Assembly: GCA_037042915.1 (NCBI GenBank)
Contig: CM073200.1
Coordinates: 2,972,832-3,036,831, forward strand
DNA: 64,000 bases
From: Auricularia sp. M13
Lineage: Eukaryota > Basidiomycota > Agaricomycetes > Auriculariales > Auriculariaceae
Reading direction: 5' to 3'
In this document: positions 1 to 64,000 of the stretch, piece after piece
Position numbering within the stretch: position 1 is the first letter of the stretch
Layout: the number at the start of each line of letters is the position of its first letter
The notes under the pieces: generated by a model
What the model saw: only the letters and a program-made list of their open reading frames with translations
Told to the model about the DNA's origin: nothing
The model's database searches: none
Program-made: the position numbers and the translations under genes

Positions 1-481
1 ATGCACCTTCAAGATTTTTTTTTGGCCTGAAAAAACTCACACAGGCGCTGTCTCTATGTATGTGGTCAAGTTAAGGTAATTATGAAGAGTAATCGATCTA
101 AGGCCGTCAACATTCTACCTTCGAGGTACATAGCTTCCAATACAGCTTCAGAACTTCGCTGAGGGGCACAAATCATATGAAGTAGGCCCGTAAAAATGCT
201 GTTGTGAATTCGATGGGCAGTCGTCGCAGCTTTACAGGCATCCGGAGGAGCGAAGCCGTTATGAAAGAAGGTGACATTATGCCGCCGTGAAAACAGTGTG
301 AGACAAAATGTTAGGTTTTTATAGGAGCTGCCGTTAGGTAGCGGTAATGTGAGAGAAATGGGGGCGCGAGCAAGAGCGTGATTAGAGGTCGGTTACCAAA
401 GAGGCAATCCTCCCGGAGGCTGTTTGCAAAATCCCATTGGACCGGCATTCGGGCCGAGATTTTTCACTGTTTCAACGGAAG
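1..481. other. Left-edge stretch, no gene seen
   Basis: No convincing coding region, RNA gene or repeat was found here. The sequence is AT-richer than what follows and ends where the first direct repeat of the retroelement begins at 482. Confidence 0.5.
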
Positions 482-578
482 CTAATGGGCTACGTGCCCT
501 CAATCGCAACAAATGAGCTTTTAGCGCGGGTGTACTGGGCCGCGTGCCCCCCGCAGTGTATTGGAGTGGTAGAAGAGC
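482..578 (+). repeat. 97-bp direct repeat B, outer copy
   Basis: Matches 856-952 over its whole length, starting CTAATGGGCTACG and ending AGAAGAGC. It is the terminal B2 unit of the minus-strand element. Confidence 0.9.
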
Positions 579-632
579 GCCGTAAATACACTGGGGTACA
601 TGCAAAGGATGGAGAGATGGGGAGGACGGTGG

Positions 633-855
633 GTAACGCAACGATACGATACGGCGCGGCGAGCGCAAAAACGGATGGAGAGCAAGCGAGGCGCGACGTG
701 CGCTTAAGAAGTGGCCGATGCGCTGTCGGCAGCGATCGGGCTGCAGCGCGATCATCGGGCCGAGGAACGTGCGCATCGGGCGCGGTGCATCGTGCACATT
801 GTTGCAGGTGGGCCGCGTGCCCATTAGACTGCTGAAACATCCTGCTTAATCACGA
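633..855 (+). repeat. 223-bp direct repeat A, internal copy
   Basis: Matches 2468-2691 with one single-base indel, starting GTAACGCAACGATACG and ending TTAATCACGA. It directly abuts the next 97-bp repeat unit at 856. Confidence 0.9.
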
Positions 856-952
856 CTAATGGGCTACGTGCCCTCAATCGCAACAAATGAGCTTTTAGCG
901 CGGGTGTACTGGGCCGCGTGCCCCCCGCAGTGTATTGGAGTGGTAGAAGAGC
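856..952 (+). repeat. 97-bp direct repeat B, internal copy
   Basis: Same unit as 482-578, lying directly against repeat A, so A2 and B1 together form the internal junction expected of split direct repeats. Confidence 0.9.
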
Positions 953-1044
953 TAATAGATGGGGAGTGGTTGGAGAGGCTATAGTGAGAGAGAGGAAAAC
1001 CGAGTGAAAGGAGGTGGAGTGATGTGAGAAACCACGACAAGAAA

Positions 1045-2445
1045 TCACGAGGAAGGTTCGGGGGTGAGGTGCTCGTCGAGAGCTGTGGCATGGTCCACGG
1101 CCGAATGACCAACGTTGTGGCAGATGCTGCAAACGTGCGCATGGCGGCACTGCGGGTGCGCGCAGCGATTGCCGTTGAAATTCTTGCAGATCTGGCCCGA
1201 CGGTCTCCAGCGAAGATTAGACTGCGGGCCAGGGACACTGGTGTTGGCGGTGCCGAAGGCACCCTGGAACGGAGCGAATGAGGGTTGGACGATGGCCGCC
1301 TCAGCGCCGAACGACCCTAGCGTGCGGTCCGCTGTCGAGCGGTGACGGTTCGTGTCTGCAAAAGTAAGATTAGCATGGTTTGCGACCTCGCTCCGGATCG
1401 CGGCATCTGCGGCGATGACGCGAGCGTGATGATCCTTGTGCGTGGAACGGAAGAGGTCGCCGATGAATTGCCGGTATGTGTCGAGCTCGGACTGGCGATG
1501 GGGATAGGCAAAGAGCACCGCAGCGCACCAGTCGTCAAACGCGTTCTGCCAGTCGGATTGATCGGCGACGACTTTGATGAGCTCTGGGGCATTGAGCATG
1601 ATGGAAACATTGTCGTTGAGGCGGTGCGAGGTACCGTCACTCGCGCGTGTGGCGAATCTGCGCGCGAGGATCTTGCCGAAATCAATGAATCGGTCGGCGA
1701 GGATGCCTTCCCAGAGGTCGTCGGGGAACGGTGGGGCGAAACCGATAAGCAGGAGGTCGCGTTTGGCGCGCTTGAGATCCGCTAAGTAGTTGTCGCGGAT
1801 TCGGAGGGTTTCGCGGACGCCGGGTGCGAGAGTGCCGAACGTGCGGGCGTGTCTGAAGCCGGCAGAACTGCGCTTGTATGGGCGCCTGTCGTCATCGTCG
1901 GGGTCAGAGTCGTCATCGGAGGATGCCCCGGCGTCTGCGAGCGCACGCGTGCGCTTGCGAAGCTCGTCAAGGCGAGGCGGCGGTATCGGATTTCCGCCTC
2001 CAACACCGAGAGCCGCAGCGCGAGCTGCTCCTTCCTGCGCGGCACGACTCTTGTGGAAGTCGTGGTTGTCCATGCGGGCGAGGAACTCGTCGAAACCGAA
2101 CATGGGTAGCTTGCCTCTTTGGAGGTACTGCATGCATTTGCCGATGGCGACGGCCTTGGTGAACTTGCCGGCGCAATAGTCGTCAACCGTTTGCATACAG
2201 CCTTTGAGGGCGTCTTGCTCGGCCGTTGAAAGACCGGTGGCTGCTGTCGCGGCTGATGTTGCTGCTGCCGCTGCGATGGCTGCGCTTGCGGGATTGCTCG
2301 AGACTGCTGGTGCGGCTGGAACCGGGGCGGTGGCGCCGAGCCCTGCGCTCGCGGGACCAGTGGCTGTCGAAGGGACGCCCGGAACGGATAAGGCTGGAAC
2401 CGTGGGCTGGCCGGCTGGCTGCGCTGACGGTGGTGCATCGGGCAT
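1045..2445 (-). CDS. Gag-like protein with CCCH zinc finger (Ngaro-type ORF1)
   Basis: A 466-residue product from the first ATG (2445) of a longer open frame that extends into repeat A. The N-terminal ~120 residues are Ala/Pro/Ser-rich and low in complexity; a middle part (~190-400) is alpha-helical in composition. Near the C-terminus is a C-x7-C-x4-C-x3-H finger (CKNFNGNRC..CRHAH) followed at once by a C-x2-C-x4-H-x4-H knuckle (CSICHNVGH). Such C-terminal fingers are common in basidiomycete retroelement gag-like proteins, where they would bind the element RNA. No polymerase, protease or recombinase domain is present. The frame is open throughout, so translation may still be possible. Function is inferred from the fingers and the flanking repeats only. 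Confidence 0.65.
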   Translation of the reverse strand: MPDAPPSAQPAGQPTVPALSVPGVPSTATGPASAGLGATAPVPAAPAVSSNPASAAIAAAAATSAATAATGLSTAEQDALKGCMQTVDDYCAGKFTKAVAIGKCMQYLQRGKLPMFGFDEFLARMDNHDFHKSRAAQEGAARAAALGVGGGNPIPPPRLDELRKRTRALADAGASSDDDSDPDDDDRRPYKRSSAGFRHARTFGTLAPGVRETLRIRDNYLADLKRAKRDLLLIGFAPPFPDDLWEGILADRFIDFGKILARRFATRASDGTSHRLNDNVSIMLNAPELIKVVADQSDWQNAFDDWCAAVLFAYPHRQSELDTYRQFIGDLFRSTHKDHHARVIAADAAIRSEVANHANLTFADTNRHRSTADRTLGSFGAEAAIVQPSFAPFQGAFGTANTSVPGPQSNLRWRPSGQICKNFNGNRCAHPQCRHAHVCSICHNVGHSAVDHATALDEHLTPEPSS

Positions 2446-2467
2446 TCCGAGAGGAATAGAAGAAGTA

Positions 2468-2691
2468 GTAACGCAACGATACGATACGGCGCGGCGAGCG
2501 CAAAAACGGATGGAGAGCAAGCGAGGCGCGACGTGCGCTTAAGAAGTGGCCGATGCGCTGTCGGCAGCGATCGGGCTGCAGCGCGATCATCGGGCCGAGG
2601 GAACGTGCGCATCGGGCGCGGTGCATCGTGCACATTGTTGCAGGTGGGCCGCGTGCCCATTAGACTGCTGAAACATCCTGCTTAATCACGA
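2468..2691 (+). repeat. 224-bp direct repeat A, outer copy
   Basis: Matches 633-855 apart from one extra G. It bounds the element at its 5' side when read on the minus strand. Confidence 0.9.
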
Positions 2692-4509
2692 ACACCCTCA
2701 GGAAAACCGAATTACCTTATCAGGTAAGACTTCGTCTAACCTAATAAGGAGTCGGTGATCTCGCCGTTCGACGCAGAATGCAATGACAGCCGTTTATTGA
2801 CGCTATCTACCGAGGTACGTACAGCCCTTCCTATCCGCATTGCGCGCCGACCAGGGCATCGCACACCGCGCCGCGGGAAGCACGGAATACGCGCGAACGG
2901 GTCGGGGGGCGTCATGCTCGCCGCTCCGTTCGACCGCCGATATCCTCGCCCGTTTCGCGCGCTGCTGGCGTCGTCACAGGCCCCTCGCAATCGTCCAACG
3001 CCCGTGACGCGCACAGAGCAGCCGTTCGCGCACCGCGCTCGTATCGGACGCCCGACGTGTGTGCGGACGCATCGCGCGTCGTCCTCGCGATTCGCGTCGC
3101 CCACCGCTTTTTTCGCGTTGCTGACACGGCCGTAGGTTCTGACTCGTCGTCCCGCGGCTTTGGCGTGCACCACCGGGCGAGCTGCGGGCCGTGCTCGTCG
3201 GGGACTTGCCATGGTCGACCGATGCGGCTGACAACGTATAGGTACGCTGCGCAACCTTCGCGACGCCTTTCGATCGTAGCTGACCGTATCGTCGTCCAGT
3301 CCGAATGCCCGAACGCATATTGCCCGCTAAACCACGGTACGTCGCTCATTTGTTGTTTTCCAGCCGTGACTGACCGCCGATCGCAGATGTCGAGCACGCC
3401 TCCGTCGTGCGCACCGTGTCGTTCTGACTGCCGCGCGTGATGGCCAATCCGCGTGCTTCCGTTTCGCCTGCCCTCGCACGTCTGCCGTTCGATGGCACCT
3501 ACTCATCTTTGCGTCAATACGATCCATCGCAAGCTCACACGCTCACGGCACGTACCTCGCGCGTTTTCTGCCAATCGGACATTGCTGACGAGCGCCGCCA
3601 TGTAGTCCAATTCCGTGCGAGCCGTTCTGCAGCTGCATGATGGTGAGTCGGCCGTCGTCTGCGATGCCTGCCCGCGGACTGACCTCCATCGTAGACCTGA
3701 GGCGCCGCCTTCCGCCCGTTGTGCACCTTGCCCGAAGCGCGCACGTCGTGCAGAGTGCCGTGCATGACGCGAGCGCAACGTGGCGCCCGTGAATCGTGCC
3801 GGTATGCGGTTCGAGAGGACACTTGCACATCGGTACGCAGACTTGCGTTATTGCGCGCGTTCGACTGGCTGACCCGCGCCGCAGGATAGGCACAGCGTCC
3901 GGTTGATCTTTTTCTGCATTGGACACGCACGTCAAACGTCTACGCTCGCGGAAAAAGGTGGTACGTACGAGTCATCGCATTTTGACCGTTCCCGTCGTTG
4001 CGTGTTGACAGCTCGCACTCAGCGACGGATCCGAGCTCCTCGAGCCCGCGTTGCGCGGAACGTATCATCGAAATGGCGTCGACGCCGTGGGTGACGAGGG
4101 CGGAGTCGCTTGACCACGCCGACTTTTGACAAAATCGACGCCGCCGAGTCGGCGCGACTTCGAGAAGCCGCGGGGCAGTGGGACAGACTCGTCGTCGTCA
4201 AAGATGCCGGCCGAGTCGACCACGACGTTGTCCGAGCTTTGTGTGTACGGGCGAAAGGGAGTCGGCCGGGGACGGGCACCGAAGAGAGTCTGAACGACGG
4301 CGGCGATGGGAATTTGAATGCCACATTGTAGCATTTCCCGCGTAACGTCTGGGGGGATGGCTTTCTTGTGCCAATTTTGTACGCTTGGTCGCTAGTAATC
4401 TGATAATAATATACGAGTTCAGTGCAAATTCCAAACATCGCGGATAACTCGAAGGCAAACCACGCAAATCTCCACGAATTGGTCTCTGCTTGTTTTGATG
4501 CATGATGTC
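2692..4509. other. Gene-poor stretch with no recognised feature
   Basis: Several open frames overlap on both strands but none shows a known domain, a credible exon structure or codon pattern. The part near 4019-4509 lies just beyond the Hsp70 remnant and may hold further decayed coding sequence, which I could not identify. Confidence 0.4.
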
Positions 4510-5089
<580 letters not shown>

Positions 5090-5414
5090 TCAGACTCGAG
5101 CACGACGCGGGGTACGACGGGTAACATATCATGAAAAATGCGTGAGATCTGTTATTTTGCTCGCGTCGCAAGATGGCCTACACCGTGCGCGGCGCGGGCG
5201 TCTGGGCGGCATCCAAGGATGTTGCGAGCTCGTCGACGCTGGCGTCTGCGAGCGCGCACGGACAGAAAAAAGCGTCGAGGGGCACGCGCGCGACGTGGAC
5301 TTGGGCAAGCAGTACTAGACGGAAGTGGTTCGGCGCGAATCCCGGCGAGGCGGCGGGCCAAACAAAGAAGTCTTGCACTTGCATTTGCACGTCCGAATCA
5401 ACTTTCGACATCAC

Positions 5415-5815
5415 TTTCTTTCTTGCGCGCTAGCCTGCGATCGTTCGTGGTGATCCCGTACATTAACATGAGCTCGCGTTGTATGAGCGACTGGACCGTG
5501 GACTGCGCGCCGAGCTTCAGTAACGTGGTTCAGAGCAGCGAGTATCCCAGGACTCACCACCATGTCCTTGCCAGTGAACGCGCGTGGATACGGGATGCAG
5601 CCCTTGACGTGCATGGCGCGGGGCACGTCGTCGCGCACCTTGACCGCGATATGCGACAAGAACTGCAGGTTGAGGAAGCGGGCCTCGTCGTCGTCGCCGT
5701 TCAGCCCGTCGTCGTCGTCGTCCCTCCTGCTGCTGCCGCAGCGCGGCCATCGTGCGCTCCCAGTCGGCGCCACGCGCAGTCCGCTCGACGGCCGGCGCGG
5801 CGGCTGCGACTGCGA
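5415..5815 (-). pseudogene. RhoGEF (Rom2-like) fragment with DEP domain
   Basis: Two minus-strand exons read as the DEP region of a fungal Rho1 exchange factor. The first ends with FLNLQFLSHIAVKV and PYPRAFTGKDMV at 5558; a canonical intron (GTGAGTCC..GCGCAG, ~5557-5503) follows; the second starts STVQSLIQREL and continues YGITTNDRRLARK to ~5420, where similarity stops. Known Rom2-type proteins continue with the rest of DEP, then RhoGEF, PH and CNH domains, none of which follows. Upstream, similarity fades before the repeat end at 5881. A separate RhoGEF CNH fragment lies at 31280-31811. The shard is truncated at both ends. Confidence 0.75.
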
Positions 5816-5880
5816 CACTAAGCTTTGGCGGGGGCGCGCGGTCGGCTGGCGGTCGGCGCTGCGTCGCCTGGCGCGGATAT

Positions 5881-5990
5881 CCTAAGGATGCACTTTCTGG
5901 GGCAACCCCCCCAAGTAAGAGGGGCCCCTGTAAAGAGGTACCCCATGCTTGAGGGTGCCCAGTTCTACTGGTGCCCATGTGATACCACTA
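5881..5990 (+). repeat. GGGGCCCC-rich repeat, copy A (sharp left end)
   Basis: Begins CCTAAGGATGCACTTTCTGGGG and continues with alternating GGGGCCCC, GGTACCCC and GGGTGCCC blocks. The start matches the reverse complement of 19765-19786 (CCTAAGGCATCACTTTCTGGGG). The right end could not be fixed. Confidence 0.55.
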
Positions 5991-6020
5991 TTGGTGCTGA
6001 GCGGGCAACAGCGGACAGCT

Positions 6021-6095
6021 GTGCAAGAAGCCCGGAGCTAGTGCGAGAAGCCCGGAGGTGGTGCAAGAAGCCTCAGTGCAAGAATCCCGGAAGCA
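6021..6095 (+). repeat. 20-bp minisatellite, about 3.75 units
   Basis: Units GTGCAAGAAGCCCGGAGCTA, then GTGCGAGAAGCCCGGAGGTG, a shortened 15-nt unit and GTGCAAGAATCCCGGAAGCA, head to tail. It lies between copy A of the GGGGCCCC repeat and the next gene and has no evident function. Confidence 0.8.
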
Positions 6096-6348
6096 AACTG
6101 CGGAACAGCGTCGGAACCCGCCAAGTCATGAGTACCACTGAGCACACCGAGCTAAGTCGTTTGCTTTGCCACTTGGCATAGCTCATCCATGGGATGACTT
6201 GAACTTAAGTTAAGAGTTTGCACACCTTTCAAGACTTACTGGCAAGACTTAAGTGTAAAGACGTACCATTGACTGAGCGGGAAGAGTTCAAACTACCTTC
6301 AAACAATCAGGTCGAGAACATATCAAAGTATTACAGGTGCAAGCGAGA

Positions 6349-7057
6349 TCAAGACATTTCGACATCTTCGGAGTGTTCAGGATGCTCTAGTGGCACCATG
6401 GCCTGACGAAACAGGTAGTCCACATGAGTCTGCGCGTAAGCCCGCCAGACTTCCTTCTCAAACGCGAGGAACTCGGCTTCACCGGGGAAAACAGCGGGCG
6501 GCGACGTGATTGAGACGCGGGGCCAGGTGGAAACCAAAGCATGGAATGCAAGCAACGAGTCGATGCGGAGAGTCCACTCCGGCGCGGTCAGCGGGCTCGC
6601 CGTCGTTGGCACAAAACTATTTGAGCCCCAGATCTTGAAGATCATCTCCTGGCGCTCCATGTTCGACTGTGCGTTGAGCTTGACGTCGTCGCGATAAAGT
6701 AAACGCAGCTTGTCGTCAAGCAGGGCGAGCTCCAGCCGGAACGACAGCTCCGTTACGTCCCAGGCAATGAGGGCACGCTCCTTGTCGGACGGCCAGCAAT
6801 ATGCACGACTGGCTTCCACATCGTCCGGCGGATCATATGGCGTGAGCTCCTTGTCGTTGAACATCATGATGCGCTGCGGCTTGAGCGCGTCGCGCACCGT
6901 CGACACAAGAGATGACGACGAGCGCGGTACGGAACCCAAAGGCGCAGATGACACACTCGATGACCCGGATGACGCTTGCGCTGTCGAGGAAGACGCAGTG
7001 ACGATGGTGTTCATGACCGGCACCTGCGCCTGCGTAGGATTTGATTGGGAGGGCGGC

Positions 7058-7093
<36 letters not shown>

Positions 7094-10000
7094 ACGAGCT
7101 GATCTGCTCGAGGAACTGGAAGCCGACGCGGCGCGGTGGGGAAGAAGAAGTTATAATCCTCCTCGTCAAGATCCCACCTCAGTTTTGACAAACACCCCAC
7201 AGGGCCGAGCGGCTCCATAGGAACCTGCACTCTGAGAAGAATTAGCGAGCTGACACCCAACAGACAATCGATATAACTCACCTGTGGTTGAACGACTGAC
7301 GGTGCCAGAGCCGCAGCTGGATGGTATTCCCATCCTGCGTACCATGGATATACTTCTGCACGCTTCGTTGCCCACCCCACTCAAACAAACGCAAGGGCTG
7401 CGTCAGTCGTTGACCATGCAGGCTGCCTTCGGACACCGCTGGAGATTCCTGGAAGACGATACACCAGCCGCGGTCATAATCCCACCACACATCTGCATCC
7501 TCGTTATCCTCAAAGTACTCCTTGCGCTTCTTCTCGCCCGCAACAACAAAATGCAGTGGTTCGTTGGGTTCGGTATCGGTCTCGACGAACCAGGTGAACT
7601 TGCTGAGGGCGCGCAGCTTGTTGCGAGCCGTATTACGCCACGCGGAGGGCTCATAGAGGTAACGCTGCTCTTCACGTGCGAGAGGCGGTTCAAGTGGCTC
7701 AGTCTCTGGCACGAAACAGCGATGCTTGAGGCTCTCGTCCTGAGCGTTGCCGTGAACGGGAGTCATGTCAATGTCATCGTCCGACATGACGTCCTCGAAT
7801 GGCGACGCGTTACGCGAAGTCGGCGCGGTAGAAGGCGGCGCAGTAGGAGGAAGTCGCGACGCAAGCGAGCTGGGAGTCGTTGAAGTAGACACAGCGGACT
7901 GGGCTGACGAGTTCGCTGCATCGCCCGTTACTCGCGGTGCAAGGCTTGCGGGAACGCTGTCATGAAGGACATCGAGCGTGGAATTGTCGACTTCCATGAC
8001 CTCTGGAAGCGACACAGCAGATAGGCCGAGTTGCCGGGCGAAGAGAACCTGGTCTTTCTCGTCGAGGTGGTTGGTAAGAATTCTCTTCCAGTGAACCGCG
8101 GAGAAAGTCTGAAAGTCGCCGGGAGCACAGCTGCTCAAAGCATAGAGCAAACGTGGGCGCAGCATGACATACGAAGCGAAAATGGTTGTGAGATTCATCG
8201 GGACTTTGGACCCCTCCCCAGCGAAATGGGCAGCGACGGGCGAAGCAAAGTACCCGGTTAGATGCTCGACGCCTGGCACTGGATATTGTGCGGCCGTCCT
8301 CAGTTCCCGGACGCGAGTCGGATCGAGTTTGATCGACGAGACGACGTCCAAGGCGACCTTCCAATGCTTCGGCCACCATGAGGGATAAGTCTTCAACAGC
8401 CGCTGCATTGGGAACCTCGGCAGTTTGAGCGCCTCAGCCCTGCTGCTGGCCTGCTTGGACTTCTTTGCCGCCGGCTGGTCCTTGTGTCCATGATCAACTA
8501 CTATGGGTAAGTCACGGCGACAGGTCCGAATTTGAAGATCGCACCTGCGTTTCCGAGGATTATCTGGCAGACGGACAGCCGATTCGCTTGCGCCTACAAA
8601 AAATCAGCATACACACGATAAACCGAGCCAGACTCGCACCTGACGCATGGTAAGGAATGTCCTGTGCGCCGAAGTCGTTGTCCTGTTCGTTGAAGTCGAA
8701 ATTGTTGGTGGGGAACGAGCGCGTCTCATACGTCGAAGATAGGTAAGCCGGGCGATGTCCTGGCTCCTCGTTGTATGCACGAGTTTCGCAGACAAACGGC
8801 GTGATGTCGATACGGTCCTCGTCGCCTCCCGCAAGCCAGACGTTGCCCAAGTCGTCGCGCGGGCGCACCAACCATACAGGAACACCGAACTGGGCGTAAT
8901 GAGCAGCGACAGCTTCGTCGTCTGTGAAGACACCGCGGGCGGGCTGGCGATTTTGTTTCATACGCAGATCGCATGGCAACGGGAAAATTCGGCTGCTGGA
9001 CCTCTGCGACCACTTGGTAAGCCAATTGTTGAACTTCATGTAGTCGATCCAGCCCTTGATCTCCGCTACGGCCCGCTGCCACGAAGCCAGAGTCTCGCGC
9101 AAGTCCCGCTTGGACAGTTGCTGGTTGAAAAAGAACCGCATTGCAGCACGTCCCGCTGTTCTGCTTCGAAAGGCCGATGCACCAGATGAGACGGCCCGAG
9201 TCCCAGGTCCTCGATGGACTTGAAGACTTCCTCCCAGGTTTTCTGCATTGCAGCTTTAAGGGCAGGTTTCGGCGCGAAGGAGATGTCGAAGTCATATGAG
9301 CAGAAATCGCGCTCAAAGTCGGGAATATAGAACTGCATCGGCTTGTGGATGGAGCTGTGCTCGAGTTCTTCTACATGACCATGCAATTCAGTCGAGATGA
9401 ACGCCATGTGCCACTTCCCAATAGCGTGCCACGTCGGGAAGCGTGATTCTTCTTGCACGCCGTAGCGGCCGTCAATGCGCATGACGGGTTTAGTGACTGG
9501 CGGCAAAGGGGGGATGTAATTGACATTCGTCACGACACGTATCGCAGCCGCATAGCCTGGCGGTGGATCCAGGTCCGCGTACTTCCACCAGCGATGGTGG
9601 CGCATGAGTTTCGGGGCCGTGGGGTCAGCGGCATAGAGCTCTCTGCTGAGACGCTGAGGCATAACGACATCCAGTATGTTGTGCGAACGTGGGAAGTTCT
9701 GCAAGAACTCGTCGCGGTTGTGCTTATCGAACAATCGAACGTAGAGGTCCTCGTTCTTGCGCAGCGTGAGCCACTGGACGGCCTGCTTGTGCCAGAGTTT
9801 CATGGATGCGAACCATGCCTCCTCGTCGTCCGTCTGATCAGGCACGATCCTCGTGAGCGGGTTGGGCGATTGTTCGCGGAGGACTGGCAGGATCCATTCG
9901 CGGAACTCATTGTTCACAGGCAACTTCGGTCGTGGAGGAGAGGGATGATAACCGAGGTAGAATCGACCGCGCACAGAATGTGGTGCGCGCATGTGCTTCC

Positions 10001-10410
10001 GCTCTGCCGCCATGTCCCGTTCGAGGTGCAGACACTCGATGAAGAAGTCGACCCAGAGCTCAACCTGTTCGTACGCCGGCGAGGCATCCGGGTCCTCCGA
10101 TCGGAAGAGAAGCTGAGAGGCGTTGAATCTAGACTCATCAGTGAGTTCATATCTTGGCTGGGAGCCAGTGACTTACGGTTCTTGAACCGTCGGGGGAGGA
10201 GAAGGGGGGGGAATGGGCCCAGTATTCTGCACTGGAGAGAATCAGACACGCGCTGGACCCAACAACAGAGCGCGGACTCACGGTCCAAGACGAGCGTCTT
10301 CGTAGACTTTCTTCCAAGCGTCGGGAATTCGTGCCAATCGACTAGAGGCCGGCTGCGGGGTGCTTCGTCCACAGTGTCCGATGTAGTACTGTCTACTGTA
10401 AGCATCATGG
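6349..10410 (-). CDS. Large uncharacterised protein, frame break near 9140
   Basis: A multi-exon minus-strand gene of roughly 1,100-1,200 residues; I do not recognise a named domain. Exons join cleanly over introns near 10290-10240, 10190-10140, 8640-8597, 8547-8505 and 7277-7227. Readable blocks include FFIECLHLERDMAAERKH, a basic middle part, AHYAQFGVPVWLVRP (the kind of segment seen in multicopy Agaricomycete hypothetical proteins), and a C-terminal half with a run of about 14 prolines (~7100-7050) ending HSEDVEMS. Near 9140 the frame ending SIEDLGLGPSHLVHRP must shift to the frame starting MRFFFNQQLSKRDLRE: either a 1-2 nt frameshift or an unusually short 29-nt intron (GTGCTGC..AACCAG). 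The start codon is not settled (~10.41 kb). It may be a decaying member of an element-associated family. Confidence 0.5.
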
Positions 10411-11588
10411 TATGGCATCGACGACTACGCACTGGCTTTGATGCTCGCGCTGCAATGGCAGACGCGCGCGAGCGCCGCGAGTCTGCTTGCGGGTCGCGTT
10501 GGTGCGGGACGTGGCACTGGTAATGCATGATCAGCACAGCGATCTTGCACGATCAGCCTGACGACACGCACGCCTTGGCCGACATCGTGATCCGTCGACG
10601 ATAGGCGGGCGATCAGGGAGTATAAGCGGGCGATCAGGAGAGCTGGTCCACCACTAGGTACAATCGTACAATAGCGGCGCCACCAAGATCCAACGACGTC
10701 CAGAGGGAGCTGCAATCGCAGAGTCCCTCCGCCACGAAGCTGGTGGATGGGAATGGGGGAGAGAATTGGGTGGTCGCGGTCGGAAGACAAGATGCAAGAC
10801 GGACGCGGGATTGGCCGGTTGATCGATCTGACGCCGGTGCTCCGACACCTGCACAGTTACGAACCGGCTACTCGGCGTGCGACCAGGAACTTGGCGCGAT
10901 TGCAGAATCGAATAGCGCGAGTCGTCAGTGAGCATTGCGGTGCGCGAGGTGCTGCTCCTGAGACGGATAATCAGGTCGTCGAATTCAAAGACGTGAGTAC
11001 TTTGAGCGCAGAACTATCAGGTGCATACTCACAAATTTGACGTTTCAGGATGGAATTGTACAGTTCAGACATAGTGCAATAGACCTTTCGACCGGGGTGC
11101 AGGTTAGCTCTGAGCGTAAACCTCACAAAGAATACTCACAATGTAGACCGTTTCATGATGAAATTGTACAGTTCGGACATAGTGCAGGCTGTTCTTCGAC
11201 GTAATCAAATAGCCAGATATGAAGAGCCCGTAAAGATCTCATGCAACGGGATAGAGCGCCTTGAGACTCTGAAGCAAGAGCACCGCGAAAGTGACGCAGG
11301 AGTGAAGTGGAGTCCGGTGCAACGCATAAGCAATGAAATTGGCCAGTGGTGACGGCTGCGGACGACGCTGCGCAAACGATAATCCGGCAGGATAGATCGC
11401 AGGATCCGGCGATCCGATATCTTGGATCGTCGGATCTCGCGATTAGACTATCCGGGATTGTCCTGAGTGCAGCCGGTTGATGTGACAAAGCCAAAACGGG
11501 CGAATACGAGAATCCAATTCAGACTATGCGAATAACTCGAGGACGCGAACTCTATCAAGAAACAAAAACTCGGGAATAGGAAAAGGAA
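10411..11588. other. Intergenic stretch with small repeats, no gene seen
   Basis: Contains two copies of a GCGGGCGATCAGG motif about 21 bp apart near 10602-10640, the imperfect repeat pair described separately, and many GGATC-like short palindromes near 11395-11445. No supported coding region. Confidence 0.4.
11026..11186 (+). repeat. Imperfect direct repeat, ~53 bp, period ~107
   Basis: Positions 11026-11078 and 11133-11186 share TACTCACAA..GTTTCA.GATG.AATTGTACAGTTC.GACATAGTGCA with a few substitutions and small indels. It lies between two uncharacterised minus-strand genes, upstream of the larger one. Confidence 0.7.
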
Positions 11589-13123
11589 TTAAAGGTGCTT
11601 TGCCCGCTTATTGGACTTGGTGATGAAAGTCAGCGGCTTGGGGTAATAGCGTTTATCCCCGACCTTGGAAGGTTTCTCATCCTCCGTTGTGGAGGGGATC
11701 TCGATGACTTCCAGTGAGAGAGCCCGACCATGCACGACGCGTGCAACGATGGTATTCGACGAGACGTGCACACCAAGCTGGGTGCCAAGGCCAAACCGGC
11801 GCCACTGGTTGCTGACGGTGTCAAAGACTTCAAGACCAACGGAATCGTCGACGAAGAGACTGGAGAGAGAGCACTTGAGAACGGCCCACGTCAACTTGTT
11901 GTCGGTGATAGCAACCTTGACCGTGCGATACGAGCGATTCTGCGACGTTTGAACTCGAGCCGATGCAGAGATGCTTAACGGCAACTCACCATGAGTTCAA
12001 CTGAGACCTGTACCTCGCGAGTTTTGAACGCGAAGGTGCGAGATAGTGGAACGTTGGCAACGACGCGCTGCTGGGCCTGCGTGTCAGACTGTGGCGGCGG
12101 CGATGGAGTCTTCGACGAGGCCGCGACCGCGCGTTTTCCCGCTGCATTGCTGCGGCGCTGCTTGTTGTTGCGAGGAGGGTCCGCGAGTGGGCCACGAGAG
12201 CGCGCCATCAACTGGCGGAATGCGTCTGACTCGGTGTTGGTGAACTCGGAGTCGTTGCCGTCCTTGTCCGCGCTTTCGCCGTCATCGTCCGCGTCGTCAG
12301 AGAAGAAGCCGCTGGTAGCCGCCGAGGAAGGCTTGCGGGGACGACGCAATGGAGTGCGCGGCGCGCGCGCAGCGCTTGCTCTGCGGATCGTCGCTGGATT
12401 GGATCCTGACGGTGTGCGTGACCCGCGGGCTTTGACAGCCTCTGTCAAATAATGAGTACTATGCACCAATGGAAAGGAAGCGCGCGCACCTACTTCGGCC
12501 TCGCGCTCTGAGGCCAGCCTAGTCACCCATACACGCAACTCACACTTGTTGCTATCGTATACGGCAAATGGCCCATGAGAGTCGACGCTTCGCGGGGTCT
12601 TCGTAATGTCGCCCGAGGACTTCGCGGTGCCTGGAGTATTCTCGACCTGGTTGCACTGCGAGCACTGCAACATGCTCAATCTCGGACGAGACGACGGCGC
12701 AACAGCGATACGCACCTTCACCCAAGTGCAGCCCGGATCTTGACGCCCAGTGAACGTGTATAGTGAGGGCGAAGTGCTGCCGCACTGCGGGCACATGAGT
12801 TGCTCCCAAATTGGCGGCCGAACGTTGCGCAAGACGAGCTTGGGCTCCCAAGGGCCACAGATGTATGTCGGCTGATGAGTAGGATCCTTCGCGAACTCCT
12901 CGGGGTGAGTCGAACGCCTGAGCTCGATATACGCAGTCATGCAGTCACGGAGGGAGTGCTGATGCGCGATGTCGGCCATGTCGAGCTGCTCCGAGGGACT
13001 GGGAACGGCGTTCTTGCCGCGAGCTGAAACAGAGCGTGTCTTGGGCTTCTGTGCTGTTTGACGCGACGAGGACATGGCCTTGCGAGCCAGCGGAGACGAC
13101 ACGGTGCGGCGGTTTGCGAACAT
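11589..13123 (-). CDS. Uncharacterised protein with two CxxC pairs
   Basis: Two exons (about 13123-11992 and 11941-11589) join over a GTGAGTTGCC..GTCGCAG intron, giving roughly 495 residues. The first third has a CPQCG..CSQCN arrangement (~75 residues apart counting intervening sequence), likely one zinc site. It is followed by a basic, Ser/Pro-rich and acidic disordered middle and a compact C-terminal region (VKVAITDNKLTWAVLKC; GLEVFDTVSNQWRRFG) ending in basic KSNKRAKHL, which could be a nuclear signal. An open frame continues upstream of the first ATG, so an extra 5' exon is possible. I recognise no family. Its position between other orphan genes and the KDZ transposase gene suggests an element-linked gene, without proof. 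Confidence 0.5.
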
Positions 13124-13980
13124 TGGAGGCTTGACGAGACTGGGCTGAGAGGATTCGACAGACGAGACGCGTTCCTGCCTACGAGGCAATAGGATATCCG
13201 TATAATCCGGGATTGCGCATCGTCAGACATGCTGACCATGTGCATGTGTGAAAGTGGTTCAGCACGCGAGCGAAGAACACAGCCATGATCGAATGACTGC
13301 GAAGGTGTCAGTCGACAATTGCCACACCTCGATACGGAACATGCATACCAAGTCTGACACAACGAGGACAATGCATCGGCGCGACAACAGACTACGAATA
13401 GCGAGGGCACAGTCCAGCTCAAACGCCTGGGTGAGCAGTCCTCCAGTCTGTGCGCTTCCCACCCGCATCATGCGAAGAATTCACACGGCTGTCAGACGAG
13501 GGCTGTACAACACAACGTAAGTGCCCATCACCACTTGGGAACAGACTTAGCTTACATGGGCATTAACTCAATGTCCTCCAGGTGGCCAGTTTATGCAAAC
13601 ACATAACTGCAGACCCTGCGCCGGTGCGTGGATCAGCTGAAGTTCCCATTGCACATTGGAACAGGAGCATGACGGCCAGGCTCTCGAAGCGCCAAGTCTT
13701 CAAGCAGAATCTCTAACGCCTATCACTCGAGAAGCCTCGACGCCAATCACTCGCAGAAGACTCATGCCAACTTCTTCCCGAACGGGGCCAGACACTACGC
13801 CGACGGGCGTCTACATGGCCCAGTGCATTATAAGGGGCCCCAGAATACTCACTGGAACGCCCTCAACAGTCTTCCCAATTCCCTCGGCTTCGACTGCAAC
13901 CGCATTGCCCGCAGCAAGAAGAACAGTCAGTCGTCGTCTCGTTCGTCTGTGAACGCCGTGCCTGCTCACCTGGGTCTCAG
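13124..13980. other. Intergenic or unresolved 5' exon region
   Basis: Open frames on the plus strand (13656-13952) may contain upstream exons of the gene at 13981-15218, but the frames conflict and no start could be chosen. Confidence 0.3.
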
Positions 13981-15218
13981 AGGAGAATGCTCCGCCGCAG
14001 CCGTCGCACAAAGCGCACGGCACGCGCAGCACGCGCACCTCGACTGGCACGACCGACACGACCGCTCCCACAAAGCCGCCGTCTGTCTGCAAATCACCCA
14101 AGTGCAAGAGTTGCGGCGCGCCCATGAAGGGACACGCAGCCACGGCATGTGCAGTACGTTCCCGAACGTTGAAGACGTATGAAACGCGAGCTGACAAGTC
14201 GCAGAACGGAAAGAACGGGCCATCGGCCCTCGCTGCCAAGGCGGCTGCGATTGAGGAGACGGTGCTCGCTGCCCATACCGACATCCAGTCACAGCGCATC
14301 GATCGCGAAGTCGGACTCGCCATCGACGAGAACGACGGTGAGGTCGATGCCGAGCAAATCATGGCCGCACTCGAAGCCGCCGGCCTTGAGCTCCCCGACA
14401 GCAAGACTCTTCAAGACTTTCTGCCCGCCGACATTGCCCACGACAGTGATGACGAGGATGAGGAGGGCCTGAAGGTCGCCGACGAGCAGGACAACGCGCC
14501 CGCCACGGCCACCGAGGCACCTCACGGATGCGACACGCAAGACATGGATGTCGACATTCCCCACGACGCGACGAACGGCACACCAACGGAGCCCGACACT
14601 GCGACGATCAAAGCCGACACCGACAAGTCCAAGAAGCCCGTGAGCAAGCCCAAGCGTCCAACGTATCGCCTGAAGAACGGGTGGAAGGCAACCGCGCGGC
14701 ATTCTGCCCCTCGGTGAGTATTAATCCTGACTTTTGTACTTCCCTCACTCACATGGGCCAGATCTCGAGCGCAACATCCTTCGCAAGGCCGAATACCCGA
14801 CACAAGCAGAGAAGGCGAAGCGCATCCCTCGTATGTTCCAGGCCGTGGCGCAGAAGGCCGATACGCTCGCCTCTCGTGCCAACGGCTGGGCAATTGCGTT
14901 TTCCTTCCACGCACAGGCTCTGGTATTATGCGCACGTGGCACTCCGAGCAGGTTGAGAGTGACGTGCCGGAGCTGATTGGAGAGGTGAGGACGACCATCA
15001 TGGAGAAACTGAGGCCATTCCGTGAGCAATACACGAAGGAGGTGGAGAAGAAAAACAAGGCCTACGAGGAGGAGGTGCACGCGCTGCGCAAGGAGAACGC
15101 CGACGTCAAGGAGAGGAACGAGAAGTTGAACGAGGCGAATGTGATGCTTCGCGCGGCTCCACATGATGGAGGCGAAGTACCTGCCTGGAAAGTAGAGCAG
15201 TACTGGTCTTCATTGTAG
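13981..15218 (+). CDS. Uncharacterised coiled-coil protein with zinc knuckle (5' end unresolved)
   Basis: Supported from ~13981, after an AG acceptor. The first part has a CKSCGAPMKGHAATAC knuckle (C-x2-C-x4-H-x4-C). After a 51-nt intron (GTACGT..GTCGCAG, ~14155-14205) comes an acidic region and a basic KSKKPVSKPKRP segment; after a second intron (~14714-14761) come helical regions and a clear C-terminal coiled coil rich in Lys/Glu (~15030-15150), ending WKVEQYWSSL. Between ~14762 and ~14925 the most protein-like reading (KRIPRMFQAVAQKAD) is in a different frame from both flanking parts, so the copy probably carries two compensating indels. I do not recognise the family. Confidence 0.45.
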
Positions 15219-15900
15219 TTCGGGCCTCGTCTTTGTCACGGCCGTCCACGGCGCCACGGTTCTGGGCGACGAGCGCGGCCAATAATTTAGACTACTGCTG
15301 TGCTCGACTCCTTAATTCACTTCAACGCAGAAGACGAAGTACACACCTTTCGGGTTCACGGCGACGTGCATTCGTCACGACCGTCCTCAACGCCCCTTAC
15401 TTGAGGCGGCGAGCACGGCCTGTAACGCCCAGCAGGAGATAGACACTGAAACAGATACAACTTAAAAAAAGATTTTCTCATTTTTCTCACGCGACCTCAC
15501 CTTTGGGTAATTGTTTTTATCACACCAGACGAAGTTCAAGACCCAGAGAAAAAAACCAACGTTCAAGCGCAGACAACAAAACACAGGATACAAATAGTTA
15601 GCAAAGCGAAGAAGAGCGGTGGAGAGCGGCGGATGAGAGGGTGCGATGAGCAGGACGACGAGCGAGAGAGGAAGGCGACAGAGAGTTGGCGTGGACGGCG
15701 AGGGAGAGGAGGGAAGAACACTGGCAGGCAGGATTTGACGACAAGAAACACACTGACCAAGATATGCACCGGGCAAAAAAAACACACGAACACTGAGCAC
15801 ACTGTGGGCGACGACGTATCTAGAGATGGGCGCTGGGCCGGAGCCGCGCTTTACAAAATCATTAGGTGTGACCCCTCCCCTCACGAGCACCTACCACGCA
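15219..15900. other. Intergenic stretch with weak internal repeat
   Basis: Segments around 15236-15282 and 15377-15422 are similar (GTCACGRCCGTC..GCGACGAGC.CGGCC), a degenerate direct repeat. An A/T-rich part near 15460-15560 follows. No supported gene. Confidence 0.35.
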
Positions 15901-15902
15901 GG

Positions 15903-15912
15903 CACAATCGTG
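15903..15912. promoter_or_regulatory. CACAATCGTG hairpin motif 1 (inverse orientation)
   Basis: Exact reverse complement of the core found at 16346 and 16390; the flanking bases extend it to the palindrome GCACAATCGTGC. Role unknown; grouped with the hairpins before the KDZ gene. Confidence 0.4.
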
Positions 15913-15939
15913 CAAATGCGCGGCGCGGTACTCGCTGCT

Positions 15940-15965
15940 GCCCGGTCACAGTCGTGAAGGCGGGC
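15940..15965. promoter_or_regulatory. CACAGTCGTG hairpin motif 2
   Basis: GCCCG and CGGGC arms enclose GTCACAGTCGTGAAGG, one base away from the reverse complement of the shared core. Potential hairpin, role unknown. Confidence 0.4.
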
Positions 15966-16334
15966 GGCGGAGAGAGAGAGGTGGGGGCATTTGGAACCCC
16001 GCCGCCGGCTATTGCCTGCTGCGGACTTTGAAACGGACTTGAGCGCGAGCGGTGTTCCAAGTCCCGCCACACTCTTTCCTTCTTCCCACACCGCGCGCTT
16101 CCGCCAGCGCAGGGCCGCACGTCATCGTCGTCGACGACGACGACCACCAAGTGCGTTTTCTTTTCCTTTTCCTTTTATTTCTGTTCGTGCGCGCTGACTG
16201 GCTGGTCGTCTAGACCGCCGTGGCCTCCAGGTGAGTCCACTCGTTGACGTCCGGGCGCGTCGTTGCGCCCGGACTTGCTCATTGACTATTTTTTTTTTCT
16301 AGCCGCGCTTCTGTCCCGCGTCCTCCACTCGCTG

Positions 16335-16364
16335 CCCGACGCTTTCACGATTGTGACCGTCGGG
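16335..16364. promoter_or_regulatory. CACGATTGTG hairpin motif 3
   Basis: CCCGAC and GTCGGG arms enclose an 18-nt loop sequence identical to that of the next motif (GCTTTCACGATTGTGACC). The loop itself contains TCAC/GTGA pairing. It lies ~55 bp before the KDZ start codon. Confidence 0.5.
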
Positions 16365-16380
16365 CACTGGAGCTTGGCCA

Positions 16381-16406
16381 ACACGCTTTCACGATTGTGA
16401 CCGTGT
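16381..16406. promoter_or_regulatory. CACGATTGTG hairpin motif 4
   Basis: Same 18-nt loop as motif 3 but with different, still complementary arms (ACAC/GTGT). It ends 13 bp before the proposed ATG of the KDZ gene. Confidence 0.5.
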
Positions 16407-16419
16407 AGTGCTGGGCCCC

Positions 16420-19400
16420 ATGTTCCGTGACGCCCCGCCGCCCAGAGGTCGTGGAAAAAAAAGACGTGTGATAGAAGAAGACGAAGAGAATGAAATTTTG
16501 CTGGCACAGAGTGCCAGTAAGAAGGCTCGGGCACCTGCAGCAGGGTCGAGCAGGCCATCTCAGGTGCCGCTGACGGCGGCAGCTGGAGTGGACCATGCGC
16601 AGGAGGTGCCAACGTCTCCCGTTAAAGGTCGTGCTATGGGAATGCTACACGACGCTGCTCCTCAGGGATCGCCACGTCCCACTGTGCGCAGAGTGGTCCC
16701 GTCCGCGTCGCGTGTGCCCGTCAACGATCTCTATCCCATGTATCGTGACTTGGTAGACGAGCAAGCTGTGGTCTTCGTGCAGCTGGACCGGAAATTCTGG
16801 GTGGCTCAAATTTATGACTTCAATAAATGTCACGTCCATCCCGGCATACATGGCTGGGTTGTCGTACAAGCCGAACGAGCTGGACGGTACCGTCAAGCAC
16901 TACTGCACCTGCCCTGACTTCAAAGCCGGAAGTGCGTGCGTGCATACCCGTGTCGTAACGGACTCGGAGCCTCCACCATTCGCGGTGCTGTGCGAACAAC
17001 GTGAGCGTCCTGGAGTTGATCGAGAGGTGTTCATGCTAAATAGTTTCGACGCAGATGATTGTGACTTCGTGCCGCTCGAGACCTGTGCCGAGTCGGACAG
17101 CGGTCAACCTCAAAGAACCTTCGCTATGATATCAAAGGACGGACCTCCGGCGATCGTTACGCTCGTCGGTCCATCTTGCGATTCAGGTGCTTGGGCGTGT
17201 AGCCGCGACCGGTCCACCAATTGCCAACATATTGGCAGGATTCGCCGTTGGGTTCGAGCTGGAGAGCAGGCCCACGCCGCAGATGAAATCCCAGGAACAC
17301 CGGCTGGAGTGGGCGAAGCACCGCTCACGGAGGAGCAGGTTGTCGAGCAGTCGATCCAGGCTGAGCGTCAGAAAAGTACGTCTTATCTTTGTCTGGGCAT
17401 CAAAGTGTTGACGACGAGCGCAGTCAATGCGCGCAGTGGCGAAGAGAAGCTCGAGGAACGCAGCGTCTCGGGCTTGCCTGTCGGTCCCCCTGCTTGGTGT
17501 CGACTACCGAGCGACACCGCGCCGACCTTTGCTCTGGTGTCTCCTATACCGGATATCCTCGTCATCACGGGCGAGGCGCGATGTTGCTGTGGATCTGTTG
17601 GTCCGAGGAGTGCGTCTGTGCGCACCATGCCGTGCACGGTATATGGATCTCAACGTGCCTGGAAGACTCGCATAGAGGTTCAGGACTGTTCGTCTTGTCC
17701 GCGCACTCGTGTCTTTGCTGGTCCCGACTTGCAGGAGCTGGGCTTGTTCAACTTCAACAACCACAGCATCTATACTCACGAACTGCTGAACGGCTTCACA
17801 TCGTCGTTCACGGCTCACGAGTTTCCGTTCCATGCGCACGTCACTGTCATCGCGCGTTCCTACATCGAGCAGCAGAGCCCGGTGGCATTCGTTTCTGACG
17901 ACTCTTTCCGTAAGGCGTGGTTCTCTTTCCGCCGCATCCAGCAACTAGGGGACAGCTTCCTCTGTACAACGTGTGGTCCCGATCCGCGACGGTCATCTTC
18001 GATGGTGTCACTGCAGGCTTCAACAAGAAACATTGCACAGTGACGATGACGCCGCCGACGACCATTCTCCCGGAGCACCTGTTCGTCATACTGTTAGACC
18101 GCCAATCGAGTCTGTATCAGCTGTGTGGGGTCTCGCTCGCCAGCGCGGCCAGAGGGCGGTACGCTGGCGCCAGGGCCTGACCAAGACCAACTCCTCGGCC
18201 ATGGACGGGATAGCATACGATCCCGACGACGACGACGACAGTGGGCGGGCTGTCCCCGATGCGGATGCGGACGGTGTTGGCGCTGCCCGTGCAACTGATG
18301 TGCGGGTCTCGAAACGCGATTTGGCGGATCGCGCGATGCGCGCGAGTCTGCCTGCTATCGCGAAGGAGTTGAGCCTCGTCCACTGGTCGTTGGGTGCGCT
18401 GTTCGAGGTTTTCGTAACGCCGAATTACGAACCAGACGAGGACCGTCGCAAGCCGTATCTCGAGTTGTTGAATCAGGTATGTCGTATGTCGTATTTTGCT
18501 CCTACGGTCTGCGTCTAACACGGGGCGCAGGTCCTTGCGTACGAATCTGTGTTACTGTTTGCCCCCGCGCCGACGTGGGTTGCCTTGCTGAGTCTCGAGA
18601 AGAATGAGGCCATCGCCGCCGATGTTCTTTGTCGCGCTGTGCCCGCGCTCGGTGCCGTCGCCCAGCAGGAGTGGCGGGAATCGGGCTCGTATTCCGCGTC
18701 TCTTCGTGGCCTTGTTCAATTTGTTGCGGACGGGCAATGCGTGTATCTGCCAGCCTCAGCGATCATGATTTCGAATCGGCCGTACCTGTCGAGGGGGAAG
18801 ATTGTTGGGAGGAGGTACGTTCGTGCTCTCGGTCACGAGAATGACACTCATTCGTCGTAGACAGGCTGCTTCTATGGCCGTCCGCAGGTTCGCCTTCGCC
18901 CAGAGTATCCTCATCTACCTGGCGACAAGAAGGTCGACAGGTCTGTTATCACGGACACTGGCGCGGGCGGTATAGGGTGCTCCAAGTATTTCGAAGCGTA
19001 CGGCATCGAGGGCCAGACTGGCGGCATCATGGCCGCGTGGTGTCCGCACCTCGTATGCCTCGGGTTCCACTGCATTCCATCCGGCGAAGGGCGCAACGAC
19101 GTGTTCTCGGCGCTCTTTACTCGATGGGCTACTCCACCGAAGACCGTTGTCTACGATTTCGCGTGCGCATTGGCTCATTACTGCATGCTCCGCGAGCCGA
19201 AGTTCTTCAAGAACACCCGATTTGTTATCGACGGATTTCACGGCAAGGGCCATACTCGTTGTTCGAAGTGTTGCAAGATCAGCAGCTACAGGAACGACCC
19301 CGAACTCGCCCGGGTGAACTCCAGCGCCGCAGAGTGTGGTAATCGAGGTCTCCTCAGAATCCGTCGCCCGCTCAGCTATATGACTCAGCGCCACGCAATC

Positions 19401-19475
19401 TTGTTTACGCAGTCCTACTTTGCAATTTGGAACCGGGAGTGCCGTCTCTCTGCCGAACGAAAATCGGGCTCTTAG
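16420..19475 (+). pseudogene. KDZ-superfamily transposase gene, broken
   Basis: Reads as a KDZ (Kyakuja-Dileera-Zisupton) transposase. Order: a basic, disordered N-terminus (MFRDAPPPRGRGKKRR); a SWIM-type zinc finger YCTCPDFKAGSACVHT; a CxC5-like cluster (TGEARCCCGS, YGSQRAWKTRIEV, FNFNNHSIYTHELLNG); a CxC6-like motif (CTTCGPDP then, in another frame, ATVIFDGVTAGFNKKH); an acidic linker; and the catalytic part with GGIMAAWCPHLVCLGFHCIP, TVVYDFACALAHYC, FVIDGFHGKGHTRCSKC and NSSAAECGNRG, giving acidic residues in the expected DD..E-like places. Introns near 18477-18530 and 18815-18860 splice cleanly. The frame breaks at ~16840, ~17985 and ~18090, so no intact product is expected. Element ends and target duplication were not found. 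Confidence 0.8.
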
Positions 19476-19544
19476 ACTTAGTTTTCCGATCCTACCAGAA
19501 AATGTATTTACGATAGGTACTTTTTCAGTAGACTTTGCGCTGGC

Positions 19545-19563
19545 GGGGGGGGGGGGGGGGGGG
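19545..19563 (+). repeat. Run of 19 G
   Basis: Homopolymer of 19 guanines ~70 bp after the KDZ stop codon. Such a run could form a G-quadruplex and its exact length may be a sequencing estimate. Confidence 0.8.
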
Positions 19564-19654
19564 CGTTGTCTTGGTTCCGGCATGTAAGTACAAGGGCTCT
19601 GGTTCCGCGTCCGGCGGGCTCAAGATGGGGCTTCACGACAGTGAGGTGCGCGAA

Positions 19655-19786
19655 TGTGGGGCCCCCCAAGTATTGGGTACACCTTGTACTTGGGGCCCTC
19701 AATATCGGGTACCCTCATATGTGGGCCCCAGCTTGAAGGGGCCACCGAGTAGTGAGGGGCCTCTCCCCAGAAAGTGATGCCTTAGG
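19655..19786 (-). repeat. GGGGCCCC-rich repeat, copy B (sharp end at 19786)
   Basis: On the minus strand it starts CCTAAGGCATCACTTTCTGGGG, matching copy A at 5881, and continues with AGGCCCCT, GGGGCCCA, GGGTACCC and GGGGCCCC blocks. It directly follows the point (~19798) where the HNH gene copy loses similarity to its intact sister. Confidence 0.55.
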
Positions 19787-19797
19787 CTACATCTGAC

Positions 19798-21132
19798 CAC
19801 GCACTGCATATAGTGCCATCTGAAGAGACCGGGCGGCGGGTTGCTCGGGTGGCCAGGATGCGGTGGCGTAACTTCGAAGTCGTGCAGGAGAGGCACACCG
19901 TAGCTGGCGCCTAATCCCCCGTCGTAGGTCATCGTGTTGATACTTGGGCCGACTTCAAAAACGTGCGCCTTGTAGTGTTCCTAGAATGTACTGTCAATGT
20001 CCAATCCCTGAGGAAGATACATGATTTGCTTACCCCGGCGATGTGACGAAAGCCTAGATTATAGTCATCGAACATGGCGTCGTGCCCGCGAATGAGGCAG
20101 AGTCCGAATACAGCATCAGGCAGAGTCCGAATACAGCATCATAGACAGTTAGGCCAGCCGGAACGGCGCCGCAGAACTGTCCGTAGATATAGCGCGCCAT
20201 GTGCTCCCCCATGCGTTTGGGGCAGATGTGGCTGTTGACATTGTACTTGTCCTTTGTAGCAGAAATCCAACAAGTTGTGTCGTCGCGCGCCATGACGTCC
20301 GTGCGCATCTTGTCCGCGCATCCACCCGTGCTGGTCTTCGACTTGCCCTCCCTCTGGCTGATTTTCGAAAGGCTGACTACGGTAGCGGGCGGAAGACGGT
20401 ATTCATACGTCGACGCGACGAGCCGATCCGTTGCCTGCACAGCGCGCCACTGGCCCGGGGAGTCGTCCGAGTCGACGAAGAGCGTACCCCGCTTCTCGCG
20501 AGGATCACAGATATCATGAGCCATGTCGATAAGCCAAGTTGAGCGTTCTGTACGAGCAAAGAGGTCGAACTCATGCAAGGGTCCGGAAAGCAGGCAGGTG
20601 TAATTGTTGCTGGGTGGTGGCGGCACGGTGCTCATCGTATCCCTCACGTCCTGATCTCCGGCAATTGTGGGAGGCGGCTGGGGGTATATGCCAACGTGAC
20701 GGCTTGCAATGACAAGAAGGAGAGTGGAAGGTCCGGCTGGGGTGGAACCCAGATTGGGTGCAGATGACGAGGCGGACATGGTAAGAGGAAGAGTGACAAT
20801 GCGGAGTTGCGTCTCGCGGCTCGACAAATTGAAGTTGAAGACGAAAGCATCCCAGAGAAATATCGTATCAGCTGCTGTGAGTGCAACTCGATGAACGAAC
20901 AGTCAAATGCATCGCCACGGTCACTACTCCGCGGAGAAGTCTTACCTCCAATAACGCTCGTCCCGGCGTGCCAGCCATCGGCGTCCGAGGACGCGTTTCT
21001 GCTGGAACACGACTCGGACGCAAAAATCAGCCAGAGGCCTGGCGGAGCGCCACAAGAGGATGCCGTGCTAGCTGATGAAGCGAGGGGCTCGCTGAACGAC
21101 CGTGACGATGCGGCAGGCTGAGGAGATTTCAT
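19798..21132 (-). pseudogene. HNH-nuclease-like gene, copy 1 (frameshifted, 3' truncated)
   Basis: Exon 1 (from ATG 21132) ends HAGTSVIG; an intron GTAAGACTTC..ACTCACAG leads to exon 2 (DTIFLWDAFVFNFNLSS, then LRIVTLPLTMS). The core has DVMARDDTTCW..NVNSHICPKRMGEH, the shape of an HNH endonuclease fold (RD..C..SHI). Compared with copy 2 at 27.6-29.0 kb it has a 23-bp tandem duplication at 20095-20140 that shifts the frame after VYDAVFGLCL, and it stops being homologous at ~19798, losing the last ~75 residues next to the GGGGCCCC repeat. It retains the first exon that copy 2 lacks. HNH-type orphan proteins are numerous in Agaricomycetes; their role is unknown. Confidence 0.75.
20095..20140 (+). 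repeat. 23-bp tandem duplication
   Basis: AGGCAGAGTCCGAATACAGCATC occurs twice head to tail (20095-20117 and 20118-20140); the sister gene copy has it once. It breaks the reading frame of the HNH gene copy. Confidence 0.95.
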
Positions 21133-22142
21133 CGACGCGACGGTGCTACTACTATGTCGCTATCCGGCAATACCAGCTTGGTTCAGTAGACGTTGGTCGT
21201 AGCGAGAGGCTCTTTGGGGTCGTCTCAAGCCGATACGCGCAGCTCACTGGCAGCTCCTTCCATTATCGCAGCAGCTTGCTCTGACTAGTTTTCCAAAGCA
21301 CCATGGCTACATGAAGAGCCGACCGCTGTCCATGCAGAACCAGGTCTGACTGTGTACGCTAAGCTTCCTCTGTTCTCCGAAGCCGAGCAACCGCAGTGGG
21401 TATGGGCGCAAATGCTCAGGATCCCTGCCAAAGACTACAAGATTATCGACCGCGCTGCATCAGGGACCCCTTGGCGCTGGATACGTATGCGGCGTTATCT
21501 TCGGTACCACGAGCGGCAGCCCGAGTCTGTCTGGGCGCGTCGGCAGACGAGCACTTTGCAGTTGACTACGACGCTCCTTCTCTCCTGCGGTCTATTTCCA
21601 CGTGCCGGATGGAGAGCGCCACAACCTCCTCCTCGTCGACCCCAAGCTCTGCTCAAACCTGGACCAGATCACCGCCGCGCCCAGTGGGGGCATATCAAGC
21701 AACTGGCGCACGGGGTACGTTCGAAACGTGCGCGCACGCGCGGGATAATGACGTTTGTATTTGCAGTCCCATTTGCGGCCAGTCCTGCCACGCCGCGCAC
21801 GTCTTTGGCCTGAACGACACATGAGCCTTTTATTCAATTAGAGCATGCACCAGCGTCACGCGTGTGCTGTCGCTACATCGTTCAGTAGCCTTTGCAGATG
21901 CCGCAACCGCGGTCCGACACTTGTTTGGAGTAGCAGAGCGACGCCGAGTTGAAGGTTATCATGTGTTAGTCGCCTTCTTCTGTAACTGTCCGCCTCAACA
22001 TGGAGTTAGAGAGCACGCAACCAAAATACAGAGTCAAGAGAAGATGCATTGCGGGAGTCTAGAGTACAGAACATAACATAGAGCAGACATAGCGCATGGG
22101 CCCATGGACAAGAGACAGAGAACAGCGGACACGCGTCGACGC
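21133..22142. other. Stretch with possible decayed coding sequence
   Basis: Plus-strand pieces between 21290 and 21830 look protein-like in changing frames (for example LPLFSEAEQPQWVWAQMLR, then FHVPDGERHNLLLVDPK in another frame), suggesting an old coding fragment I cannot name. Nothing is seen from 21840 to the H4 stop codon. Confidence 0.35.
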
Positions 22143-22563
22143 TCAGGCTCCGAAACCGTACAATGTGCGGCCACTGCGCTTCAGCGCGTAGACGACCTAT
22201 GCGCGAGTCAGCAACAGAACGACAGCGAGGAATAAAGCAACGACTCACGTCAAGGGCCGTGACAGTCTTGCGCTTCGCGTGCTCGGTGTAGGTGACCGAG
22301 TCGCGGATGACGTTCTCGAGGAAGATCTTGAGGACGCCGCGGGTCTCCTCGTAGATAAGGCCCGAAATACGCTTCACGCCGCCGCGGCGGGCGAGGCGGC
22401 GGATGGCGGGCTTGGTGATGCCCTGTATGTTGTCGCGGAGGATCTTGCGGTGACGCTTGGCGCCGCCCTTGCCGAGTCCCTTTCCACTGCGCGCGGCGGT
22501 TAGGTCAGTACATAATAAAATGAATAAAGCCTGAAGAGCGTACCCCTTTCCGCGGCCAGACAT
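22143..22563 (-). CDS. Histone H4
   Basis: Three exons, 22563-22544, 22486-22249 and 22196-22143, sum to 312 nt and give the canonical 103-residue histone H4: [20 protein letters not shown] at the N-terminus with the acetylatable lysines, the histone fold, and the ending [16 protein letters not shown]. It forms the H3-H4 tetramer of the nucleosome core. The first intron splits the seventh codon (phase 2) and the second sits just before the VYALKR end. No H3 partner gene lies on the other side of the promoter, unlike the divergent H3/H4 pairs common in fungi. Confidence 0.97.
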
Positions 22564-22680
22564 TGCAGATAAAGTGTTGTTGTTGAGGGGAGAGGGGGAA
22601 AAAGTGTTGAGTGTGGGTGGTGGGTGCTTGAGACCGGGGGCGGTTCGGATGGGCGTTGTCTGGGCCGCGCCGCTGGGCCC

Positions 22681-22687
22681 TTATATA
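22681..22687 (-). promoter_or_regulatory. TATA box of the histone H4 gene
   Basis: The minus strand reads GCTATATAAGG ~120 bp before the H4 ATG inside a GC-rich promoter, a usual setting for a strongly expressed histone gene. Assignment by position and sequence only. Confidence 0.5.
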
Positions 22688-22699
22688 GCGGCGCCGTGT

Positions 22700-23388
22700 T
22701 TGTTTGGCCGCGCCGGCTGTAGCCGCGCAACCGGGTGCACGTGATGCGGACGCGTCCGCGGCCAACAGCGACGCGCGCCGGATCAGGAACGTCAACAGGC
22801 CACAACTTGAACGCGGCCTTCGCTTGCTCCTTGCGGTTCGCTTGGGTGTCGAAATTGCATGCGCACATCCAGCCCAGCCTTGTCGCAACTCTTCGCTACG
22901 CATCGGACCGTGCTTTACATCCCGTTCACACTGTCCAGGACATACCACGCCCAATGCCCATGCGTCGAGGCCAGTGCTACGTTCCACGTCTAGTATTCCA
23001 AGCTCCAATGTCGGCTTCGACGTTCATGCGCGCTGGCCTGGGTTCCTCCACCCACGCGCATATAAAATCGGTGAGGTTGACTATTGCGAGCAGGCGTTTT
23101 GTCTTCAAGTAGCTTCTCACCTTTATCGCTCTGTAAAATCTCAGAGCATGAATGCTATTATAGTATCAATGATTCAATGTGTAGGCAATACAACGCCTTG
23201 CACGAGAAGTCGCGGGCTCGGCAGCTTCCACTCGAGACATCGCGTTCAGAAGTTTGTTTTTGAGATCTTGTGTACCGAAAGGCTGGCGACCAAGACAAAG
23301 AGCCTGACAACTGCGCGTTGACACCTGCAGGCTTTGGCATTGGCAGCCTCAGCATCAGCGTCGGTTCAACGCGGAATGTCGGCGCGTC
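22700..23388. other. Intergenic region between H4 and CRD1
   Basis: Divergent promoter region. A TATAAAA motif occurs at ~23060 on the plus strand without an evident gene behind it. No coding sequence supported. Confidence 0.4.
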
Positions 23389-24468
23389 ATGAGCGCTCTT
23401 CTCCTCTTCCGACATTGCGCCCAGCGCATACCGCGTCGTCCAGCGGCGGCATGTACGCGCTCTCTAACGCTCTTCGCGACCGCTAGGCCCGTGCGCATAC
23501 GAGGGCTGCTACCCTGCTCAGCGCGTTTCCTCTCGACGGCCGGGCACGATGCCGAGCCGCCGCGCAAGCGCGAGCTGCGCGAAAACATCTACACGCTGCC
23601 GAACCTGCTCACCGTCTCGCGCATCGCCGCCTGCCCGCTGCTCGGCTGGGCCGTCGTCCACGGCGACTTCCGCACCGCGACGCTCGTCCTCGCCTATGCC
23701 GGCGCGACCGACTGGGTGCGCGCAACCAGCTGTCTCTGAGGCTGGTCTATCAAGCTGAAGCTGACACTGTGCACACCGTAGATTGACGGCTACATCGCGC
23801 GGCGGTGGAAGCAGCAGAGCGTGCTGGGCACCATCCTCGACCCCGCCGCGGACAAGGCGCTCGTGACGACGCTGACGGTCACGCTCGCCATGAGCGGCCT
23901 TCTCCCGGGTGCGTCTGCGCGTCGCGGTCTACCGAGAGCGGCGCTGACTCTGCCGCCTGTCGCAGTCCCGCTGGCAGTCATCATCATCGGGCGCGACGTG
24001 CTGCTGAGCATCTCGGCGTTCTACTACCGCTACATCTCGCTGCCGCAGCCTGTATGCCGCCCACTTGCCACCATCCATGGCTGACGTTGACTCTCGCTCG
24101 GACCTGCAGAAAACATTCGCACGCTACTGGGACTTTTCCATACCCTCCGCCGAGGTGCGGCCCACGCAGATCAGCAAGGTACGCCCGAGCGTCCGTACTG
24201 AGCTTGAGGGCTGACGGGCGCGCAGATCAACACGGCGCTGCAGCTGCTGCTCATGGGCGTGACGACGGTCAACCCGGTCCTGCCGCTCGACCTCTCGCTG
24301 CCCATCACCTACTTACAGTGCGTGCCGTGTCGTCACTCCCACCCTGCACCCGCGCTGACTGCGAACGCCAGATGGACGGTGGGCGCGACGACGATCTGGA
24401 GCGGGCTGAGCTACGTGTTTTCCAAGGACGCTGTCAAGATACTGTCGCAGCGCAAGGATAATAAATAA
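23389..24468 (+). CDS. CRD1: Cardiolipin synthase (CDP-alcohol phosphatidyltransferase)
   Basis: Makes cardiolipin from CDP-diacylglycerol and phosphatidylglycerol in the inner mitochondrial membrane. The Arg/Ser/Ala-rich first ~55 residues (RHCAQRIPRRP..ARFLSTAGH) look like a mitochondrial presequence. Then ENIYTLPNLLTVSRI leads into the CDP-alcohol phosphatidyltransferase signature D-G-x2-A-R-x8-G-x3-D-x3-D, here DGYIARRWKQQSVLG and TILDPAADK, interrupted only before it by an intron (~23716-23780). Further exons supply IIIGRDVLLSISAFYYRY, the FARYWDFSIPSAEVRPTQISK block typical of the eukaryotic enzyme, and a last exon ending AVKILSQRKDNK. Six exons with short introns; all catalytic Asp are present. 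Confidence 0.92.
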
Positions 24469-24625
24469 TTATAATACACTGTGTATATTTAGTAATAAGT
24501 ACATTATTATAATGTGCGGGAGCTGTAAGAGTAGCTGCAGTCGAAGGCGCACTGAAAGTGAACTCCGGCGTCCGCACGCTCCGAGTCCTTTATCTCGTTC
24601 ACGACCCCCGCGGCCAGCCGCGCAC

Positions 24626-25696
<1,071 letters not shown>

Positions 25697-26084
25697 CCCG
25701 TCTCTCCCCGCCGCCCACGTACCGCACAGTATATATATCCCCGCCCGCCGCACGTCGTCTTGTCCTTGTCTTTTGGCTCTGGCTTGTTCCCCCGTCACGC
25801 TATGCATGTACCCATCCCAGCCCCCTCGTAGTTACTAATGGCCCCCGCCCGCATCCCATCGACGTTTTTTATATGCATCCGTCCCTCCTCTTCTCTCAGA
25901 CTCTCTGCGCCCTGTCAGTGTCAGCGTTCTGTCAATGCCATCGCAGTCGTCGTTTCTTACGCACCGCGGACGTTCGGACCGGTCGATTCGACTGCCATCA
26001 TGATCCCGACGATTACCCCTATTCGATCTGGACTGGATACTTCTTGCACCTGAACGAGTTGGAGGCTACTAGGGAGAGCATGCC
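25697..26084. other. Intergenic region between RAB4 and SLC25 genes
   Basis: Contains ATATATAT-type sequence ~35 bp after the RAB4 stop and no supported gene; likely 3' and 5' untranslated sequence of the flanking genes. Confidence 0.4.
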
Positions 26085-27519
26085 ATGGCGAGTGAATTGG
26101 ACGTGCGCGCAGGTACATATGCATGTTGCCGCCTTGCTATCCCTGACGCTGCCGCGTCCGCAGATGCGCACGATGGCGCCGTAGATGCGCCGCAGAAACC
26201 CAAGCTCTCGCCCACCGTCGACTTTGTCGCCGGCACGTTCGCAGGTGCGCGTAGTGCGAGTCCCGCTGCATCATGGCGAGTTTGAGCTGACTGTGCGCAC
26301 GGGGCAGGCATTGCCGGGCTCGCTGTGGGATACCCGCTCGATACAGGTTCGTTTTGCCAGCCACCGTGGCCTACATGGCTGACGCGCGGACGTCGCCGCG
26401 CGCAGTGAAAGTGCGGTTCCAGAACGCGGCGACGGCGCACCGGTACCGCTCCGTCGCGCACGCGCTCGCGACGATCGTGCGCGAGGAGCGCGTCGGCGGG
26501 CTGTTCAAGGGCATCACGTCGCCCATGGTCCGCACCGCCGTTCTTCCGTCTTCCCCACCGCTGACGCTGCGGGGCGCAGGCGGCGTGCGCGTTCATGAAC
26601 GGGCTCGTGTTCGCGTCGTACGGCTTCCTGATGCGCGCCCAGCTCGCCCGGCCGACCGACACGCCGTCCATCGCGCAGATCGCGCTCGCAGGCGCGGGCA
26701 GCGGCGTCGTCTCCGCGTGCGTGCCCTGCTGCTCAGCCTCGGCCTGGCGTCGCTGACTATGGCGCCGGACGCAGCGTCGTCACGTGCCCGAGCGAGCTCG
26801 TCAAGGTGCGCCAGCAGCTCGTGCTCGCCGGCGGGCGGCAGCCCGGCGCGCTCGCCGTCGCCGCCGCCGCGGGCCCGCGCGGGCTGTTCCGCGGCTTCGG
26901 CGCCACCGCGCTGCGCGACATGGGCTACGGCGCGTACTTTGCGTGCGCCCCTCCCTCCCACCTGCTCTCACCCTCACTCCACTCATCATTCTCCTTTGGT
27001 GCAGGACGTACGAGGGCATGTGCCGCCTCCTCCGGCCGGCGCGTGCGCCCGACGACGCGGCCGTGGACCACTCGTCGCTCGCGGGCGAGCTGCAGGAGGA
27101 GACGGACCTGCTCTCGTGGCCGCGGCTCATGCTCGCCGGCGGCGTCGCCGGCGTCGCGGGCTGGGCATCGACGTTCGGCTTCGACGTCGTCAAGACGCGC
27201 ATGCAGGCGACCGAACGAGCTTCTGCAGGGTGCGCCGCGCGCCGTCTCCCTACGGCAGCTGCTGATCGCTCTGTCCTCGATGCAGGCCGTACACGTCGAC
27301 GCTCTCGACCATCGTGCACAGCTACCGCGCGGACGGCGTCAAGGTGTTCTTCGTGGGCCTGTGGCCGACGGTCGTGCGGTGAGTGCAGCCGTGCTCTATA
27401 CAATATGTGCTCGCGTTTGACTGTCACGGTGGCGAAGCGCGGTCCCGGTCAACATGGTCACTTTTGCGGCGTTCGAGCTGGCGGTCAAGATGCTCACTTC
27501 GCTGCAACTTCCTGTTTAG
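26085..27519 (+). CDS. Mitochondrial carrier family (SLC25) protein
   Basis: A three-repeat carrier of the inner mitochondrial membrane. Repeat 1 has VDFVAGTFAG..IAGLAVGYPLDTVKVRFQ, repeat 2 has QIALAGAGSGVVSA and CPSELVKVRQQ, repeat 3 has LMLAGGVAGVAGWASTF and FDVVKTRMQ. The first two match the P-x-[DE]-x-x-[KR] signature; in the third the proline is replaced (TFGFDVVK), seen in some carriers. About eight short introns split the gene; the last exon ends ELAVKMLTSLQLPV at 27519. By general resemblance it falls with the amino-acid/carnitine-type carriers (Ymc1/Crc1/Ort1 group); the substrate cannot be told from sequence. The inverted HNH repeat begins only ~40 bp after its stop. Confidence 0.88.
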
Positions 27520-27559
27520 ACACATCCTATACATATTATGCCTATGTATTCGCAGATCT

Positions 27560-28977
27560 GCATATGCCTGGGCTGTTGGGACGACGGTTGATGGAGGTAA
27601 GACTCCTCCGCGGAGTACCGTGGCGATGCATTCGACCGTTCATATTTGATTCGTATGGCATCGAGTTGCACTCACAGAAACTGATATGACATCTTCCGGA
27701 TCTCTGCCGTCGCTGTTCAGGTCAAGTATCTCGTGCTTTCGTCTGCGACTTGAAATCGGCGAAATGCAACTCCGCATTGCCACTCTTCCTCTTACCATGT
27801 CCGCACCGTCATCTGCACCTGATACGGTGACCTCCCAGGCCGCATCTTCCGCCCTCCTTCAAGTGGTTATTGCAAGCCGACATGTTGGTCTATACCCCCA
27901 GCCGCCTCCCACAATTGCTAGAGATCAGGACGTTACGGATTTGATGAGCATTCTGCCGCCGCCACCCAGAGACAATTACACCTGCCTGCTTTCCGGACCC
28001 CTGGACGACTTTGAGACCTATGCTCGTGCAGAGCGCTCAGCTTGGCTTATCGACATGACCCATGATATCTGCGATCCTCGCGAGAAGCGGGGTACGCTCT
28101 TCGTCGACTCGGTGGACTCCCCGGGCCAGTGGCGCACTGTGCAGGCGACGGATCCACTCGTCGCGTCGACGTATGAATACCGTCTTCCGCCTGCTGCCGT
28201 AGTCGGCCTTTCGAAAATCAGCCGGAGGGAGGGCAAATCGAAGACCAGCACGGGCGGATGTGCGGACAAGATGCGCACGGAAGTCATGGCACGCGACGAC
28301 TCAACTTGTTGGATCTCTGCTGCGCAGAGAAGGTACAATATCAATAGCCACATCTGTCCCAAACGCATGGGGGAGCACATGGCGCGGCACATCTACGGGC
28401 AGTTTTGCGGCGCCGTTCCGGCTGGCCTAACTGTTTATGATGCTGTATTCGGACTCTGCCTCATTCGCGGGCACGACGCCATGTTCGATGACTATAATCT
28501 AGGCTTTCGTCACATCGCCGGGGTAAGCAAATCATGTATCTTCCTGAGGGATTGGACATTGACAGTACATTCTAGGAACACTACAAGGCGCACGTTTTTG
28601 AAGTCGGCCCAAGTATCAACACGATGACCTACGACGGGGGATTAGGCGCCAGCTACGGTGTGCCTCTCCTGCACGACTTCGAAGTTACGCCACCGCATCC
28701 TGGCCACCCAAGCAACCCGCCGCCCGGCCTCTTCAGGTGGCATTATACACAGTGCGTCATCCAGCGCCTGGGCGACGACGAGTACAAAGCGCTCGGTAAC
28801 ATCACATATTCCGAGTTGCCGCTTCGTATGGAAGGCGATTCGGACGAAGATGGAACGGATAGCGAGCTAGATTGGCCGTCGGCGGCCTGGGACCGCGCCC
28901 GCTTGGCACATGAGCAGGAGGAGGAAATCAACGAGAGTCAGTCGAGGGTTGCAGCCTGGGTCTCGGTCTCGTCGTAG
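27560..28977 (+). CDS. HNH-nuclease-like protein, copy 2 (5' truncated)
   Basis: Sister of the 19.8-21.1 kb copy in opposite orientation. Similarity starts in what was exon 1 (~27560), passes the conserved intron (GTAAGACTCC..ACTCACAG, ~27597-27678) and the main exon, whose first ATG is 27686, then an intron ~28529-28576 and a last exon from HYKAHVFEVGPSINTM to the stop at 28977. The core holds EVMARDDSTCW..NINSHICPKRMGEH, an HNH-like arrangement; the C-terminus is acidic (GDSDEDGTDSELDWP). The main frame is intact, so a protein starting at 27686 (~415 residues) is possible, but the original first exon is lost. Biological role unknown. Confidence 0.7.
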
Positions 28978-29373
28978 TGTCTTAGCTTCCCGGCCAATGC
29001 CCTTTTTGCTCAGCAATGCTTTGTAGGCGCAACATTGACCATGGTTGTGGCAAGGGTTCAACTCGATAGCGGCTGACCCCGGCATCGCTTCTCCGAGGAG
29101 CATACAGTGAGTAATAATGGACCTAACGCACTGCCTGTTTCATTGTCTTACCAAGCCTGAGTTACTATTATACAGATGTCGGGCAAAGGCATTGGCAACG
29201 CGGGGCAAACCAACGTTGCAACACGGCCCAAAATTCATGCAGACCTTACAGTTGGATCAATGTGCGCGACAAATGCAGGGATAGTGTGATTGATACACAG
29301 CGTCGCTTGCCACAAAGGTGACTACTGACAAGAAAGCGGGAGGAATATTGGAGATAGATCGCAAGGACACCGA
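28978..29373. other. Intergenic stretch, no gene seen
   Basis: Lies between the stop codons of two convergent genes. No coding, RNA or repeat signal recognised. Confidence 0.4.
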
Positions 29374-31097
29374 CTAGGACAAGAAGCGTTGGCCTTTCGC
29401 CTGCTTCCGCGTCATATACACACAGCTGAACCTGGGCACCTGGCTGCGCAGCCACGGCAACGTCTCGGCCTCGACGAGCGGGCACCCGTCGACGCGCACC
29501 GCGCGCAGGCCGCCGGCGCGCGCGCGCACGAGCCGGACGAGCGCGCCACCCGTCAGCCGCGCGCAATGGGAGAAATCGACGTCCTCGAGCGGTAGACCCG
29601 CGGCGGCCAGCGCGTCGAGCAGCGCGGCCATGTCGCCGCTCGCGCGCGACAGCTGCAGCACGGCGAGGCGCGGCATTGCCTGCAGGTACGCCTGCAGGTC
29701 GAGCGGCGCGCCGTCGCTTACGGCCAGGATGCGCAGCTCGCGCAGCGTGGAAAGCGTTGGGGTGCTGAATTGCCCGAGGACGAGGGCCGCGGATTGGAGT
29801 GGTTCTAGGATAAGACGGTCCAATGCCACGGAGGCGGGGAGCATTCGCGACCAGAGGGGCGAGTGACACACCCTGCCGTGAAGTTCGAGGGATTTCAGAT
29901 TTCCGAAAGGAACCATATCCGCATCTGGTGGTGGATGATCCAGCCCGATTCCGCGGTCGGTGATGTGAAGGTGTTGCAAGACGGGGCATGCTTGTAGTAC
30001 CGTGCGAAGGTTGACCCCAGCTGGCGAAGACAAGTGTATAAGGTCAAGATGCAGGCTCTCCAGGAAGGGAAATGTAGGCTGCGAGTCGAAAATCAAGTCG
30101 AAAGAGGTTGCTTCTAGCTGGCGCAGACGTGCAAGACGGCCAACATCCTCCTCGGCCACGTTGCACGCGTTGCGAATATTGTCGGGAAAGCTGAAGGCAA
30201 ACACAGCGAGTTTCGGAAGGTCTGCTAAATGCCATGACCCACTGTTCTTACACCGGTCCCCGGGGTTCAGAATCAAACGGGCGGCTTCCAGGGAGCGAAA
30301 GCGACCAGAGGAGCAGTATTCAGCGTAGATCGCCATGGCCTGCTGCCCCGTGAATTCGATGTGCTTGACATGACCGCGCGATTTTGCATCCCACTGCGCA
30401 GCCTTGGCCCGCATCCTACGCTCGACGTTGTTGGTCGTTCCTCCCAAGCGTAGTTTGGTCCACATCACCGGTGTGCCCTGCGCGACCGACCTCCAGTGCT
30501 TGCACACGGCGCCCATACGGAGCGGTGCGTCCCAGTCGTCCTCGAGCATATAGACGAAAATCTCTGTGAGAATTTCGACGGGAAGTACTGCCAGATGGCA
30601 CGCAGTCGCCTTCAGCAAGCGCGTGATTTCGGCCTGCAGCGCCAGTGTCTCGTCCTTCAGCTTCTTGAGCTCGGCGAGACGACGCGTGTCGGAGGCAGTG
30701 ACGCGCTTTGAGGCATAATCAATCATCTTGAGGGCAGAGTCGGGCTTGTTGAGCTGCTTGAAGACACGCGCGGCGCGCACGTATCCCTGCGGACAGTCAG
30801 TTCATGCGCCGAACAGCCCGAGGTACATACCGCAGGGAGCTTGGGAGCGAGGTCTATGCATTGTTTGGCGTCTTTGAGCGCGTCGGGCAGCTTTCCCAGC
30901 TTCATGTAGGCCGCCGCTCGCGAGTCCAAGGCTTGTACCTTGCTGCTCGGCGTATTCATGGCCTGAGTGGTGGTTAATATCTCCACTCTCCGTCATGACT
31001 TCGAATAGACCTCGGTGTAGAGCTTAATAGCCTCCTCATACTTCCCAGCCTTGAATTCAGTTGTCCCGCGCTGCAGAAGAGAATTTGGCTTGCTCAT
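29374..31097 (-). CDS. TPR/F-box/leucine-rich-repeat protein (Pof3/Dia2-like)
   Basis: Three exons: MSKPNSLLQRGTTEFKAGK..YTE (31097-31011), a second with SRAAAYMKLGKLPDALKDA (~30962-30829), and the long third from GYVRAARVFKQL. The first two and the start of the third form N-terminal TPR units. An F-box follows (HLAVLPVEILTEIFVYML..CKHWRSVA, ~residues 140-185) that should bind Skp1 in an SCF ubiquitin ligase. The rest is leucine-rich with repeat-like LxxLxL spacing, ending YMTRKQAKGQRFLS. The TPR-F-box-LRR order is that of Pof3/Dia2, which act at replication forks, although many Agaricomycete F-box proteins exist and orthology is only likely. About 550 residues. Confidence 0.8.
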
Positions 31098-31279
31098 GAT
31101 GGTGGCAGCAGTCAGAGGAGTGACACGCTTTCATCCTCCGATCAGTCTCCGAGAGTCCTTGCCTAGTAGCCTACACACCTGCTTCACCCGCCCTCGTACA
31201 ATGCTTGACCGCAGCCTTTGCCCCACTGTATTTTTTCTTCCATGTCTTCAACGTCTTCAGATACAAAAAACTGTCATTT

Positions 31280-31811
31280 CCATGGCGTCGTCTTTGCACC
31301 TGTCCTCTGGAGAAAATGGCTACGCTGAGCACTTAGACAGCCAGGCTCATCCTATGGACATGTTTCGCATTTGGGCCGGTACTGACAACCGGCGTGAAGA
31401 CAACGCTTGCTTTGTTACAATGACTTCAGCGTCTACGTCGACCACGGCCGCCTTTCTCGCATCGGCGCAGATGACACAGGCTCCCCCAATTAGGGGATCT
31501 TTGTCGAGTGGCGGGGCACGATAGAGCGCGTGGCGTACCACCCGCCGTACCTCCTGCTCTTCTCGGCGCAGTCTATCCAAGTGCGTCTGCTGGATTCCTG
31601 CGAACTTGTCCAGGCCAGCAACTTTGACGCAGTCTGGTCGAACAAAGTGAATGCCTCGGTCAACAGCGAAACTGGTTGCGTCCGGCTTGTAAAAAGATTT
31701 CCAGAGGCGCGCGTGCATGTCACTATGCACAAGGCAGTGATACTCGAAGCGCAGCTGCACCAAGTGTATAAGCTGCTCCCGAGCCTTTCGGACGCTGCGA
31801 CCCCGGTTTGA
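31280..31811 (+). pseudogene. RhoGEF (Rom2-like) fragment, end of CNH domain
   Basis: Plus-strand translation carries the C-terminal part of a citron-homology (CNH) domain of a fungal Rho1 exchange factor: LCYNDFSVYVDHGRLSRIG, then FVEWRGTIERVAYHPPYLLL, CELVQASNFDAVW and EARVHVTMHK..YKLLPSL, finishing at a stop (31811). An in-frame TAG lies between TGSPN and GIFVEW (~31490), and the start of the segment needs a frame change from the ATG at 31280. The remaining ~80% of a RhoGEF is absent. Another RhoGEF shard (DEP part) lies at 5.4-5.8 kb. Confidence 0.75.
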
Positions 31812-32044
31812 GGACTATGCATGTCGTGGACATGGAGCAAGGGCGCATTTTAGGCAACATACACTCGCGGAGGACGTAGACTTGTTTGCGCAAGTGCATC
31901 AACATGGCACTCACTCAATTGCAAGACTATTACGCTGAGTGATTCATGGAAGGTCCCCGGCGTCCGGCTTGCTCAAGGATCGCATTCGAATGTAAGAAAC
32001 GGCTAATTGGTTATGTCCGCTTGAAGGAGCAGTACAAGATGCTT

Positions 32045-33044
32045 CTAAATTGCCTTGTTCTTCACCAGCTCTGCCAGAAAGTAAGTACGCATTTCGCTGG
32101 AGACGTGTGAGGGGTACTCACGCTCAACTTCAGCCACGGCACCAAGCAGGATGTCACGCTTGGTCTTCTCGTCCTGGAGCGACGCCATGACTTTGGAAAT
32201 GACGGCCTTGACAAGTTCGGCCTGCTCGCTCTCCTTCTGCTGCTGTTCGTAGCGGACCCAGGAGTCAAGGACCTGCTTGAGCTCGGCAGCGAGTGCGACG
32301 CGCTGCTTCTGAACGAAGGTCTCGGCCTCGAGCTGGGCAGTCTCCTTGGAGAGCGCAAAGAGGCCCTTGGTCACGTCGACAACGTCCTTCATCTGCTGGA
32401 CCGAGTCGATGCGCGACTTGACGGCCTGCGTGTGCTCTGCGCGGGCGGACTCGAGGATGCCCTTGATACGCTACAAGCAAAAGTTTCAGCAGGGTGAAGA
32501 CAAAGATAGTGGGGACAGCACGTTGATGTGGCCCTCCGCCCACTCGTTGTATGGCGTGCGCATGAGCTGTGGAATTCATTGTGAGTTTTCGAGATGCTTC
32601 CCATGCTGCCCAACAGACCTTGGCGATGAGCCCAACAATGATGAAGAAGCCAACGGCAACGACGGTCTCCTCATTGACGACGTAGATTTCCTGAGAAATC
32701 GCAGCAGCGGTGAGCCCAGTGCCGAGAACAATGGCGCCCGTCTTGGTGACGAGGTTCCCGGCCGACGGGGTGGCTTCGATAATCTGCGACGCGCGCTCGG
32801 CAGGCGACGGTTTTTCGGCGGCGGCGCGCGCTGAGGTCGAGAAGGCGGCATGGGCGGCGGCGCGTCTGTCCTCGCCAAGGTCAGCATTGGTTGGAAGCAC
32901 GCATGCCCGCCGCTTACGGGGCCAGGGGGGCCAGGCGCGAGGCGTGCGCTGCAATGAGCGGTTAACGGCGCTGCTGACCGCCGATGCGAGTATGCGCGAC
33001 GCACCTGCAGCCCGCAAGGAGCTCACAGCGACTCTGGAGGTCAT
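32045..33044 (-). CDS. ATP4: ATP synthase subunit 4 (subunit b), mitochondrial
   Basis: Peripheral-stalk subunit b of F1Fo-ATP synthase. From ATG 33044 the first exon has an Arg/Ala/Ser-rich presequence ending around FSTSARAAAEKP, then the membrane part LVTKTGAIVLGTGLTAAAISQEIYVVN split below into VAVGFFIIVGLIAK. Introns (~32628-32577, ~32532-32471 and ~32126-32076) connect LMRTPYNEWAEGHIN, the long helical stalk (RIKGILESARAEHTQAVKSR; QMKDVVDVTKGLFALSKET) and the last short exon ending LVKNKAI. The presequence is longer than usual and includes a WPPWPRKRRACV stretch with an internal GTAAGC, which may be an unremoved intron in my reading, although the frame is open across it. Confidence 0.92.
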
Positions 33045-33470
33045 CGGAAACAGCGAACGAAATGTGCCGAAAAACTCCGCCAAATGGTGTCTTTTTCCCG
33101 GACACCGTCAGGTTCATTGCTCAAGGTTCCACAATCTACACGCCCGCATTTTCATGATTTATGGTAGCTCAAAATTGCTGAGGGTCATGCAAAGTGGTAA
33201 AATGCGGAATTTCTCGTCTGAGGCTTAGTTGAACTCGGTATAAGTATCGATATTAACTAATTAATATCAGTTCAGGCTACTGACTCACATTCAGAGAGCT
33301 ACAGTCCAGCACTGAGCCGTATCCTTCTCGAATGTGCGAGAGTCTGCGGCTCGTTGGCGATGCATCGGTCGACGCCTGCTGATTCATCCGACCTGTGCCC
33401 GGGTCTGATAGACTCAGCACAAGGAAGATGTAGCCGCGTCATCCTCTGCTCTCTACCTTGCCTCTGAACC
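33045..33470. other. Divergent promoter region of ATP4 and WLM gene
   Basis: Contains an AT-rich palindromic piece (TATTAACTAATTAATA, ~33249-33264). No gene seen. Confidence 0.4.
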
Positions 33471-34612
33471 ATGATAAACCTCACAATAACACACCGAGGG
33501 AAGCCCCATACACTCTCAGCACCCCCAGACTCCACGCTCGCCGAGCTCCAGGCTCAGATCGCTGAGCTTACGGATGTGCCGGTTCAGTACCAGAAGCTGC
33601 TCTACGGCAAGGGCAAGAAGAAGGAGGCAGACGCAGCGAAGGCCACTCTCACCGAGGCCGGTCTCAAGGACGGCGCGAAGATCATGCTGTTGGGGAGTAC
33701 GGCCGGCGAGATCGAGGGCATGAAGGCTGCCGAGAACGAGAAAGCACGACGCGACGCCATTATGGCGCAGCGCGCTGCTCGTGGACCGTCAAAGGTGTGT
33801 ACATGGTGTTTATGTGATTTGGTCTTCTTTAACACGGCGACAGCTTTCATCCCGCGCGCCGTCGACGCCGATCACCTTGGACCAGTTCAGCCACAGGTTC
33901 CACCGCATCGCGGCGCTGCCGAACCTACCCGACGCCGACAAGGCGGAAGCGTTCCTGCAGCGGCTTGCGAACGACCCCGCCATAAAGCACGTTATGCAGA
34001 CGCACAAGTTCAGCGTCATGTTGCTAACAGAGCTTGAGCCGCGCGAGATACTCGAGAACCCGACACTGCACGGTCTGAACGTGGGCCGTGGACAAGTGTA
34101 CGTCCCTCTCTCTCTCTCTCAGTTTCAGAGAACTCATTATACCGAAGAATCAAGCTACGCCTGCGGTCGAATTACCCCAACGCCATGCTGCGCTACGCCG
34201 ATGTGCGCAAAACACTATGCCACGAGCTGACGCACAACGTTTGGGGGCCCCACGACGAAAATGTATGTCTTGTGTCACCTCGATGTACTACTTTATCTCA
34301 CCAGGCTCTCAGTTCAGAGCGCTTGACCGGAAGCTCAACGAAGAGGTCGCCGAATACGAACGCTCCCACGCCGCCCAGGTGCACCATCTCGACAACGAGG
34401 AATATTATGAGCCCGCCCTTGAAGCGGATGCATATGCCACCATGCTCGGGCAGGGCTCATATGTGCTTGGAGGGAACAGCTCCTCTCAAGGCGATGGATC
34501 GAGGGAAAGCACAAGGCAGAAGGCGCTTGAGGCAGCCATGCGACGATTGCAGGTGAAGGAAGAGGAGATAGAGCGTGGATGTGGATCTCAGGGTGCAGAG
34601 AAGAGCACATAA
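33471..34612 (+). CDS. Ubiquitin-like/WLM-domain metalloprotease
   Basis: N-terminal ubiquitin-like domain (INLTITHRGKPHTLSAPPDS..LLYGKGKKK, residues 1-70), then a linker and a WLM (Wss1p-like) metalloprotease domain: FRFHRIAALP-type start, VGRGQ, the RSNYPNAMLRYADV segment and the zinc site HELTHNVWGPHDENF (HExxH plus a further His), closing with FRALDRKLNEEVAEYER. The C-terminal tail is basic/acidic with QKALEAAMRRLQVKEEEIE. Four exons, introns near 33797-33845, 34096-34147 and ~34263-34313. Family members with this Ubl-WLM layout are linked to DNA-protein crosslink repair and ubiquitin/SUMO-conjugate handling. Catalytic residues are intact. Confidence 0.9.
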
Positions 34613-34829
34613 GGAATTCCGGTCGCATGGCAGGGGGGACATCTGTATCTTACGCTGCCAGTGGTGCAGTGATTTGTAACAACAACGGGATAGCACATAG
34701 TACACAGTAATGGCACGCAATTGAGATATCGCTGAGTTGTCGACAACCGGGCTAGCTCGCAGTGTGGAAACACCGATAATAACCTTCCATCGTGAGTACA
34801 AATTAGATGTGAGTGATAATATACAGTAG

Positions 34830-35892
34830 CTACTGAACCTGACTGCTTTGCCAGGCGACCCAACCCACAAACGGCAATTCAAATAGCTCAGAGCCAACCC
34901 TATAGATCTCCCATTTTCCCGAAATGAGCCACGCCTCGAGGAAGTCGCGAATAACATCCTCGGCGCGGAGCTCGCAGACGACGAGTGCGGATGCACCTTT
35001 TGATGTGTAATGCTCTAGCGCAGCGACGAAAGAGGGGACAAGTGCCGGGTTGTACAAGGTATCGACCGCGAGGACCAGAGAGACATTGTCCGGTGGAGGA
35101 CGTTTCGCCGCAGGGAGGCTTTGGAGTGCAACCCAGTCCAGTGGCTCCGCGGAAACGCTGGAGGGCACATTGTTAATCGTCAGGTTCTTGTGCATGAGTG
35201 GGACGAGAAAGTCGAGGTCCGTTGCTGTGTAATGTGCGAAGAGCGGCCCGAGCGCGATAGCCAAGAGACCGGTGCCTGCTCTACAGGAGACCAGGTTATG
35301 GAGAGTGGACACGCGACAGCAAGATGTGTTACCCGAGCTCGAGCACGTTGCTCTCGGAAAAACGGTCCCGGGAAAACAAGACGTGTTCAGGACTCGAGTG
35401 GTACTCTTTCAGCAACAGTTGCGCCAGAAATACACTGCGTTGTGTGAGCTTGGCTCGCGCAAAGGACGGCCTTGCCTTGCTCTCCACAGGACACTGCCTG
35501 ACCGATCTCAGAGGTTACTAGAGCACAACGAGAGCGAAATATCTCGGGGCTGACCGGTATCGCCTTTCCGGGAGCGCAGCGAAGTGACATCTTGTGAGAG
35601 CTCGATCGTCAGACTGCGCGGCTCCTCTCGACGCTTTCCTTGGACTTTCACAGGAGGTAGTTCCAAGTCTATTGTCAGGTGATCCTTGTAGGAGTTGACG
35701 GAACCAAGCCCGGTGCTGACAGAGCCCATGACCGGTGCGGCCGCCAGAGCAGTGTAAAGTAGAAACACCTGGGACGGAAGAATTGACGTGAGCACGCGAA
35801 TGTTGGTCTGGCTGTTGTGCGCGATGGACCTCCTCGTCGGCGTCATCGACGGCGATGAGCTCCGTGTCCGGGCTAAGCATAGCGTGGCGCAT
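34830..35892 (-). CDS. Class I methyltransferase, family-16 (METTL21/Rkm5-like)
   Basis: S-adenosylmethionine-dependent methyltransferase, probably acting on a protein lysine. Exons: MRHAMLSPDTELIAVDDADEE; FLLYTALAAAPVMGS to RKGDT; GSVLWRA (the family signature before the SAM site); then VFLAQLLLKEYHSSPEHV, NVLELG; and, after an intron, AGTGLLAIALGPLFAHYTATD (SAM-binding motif I and post-I acidic residue), LVLAVDTLYNPALVPSF and the C-terminal FVGWVAWQSSQVQ. Just after GSVLWRA the frame must move: an extra AGGCAAGG (~35465) separates it from PSFARAKLTQRS. This is either a small frameshift or sequence error. Substrate cannot be named. Confidence 0.7.
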
Positions 35893-36086
35893 GGCGGAGC
35901 TGCGAGAGCGCTTGGATAAAAACAAAGGCCAAGGACCGCAGCCCGGAAGTAGCCGGCAGCGCCTTACCTTTCTTCAACCTCGTGTCCCGTTCTTAATCCT
36001 TTAGCGCACCTTTCAGGCGACTGTGTCGGCCTTTTCTTTCCTACTACCCTTTGACCCTCGCCGCCCCGCTCTGCCAGCTCTCCATA

Positions 36087-37802
36087 ATGATCGCTTCATG
36101 GCTGCCACTCTCTCTGCTCGTATCCGCCGCACTCGCCGCCCCGGCGCCCGCTAATGCCAGGCCACGCTCGATCATCGACGGCCAGTCTATGAACCTCATG
36201 ACACGCGCTGGCCATCACAACAAGGCCAACCGCACCACCGCCTGGGCCGCGAAACAGGCCGCTCGCTTAAAGTCCAAGTATGGCTCTGCTTCCCCAGACG
36301 TCGCCCGCCGCGCAGCACAAGGCTCGAGTCCGCTTGTGAACGTCAACAGCGACTCTACCTATTTCGGAACGCTCGCAATAGGCACCCCGCCCACTCCCTT
36401 CAACGTAATCCTCGACACCGGCTCGAGCGACCTCTGGGTCGCTGGCACAGGCTGCGTTCGCTGCACTGGCGTGCCGCTTTTCGACGAGAGCAAATCCTCA
36501 ACGTTCAGGAATCTGACACAACCGTTCCAAATTCAATACGGAAGTGGCGCTGCGGCCGGGGACCTCGCTGCGGACGTTGTGCAAATGGCGGGCTTCGAAG
36601 TCCCCAACCAAGCCTTCGGTGGGTCGTGCTTGGCATTTGTCTTTTGCCATTGACGTTTTAAATCTTGGCATTTTGCCCAGCCGTCGTTGACCGCGTCACT
36701 GCAAACCTCCTCGACGATGACATTAGTGGTCTTCTGGGCCTTGGCTTCGACACCATCTCGTCGTCTGGCGCGACGCCCTTCGTCCAGACGCTCTTCCAGC
36801 AGAAGACTCTTACCCTGCCGCTCTTCGGTTTCTTCTTGACCAGGTGTGTACCGCCACGATCAGCAGCGCCGTCGTTGACGCACCCCAATTTGGCACGCGT
36901 TGCTGATCGGACGCGTTCCTGTATAGGTTCCTTGACATCCTCACCGTCCGTGACGACGTCGCTCAGTTCGGAGGAGAGTTTACTATCGGCGGCGTCAACC
37001 AGTCCCTGTACCAGGGAGAGATCGAGTTCATCGATATTCCGGCGGGGCGCGAAGGCTTCTGGGGTATTCCCATGACCAGTGCGTACCCGCAACTGCACAA
37101 AATTAGGTACAGCTTTTAATAGGGTGACAGGCATCGTTGTGCAAGGCAACAACGTTCCTGTGCCCTCGGCGCAAAGCTTTGCGGCTATCGACACTGGCAC
37201 AACACTCGTCGGTGGCCCGGCCAGCATGATTGCTGCTATCTTCGCCCAGATACCCGGCTCGTTCCCAGGCAGTGGCGACCTTGAGGGTTTCTACGTCTAT
37301 CCGTGTGACACCGAGGTTACGGTGCAGCTTGGCTTCGGCAGCGGCTCGCTTTGGAGTGTCTCGCCGCGGGACTTCGAGCTCATGCAGATCGACCGCCGGA
37401 ATTGCGTCGGTGGATTTTTCGAAATAAGTCTTGGCTCGTCCAGTGCAAACCCGCAGTGGATCGTCGGTATGTCGAACGTTTTCTTGTACACTACGTAGCT
37501 GAATTCCCTTGTCAGGCGACACATTCCTCAAGAACGTGTACTCTGTATACCGTTTCGACCCACCGAGTGTTGGCTTCGCAGCGCTGTCCCCACTGGCAAA
37601 TAGCCTCAGCGTCGTGGGCCAGCCGCAGCCGAGCCTGACGCTTGCCGCGGACCCCGTGCGCGCGACTGCAGACCCTAGTCCAGAGGATTCGGCGGGTGTA
37701 CGCGGCAGCGTGCCCTCTGGGGGCAGCAACGGGGCGACGAGCATGGTCGCTGGCATATCGTCACTTTACTTGCCGCTGCTCATAGCGGCCTTTGCGCTCT
37801 GA
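36087..37802 (+). CDS. Secreted aspartic protease (pepsin family A1), probably GPI-anchored
   Basis: Signal peptide (MIASWLPLSLLVSAALAAPA), a propeptide, then the mature fold with both catalytic motifs: DTGSSDLW (first Asp) and DTGTTLV (second Asp), the flap YGSGAAAGD, and a GLLGLGFD segment. Exons join over introns near 36618-36679, 36842-36928, 37078-37130 and 37467-37514. After the last domain (FLKNVYSVYRFDPPSVGFA) come a Ser/Pro/Gly-rich linker and a terminal hydrophobic helix (SSLYLPLLIAAFAL) without a basic tail, the pattern of a GPI-attachment signal. Expected at the cell wall or outside, degrading proteins at acid pH. Confidence 0.9.
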
Positions 37803-38002
37803 TGCTTGCTTAGATGGCGTTTAGACGGGACAGTGATCATGTTTTTTTCTGTCATTGACGCGGACATTCGCGATCTAGCTTGGATATCTCATTCTGTATT
37901 CATACACAATACCACTCCGCATAGCTTGTCGCCGCCCAGCGATACATACTGATACTCATGCTTACCAACTGATTAGCTCTGCTCTGAATCCTTGGAATCC
38001 CG

Positions 38003-38974
38003 ATGCGCAGCTGTGCGCCCTGCTTTCGTCAACTTCGCATGATCATGTCTTCACACCCAATCGAGCAGATCGGCGAGGCCTCCGAGGACGTGCTCGAAGA
38101 CAACGATCCCGTAGAAAACTGCTGGACCCCATTACAAGTCGCTGCTCGGGCCGGTGACCTGCCCTTGATCGAGCAGCTCCTCGCCAACGGTGCAGACGTC
38201 AACGCACCTGCAGTGGGCTACCACGGCCGTACAGCTCTACAGGCTGCATGTAAAAAGAACCACTTTGCTTGCGCCGCCAGGCTGGTTGCGGCTGGCGCGG
38301 ACGTCAACGCCTCAGGCGGGTCCAACGGTACGTTGACTGCCCTCCAGTGGGCCTGCGCAACGGGCAACTTGGAGCTCGTGAAGCTGCTGCTGGACCATGG
38401 CGCGCGCGCGAACGACCCGGCGGAGCGCTACTTCGGCCTCACGACGCTGCAGGCGGCCGCGAAGACGGGGAACGTTGAGCTCGCACAGCTCCTCATTGCG
38501 CACGGCGCCGACGTCAACGCCCCCGTCGCTACCACTGGCGGTCGCACTGCGCTACAGTCCGCCGCGTGTTCGGGCAGTCCGCCGCTCGTCGAATTGCTCC
38601 TTGCACACGGCGCCGAAATCAACGCGCCCGCTGCGAAGCATCGCGGTCTCACGGCGCTCCAGGCAGCCAGCTTTTACGGCCACCTCCACATTGTCGACGC
38701 ATTGCTTGACGCCGGGGCAGACGTTAACGCGCCAGGGAGCCCATTCCGCGGTGGTTACGCTCTGCATGCCGCTGCTGAGGGCGGCCACGCTGAGGTAGCC
38801 CGGCGATTGATTCGTGCTGGGGCAGACGTGAATGCGGGCGTTGGGTTCAGCGAGACAACGCCGTTACAGTGTGCTATCGCTCAGGGAATGGACGATGTAG
38901 CCCATGTCCTGCGCGAAGCTGGAGCTGAGCATAGGGCCGCGAGAGGCGCCACGTTATTTGATAAGGAGAGGTAG
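38003..38974 (+). CDS. Ankyrin-repeat protein
   Basis: Single exon of 323 residues made almost wholly of ankyrin repeats: about eight units of ~34-36 residues with consensus G-TALQAA-GN--LV-LLLAHGADVNAP. The repeats carry an extra few residues between the hairpin and the next helix (for example APAVGYHGRTALQ), a style seen in many fungal ankyrin proteins. No other domain, signal or membrane segment. A second ATG (38041) could be the true start. Role unknown beyond protein binding. Confidence 0.85.
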   Translation: MRSCAPCFRQLRMIMSSHPIEQIGEASEDVLEDNDPVENCWTPLQVAARAGDLPLIEQLLANGADVNAPAVGYHGRTALQAACKKNHFACAARLVAAGADVNASGGSNGTLTALQWACATGNLELVKLLLDHGARANDPAERYFGLTTLQAAAKTGNVELAQLLIAHGADVNAPVATTGGRTALQSAACSGSPPLVELLLAHGAEINAPAAKHRGLTALQAASFYGHLHIVDALLDAGADVNAPGSPFRGGYALHAAAEGGHAEVARRLIRAGADVNAGVGFSETTPLQCAIAQGMDDVAHVLREAGAEHRAARGATLFDKER

Positions 38975-39487
38975 TGATCAGTAAGAGTCTAGCACGCTGA
39001 GTACTTCGTCTGTATAACTAATACAACTCTCTTCGAAGACATCCACTGCATGCTTCTACCGGCTGCCTCACTTGTCCGCCGTAGGCAAACTTCAACCGAA
39101 CCAAATCTTGTTCAGCCATCACACGGACGGACGAAATCATGAGCATGCTAATTGCATGGTCATGCAGCTGTCCCGATATTGTGGCGGTTCAGTCTGAGGG
39201 ACGTCGCAAGGACGGGGATTCGTTCATTCGATCGACTCGGAGAAGTCTACCATTGCCAGACCATTGCATTGAAAGCAAGTAGTATCGATGACCAGCAAAC
39301 CCGGCCTGGTCGACCGCCGATAGGAACCCTCTCACCGTGCAGGTTCTCTAATTCCGGTCCGGACAAATGTTTGCAACACGAGGCTTCTGTGACTCGGCGC
39401 TTGCAGCCTAGCATATGAACCGCACGCCCATCTGCCTTTTCACCTCACTTCCCTTGTTCTCTCATCCAGCCATCCTCAGTGCCCAAG
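38975..39487. other. Intergenic stretch, no gene seen
   Basis: Between the ankyrin and AAA genes. No coding or RNA feature recognised; the last ~60 bp are pyrimidine-rich, as usual before a basidiomycete start codon. Confidence 0.4.
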
Positions 39488-41807
39488 ATGCCCAACGACG
39501 ATCGAGCCGTTGACAACTCGGTCCCCATAGCGCCTGCAGCAGCAAACGAGGCCTCAGAGGGCAATGTGGCAACTCCGCCCGTCCCGGTTTCGGCGCCCAA
39601 CGGTGTCAATGGCGTTGAGACCCAGGAGGCTGCACCTGCCGACGAGCCACAGGGCACCCGTGCCGAATACAAGAGATTGGATGAGATCTGGGACCAGGAC
39701 GCAGGAAACTTCATCCTGAAGGAAAGCGCGCCTCCGCGCCCCCGCCAGGAGAAGGTGGATCAGTTCGGACAGTACTGCTTCAATGTCGTGCGCAGGATGC
39801 ACGAGGTAACTGGGCAGCCTATGTGGACAATGTGCGTGCATTTCTCACTGTCTCTGGATTCACCAACGGCTCATTGGTGTCACTTGCAGGGTCGAAATTA
39901 AGAGTCAAGTCCTCAGAGACAATTGCCGTCGCGTTATCGGCGAGCTCGATGGCATGTCATGGGGCTCTCGGCAGCTGCGGGTCTGCACCATGTCACTTCA
40001 ACGATCGTTCGCTTCTGATGACGTTTCCAGATTGAACCTTCGGTTTTCTTCCGGTTCTACTACAGACTCAAGGAGCGCCTCGCGACCCTGCAAAGCGAAA
40101 ACACCGACTCTCAGGCTGTTTCTCAGTTGAAGCTTTTGCTTGAATTCACGCGCGCAGAATTCGCGTCCAAGTTTGAGGAACTGGAAGAGATAACGGCGCG
40201 TGGGGAGATCACATTTGAGCTGCTGGACTGCATTCTTCTGCCTGGAACGGTCCTTTACACAACGTGCAGCGCTACGGCGGAGCCTCGAGCTTGCAAGCTC
40301 GTCAGCGTCAACCTTGTCCCAGCTCGTTACAGCAGCCCGGCGTACTGGAACATCAACACAGTCTATGTGGAGGCCACTGGCACCCGTTCAGACGAGGAGC
40401 CGCATTTTGGTCATTCGTCTCTGTGCCTCCGAATCATCGACTTCAATGGCATAGTCAAGATCCACGCGCTCGATGTCTACCCGTTCAAATGGCATCCTCG
40501 CGTGCAGGAGATGCGCAAGCAGCTCATCGCCCGCGGCAGAGTTTGGCAGTCCCTCGACGGGGTGTTCCACAAGCGCTACGATGGCGTGGCATACATTGGC
40601 GGCAGGCGCGTTCTCGTCAACTCGAGAGTCATGGTAGACCGAGGTGCGCCTATTAGCGCTCCCCATAATCAGCGAAGTTCAACAATAACTGATATGTCCT
40701 CACCAGCGCTCTACGACAATATGTCCGGGGACTCGGCACCTGAAGTCATTAGGAGGGATGAATACTACTACGACACCTATGATAGCGGCTCGGAGGATGA
40801 CAACTACGTCTTTCGCAACCCATACACGCTGTTGTCCCAGTTGTCCGAAGACGACCTCCTCATGACCCCAGTGCTTGTGTATGGATTCTCTCTCGAGGAC
40901 AAACGATGGCGTGAGTGGGCAATTCGCATGATATTCATCGTACTCACTCTGGTGTTTCCAGTTGCATTCAATGTTCTGCATATCACGGTCATCAAATGGA
41001 ATGAGGAAGCGTTCGAACGGCTGGTGCTTCCCGAAGACCAGAAAGACCTGATCAAGGGTCTCGTTGAGGCTCAGGCCACCAACGCTGTCAAATTTGACGA
41101 CTTTGTCGAAGGCAAGGGCAGAGGCCTTGTGATCAACCTGTTCGGCCCTCCGGGCGTGGGGAAAACCTTGAGTGCCGAGGCAACCAGTGAACGTGAGTCA
41201 AACAGCTTCACGACGTAGCTTTGCCTAACACACTATTTCAGACTTGCGCCGGCCGCTGTATGTGGTGGGGGCCGGCGACCTCGGAACAACAGCATCAGGG
41301 CTCGATTCAGCGTTGACTGGCATATTCAAGGTCGGCGCGGCGTGGGGGGCAGTCGTTCTAATCGACGAGGCAGATGTCTACCTCGAGCAGCGCTCCATGC
41401 ACGACCTCCAGCGCAACGCCCTCGTCTCCGTCTTCTTGCGCCAGCTCGAATATTTTGCAGGCCTGCTCTTCCTCACGACCAACCGCGTGCGCACATTCGA
41501 CGAGGCGTTCCAAAGCCGTATCCACGTTTCCCTCCGCTACCGTGAGCTCGATGTGGAGGCAAGGCGCAAAGTATGGCTGGGATTCCTCGACAAGCTCGGC
41601 GTTCCGAAAGGCCAGCTGAGCGCTGAAGACGAACAGGCCCTCGTCGCCAAGCCGTTGAATGGCCGGCAGATCAAGAACGCCGTTAGAACCGCTGGAGCAA
41701 TGGCGTCGAGTCGTAAAGAGCCCGTTGCGTACAGGCACATCAAGGGAGTCGTGGACATCATGCAGCAGTTCGAGAAGGACTTCAGCGAGCTCAACGTGAA
41801 GATGTAA
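39488..41807 (+). CDS. AAA+ ATPase with N-terminal DUF7025-like domain
   Basis: A fungal AAA ATPase of the type with a large N-terminal conserved region and one C-terminal ATPase module. After an acidic/Pro-rich start, exons give QFGQYCFNVVRRMHEVTG, VEIKSQVLRDNCRRVIGELD, FRFYYRLKERLATLQSEN, LLEFTRAEFASKFEEL and the VNSRVMVDRG end of the N-domain. Then come an acidic YYYDTYDSGSEDD loop, LVYGFSLEDKRW, Walker A GPPGVGKT, Walker B VVLIDEAD, sensor TTNR and an arginine-finger-like FQSRIHVSLRYREL, with the small helical domain ending FSELNVKM. Introns lie near 39833-39890, 39989-40032, 40644-40706, 40909-40960 and 41193-41241. ATPase residues are intact. Members are multicopy in filamentous fungi; substrate unknown. 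Confidence 0.87.
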
Positions 41808-42407
41808 AGCATTAGGCAGACTTCGGTTCCGCGATGCGAACGAAACGAAGGGTCCATCCACAGTGTTTGTAGACATTCGAAATCCGAGCTTCTATACGAA
41901 TGAGGAGCACCATCGTCATAGTCACGGCATCATATAAGACCGATGCATAGCCCCAGTTTGAAACACCAGCGCGGGAACCAGAGGGCACAGTTGAAGCACA
42001 AGTCCTTGAGCAGCCTGAGGGCAACACAGCCAGCGGCATGGCCCGTGCAACCATGTCCATCCTGTGCACCAGTCTGCCACCGCACGAGTTTGGACCAATC
42101 GCCAGGCAAACTCGAGGGCAATAACATTCGTGAGAAACGCGTCCGAAAGGGGCGATTCCGTTGTTCAAAACATGTGAGCGAGCAAACGGCGCAGGAGAAC
42201 CAAAACAAGATGGCGTTGGTCTGATGTTGAGTTGAGTTGAGAACTCTGTTCGGGCTGCAGAGCCTATAAGTATGCGTGCCATAGGTTGCTGCGCCCTGCA
42301 ACATCGAGTAACACCTATTGCACGCGAAATTGGCGACAGACAGTCAGATTGAGAGTCAAGAGGCAAGCCACATCCGGCCTTCGCCGCATCAACCACAGGT
42401 TTCCGCC
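41808..42407. other. Intergenic stretch, no gene supported
   Basis: Long open frames exist on the minus strand, with short hydrophobic pieces, but no start, splice pattern or known domain supports a gene. Confidence 0.35.
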
Positions 42408-45227
42408 ATGGACCAGCCAGCCGGCCAAGCTGGCACTGGGAACGCCAACGCGCAGGTGGTCGATGCCCAGGACACAGCCGAGCAACGGTCGCGCGGTCGC
42501 GTTTCTGGCTTTCTATTCCTCGCCTTTCTGTTCTTCCTCTTTGGCGGTGGCTCGCGCGGCGACGACATACTCACCCGCCACCAGCTTCGTACGTTCATCC
42601 TCGTCGGCTGTCTCTGAGCTCATTACACGCACCCAGAGGAATCTCTGCAGTCGCTCATTTACCAGCAATCGAATTATTCAGCATTTCTCAAGAACGAGAC
42701 GTCCAATTTCACACTTGTGCGCCTACCCAGCTCACTGGGAGATAACGTCGTGACTAACACGCGTTGCAGCAAGTATTCGAACCAGAGCTCGCGCCGTTCA
42801 TAAATTCGTACCTGCCAGAGCCAACCACCCCGCGACACACCAGCCTTGTCTCGTTCTACCACAATGTGACTGGGTTCGCTGTCGGCGGCGCCCACTTCCA
42901 CAATCTCTCAAGTTACACGAACGACACGATGCGGCAGCCATGGGCGGACGCCCTTACGAAGACCGTGAACTTGACTGACGCTGCAAGGCGTCGAGGGGAC
43001 TGGGACTGGGACGCAAGCGATCGCATTGTGTTCAGCGTGCTGGAGAACAGGCCCATAGCCAACAAGACCATAAACATGGTCCATGTACGTGTCTCTGATA
43101 TCTTCTTCCAGTTGCAATACTAATGACCTTATTACGGTAGGGAAAGATAGACTTGACAGATAGAAAGGCTGACCGGACTATCCGCTTCACACTCGAAGGG
43201 GTCCACTACCCCTGAATGGCTCGTTTTATGGCCTCGTAGAGCCCGCGGGTGCGTCTTATCTCATGGGCGAGACATGCGCCTGAAGTTTTCATAGACGCCA
43301 ACCAGACCTTCGCCATATCCTTGGTCTTGTGCCCGAAACCGTGCGAAACGAGACAGGGCTCGTCATTGACGCCGAACTCGTGCAACGAATAGACCGCTTG
43401 AAGTCTATGATATCCGGGAACACCATGCCGGATATGGACACTACAGACGACAGCGTCGTGACCACGTGTCCGTTCGTTTTCCGCGCACAACTGCGTCCGG
43501 CCTCTGTCACAGATCATCAAATGGAGGAATTGGAGCGGGAGATGGACCAGCCGACTGGCATCACCACCGTCAGGCAGCCGCCATTGCTCATAGATGCTGT
43601 CCTTATTAGCCCGGATTGTGGCATAGTTCTCCACCTCGAAGGAGCCAAGGGCCTCAAGTACGACTTCCCTCGTAACCTATTATCCTTGGCTCATTCTTGC
43701 TAGGTCCCAGAGGTACTGGCGGAAAGTGATCAATTGTAAGCCCGCAACCTTATGGCTTGTCTCCGTATTTACGGCCACGCAGACGCTGGTGTAGCAGGTC
43801 TCGCGTACCTGAGCATCCTTGTTGTCTTGGTGCGGGAAATGGCGCGCTGTCAGACACCGGCTATGCTTTCGCGCGTGGGTCGTTGGAGCATTGTGATGCA
43901 GACATGCCTAGACGCATTCTCATTTACAGCAGTACGTGGCCTGATTGGCTTTCTGTATCCGACTAACAGCTGTCTAGCACTTGACATTTGCTATCGTTGC
44001 AGACAATAAGGCGTCCTTGCCGCTCATCGCGCCTGGCTTCCTGGCATGCATCCTGCTTATGTTCCAAATGGTGCGCCGGTCGCCAGCGAATGACACAGCA
44101 ACCCTGACACTTTGCAGCAATTCAGCAACAACATCTACGAAGTCCAAGCTCCAGAGGAGTCCGTGACACCTACACCGGCCGACAGTGGAACCCCAGGAAC
44201 ACCGGAGGATGCGAACATCTCGCAGCGCCTCCGCCATGGCCTATCTAGTGCATTTGAGGCCGCTCGCGCATTTTCAGGGTGTAAGCACGAGCAAGCTTGT
44301 ATGGCATCGCACTCTAACGCCCTGTGTAGTATTTTGGCTGGCCTTAGCTGTCATTTGCGGGATCTGGCTCCTCTTTGACACACTACGCGCTGGGAATTTC
44401 ATGTTGCGCGTGGCGCATTATATCTTCTGGCTTCCACAGATAGTGCGCAACATGCGACGAAACGCCCGCATGTCGCTCTCCTGGGAGTACATTTTGGTCG
44501 TCTCTGCTGCTAGACTATTCTTCCTCATGTGTACGTGCTTCGAGGGCATCGTTCGCCTTTCTGACACAACGCGGTCAAACAGATATCTTTGCGTGCCCAG
44601 ACAACGTACTCGGCGTCGAGCCCACAGAATGGGCGAAGTATATCCCCTGGGCGTTCGGCGTCCAGCTTCTTATTCTTTTCGCCCAAGATCAGCTTGGGCC
44701 GACATTCTTCCTACCCAAAGGCGTAAGCACCCGGATTTCCGTCGCTTGCCGCTCTGACCCCAGTCTCCAACGCTCAGTGGGTTGAAACGGAGATATACGA
44801 CTACCATCCGCTGCTTCCCATGCCGGACGCCGAATCGCCCGAGGTGTCGCTGGGCGACTGCGCAATATGCATGGACACTATTCTCGCGCAACCTGACGAC
44901 GCGACGACGCGCGTTAAGAGCGGTCTGCTCGCTGGTGCCTCCGTCAAGCGGCACTACGCGCTTGCGCCGTGTAATCATCTCTTCGTACGTCTGCCTTCGA
45001 TCATTGCCAATTCATCTGGTCGCTGACACGAGCCCCTCCAGCATACGGAGTGTCTTGAACGCGTGCGTAATTTATTTGCTGACTGCTGTTTGTGGCTGAC
45101 ATGACGAATTCATCTGCAGTGGTTAGCTATCAAGGTATACGAATCTTCTCCTGCCATCAATTACCTCGCTCACGCGTTACTACAGAACATTTGCCCGCAA
45201 TGTAGAAGGCCACTTCCTCCGCTTTGA
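42408..45227 (+). CDS. DSC1: RING-type E3 ubiquitin ligase of the Golgi Dsc complex (DSC1/TUL1)
   Basis: Membrane E3 ligase. An N-terminal hydrophobic helix (GFLFLAFLFFLFGGG) is followed by a long lumenal region with N-glycosylation sites (SLIYQQSNYSAFL; FVEPELAPFINSYLPEP-like; FTLEGVHYP; CPFVFRAQLRP), then several membrane helices (for example LLFLACILLMFQM-type, LFWLALAVICGIWLLFDTL) and QIVRNMRRNARMSLSWEYIL, typical of Tul1/Dsc1. The C-terminal RING-H2 reads CAICMDT..CNHLFHTECLER..NICPQC and ends RRPLPPL. More than ten introns; one RING exon is only 15 nt (45120-45134, WLAIK). Fungal homologues ubiquitinate Golgi/endosomal membrane proteins and, in some species, trigger SREBP cleavage. Middle exon borders (43.6-44.4 kb) were not all fixed. 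Confidence 0.87.
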
Positions 45228-45499
45228 GATCTGGCGAGCTCTCGAGCCTATCGTCGAAACTAGCTTTCCGTTACGCACGTCGAATGGACCACTTCAGTGC
45301 AATCCCTGCTGTAGAACTCTCACTGTATTTTTGTCGGCAATATCAATGGTGCTGGATTTGATTTGGGTGGTGATTGTCGAAGTTCAAAGGCCTTCTAGCC
45401 CTGCTATCTCCCGCATCGTGCTGAAGGCGGGTTGTGAGCCCGCACATTTGTATCCGCGACGCGGTGCCGGTTCATTCCGAAACTTGGACTTCGACCACC

Positions 45500-47674
45500 A
45501 TGACCGTCGCGTCGATCGACTATAATGTCTCCAAGTGGACCAACAATTTGTTGGAAACACACAAGGGCGACGAGCCGTCGTTCTCTGTTCACTTCCACGA
45601 AGCGCATTGGTCGATCAATAATTCAGCCACCAGCCAATTCTTGTATGGATCTGCCATTTCGGTGAGACGTCTTTGCCTCTGGCTCTCATGTGTCGTATCT
45701 GACGCCCGTAGCAGTCTATATTAGACGATATTCGAGCATGCCGCATCCCGACTGACTTCCTCGATTTGTTCGACAAGTCTGGCGTTCGCTTCTTTGAGGG
45801 TGAGCACTAACGTGCATAGACCAGGAAATGCAACTGACGCCTCTCTTGAGGCTGCCTCATCGTTGCGCTCTACGATCATCGAATTCGTGTCAAAGCGAAT
45901 GGGTCCAACAATGCGGCTGACGCTGGACCAGACCCGCAACGAGTCGTTCTTCAACCCACTGCGGAGACGCTCTACGCAGATATCAAGTCTTTGGCGGAGG
46001 CAGATCGCATCCAAGGGAGACCTTGGACAGACGAGCAAGCGCTAGAGTTTGAATCTGAGATCCTTGTGAGTCGTTATTCTCAGTGACGTTCTCCGGTCTC
46101 TGACAAGCTGCCTAGCTCGCCACATCGCAACCATTGTGCCTCGATCCAGATATCAACGTTACGCGCATTGCAAACCGGCTTCTGCGCGCCTCGACACCAA
46201 CCGTTCCACGGTCGCTGAAGCGTAAACGTGGAGAAGGTCCCGATGAGTCTGGCGATGATGAGTTCCAGAAGGCACAGCGGGCCAAGCTGATGCAATTCAT
46301 GAACCCGCGTTCAGGACGCACATTCAACCCGAGGTACGTATGGCTGTTATATACGGCTATAGCTGCTAACTAGCTATCAGGCTGGCCGACGGCCGCATCG
46401 ACTTTGCGCTGGTGCGCGATGTGCTCGCTCAGATGGCTGGGAAACCGCTAGGTGGGGCCGCCCCTCCTCAGGCTCCCCGTCAGTCTACACCTCTTCCTAT
46501 CAACACAGGAGTTCCCCGCGCTGCGTCCATCTCCTCGGCCAAGGGCAGTATTTCCGGCAAGCTGGAAGACAAGAAGAAACCGAACTTGAATGTTGTCATG
46601 ATGAAGAAGGGCCTGGGTGGCAAAGGCGTCGACGACTCACCCGCGTCCGCTTCAACGTCTCTTCCCAGTGCATCGGAGGATAGACCGAAGGTCATCCTCA
46701 AGCTACCGACGCAGGCTTCGCTCAAGAAAGACGAGCCAACCCAACGTGTCTCTACGCCCATTCCCGCGCCAGGCCGAGTATCGACGCCCCTGCAGCAGCA
46801 GCCAATGCGCACCCAGACTCCTGTACCTTCGCAGGCAGTATCGATGAACCAAACCCAAGCGAGTGCAGCCCACGCCGCTCCGCCACCACCGCAGACCAAC
46901 GGCCTTTCTTTCCAGCCGGGACAGCTGTCCGAACAATTCCTTCGTGGCCTGCCCCCGCCAAAGAATCCAGTTGCGACGGGCAGCAACATGCCTTCTACGG
47001 CTGCCGGCAAGCGCCCTCAGACGCCGCAACAGCAGGCCGCCTTGATGATGGCCGCCGCCGCGAAGAATGGCGTGCCCAGCCAGGCTGGTCAAGCTGGTCG
47101 TCCGCCTACCATGTTGGGTCCCAACGGCGTTCCCATGTATCAGACCCAGGCGACCGCACAGCAAGCCTTCAACATGATGGCTGCAGTGCACGCTCGCGCT
47201 GCGACCGCGAATGCCGCTGCCGGGCGCGGCATGCCGATGACGAGCAACCGCTTCAGTGGCGCCCTCCAGATGGGCCGACCTGGTGCGCCGGGTGTCGTCG
47301 CGTTGCCGCCGAACCCGCTAGCTACCGGCAGCGGGGACCCCGCGAGCCAGGGCAACGTTGCTCCCGGCGTTCAGCCGCAGCCTGGGACGATTCCCGCGAA
47401 CTGGCACGCGCAGATGCATGCGATGCAGATGCAGCAGCAACAGGGCCAGCGTCCTCAGATGAACATCCAGATGTACCAGAATTGGGTGAATGCCATGGCG
47501 ATGGGAAGGGGTATGCCTGTACCGCGCGGACCGCTGACCCAGCACCAGCTTCAGCAGATGCAGGTTATGCAGGCGTCACTGATCGCGCAACAGCAGCAGC
47601 AGCAGCAACAGCAGCAACAGCAACGTCCTGGTGTCCCTCCACCTGGTGCGCCGAAGCCTCCTGGTGCGCGTTGA
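45500..47674 (+). CDS. SPT20: SAGA complex subunit Spt20
   Basis: Structural subunit of the SAGA histone acetyltransferase complex. From ATG 45500: DYNVSKWTNNLLETHK, PSFSVHFHEAHWSINN and FLYGSAIS; after an intron SILDDIRACRIPTDFLDLFD, VRFFEG; after a 55-nt intron (GTGAGCACTAAC..CTTGAG) GCLIVALYDHRIRVK and PQRVVLQPTAETLYADIK; then LATSQPLCLDPDINVTRIAN, the Spt20 domain end. The remaining ~420 residues are low-complexity, Ala/Pro/Gln/Met-rich, with a glutamine run near 47590-47625, and end GVPPPGAPKPPGAR. The domain exons look scrambled if read unspliced but join perfectly with short introns. Confidence 0.9.
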
Positions 47675-48322
47675 TGACTTTTGAGCTCTGGATACCGGGA
47701 TTCGGCTTGAACTAAGCCATGGGTACATTAGCATCTGTATTTATATCACCTACATTCTGTGGCATGGCAAGTCGATGATGTATTCCAGTTGGACTGGACT
47801 GATACATGAAAGCAACCATTAACTTCTTGAGCTGGAATAGGGGATGACGTGACTTGCGCGAAGATTTCTTCCTCAACGCCCCAAGCTTAGCAAGTGGACG
47901 ACTGTGATGAACCTCGGGCAAGTACATTATCCCAGCTTGATCCCAGCTGCCCTCTTGCCCAGGATGTGTCGCTTAAAATATATAAAGAAGTAATCCAAAC
48001 TCTTCTAGATGCAGTAGTCGAAATGAAGATTTGTGAATAGCAAGGACAGTCGTTCGAAAGCAGTTCGAAAGCACAATTGCAACGCCTGGCTGATACAGAC
48101 AGTTCCTGTGGTACCAGTCGTCTGGGTAAAGAGCGCCTCGGGTACAGTCGATTGGCTGCCTTCCTCGAGCAGTTGTGAGTTCGACCGCGTGAGCAAGTAG
48201 GGCGTCCGTAGGATGACACCGTTTGGTTGGGCCAGCTGGCCACTTATGGCCGCGATGCATGGGCGGCGCGTGTTGCATACGCGACGGTGTTGCACAGATG
48301 CCGGTATGAACCAGCGGCCCTA
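47675..48322. other. Convergent 3' region of SPT20 and POP5, no gene seen
   Basis: Only untranslated sequence is expected here; no domain or RNA feature recognised. Confidence 0.4.
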
Positions 48323-49011
48323 CTAGTCCTGGAGCGCGTTGATTTCCACCGCGCTACGTTCGAGATAGGCGTCGTGGGTATCCGGTGGGGCAACACCATT
48401 TTTGCTTGCTGTAGAGCGTGAGGGGTTTAGCTGTGAGAATGGAGTGGAGAACGCGGAGAAACGCACCTTGTGCGGCTTTCGCTCTCAGACGCGCAATGAC
48501 GATCTTGTCGTGCTGTATCGCAGCAAGTTGGGTATGCTTGATTGTTCCTGCGTACGGACGGTCAACATTAATGCCGCACTGCACAGTTCACGCAACACCT
48601 ACCAGACAAATGGACAACATGCGGGATATACTTCTCGCGGTCGATTTGTGAAAGTAGCGTCAAGCCAGCCCATGCAATCTGGTGGTGATCACGCGCGACG
48701 CGAATGATGCACATGCGCGTCGTCGGCGAGAAGTATTTCACTGCGTGGGCGTCAGCAATTTTCAAGCTTGCAGCGAGAGCGTTGTACCAGTCAATGAGGT
48801 GGACACGGCGCCCCAACCAATTTCGCCGAAATGCGTGAGGATGCTCTGTTTCAGGGCGGCCCAGATGCGCTTTGAGTCGAGGGTTGGCGGCGCGCTGGGC
48901 TTTGCACCCTCGGGGACGTGAATGAACTCGACCAAAAGCCAGCGATTCTACGGTAATATGAGTCCCATTATCAACATCGGTACGGGTAGCATGCACCTTG
49001 AATCGGACCAT
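48323..49011 (-). CDS. POP5: RNase P/RNase MRP subunit Pop5
   Basis: Five exons assembled by hand, missed by simple ORF reading. MVRFK | NRWLLVEFIHVPEGAKPSAP to GEIGWGAVSTSLT | VKYFSPTTRMCIIRVARDHH to YIPHVVHLSG | TIKHTQLAAIQHDKIVIARL | a short acidic tail ending AVEINALQD at 48323. The MVRFKNRWLL start, ILRV-type strand (CIIRVARDHHQIAWAGL) and VVHLSGTIKHTQ are the conserved landmarks of Pop5, the protein that supports tRNA 5'-end maturation and pre-rRNA cleavage as part of RNase P/MRP. About 165 residues, the usual size. The first intron splits after only five codons. Confidence 0.92.
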
Positions 49012-49570
49012 GATGTGAGATAATGAAAATGTACACGCCGGGTGCGCAAGAGAACCCTGAGCGGAGAGCCAAACCGCGTTGTTTTGCCGTTTTGTGCCCA
49101 CTTGAGTTTTCAGTTTAGCTCTCTACAACGAAGCACATCTAGTTCTGGGAGAAATATATAAAAAAATCTCATACTGCGCCCGGTAGATTCATGATATTCT
49201 TGCCAGACTCCATCAATGCCATACATTGAAGAGCCAGCGGCGGCAGTAATCCATGTTGAGATATAGCCGCACAAGCTTCTAAACCTGGGGGAGGCATTGC
49301 TCCACGAGGCAGGTCGCGCATGAATTGATCACACTGACTCACAGCACTGAGTACCGTGGGTGCAATGCCCGATGCAGTATAACAGCGGCTCAATCGTCTT
49401 CTGCGCACATAGGAGTAAGTATGGGTAGCCCGGGACGAGAGGCTGGAGAACAGTGTAGGCAATCGCAGAGAACGGCGTTCCGACTCGTGCGGGGACAAAG
49501 GGGGTCACACGGGCTCCGCCGGAGAAAACCGTCCGGCGGTGATTGCTCTTTCCAGCCTCCCAGTCTGTCG
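49012..49570. other. Divergent upstream region of POP5 and poly-Q gene
   Basis: A TATATAAAAAAA stretch lies at ~49155-49167. No gene supported. Confidence 0.35.
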
Positions 49571-51246
49571 ATGGCCCCCGCAACTGTGAGCGCGTCCGCG
49601 CTGGACGATGCAGCAGAGATCATAGATGCGGCAGAGCTGCTGAGCTCTGATGCGTACGCGAACCTCGAGCCAAACGCGCTGCCCGACAGCCCGGAGGCAC
49701 GGGAGCACGGCCTCTTCCTCGAGAGGCTCGAGCACCTCATGCAGGCTCAGGAGGAGGCCCTCGTTGCCTTTGCCGAGCGCGAGCAGAAGCCAGTCGAATA
49801 TGTGAGTGCGTGTCGCCGTTGAAGCTCAAGGCTTACGGACCCTTCCGCAGATTCGGCGGCATGTGGCTTTGGCGTACTCGAGGCTATTATTCGACAGGTC
49901 CTTCCCAGAACAAGATCCTGCTCAAGGTGAGCCTCTCACATTGATTTCTTTTATATGAGATAACGATCTTCTCTCAGGAGCGAACAATGCTGCGCGCTCG
50001 GTCGTTGCCAAAGTATGCCACACATTAGACTCGTTGCACAGCGCGGGCCAGTACGAGTCCCTCGTTCTCGTCACCAGCACGCGAGACGGAGACAAGAGCT
50101 TTATTGGCGGGACCAAGATCGGCAAAGCGTTCTGGGACTCGCTTAAGATGGGCGGGAACAGCGGGGTCAAGATGTTCAAGAATCACTGCAAGCTCTCGGT
50201 CGCGTCTGGAGAGTCCGAGTCTGCCGCGTTTGCCTCGGGCAAAAAGTGCAAAAACTCTCTCAAGTCTGAACTCAACACTGCGATGCGCGTTGCCCTCCGG
50301 TGATTAGTTTATATTTCCTTTTGTTGGACGGCGTCGCTGAACCGAAATCCGTAGGAACGCGTCGGGTAACTCGTCTGCCGAGATGCGGTGGACGAAACCT
50401 GAGCAGATCGAGAACTGGGGTGTGCGCATTGCGGGCTGGCCGCAGGACTTGCCGTTCCGCAACCCATCAAACAACACCGTGCAGGTAAACTCGCGCCTAC
50501 TCGACCTGCTCAAGGCGGGCAAGATCAAGTTCGTCAAGCCCGGCGACGCGGAATGGGAGAGCGCGGCCGTCGCGCAGAATAAGGCGCCCAAGTTCGCGAC
50601 ACCCAAGCAGCAGCAGCACGCGCAGGCGCAGGCCGCGATGCAGGGTGTCATGTCCCATGTGCAGCTCCCGCCAGGCGTCGTCCTCGGTGTGCCCCACGGC
50701 GCGATGGAGCACGGCGCGGACCTCATGCGCCATGGAACCATATTCCACCAACTCCCGCCCGGCGTCAGCCTCATGAACGGGCGCGCCGATGCGGGCATGG
50801 TTGCGCTCCCACTCACAGTCGCGATGCCCGTCCTCCAACAAACGGCCGCAGCAGCAGCAGCTGCTGCTGTGCACCAACAACCAGTGGCCTCCACTTCGCA
50901 CGCCCAAGATCCCAGCATACCCGCCCCTGTGCCATTGCATACCGACTCGCAACAGCAACAACAACAACAACAACAATTACAGCAGCAGTTACAGCAGCAG
51001 CAGCAGCTACAGCAGCAACAGCTACAGCAGCAACAGCAGCAGCAGCAGCATCAATGGTCGCGACCCGACACGCCGGCCGACCGAAGTTCGCTGTCCGCAC
51101 CTATGGACGCCTCCCGATCGTCCTCCGCAGGCCGCTCGCAGTCGTCGTCCTCTCTTAAACGCAAACGGGACGCGTCGGACGACGTCGGTGCGCCGCCTCC
51201 GCCAGCCGAGCGCCCTCACACGCCCATGTCTGCTGTGCCTGCGTAA
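49571..51246 (+). CDS. Uncharacterised poly-glutamine protein
   Basis: Four exons (49571-~49801, ~49852-49926, ~49979-50301, ~50355-51246) joined by GT..AG introns, about 500 residues. The N-terminal third is acidic and helical (LFLERLEHLMQAQEEALVAF). The middle is conserved-looking and soluble: YESLVLVTSTRDGDKSFIGG, KAFWDSLKMGGNSGVKMF, KKCKNSLKSELNTAMRVALR and WTKPEQIENWGVRIAGWPQD. The last third is Gln-rich (runs at ~50950-51050) with a basic SLKRKRDAS that could be a nuclear signal. The pattern fits a transcription-related nuclear protein, but no domain is recognised and the function is unknown. Confidence 0.7.
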
Positions 51247-51472
51247 CGGACCATTGATTGGGTCCCGAAACTTTTGTGCGCCCTGCTGAGCGCCGTGTTG
51301 TATTTTTGCTGTTGTATATGTGCAAAAGCTAATTAACTTTGTTCGGCGTTCACTAGCACTTTTTACTTCGGCGTGGCTTACTATCGCTTACTCGCGTCCC
51401 AAGTTTGTGGTTGGCATGAGAGGGAAGGGAAAAACCATTGCGATACATATGAGTAGTCGGCTGCGGCATGTC

Positions 51473-51590
51473 CTGCTCTAGCGGAAGTCATATTCGGTCA
51501 ATACGCTATTCTGGAGGCCGAGGGCATTCGCAATGAGACCGTTGAGGGTCACCATCAGGATGAGGATCTTGCTGAACAGCCGTCGGTTCG
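51473..51590 (-). other. Possible terminal exon, uncertain
   Basis: A minus-strand frame reads FDANRRLFSKILILMVTLNG then ANALGLQNSVLTEYDFR and stops. It looks like the end of a real protein with a short hydrophobic segment, but no upstream exon was found because the U6 locus follows. Kept as an uncertain fragment. Confidence 0.2.
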
Positions 51591-51641
51591 CGTCAAAACA
51601 TGGTCAATCGGAAGCCCCCGAGCCCTCCTCTTTCAATTACT

Positions 51642-51664
51642 GTCCCCTTCGGGGTGACATACGT

Positions 51665-51696
<32 letters not shown>

Positions 51697-51745
51697 GGCC
51701 CCTGCACAAGGATGACACGCTAGTTCAGAGTGGAACCGTCTACGG
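51642..51745 (+). ncRNA. U6 spliceosomal RNA (U6 snRNA)
   Basis: Begins GTCCCCTTCGGGGTGAC (5' stem-loop) and continues with the near-invariant U6 core, including AAAATTGGAACGATACAGAG (ACAGAGA box), AAGATTAGCATGGCCCC (AGC triad) and TGCACAAGGATGACACGC (internal stem-loop), ending at 51720. U6 pairs with U4 and then U2/5' splice sites in the spliceosome. The 3' part (TAGTTCAGAGTGGAACC..) differs from common U6 ends and there is no T-run until 51780, so the 3' end is uncertain. No clear TATA box lies ~25-30 bp upstream, and a retro-copy cannot be excluded. Confidence 0.85.
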
Positions 51746-52350
51746 ACGGCAATATTTATTGTTGCATTCGTCTCTAGCATTTTGCAAGCCACGCCATTGA
51801 GCTCTTTGCGGCTGCAGGGAAGCATAATTATGTCTGCATCTCGCAAGCATCCGTATAGCCAGCTGGTTTGCCTTGCTTTCTTATTCAAGGCCGCGAACGC
51901 CGTGTTATTTTGCGGCCAGCATGTCGGACGCCATGTCCAGATTGCGGCGTCGTGCGAAACTCTTTGCTCGCTACCGCACTTGCCAGACTCTATAGCGACG
52001 GCGTCTCGCCTTTTCAATTGAACTGCTCAAGAGCATGATCCAAATGGCATTCGATGTGCGACGTATTGGCTGAGGGCTCCCAAGGGGCTCCGTAGGCTTG
52101 CAATTGGCACTTGTTCCTCTCGGGATCACACTGTACGGCCCAGCTTGCAGCTTTCTTCTGCCATGACCTCTCCCGGACGATGCCCTGACTCTACCTGGTG
52201 CCACTATGGTCACACGGGCGGGATACAGTGCTCTATGGCAGTTCTGATAGCAGCCGGATTTCATTCGGTCAATTGGCGGCGGTACTTCTACGCGCTACGT
52301 ATAAAATGCGAGCGCGCCGTTAGACGTGGAAATGCCAGCAGCACCCAACG
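51746..52350. other. Intergenic stretch, no gene seen
   Basis: Between U6 and the carboxylesterase gene. A TATAAAATG motif occurs ~50 bp before the esterase ATG (~52300), a possible TATA box of that gene. Confidence 0.4.
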
Positions 52351-54934
52351 ATGCTTCTCCCTGTGGTCTTTGCACTCGGCGTTATCGTGGTAGCGGCGGC
52401 GACTACACCTTCTCCAGCATCGTTAGGAAGCTCGCTGACGTTCCTCTGTCAAAATGACCTGGACTGTGTGTCGGCTTCTGGATTATCCTTGCCACTTCGT
52501 GCTGAGCAATAAAACTCTGAACAGGGACAAAAGCGCCAGAACATAAAGGGGCTATCCTGCTGAAGGCGCAGACGCACGCGCAGGCCGTCGCGTCCTGCGC
52601 CGCGCTCGGCGAAACGCTGCTCGTGCCGAACGGAACGCATTTCTCCAGCGACATCCGCGCCCAGCTGTCCTTCCTCGCGTTCAAAAAACAGTTCCCCGCT
52701 GCCCAGCAGTTCTGGGTGTCGGCCAGCGCGCGCGGTGCCTGCCACAGTATCGATGCACTCGGGCTTGTCCTGCCTACGGCGTGCACGCGCAGGCTGCCCA
52801 CATTATGCTCACAGAGCGCGCCTTTCCGAACGACGGATAACCAGGTACGCAGCCCTGAACGCGGGAGGAGCTTTGTCTCTTACGAGACATGTCGTTCGTA
52901 GGACATCAGCGCCCGCTTCCACACCGTGGTGACATCTGGCGGGCGAACATTCACTGGGTACGACCGCGCCACTGCTGCGTCTGCTGGCCAGAGTGAATGT
53001 GAATCGCTGAAACGATTGATTCCTCCTTCAGCTACCGCGATCACCTGTCCTTCCGCTTCATGGGCGTGCGCTACGGGAACACTCCGCAACGCTTCACGTA
53101 TTCCACAGTGTTCTCGGGCGCAGAGAAGAGCTTCAATAATACCGTCAAGGGCAGCCAGTGCATGCAGACTGCGGGCGGCGGCTCCGAAGACTGTCTTTTC
53201 CTGAACATCTTCACGCCCTTCCTGCCGAATGCCTCGACGCGGAAGAGCGAGCTGCGGCCCGTGCTGTTCCATATACACGGCGGTGCGTATACTGGAGGTT
53301 CTGCAAACGACGGTACTTTTGACGGTGGGAGTTTCTCGTCGCGCGGGGACATGGTCGTTGTGCGTATCATACCGAATCTGCGACCTTCAGAAGTTGCTTT
53401 ACGGAGCGTTCATGCTGCGCTAGGTGGACATCAACTACCGTCTCTCAACGCTTGGATACCTCGCGCTGGCGGACGGCGTCACCAACGGCAGCTTCGGCAT
53501 CTCCGACCAAGTCACCGCGCTCGACTGGGTGCGCGCGAACATCGCGTCCTTCGGCGGCGACCGCGACCGCATCACGCTCATCGGCCAGAGCGCGGGCGCC
53601 AGCAGCGTGCGCATCCTCATGGCGTCGCCCAAGGCCATCGGCAAGTTCGCCGCGGCGATCCCGATGAGCAACCTCGCCGGGCTGAACTTTGCGACCATCT
53701 TCTCGAACTACCCCACCATCGCGCAGGAGGTGCAGCAGGCCGCGAACCCGATCCTTGCGCTTACTGGGTGTAACACGACGACGTCGGATGCGGAGACGCT
53801 GGCGTGCCTGCGGGCGTTCGATGCTCAGGAGCTCGTCAATTTGCCGACCATCGTGAGGTGCGTTCCTCCGACTGCTGTCAATGGCAGCCAGACTGATAAC
53901 ACCGTCGGATAGGACGCCGGTCGTCGACGGGACGTTCATCACGTCGCCGCAGCTGCCCGTCGACGGCTCCGCGCCCGTCGCGCATGTCCCGGTGCTGATG
54001 GGCATCATGCGCGACGACGGCGCGGCGTTCATCGGCTTCCCGTCCAACGCGAACCTCGCGCAGCAAGTCGCCTCTATCATGTACGTACTGCACCTCGAAC
54101 CGCCCGCCCCTTGTTCACCGAGACGCGACGAAGCTCGACCGTACCCGCCAACGACATCATCAACTCGGGCCTGTTCGCGCCGCCGACGGGCCCAAATGCA
54201 ACGCTCAATGTCTTCAACGTCACGTCGCGGATTACGACCGACATCGAGTTCCGGTGTCTCGACTTGGCGTCCGTGTTCTCCTCGGTCAAGCGCAAGCTGT
54301 TCCCCAATATATGGTTCTACCAGTTTGACCGGTGCGGCGTCATGATTGTCGTCTTTACGACTAATTTGCTCATCCTGTTGTCAATGCGCAGGTCGTACCA
54401 GACGCCTGGTATGCAGCAGCGGCGCGGAGCAGCTTTCGTCTGACCAGACCTTCTCGCTTGTAGGGTTCAATCCCAATTTCCCAACGTGCGATCCACCAAA
54501 AGACGACGCCCACCCGCTCGGCGACACCACCAAAGAATACTTCCAGTGCGTCCTCACCAATCACCTCCCCATCACACACTCAGCGTAGCGCACTCTACTC
54601 CAGCTGCCACTCCGGCGAGCTCTACTACGCCTGGGGCACCCTCGGCCAATTCGCGCTGCCCTTCCGCGACGCGCGCGACCTGCCCTTCTCGCAGCTCGTG
54701 CAGGACCACTGGACGGCGTTCGTGCACGCGCACGACCCCAACCCCGACCCGGCCCTGCTCCGCGCGCGCGGGTACACCGCGACGCTCGGCCAGCTGGAGA
54801 AGGGGAGGTGGGAGCCGGTGACGGCGCGGAATTTGCGCATGAAGGTGTTCGATACGCCCGCGCGGTTCGAGGTGTTCCAGGAGAGCGCGCAGTGTGATTT
54901 TTTGGGGTTCCCGCTGGACTTTTATGAGCGTTGA
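52351..54934 (+). CDS. Secreted type-B carboxylesterase/lipase
   Basis: Alpha/beta-hydrolase of the carboxylesterase/cholinesterase family. ATG 52351 starts a signal peptide (MLLPVVFALGVIVVAAATT). An N-terminal extension (LTFLCQNDLD..; ILLKAQTHAQAVASCAALGE; FWVSASARGACHS; LCSQSAPFRT) of a type known in basidiomycete members precedes the core: YRDHLSFRFMGVRYG, EDCLFLNIFTP, the oxyanion-hole HIHGGAY, VDINYRLSTLGYLAL, the nucleophile elbow GQSAGAS, and later the acid/His region around DAHPLGD and the FVHAHDPNP end. At least seven introns, several inside the core. Ends FLGFPLDFYER. Substrate not predictable. The exon around 54330-54470 was hard to define. Confidence 0.87.
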
Positions 54935-55151
54935 CTTGGAGCATGTGCTGTACAGTCTGTCCTTCGGAATAAAAAGCACAGATGAGACTGTGCTTCTGCA
55001 ATCTCGTCCACCGCGGAAAAGTAGTTTGCCACGAGACTGTTAGATCTGCGCGTCATTGTCACGTTTCGCTGTGAATTGGACGTGTGTTATTTTGAGTACT
55101 GTACACGAAAACTCCAGCTCTAAAGATCAGTGTTGAGCACGTCGATATGAG

Positions 55152-56449
55152 TTACAACCTCGCATGTGCGCTCCGATCGCCAGACGCAAGCCGCGCCCAC
55201 TCGACGACGGCCTGCGCGAGCGCGTCGAGCTGGGCGCGCGTGTGGCCCGCCTGGACGCAGACGCGCACGCGCTCCTCGCCACGGGGTACGGTAGGCGCGG
55301 CGATCGGGCGTGCGACGAGCCCCCGCGTGCGCAGATGCCGCGCGAGTGCGTGCGGGTCGGGCGTGAGAAGCGGGATGATGGGCGACGGCGGGTCGCACTC
55401 GGGGATGGAGAGCACGGACGGCGGGATACCGTTTAAGTGAGGCCGTAGCTGCGCGAGCAGGTGCTCGATGTTGGCTTGTAATTGCACGGCCAGCTGCATT
55501 TTGTGCGTTAGCGTTGAATTAAAGGACGATGAACGCGCCCACCTCGTCGGTATGCCCGTTCTCGAGCGCATCGACGGCGCCCTCGATGGCGGCGACGCAG
55601 AAGTTGCTGAGCGCGGTGGTGTAGACGAGCGGGCGGGCGTAGTTGAGCAGGTACTCGCGCACGAGCGGCGGGACGAGCAGCACGGCGCCGGTGCACGCGA
55701 GCGCCTTGCCGAACGTCACGAGGCGCGCGAACACACGGTCCTCCAGGCCGGCGCGCACGACGAGCCCGCGGCCGAAGACGCCGGTGGCGTGCGCCTCGTC
55801 GACGACGAGCCGCGCGCGCGCGCCGAGCGGCCGCAGCGCGTCGGCGAGCGCGGCGAGCGGCGCGGCGTCGCCGTCCATCGAGTAGAGCGACTCGACGGCG
55901 ACGAACGCCGTCGCGGCCGGCGGGAGCGCGCGCAGGCACGCGCGGAGGGCGCGGACGTCGTTGTGCGCGAAGGGGCGCGCGGCGGCGCGGCCGGCGCGGA
56001 TGCCGTCGTGCACGGACGCGTGGACGAGCGCGTCGTAGAGCACGACGTCGCCGCGCTGCGGGACGGCCTGGAAGAAGGACACGTTCGCGTCGAAGCCCGA
56101 GTTGAACAGCAGCGCCGCGGGCGCGCGGAAGACGCGCGCGAGCCGCGTCTCGAGCGCGGCGTGGGCGAGCGCGGGGACGAGCAGCCGCGAGCCGCCTGCG
56201 CCCAGCACTGGTCTTCTCGACGTGAGCGCGGGCGGGTGTATAAGTAGGGTGTATGCACACGCACTCTGTCGACGCCGAGACGCGGCCGAGGAAGGCATCG
56301 CGGAGGGCGGGGGCGCGGGAGAGCGAGAGGTAGTCGTTGGACGCAAAGTCGACGCCATCCGCGCTCGTCGGGTCTAGTCTGCGCAGGATGCCCCGCTCGG
56401 CGCGCGACTGCAGCGCCGCCTGCAGCTTGCTCTCCAAATCGGGCGGCAT
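55152..56449 (-). CDS. 8-amino-7-oxononanoate synthase (biotin synthesis)
   Basis: PLP enzyme that condenses pimeloyl-CoA/ACP with alanine in biotin synthesis. Exon 1: MPPDLESKLQAALQSRAERG, DFASNDYLSLSR; intron ~56270-56220; exon 2: VLGAGGSRLLVPALAHAALE, FNSGFDANVSFFQAVP, VDEAHATGVFGRG (PLP-binding Asp), and TFGKALACTGA, whose Lys should form the Schiff base; a short intron (~55552-55505); exon 3: LAVQLQANIEHLLAQL to the stop after SAHARL. About 390 residues, the family's usual size. GC-rich with strong codon bias. It lies 5'-to-3' downstream of RIB3 on the same strand. Confidence 0.92.
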
Positions 56450-56710
56450 GGCGCAGCTGGCAGAGTCACAGTGTCCCCAGCTGCATTTTTCGAAAGTTTA
56501 AGAAGGACAAGGCACGCATGACAGCAGCTTGTCGGCCTCGGGACGGGCGTCCGAACACGTCTTCAATTCCAATTGAATCAGCTGCATTCACGAGGGTGGA
56601 GTGTCTATTACAATAAAGTAAATCCTGGGAAAGCAAGAAATCCGGTGCGCAGAGAGTTATGATACAACAACACTATGCGACCATAATACGGGCAGCAAGC
56701 GCATTTACGC

Positions 56711-57618
56711 TCAGGCGGGTGTCTCTTGTTGCTGCTGCAGTTGCTGCAGTCGGTACTTGGCCAGCATGTCGATGCTGATCATCTTGAGCCCCCAGCGGTC
56801 GGCGAACGCGCGGCAGTCGTGGCCGCGCGCCATCGTGCCCATCTCGTCGTCGTTGACGATCTCCGCGAGGAGGCCGGCCGCGGGCTGGCCTGTCAGCCGG
56901 CACAGGTCTGCGCGGTGTCAGCGTGGTGCGAAGGGAGACTGCAAGCGAAGGACGGACCGAGCGCGGCTTCTGTGTGGCCTCTGCGCTCGAGCACGCCGGC
57001 CGGGCGCGCGCGCAGGGGCACGAGATGGCCCGGCCGTATGAAGTCGTCCGGCTTCGAGCTCGCCGACGCCAGCTGCCGCGCGGTCAGTGCGCGGTCGTGC
57101 GCTGAGATGCCCGTCGTCGTCCCTACATGGTGTCAGCACGCAAGGTGAGGTATGACTGAGGCACAGACTGACCGTGCTTGTAGTCGACGGTGACGGTGTA
57201 TGCGGTCCGGCGCGGGTCCTGGTTGTCCGCGACCATCATCGGGATCTCGAGCTCGTCGATGCGCTCGCCGGGCAGCGCCAGGCAGATGTATCCGCTGCAT
57301 GTGCCGCATGTTCAGTCGGTCGGTCGGTCAGTCGGTCAGCGCGGCGCACCTGGTGTGCTTGACCATCCACGCCATCTGCTGCGTCGTGACGGCGGCGGCG
57401 GCGACGATGAGGTCGCCCTCGTTCTCGCGCGCCTCGTCGTCCATCACGACGAGGAACTCGCCGCGCGCGAACGCCGCGAGCGCGTCCTCGACCGCGTCGA
57501 ACGCGAATGCTGCCTTCTTCGCTGCGTTTTCCGAGGCGGCGCCGTTCGTGAGCAGCGGGGCGGGCGCCATCTGCGCTGCGGCTGGTGCTGGGGATTGGGA
57601 TTGGGGAGTCGAGTGCAT
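56711..57618 (-). CDS. RIB3: 3,4-dihydroxy-2-butanone 4-phosphate synthase (riboflavin synthesis)
   Basis: Converts ribulose 5-phosphate to the four-carbon precursor of riboflavin. Exons give [18 protein letters not shown] (acidic Mg-binding loop), [52 protein letters not shown] and [20 protein letters not shown], the diagnostic motifs in order, ending [11 protein letters not shown]. Introns near 57353-57300, 57176-57125 and 56942-56908. The start could be MHSTPQ (57618) or MAPAP (57570). A 299-bp MITE ends 48 bp upstream of the first ATG, so the native promoter has been displaced or shortened. Confidence 0.93.
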
Positions 57619-57655
57619 TTGGCTGAAGTACGCACGGGCGCCTGTCCCGAGCTCC

Positions 57656-57665
57656 GGCCACGTCC
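57656..57665 (+). repeat. Target-site duplication, left (GGCCACGTCC)
   Basis: Ten bases identical to 57965-57974, exactly flanking the inverted-repeat element. Confidence 0.9.
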
Positions 57666-57964
57666 AAGGGGCGGACACGATCAGAATAACAGTTTAAGGG
57701 TCCCCAAGGTGGTCGTGGGAAGATGCCGGATGCAGCCGATGCCGAGCCGCCGGCATCCTCCTGCCAGCCACCTTGGGAGAAAAGCAGCACTCGGAACGTC
57801 ATGTATATTGTAATCAAATGGTTTTATAAGCTTTTTTGGGTGTCTCAGAGGCGGTGGAATATGCAGGAGCAGCATGCCGGCGGCGCGGCATCGGCTGCAT
57901 CCGGCATCTTCCCACGACCACCTTGGGGACCCTTAAACTGTTATTCTGATCGTGTCCGCCCCTT
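57666..57964. mobile_element. 299-bp MITE with long terminal inverted repeats
   Basis: Both ends start AAGGGGCGGACACGATCAG when read inwards, and the inverted arms stay near-perfect for about 80 bp (57666-~57748 and ~57884-57964), enclosing a ~135-bp AT-richer middle. A 10-bp direct repeat flanks it. Long arms and a 9-11-bp duplication are the known signature of Mutator-like (MULE) MITEs; hAT elements would give 8 bp. No transposase is encoded. Family assignment is inference from size and duplication length. Confidence 0.85.
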
Positions 57965-57974
57965 GGCCACGTCC
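57965..57974 (+). repeat. Target-site duplication, right (GGCCACGTCC)
   Basis: Second copy of the ten-base duplication bounding the MITE. Confidence 0.9.
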
Positions 57975-59055
57975 GATCCTCGGCATTACAGTACCGAAAA
58001 AGCGCGTAAGCGACGATGACACGTGATTGCAATCGCGCCGCTTAAAATTTATCTTATCTTCGTCAGCCACAGGTCGCCAGATGAAGCAGCTTTTTCACTT
58101 GCGCAGAGAGAGGTCCCTGAAAGCGTTGGGTTATCTTATCTTCGTCGGTCAGAAGCGCAGCTCACGCGCTCGAGACGAAAGCCCGGCGGCCCTGCACGGG
58201 CGCGCGCGCCCGAAGCGCCGTGACTGAACAGCCCAGCTCGGAGGGCGCCTGCAGCTGGCGTATCGCGTGTGAAGGCTTTCTCACGAGTCGCGACGAGAAG
58301 ACAGCCGTCTTCGCCCAGGAACACTGCCAGTGGATTCATTAGCCCCAGCGAGCTAGTGCAAGCGGCAAGCATTCCAGAGTCAACTGTTTCACTCCAACTT
58401 GAAGCCACAGTTTTGAGGGTGCCAACAACGCCACATTTCAGGGAAAGCAGCTATTAATAATACTATATGGCAGAGTGGTTTATGAAAGGCTGGATTCGAC
58501 GGCTAGATCGTCATCGCGTGCAAGTTGTGCGTGGCAATGCGTTCATACTGTGCAGGTACTCGGAAATCAAAGGTACAGCTTCAAGTGCGCGCGAGTGTGG
58601 GGATCGACGCTTGTTTTTCTTTCGAGTACAGCGTACTGTATCGCTTTTCCCTTGCGCGTGTACAAGAATTGCTCGCAGCGGTGTTTCCCCCGGTCGATCC
58701 TTGTCAGCCTGGGAATATTAGGCACTGTATGCATCGCATCGCGGTGGAGTCTGGCCACTGGCACCAGGCAGGCCAACGTCGATACATATCGAGTCCAACG
58801 TCGGAGAAGCTGCACGCCGGGCGGCTGAGAAGCCAGCTGGACGATGAGAAAAGAGGGATCGCCAGGCCCCCTTTCATGGAGAGGCATCGGATTTGCACCC
58901 GCGCGAACGGGGCTTCGTGATCGGCGCCGCGACGAACCGAGCAGCGCGTCCAAACACGCCGGACGCGAAATGTTAATGGCACCTGCCAGTGCTCGCGCCT
59001 TACAAAGAGCCACTCCTGCCTCCTGCCTCCTCCTCCCGGCCCCGCCATCCCCGCC
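57975..59055. other. Intergenic region before the PPO gene
   Basis: About 1.1 kb between divergent genes. No coding or RNA feature is supported; it presumably holds the promoters of RIB3 (before the insertion) and of the oxygenase gene. Confidence 0.4.
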
Positions 59056-62000
59056 ATGTTCAATACTCTGACGCGCGCAGCAGCGGTGAGCGTCGGTGCC
59101 CAGCTTTAAAGCACACTGACTGACTGACACGGCGCATAGAGCGTGCTCGACACCGCGTCGCAGGTCGCCAACCTCGCCGTGCTCGCCCAGCGGCCCATCC
59201 TCGACGACGGCAAGCAGGACACCCACTCCGCCGGCCTGCGCGCGCTCGAGGCCGTCAAGGCCCAGTTCAGGCTCGGCCTCCCGCTGCTGCCCAACCCGAC
59301 GAACGTCGTGAGTGCCCCAGTCCCAGGCTCGGGCCGACGCTGAGCTGACGGCCGCGGCCAGGACGCGATCATGGACGCGCTCGCCCACACCGACAGCGGC
59401 ATCGACGACCGCAAGTGGCTGCTCGAGGAGGTGCTCATGATCCTCGCCCGCCTGCCCAAGGACTCCTGGCTCAGCCAGATGCTCGAGAACCGCATCGTCG
59501 AGCTCTGTGCGTCTTTGCGCCCGACCGACCGACCGACTGTTCGATGCTGAGCATTTCCCGCAGTCTACAGGGACCTGCCGCACCCGCCCTCGACGTTCCT
59601 CGGCCGCCCGCCGCTGCTGCCGTCCTTCCTCTCCTCGGGCTCCTCCGCGTCCTCCTCGCCCGCCGTCTCGCGCGCAGGCAGCGTCTTCCTCGGCAAAGCA
59701 AACGGCAGCGGCAACGGCAACGGCTACGGCCTGCCCAACGGAACCGGACCCGCGCACGCCGACGCGACGCCGTACCCGCCGCCGGACGTGTTCTCCGGGA
59801 AGCCGTACGCCCACCGCATGCCCGACGGCTCGAACAACAACCCGCTCTTCCCCGACCTCGGCCGCGCGGGCATGCCCTACGCCCGCAGCGTCCCGCCCCG
59901 CAACCCGCTGCCGCAGCACGCGCTCCCGGACCCCGGCGTCGTTTTTGATGTCCTGCTCAGGCGCCAGGAGGTGCGTCGGCCCCTACCTTCCCTTCGCGGC
60001 TTCTCGCGTGCAGAAGTGTTTGGAGCTCACACGCGTTCTGTCTGGCGCGCGCCATCTACTCTAGTTCAAAGAGCACCCGGCGCAGATATCGTCGCTCTTC
60101 ATGGCGTTCGCGAACATCATGTGCGTTCCTCCATTCCGAGGGGGGCGAATTCTCACACGTCGCTCGCAGCATCCACTCGCTCTTCCGCACGTCGCACACG
60201 CAAAACACCATCAACGACACCTCGTCCTACCTCGACCTCTCCCCGCTCTACGGCCACAACGAGGAGGCGCAGAACAAGGTCCGCATCAAGGACGGCCGCG
60301 GGCTGCTAAAGGTGCGCCCTGTTATCGTGCAGGGTCGCGAGACTGACTAAACGTGCCTCGGCCCGGATCTGCATTTGTCGCTGCAGGAGGATACGTTCGC
60401 CGACGAGAGGCTGCTCATGATGCCCGAGGCCGTGGGCGCGCTGCTTGTTCTGTTCTGCCGGAACCACAATGTGCGTGAGATTGAGCTATATTTATGCGGC
60501 GTGGATGCTAATAGGGCTGTTTTTTTTATTCGAAGTATGTCGCGCGGCGCATCCTGCTCATCAACGAGCAGCAGAAGTTCAAGGAGCCGACGGAGGAGTG
60601 GCGGCGCGCGAGCCCGAGCGCGATGGAGGAGCAGGACGACGAGATCTTCAACAAGGCGCGCTTGGTCAACTGTGGCTACGTGCGTCCTCGCCGTCGATGT
60701 GCTGCTTGTTGCGGGCTCATGTTGCTTGCCGGACACAGTTTATGCAGGTTATTCTCGGCGATTATCTGGGCTCTATCTTGGGCACCGTGCGCGAAGGCTC
60801 GGATTGGTGTCTCGATCCGCTGCAGGTGCGTCCTCCCCTTCTTGGAGAGAGCTGAGAGCTGACGGAGCGGGACTCGCAACGCGCAGTCCATCCGCACGCT
60901 GACGCACGAGCTCGTCCCGCGCGGCGAGGGCAACGTCATCTCCGTCGAGTTCAACCTGCTGTACAGGGTGAGACTTTGCATCTGAGGCTGAGGTTCGCAA
61001 AGGCCGCAATCTCATGCTATGCGCAGTGGCACGCGGCGCTGTCGAAGCAGGACGAGGAGTGGCTGACGAACGACGTGTTCGGCAAGCTCTTCCCCGGCAA
61101 GTCGCCCGACAGCGTCACGCCGCGCGAGTTCCTGACGGCCGTGCGCGCGTGGATGCGCAAGACCGACAGCGACCCGGGCAAGTGGGACTTTGGCTCGTAC
61201 GCCCGCCCCGCCTTTTTTCCCCCATCGCGCATCTCACCCCTCTTTCCGCACCCGCTAGGCTGAAGCGCCAGGGCAACGGCAGGTTCAAGGACGACGACTT
61301 GGCGCGCGTGATGAAGGAGGCGACGACGAACGTCGCGGGCGCGTTTGGCGCGCGCGGCACGCCCGCCGTGCTCCGCGTCGTGGAGATGATGGCGATCGAG
61401 CAGGCGCGCAATTGGGGCGTGTGCTCGTTGAACGAGTTCAGGAAGTTTATGGGCTTGAAACGTGCGTTATCTTCTTTTTGCTTTTTTTTTTTTGGCCACA
61501 GTTAGGCGGCGTATGATAACTGGCCGTCCGTCCACACACAGCTTACTCCAGCTTCGAGGAGTGGAATCCTGATCCCCGCATCCATGTGCGTGCTCTTGCG
61601 AAAGGAGGATGCTATTTTCTGACCGTGTTTTAGGAGCCTGCGATGCGTCTCTACGGCGACATCGAGCATCTCGAGCTCTATGTAGGGTGGCCAAGTTGTG
61701 AGCGTCACCGCGGTTACTGATATCCCGTTGTAGGTGGGCTTGCAGGCCGAGGAATCGAAGAAGCCTCGCCCCGGTGCAGGCTTGTGCCCCGGCTTCACCA
61801 TCTCACGCGCCATTCTGGCCGACGCCGTCTGCCTCGTGCGCGGTGACCGCTTCCTCACCACCGACTTCACTCGTATGTGCATGTTCCCAAATACCTCATC
61901 GCCTCTTAACCGGCAACATCTAGCATTCAACCTCTCCTCGTGGGGCTACCAGGACTGCGCACGCGACTTGAACAACGGCTCGTTTGGTGGCCAGCTCTCG

Positions 62001-64000
62001 AAGCTGCTGATGCGCACACTGCCCGACCACTACAACGACCGCAGCATCTACGCGCACTTCCCGATGCTCACCCCGCCCGCGGTGCACGAGATCCTTGCGA
62101 AGCTGGGCATCGCGGACAAGTACGACTTCGAGATGAACTCGACCATCAAGACGACCAAGGTCGTCGAGACCGCCGCTGCGTGCCGCAATGTGCTCAAGGA
62201 CTGGCGCAACTTCCCTGTTGCGTATGCGGAATTCATGAAGGACATCACTGATGGCTATGGGATGTATCTCGCGCATAATGATACCGTCAAGCATCGTCGC
62301 GATCGGCTGCTGGTACGTGTTGCGTTGAGGAACACTCCCGTCCCATCCTGCTCACTCGCTTTGTTGTAGATCCGCGACGCACTCTTCGCGCCCGGGCAGA
62401 TCGACCTCTACGCGCGGTTCTACCTCAACCAGACGCGCAAGCTCATCCGCGAGAAGAGCTATACACTTGTGGGCAGTGACGTCCGCTCCGTCGATATCGT
62501 CCGCGACGTTGTCAACTTGGTTCCCGTCCACTGGGTCTCCGAGCATGTCGTACGTTACATACCTATTCATTGCGCGAGCGTCTCTCACCTCCCTGCGTGG
62601 CAGGCTGGCATCCCGCTCAAGACACACGAGAACCCGCGGGGCGCGCACACCGAGATGGAGGTGTATCAGATGACCGCGGTGATGTTTGAGTGAGCGCAAC
62701 ACCTGCCGCAGTCTCGGGCTTCTCCCTTGGCTGACGCTGGCGTCCCATAGGTTCATGTTCCTCAACACGCGCCCTGTCGCCGGGTGGAACCTGCGCGAGC
62801 AGTCGCTGGCGTTCTCGCGCATGTTCCTGGGCGAGATCAAGGCGCACCTGCAGGAGATTGCGCGCGGCCACTTCTCGCTGTCCGGCGCGAAGGACGCGCT
62901 GATCCACTTCATTGTCGGGCAGAATAGCCACGCGCACGACTTCCTCCGCAGACTTACCAGCATGAACACCACCGCGACCCTTGATGAGCTTGCGTACAGC
63001 GTCCTCGGGACTGTCGTGGCGAGCGTTCCTGATTATGGACAAGGTCTGCCTTGATTTCCCCCCTGGGCCTTTGCTTCGTTGCCACAACTGATTCCGTTTA
63101 GCCGCCGCGCACGTTATCAACTTTTACCTCGAGGAGCACCACCACGCTCAGAAGGAGCACATATGCAGGCTTGCGTTGCGCGTGGACGATGAGTCGAACC
63201 GTCTCTTGACGGGATACGTCCTTGAGGCCCTTCGTGAGTACTAGCCACCTAGGCTCGGATAGTTACTGAGATGCCGCGATGTGTTCTCCAGGTCTCGATC
63301 CGCAGGTGGGATTGCTCGTTTTTCGACTGCACACTCTGTCCTCAACTTTTCTCTAGACCCCCGGCTTGTTCAGAGACGTGGCTGCGGACACCGAGGTGGA
63401 CCAGGGCCCCGGGTTGCCGAAGCTCCGCATCAACAGGGGAGAACGGGTTTTCGTCAGCCTCGCAAAGGCGAACCTAGACGTAAGTGTCTCATTATACTCG
63501 ACCCTGGCCTACAACGCTGAATACTTCACCTTCGCAGCCTGAGGCGTTCGGTCCCGACTGTCATCATGCCATCGACCCGGAGCGTGCGCATAGGGACTAC
63601 CTGTTGTTTAGGCACGGTGCTCAGACGATGCTCAACGACGAGTTCCTCGAAAAGGTAGGGAACTTTGTACCTCAGGCCGTTGAGAGGGTTCCCTTGCTCA
63701 CCTGGCGTACAGACGATGCCCCAGGTCATCCGTGCTGTGTTCAGCCTAAAAAACATCCGTCGCGCTCCCGGACGCAGTGGGCAGCTGAATAGGTGCGTGT
63801 AGTGTGCTCTTGTCGAGTCTCGTCCTCATTATCCACCATGGTGGTGGTCTCTCTAGGATTACCCTTAACTGGCACGGCGCGCCGCGTAAGTTGTATATCA
63901 ACGCCAAGGGCACGATCACTCCGTGGCCCGAATCGCTCGTTATTCAGGTAAGGACTTGCTCCCTCATTGTTACTATTCTAACTGCCTCTGCCTCGCAGTA
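59056..64000 (+). CDS. Psi-factor-producing oxygenase / linoleate dioxygenase, partial at right edge
   Basis: A fungal Ppo-type fusion: N-terminal animal-peroxidase/cyclooxygenase-like fatty-acid dioxygenase and C-terminal P450-like domain. Start MFNTLTRAAA, then SVLDTASQVANLAVLAQRPI. Heme dioxygenase landmarks are HSLFRTSHT (distal His), INDTSSYLDLSPLYG and FNLLYRWHAAL, where Tyr and His match the COX catalytic Tyr and proximal heme ligand. Later exons carry GFTISRAILADAVCLVRGDR, the P450-like part FMFLNTRPVAGWNLREQ, FYLEEHHHAQK and RVFVSLAKANLD. Where family members usually have GAFKCLGED the protein reads LLFRHGAQTMLND, without the heme-thiolate Cys. About 20 exons; the last complete one ends ITPWPESLVIQ and a donor follows, so the gene continues past 64000. 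Confidence 0.88.

What the first reader, a model, noticed from the sequence alone, without database searches (positions are those of the whole stretch)
482..2691. Miniature Ngaro/DIRS-type element with complete split direct repeats but only a gag-like ORF
The A1-ORF-B1-A2-B2 order of two repeat pairs (224/223 nt and 97/97 nt) is seen directly and matches the split-repeat design known for tyrosine-recombinase retrotransposons. The body is too short for reverse transcriptase or recombinase, yet the zinc-finger ORF is intact. A trans-mobilised derivative that keeps only its gag is unusual: most known non-autonomous forms lose coding capacity altogether.
Basis: partly seen in the sequence, partly recalled or inferred. 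Interest (0 to 1): 0.75.

Follow-up and report, generated by a model that had tools for sequence, protein, structure and literature searches.

The report
Gag-only satellite of Ngaro retrotransposons
A small fungal jumping gene keeps the unusual split ends of its larger relatives and one intact coat-protein-like gene but no copying or inserting enzymes, so it most likely spreads by borrowing those enzymes from another element.

Summary
Observation confirmed to the base. Window 482-2691 is one inserted element with two split direct-repeat pairs in the order A1-gag-B1-A2-B2, read on the minus strand. Three complete copies lie on three contigs of this 52-Mb genome, with five short derivatives. Repeats differ by 0-1 change within a copy but by 6-9% between the window copy and the other two. 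Seven of eight fetched empty-site paralogues run gap-free across the window junction, so no target duplication; the eighth is too diverged to judge. Two enzyme-bearing Ngaro-type elements here have the same repeat layout. Gag is open in all three copies and under purifying selection (dN/dS 0.12-0.15). No other element with these ends was found; the nearest full element has a 38-40% identical gag. Best reading: a gag-only, non-autonomous Ngaro-type retrotransposon mobilised in trans. Plant TR-GAG elements are the known analogue; in the listings and passages I saw there was no such form among tyrosine-recombinase retrotransposons. Movement, RNA intermediate and partner are inferred.

The parts
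482..2691 (-). Complete inserted gag-only element (2210 bp), read on the minus strand
   Evidence: boundaries fixed by 7 of 8 fetched paralogous empty sites (the eighth uninformative)
2468..2691 (-). A1: first split repeat (224 bp), at the gag side
1045..2445 (-). gag-like ORF, 466 aa, with CCCH and C-x2-C-x4-H-x4-H zinc motifs (by eye); 38-40% identical to the gag in front of RT and YR at C8:1.09 Mb
   Evidence: purifying selection
1090..1188 (-). zinc-motif segment of the gag
   Evidence: sequence; coordinates computed by hand from the ATG at 2445
953..1044 (-). short stretch between gag stop and B1; no pol or YR hit here even at E 10
856..952 (-). B1: internal copy of the 97-bp repeat, abutting A2
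633..855 (-). A2: internal copy of the 224-bp repeat (223 bp here)
579..632 (-). spacer between A2 and B2; two enzyme-bearing elements of this genome have one too (68 and 121 bp)
482..578 (-). B2: terminal copy of the 97-bp repeat
482..490 (+). terminal motif CTAATGGGC; its exact inverse complement lies at 2655-2663, 28 nt inside the other end (candidate recombinase-recognition arms, hypothesis)
   Evidence: 6 of 20000 shuffles as good
2655..2663 (+). GCCCATTAG, inverse complement of the opposite terminus
487..499 (+). one of six near-palindromes GGGCNNCGTGCCC (starts 487, 537, 810, 861, 911, 2646); these are all the plus-strand matches in the 64-kb window
   Evidence: plus strand only

Best explanation
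A non-autonomous, gag-only retrotransposon of the Ngaro type. It keeps what is needed in cis: both split-repeat pairs, with an internal A2/B1 junction that can serve as template for the joined ends, plus one intact gag. It lacks RT, RNase H and the tyrosine recombinase (YR). Proposed cycle: the element is transcribed from A1 towards B2; its own Gag packages its own RNA; RT and RNase H of an autonomous Ngaro copy it; the A2/B1 junction allows a circle with closed ends; a partner's YR inserts the circle without target duplication. Shown: anatomy, several copies, copy-specific repeat identity, insertion of the window copy without duplication, purifying selection on gag. Inferred: RNA intermediate, circle, packaging in cis, enzymes in trans, and which element supplies them.
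For: Three complete copies with different flanks. Within copies the repeat pairs differ by 0-1 change; between the window copy and the others by 6-9%, as expected if repeats are renewed at each transposition. No target duplication at the window copy: 7 of 8 fetched empty sites gap-free at the junction. The C9 copy lies in a Ser/Thr-rich frame that is open over 176 codons when its flanks are joined. Two elements of the same genome with pol and YR ORFs have the layout A1-ORFs-B1-A2-spacer-B2; Pfam gives RNase H-like PF13456 (above cut-off) in the C7 pol and PF00589 (below cut-off) in both YRs. The nearest full element (gag 38-40%) shares the core of the 97-bp repeat just downstream of its YR gene (score 51, maximum of 100 shuffles 23). 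gag: no stops, both indels in the ORF multiples of three, dN/dS 0.12-0.15 at dS 0.35-0.43 for window against C9 and C10; 46-47 amino-acid-changing codons against about 97-99 expected under a context-matched neutral model, minimum of 1000 runs 78-84. The repeats diverged by 6-9% raw, much less than synonymous sites, so the ends are probably constrained too.
Against: No element with RT or YR carries the same outer ends in this assembly, so the partner is unidentified or uses diverged ends. The 224-bp repeat and the spacer have no detectable counterpart at the ends of the nearest full element (scores not above the shuffle maximum). That element is a single copy, without a second repeat pair and with RNase H in another frame than RT. 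The C6 and C7 elements' gags were not found by the window gag, so detectable gag homology reaches only the C8 element. No Pfam RT match in the pol proteins tested, and no [YF]xDD motif in the C7 pol ORF. Only three complete copies, two of them 98% alike, so selection rests mainly on one deep divergence; about 1.2-1.3 new stops were expected by chance there, so lack of stops alone says little. Pfam gave no match for the gag and the structure model was useless (mean pLDDT 40). No expression data.
Confidence: 0.86

Rival explanations
1. Gag was not maintained by selection inside gag-only elements: a full-length autonomous parent with the same ends (in other strains, or lost here) repeatedly donated gag by template switching or repeatedly gave rise to the deletion form, so the selection signal belongs to the parent.
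For: Only three complete copies; recombination between packaged RNAs is common in retroelements (recalled); no population data.
Against: All three copies have the same body structure with only small gaps, so one ancestral deletion is simplest. No parent with these ends or with a gag above 40% was found in the assembly.
Confidence: 0.25
2. The element moves only as DNA: a partner's YR excises and inserts circles (Crypton-like satellite), with no reverse transcription; the repeats stay identical through site-specific recombination.
For: A YR alone suffices for DNA circles (recalled). Short A-u-B and A-B derivatives exist.
Against: Internal A2/B1 split repeats and a gag under selection make best sense for an RNA template; the enzyme-bearing relatives have pol ORFs with RNase H-like matches or stretches.
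Confidence: 0.07
3. A domesticated host gene: the gag serves the host, and the repeats are leftovers.
For: Intact ORF, purifying selection.
Against: Three complete copies at unrelated sites, each with its own matching set of split repeats; one copy lies in a reading frame; host retention does not predict repeat homogenisation.
Confidence: 0.04
4. A TRIM/LARD-like LTR element or a tandem of two solo repeats that mimics the split design.
For: The left 374 bp (B2-spacer-A2) look like a terminal repeat and occur alone at two other loci (C2 whole, C6 truncated).
Against: The right end carries only A1; the internal junction is exact in all three copies; insertion without target duplication; two YR-bearing elements have the same order.
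Confidence: 0.02

Closest known systems
Autonomous Ngaro elements (tyrosine-recombinase retrotransposons; split direct repeats A1 ... B1-A2-B2 as described in PMC9210276 and PMC4157794, passages seen)
   Same: Repeat order and exact A2/B1 adjacency, spacer between A2 and B2, zinc-motif gag at the 5' side, insertion without target duplication; direct comparison of repeats with two elements of the same genome
   Different: No RT, RNase H or YR; 2.2 kb instead of about 5.6-5.9 kb
TR-GAG elements (gag-only LTR retrotransposons of plants; PMC8704663, abstract and passages seen)
   Same: One ORF, gag, between functional ends; enzymes must come from elsewhere; transposition of one reported in the Arabidopsis ddm1 mutant
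   Different: LTR ends and DDE integrase chemistry with target duplications (recalled); here split repeats and no target duplication
PAT and Kangaroo elements (split direct repeats; PMC3266345 and PMC4157794, passages seen)
   Same: Split direct repeats; Pat1 gags have zinc fingers
   Different: Belong to the DIRS group with a methyltransferase domain; Pfam showed none in the relatives' proteins tested here (the C6 pol was not tested)
Hypothetical protein AURDEDRAFT_163614 of Auricularia subglabra (P0001)
   Same: 58% identical over 66% of the gag, same zinc motifs and a similar C-terminal end
   Different: 345 aa; whether RT follows in that genome could not be seen

Membership tests
Ngaro retrotransposon | Split direct repeats A1-ORF-B1-A2-B2 | tested here: met
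   same layout in two enzyme-bearing elements of the genome
Ngaro retrotransposon | Integration without target-site duplication | tested here: met
   window copy: 7 of 8 fetched empty sites gap-free, eighth uninformative; open frame across the C9 junction; no empty site found for C9 or C10
Ngaro retrotransposon | Reverse transcriptase and RNase H encoded | tested here: not met
   single ORF; no pol homology outside the gag/pol overlap; hence not an autonomous Ngaro
Ngaro retrotransposon | Tyrosine recombinase encoded | tested here: not met
   best YR hit in the element E 0.16
Ngaro retrotransposon | gag related to the gag of YR retrotransposons | tested here: met
   38-40% identity to the gag in front of RT and YR ORFs at C8:1.09 Mb; no detectable similarity to the gags of the C6 and C7 elements
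Ngaro retrotransposon | No methyltransferase domain (against DIRS/PAT) | tested here: inconclusive
   cannot be judged on a gag-only element; Pfam shows none in the C7 pol, the C8 RT part and the C7, C6 and C8 YR ORFs
Ngaro retrotransposon | Circular DNA intermediate, RNA template | not testable with these tools
   needs expression and circle data
TR-GAG (LTR, gag-only) | Single intact gag ORF | tested here: met
TR-GAG (LTR, gag-only) | Flanked by two full LTRs with target duplication | tested here: not met
   split repeats and no duplication
Domesticated gag | Single locus without transposon ends | tested here: not met
   three copies with full ends at unrelated sites; synteny across species not testable

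The most novel reading that the evidence does not exclude
A long-lived two-component retrotransposon: a gag-only lineage that persists through selection on its own gag in cis (its Gag preferentially packages its own RNA) while it takes RT/RH and recombinase from other Ngaro lineages that recognise it through only a short end core. The gag-only form would then be a stable satellite, not a dying deletion product, and the first TR-GAG-like form among tyrosine-recombinase retrotransposons.
Probability: 0.4. Interest if true: 0.68.

Novelty: new variant of a known kind. Interest (0 to 1): 0.52.

Why it matters
Non-autonomous elements show what a transposon must keep in cis. This one suggests that for Ngaro elements the split repeats and a gag are worth keeping while RT, RNase H and recombinase can be borrowed, the same division that plant TR-GAGs show with different ends. 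That convergence would point to Gag as a cis-acting (self-packaging) protein in both groups, which is testable. The element also offers a clean empty site and inverted end motifs, useful for asking where a Ngaro recombinase binds and cuts.

Tried and rejected
LTR-type reading: rejected by the missing target duplication and by the right end lacking B. Segmental duplication of one insertion: rejected, flanks differ between copies. Mutation-spectrum origin of the third-position excess: rejected by a context-matched neutral simulation for the window against C9 and C10; for C9 against C10 the observed 13 changed codons (expected about 21-22) equals the lowest of 1000 runs, the number of such runs not being counted. 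Autonomous partner with the same ends: none found; nine and ten pattern hits with up to 3 mismatches all lie in the known places (six and seven of the eight). Gag-only copies in the other Ngaro family: of 24 matches listed to the C7 gag, 14 (query included) cover about 70% or more of it; 12 have substantial pol matches beside them, one has interrupted pieces (C10:1805761) and one only a 148-aa start (C3:502552); neither was read further.

Led nowhere: protein relatives of the frame at the C9 copy (1231 candidates, none below E 0.001); paralogous empty sites for the C10 and C9 copies (only their own flanks matched); Pfam on the gag; AlphaFold model from two sequences (mean pLDDT 40.2), so no fold search was run; gag searches with one sequence and with an alignment found only the A. 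subglabra protein among 7995 and 7996 scored candidates. A blastn step in the script failed on its input file; only the pairwise alignments of that call are used. The species was not identified; the A. subglabra relative is a hint only.

Literature: searches (open-access PMC text only). They listed many papers of which I saw titles and abstract starts; passages were seen of seven: PMC3783388, PMC3266345, PMC12477816, PMC8498967, PMC9210276, PMC8704663, PMC4157794; no whole paper was read. Six phrases of the kind 'non-autonomous Ngaro/DIRS' gave 0 papers. Repbase was not searchable.

Full report
What is there. Window 482-2691 holds two pairs of direct repeats, 97 bp (482-578 and 856-952, identical) and 223/224 bp (633-855 and 2468-2691, one indel), around one 466-aa ORF on the minus strand (stop 1045-1047, ATG 2443-2445). 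Along the ORF the order is A1-gag-B1-A2-spacer-B2, with A2 and B1 abutting at 855/856.

Copies. A DNA search of the genome gave nine match rows at eight places: three structurally complete elements (window on C8; C9:3507289-3509517; C10:331624-333850) and five short ones. By sequence the short ones are B2-spacer-A2 units (C2; C6, truncated) and internal-deletion forms with little or nothing between the two ends (C1, C3, C10:323876). The flanks differ from copy to copy. Within copies the 97-bp pair is identical in all three; the 224-bp pair differs by one indel (window), one substitution (C9) or nothing (C10), leaving aside two boundary bases outside the repeat. Between the window copy and C9 or C10 the same repeats differ at 6-9% of positions plus indels, the spacer at 2-4%, the body at about 11%; C9 and C10 are about 98% alike. 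Repeats are therefore renewed together, copy by copy, as retrotransposition through a split-repeat intermediate predicts.

Insertion. The window element sits inside a dispersed repeat. A search with its joined flanks listed ten non-self matches, each one alignment spanning the junction. I fetched eight. Seven are gap-free at the junction, with no base duplicated or lost that the insertion could explain; the eighth (L074) has a C-run there and cannot be judged. The C9 copy lies in a Ser/Thr-rich reading frame that is open over 176 codons across the joined flanks; no protein relative confirmed that frame, and no paralogous empty site was found for C9 or C10. At C9 the three bases CGA occur both in the target and at the element end; the window copy has no such overlap. 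DIRS1 is reported to insert at an identical 3-bp sequence without duplication (PMC3266345 passage).

Relatives with enzymes. Besides the three copies the gag finds one locus in the genome, C8:1095086-1096528, 38-40% identical. There gag is followed by an RT-like ORF with a YVDD motif, an RNase H-like stretch in another frame (by eye) and a tyrosine recombinase ORF (PF00589 E 5.6e-4, below its curated cut-off). Just downstream of the YR lies a stretch homologous to the core of the 97-bp repeat (alignment score 51, maximum of 100 shuffles 23); the 224-bp repeat and the spacer show nothing above shuffles there. This element is inserted in another dispersed repeat (its ends look like terminal inverted repeats; not tested) whose empty copies at C6:1517772-1517955 and C1:1085680-1085863 give its borders, about L013:5016-9946, again without a duplication longer than 3 bp; it has no second repeat pair. 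Among 24 RT- or YR-bearing stretches held, seven show direct repeats of at least 100 bp and 98% identity near the YR (most stretches do not reach both ends). For two of the seven I fetched the far side: C7 (A 125 bp, B 173 bp, spacer 68 bp, about 5.9 kb) and C6 (A 161 bp, B 126 bp, spacer 121 bp, about 5.6 kb) have A1-ORFs-YR-B1-A2-spacer-B2 with A2 and B1 abutting exactly. Upstream ORFs with cysteine/histidine motifs (gag by eye) precede pol in both. Pfam gives an RNase H-like match in the C7 pol ORF and PF00589 below cut-off in both YRs; no Pfam RT match and no methyltransferase; the C6 pol was not tested with Pfam, but it matches the C7 pol. The C7 pol has no [YF]xDD motif. The window element thus has the repeat design of these elements, with the enzymes missing.

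Selection on gag. All three ORFs are open, and both indels inside the ORF are multiples of three. Window against C9 and C10: dN/dS 0.12-0.15 at dS 0.35-0.43 (NG86 and YN00); C9 against C10: 0.22-0.28. Placing the same context-specific substitutions at random gives about 97-99 amino-acid-changing codons against 46-47 observed (minimum of 1000 runs 78-84). For C9 against C10 the observed 13 equals the minimum of 1000 runs. The repeats have diverged by 6-9% raw over the same period, less than synonymous sites, so the ends are probably constrained too. All three copies share one body structure, so the simplest history is a single ancestral gag-only element whose gag then stayed under selection; repeated donation of gag from an unseen parent is the main rival.

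Partner. The outer 21-nt and 26-nt end patterns, allowing three mismatches, hit 9 and 10 sites, all within the known copies, with no control hits. No RT or YR element here was found with those ends. In the other Ngaro gag family, 12 of 14 substantial gag loci (query included; 24 matches listed) have pol beside them and the other two have only pieces of it, so within this genome a clean gag-only form was seen only in the window family.

End architecture. In four of four families examined, the terminal bases at the B2 end recur as an exact inverse complement 28-47 nt inside the A1 end: window 9 nt, C6 7 nt, C7 6 nt, C8 6 nt (6, 43, 199 and 1357 of 20000 shuffles as good; the C8 case is not significant and its start was chosen with the motif in view). 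I read these as candidate recombinase-recognition arms; this is a hypothesis.

Literature. [quoted passage not shown] A survey of fungal DIRS and Ngaro elements does not contain the words non-autonomous or nonautonomous in its main text (PMC3783388, word search). Gag-only LTR elements (TR-GAG) are known from plants and one was reported to transpose (PMC8704663, abstract and passages). My searches showed no gag-only YR retrotransposon in the listings and passages that I saw; they cover open-access PMC text only.

Verdict. A real, recently inserted-looking, gag-only non-autonomous Ngaro-type retrotransposon family: a new variant of a known kind. Shown: anatomy, multiplicity, insertion without duplication at the window copy, selection. 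Inferred: RNA template, circle, packaging in cis, enzymes in trans.

Noticed in passing
L020 4290-6518 (G000:C9:3507289-3509517): The C9 gag-only copy lies in a Ser/Thr-rich reading frame (176 codons open when flanks are joined); a possible recent gene disruption.
   Followed up: partly
L013:5016-9946 (G000:C8, about 1.092-1.097 Mb): The nearest enzyme-bearing element is a single-unit form (no second repeat pair) nested in a dispersed repeat whose ends look like terminal inverted repeats; empty copies at C6:1.5178 Mb and C1:1.0858 Mb.
   Followed up: partly
L060-L064 (G000:C2:2586100, C1:5640350, C2:2544500, C1:5673400, C1:5503400): Short elements (about 255 bp where both ends match) sharing end sequences of the C8 element; by eye they lie in stretches that are nearly identical between C1 and C2.
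   Followed up: no
G000:C3:500348-501322 and 502552-503526: Two gags of equal score 2.2 kb apart beside one pol, apparently a partial tandem duplication of a Ngaro element.
   Followed up: no
window 232-481 plus 2692-2758: The host sequence of the window insertion is a dispersed repeat with ten other matches listed (69-95% identical); its type was not determined.
   Followed up: partly
window 487, 537, 810, 861, 911, 2646: Near-palindrome GGGCNNCGTGCCC occurs six times on the plus strand of the 64-kb window, each time in the element's repeats.
   Followed up: partly
L013 about 6300-6640: In the C8 element the RNase H-like stretch lies in a different frame from RT; whether this is natural recoding, an intron or decay was not examined.
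   Followed up: no
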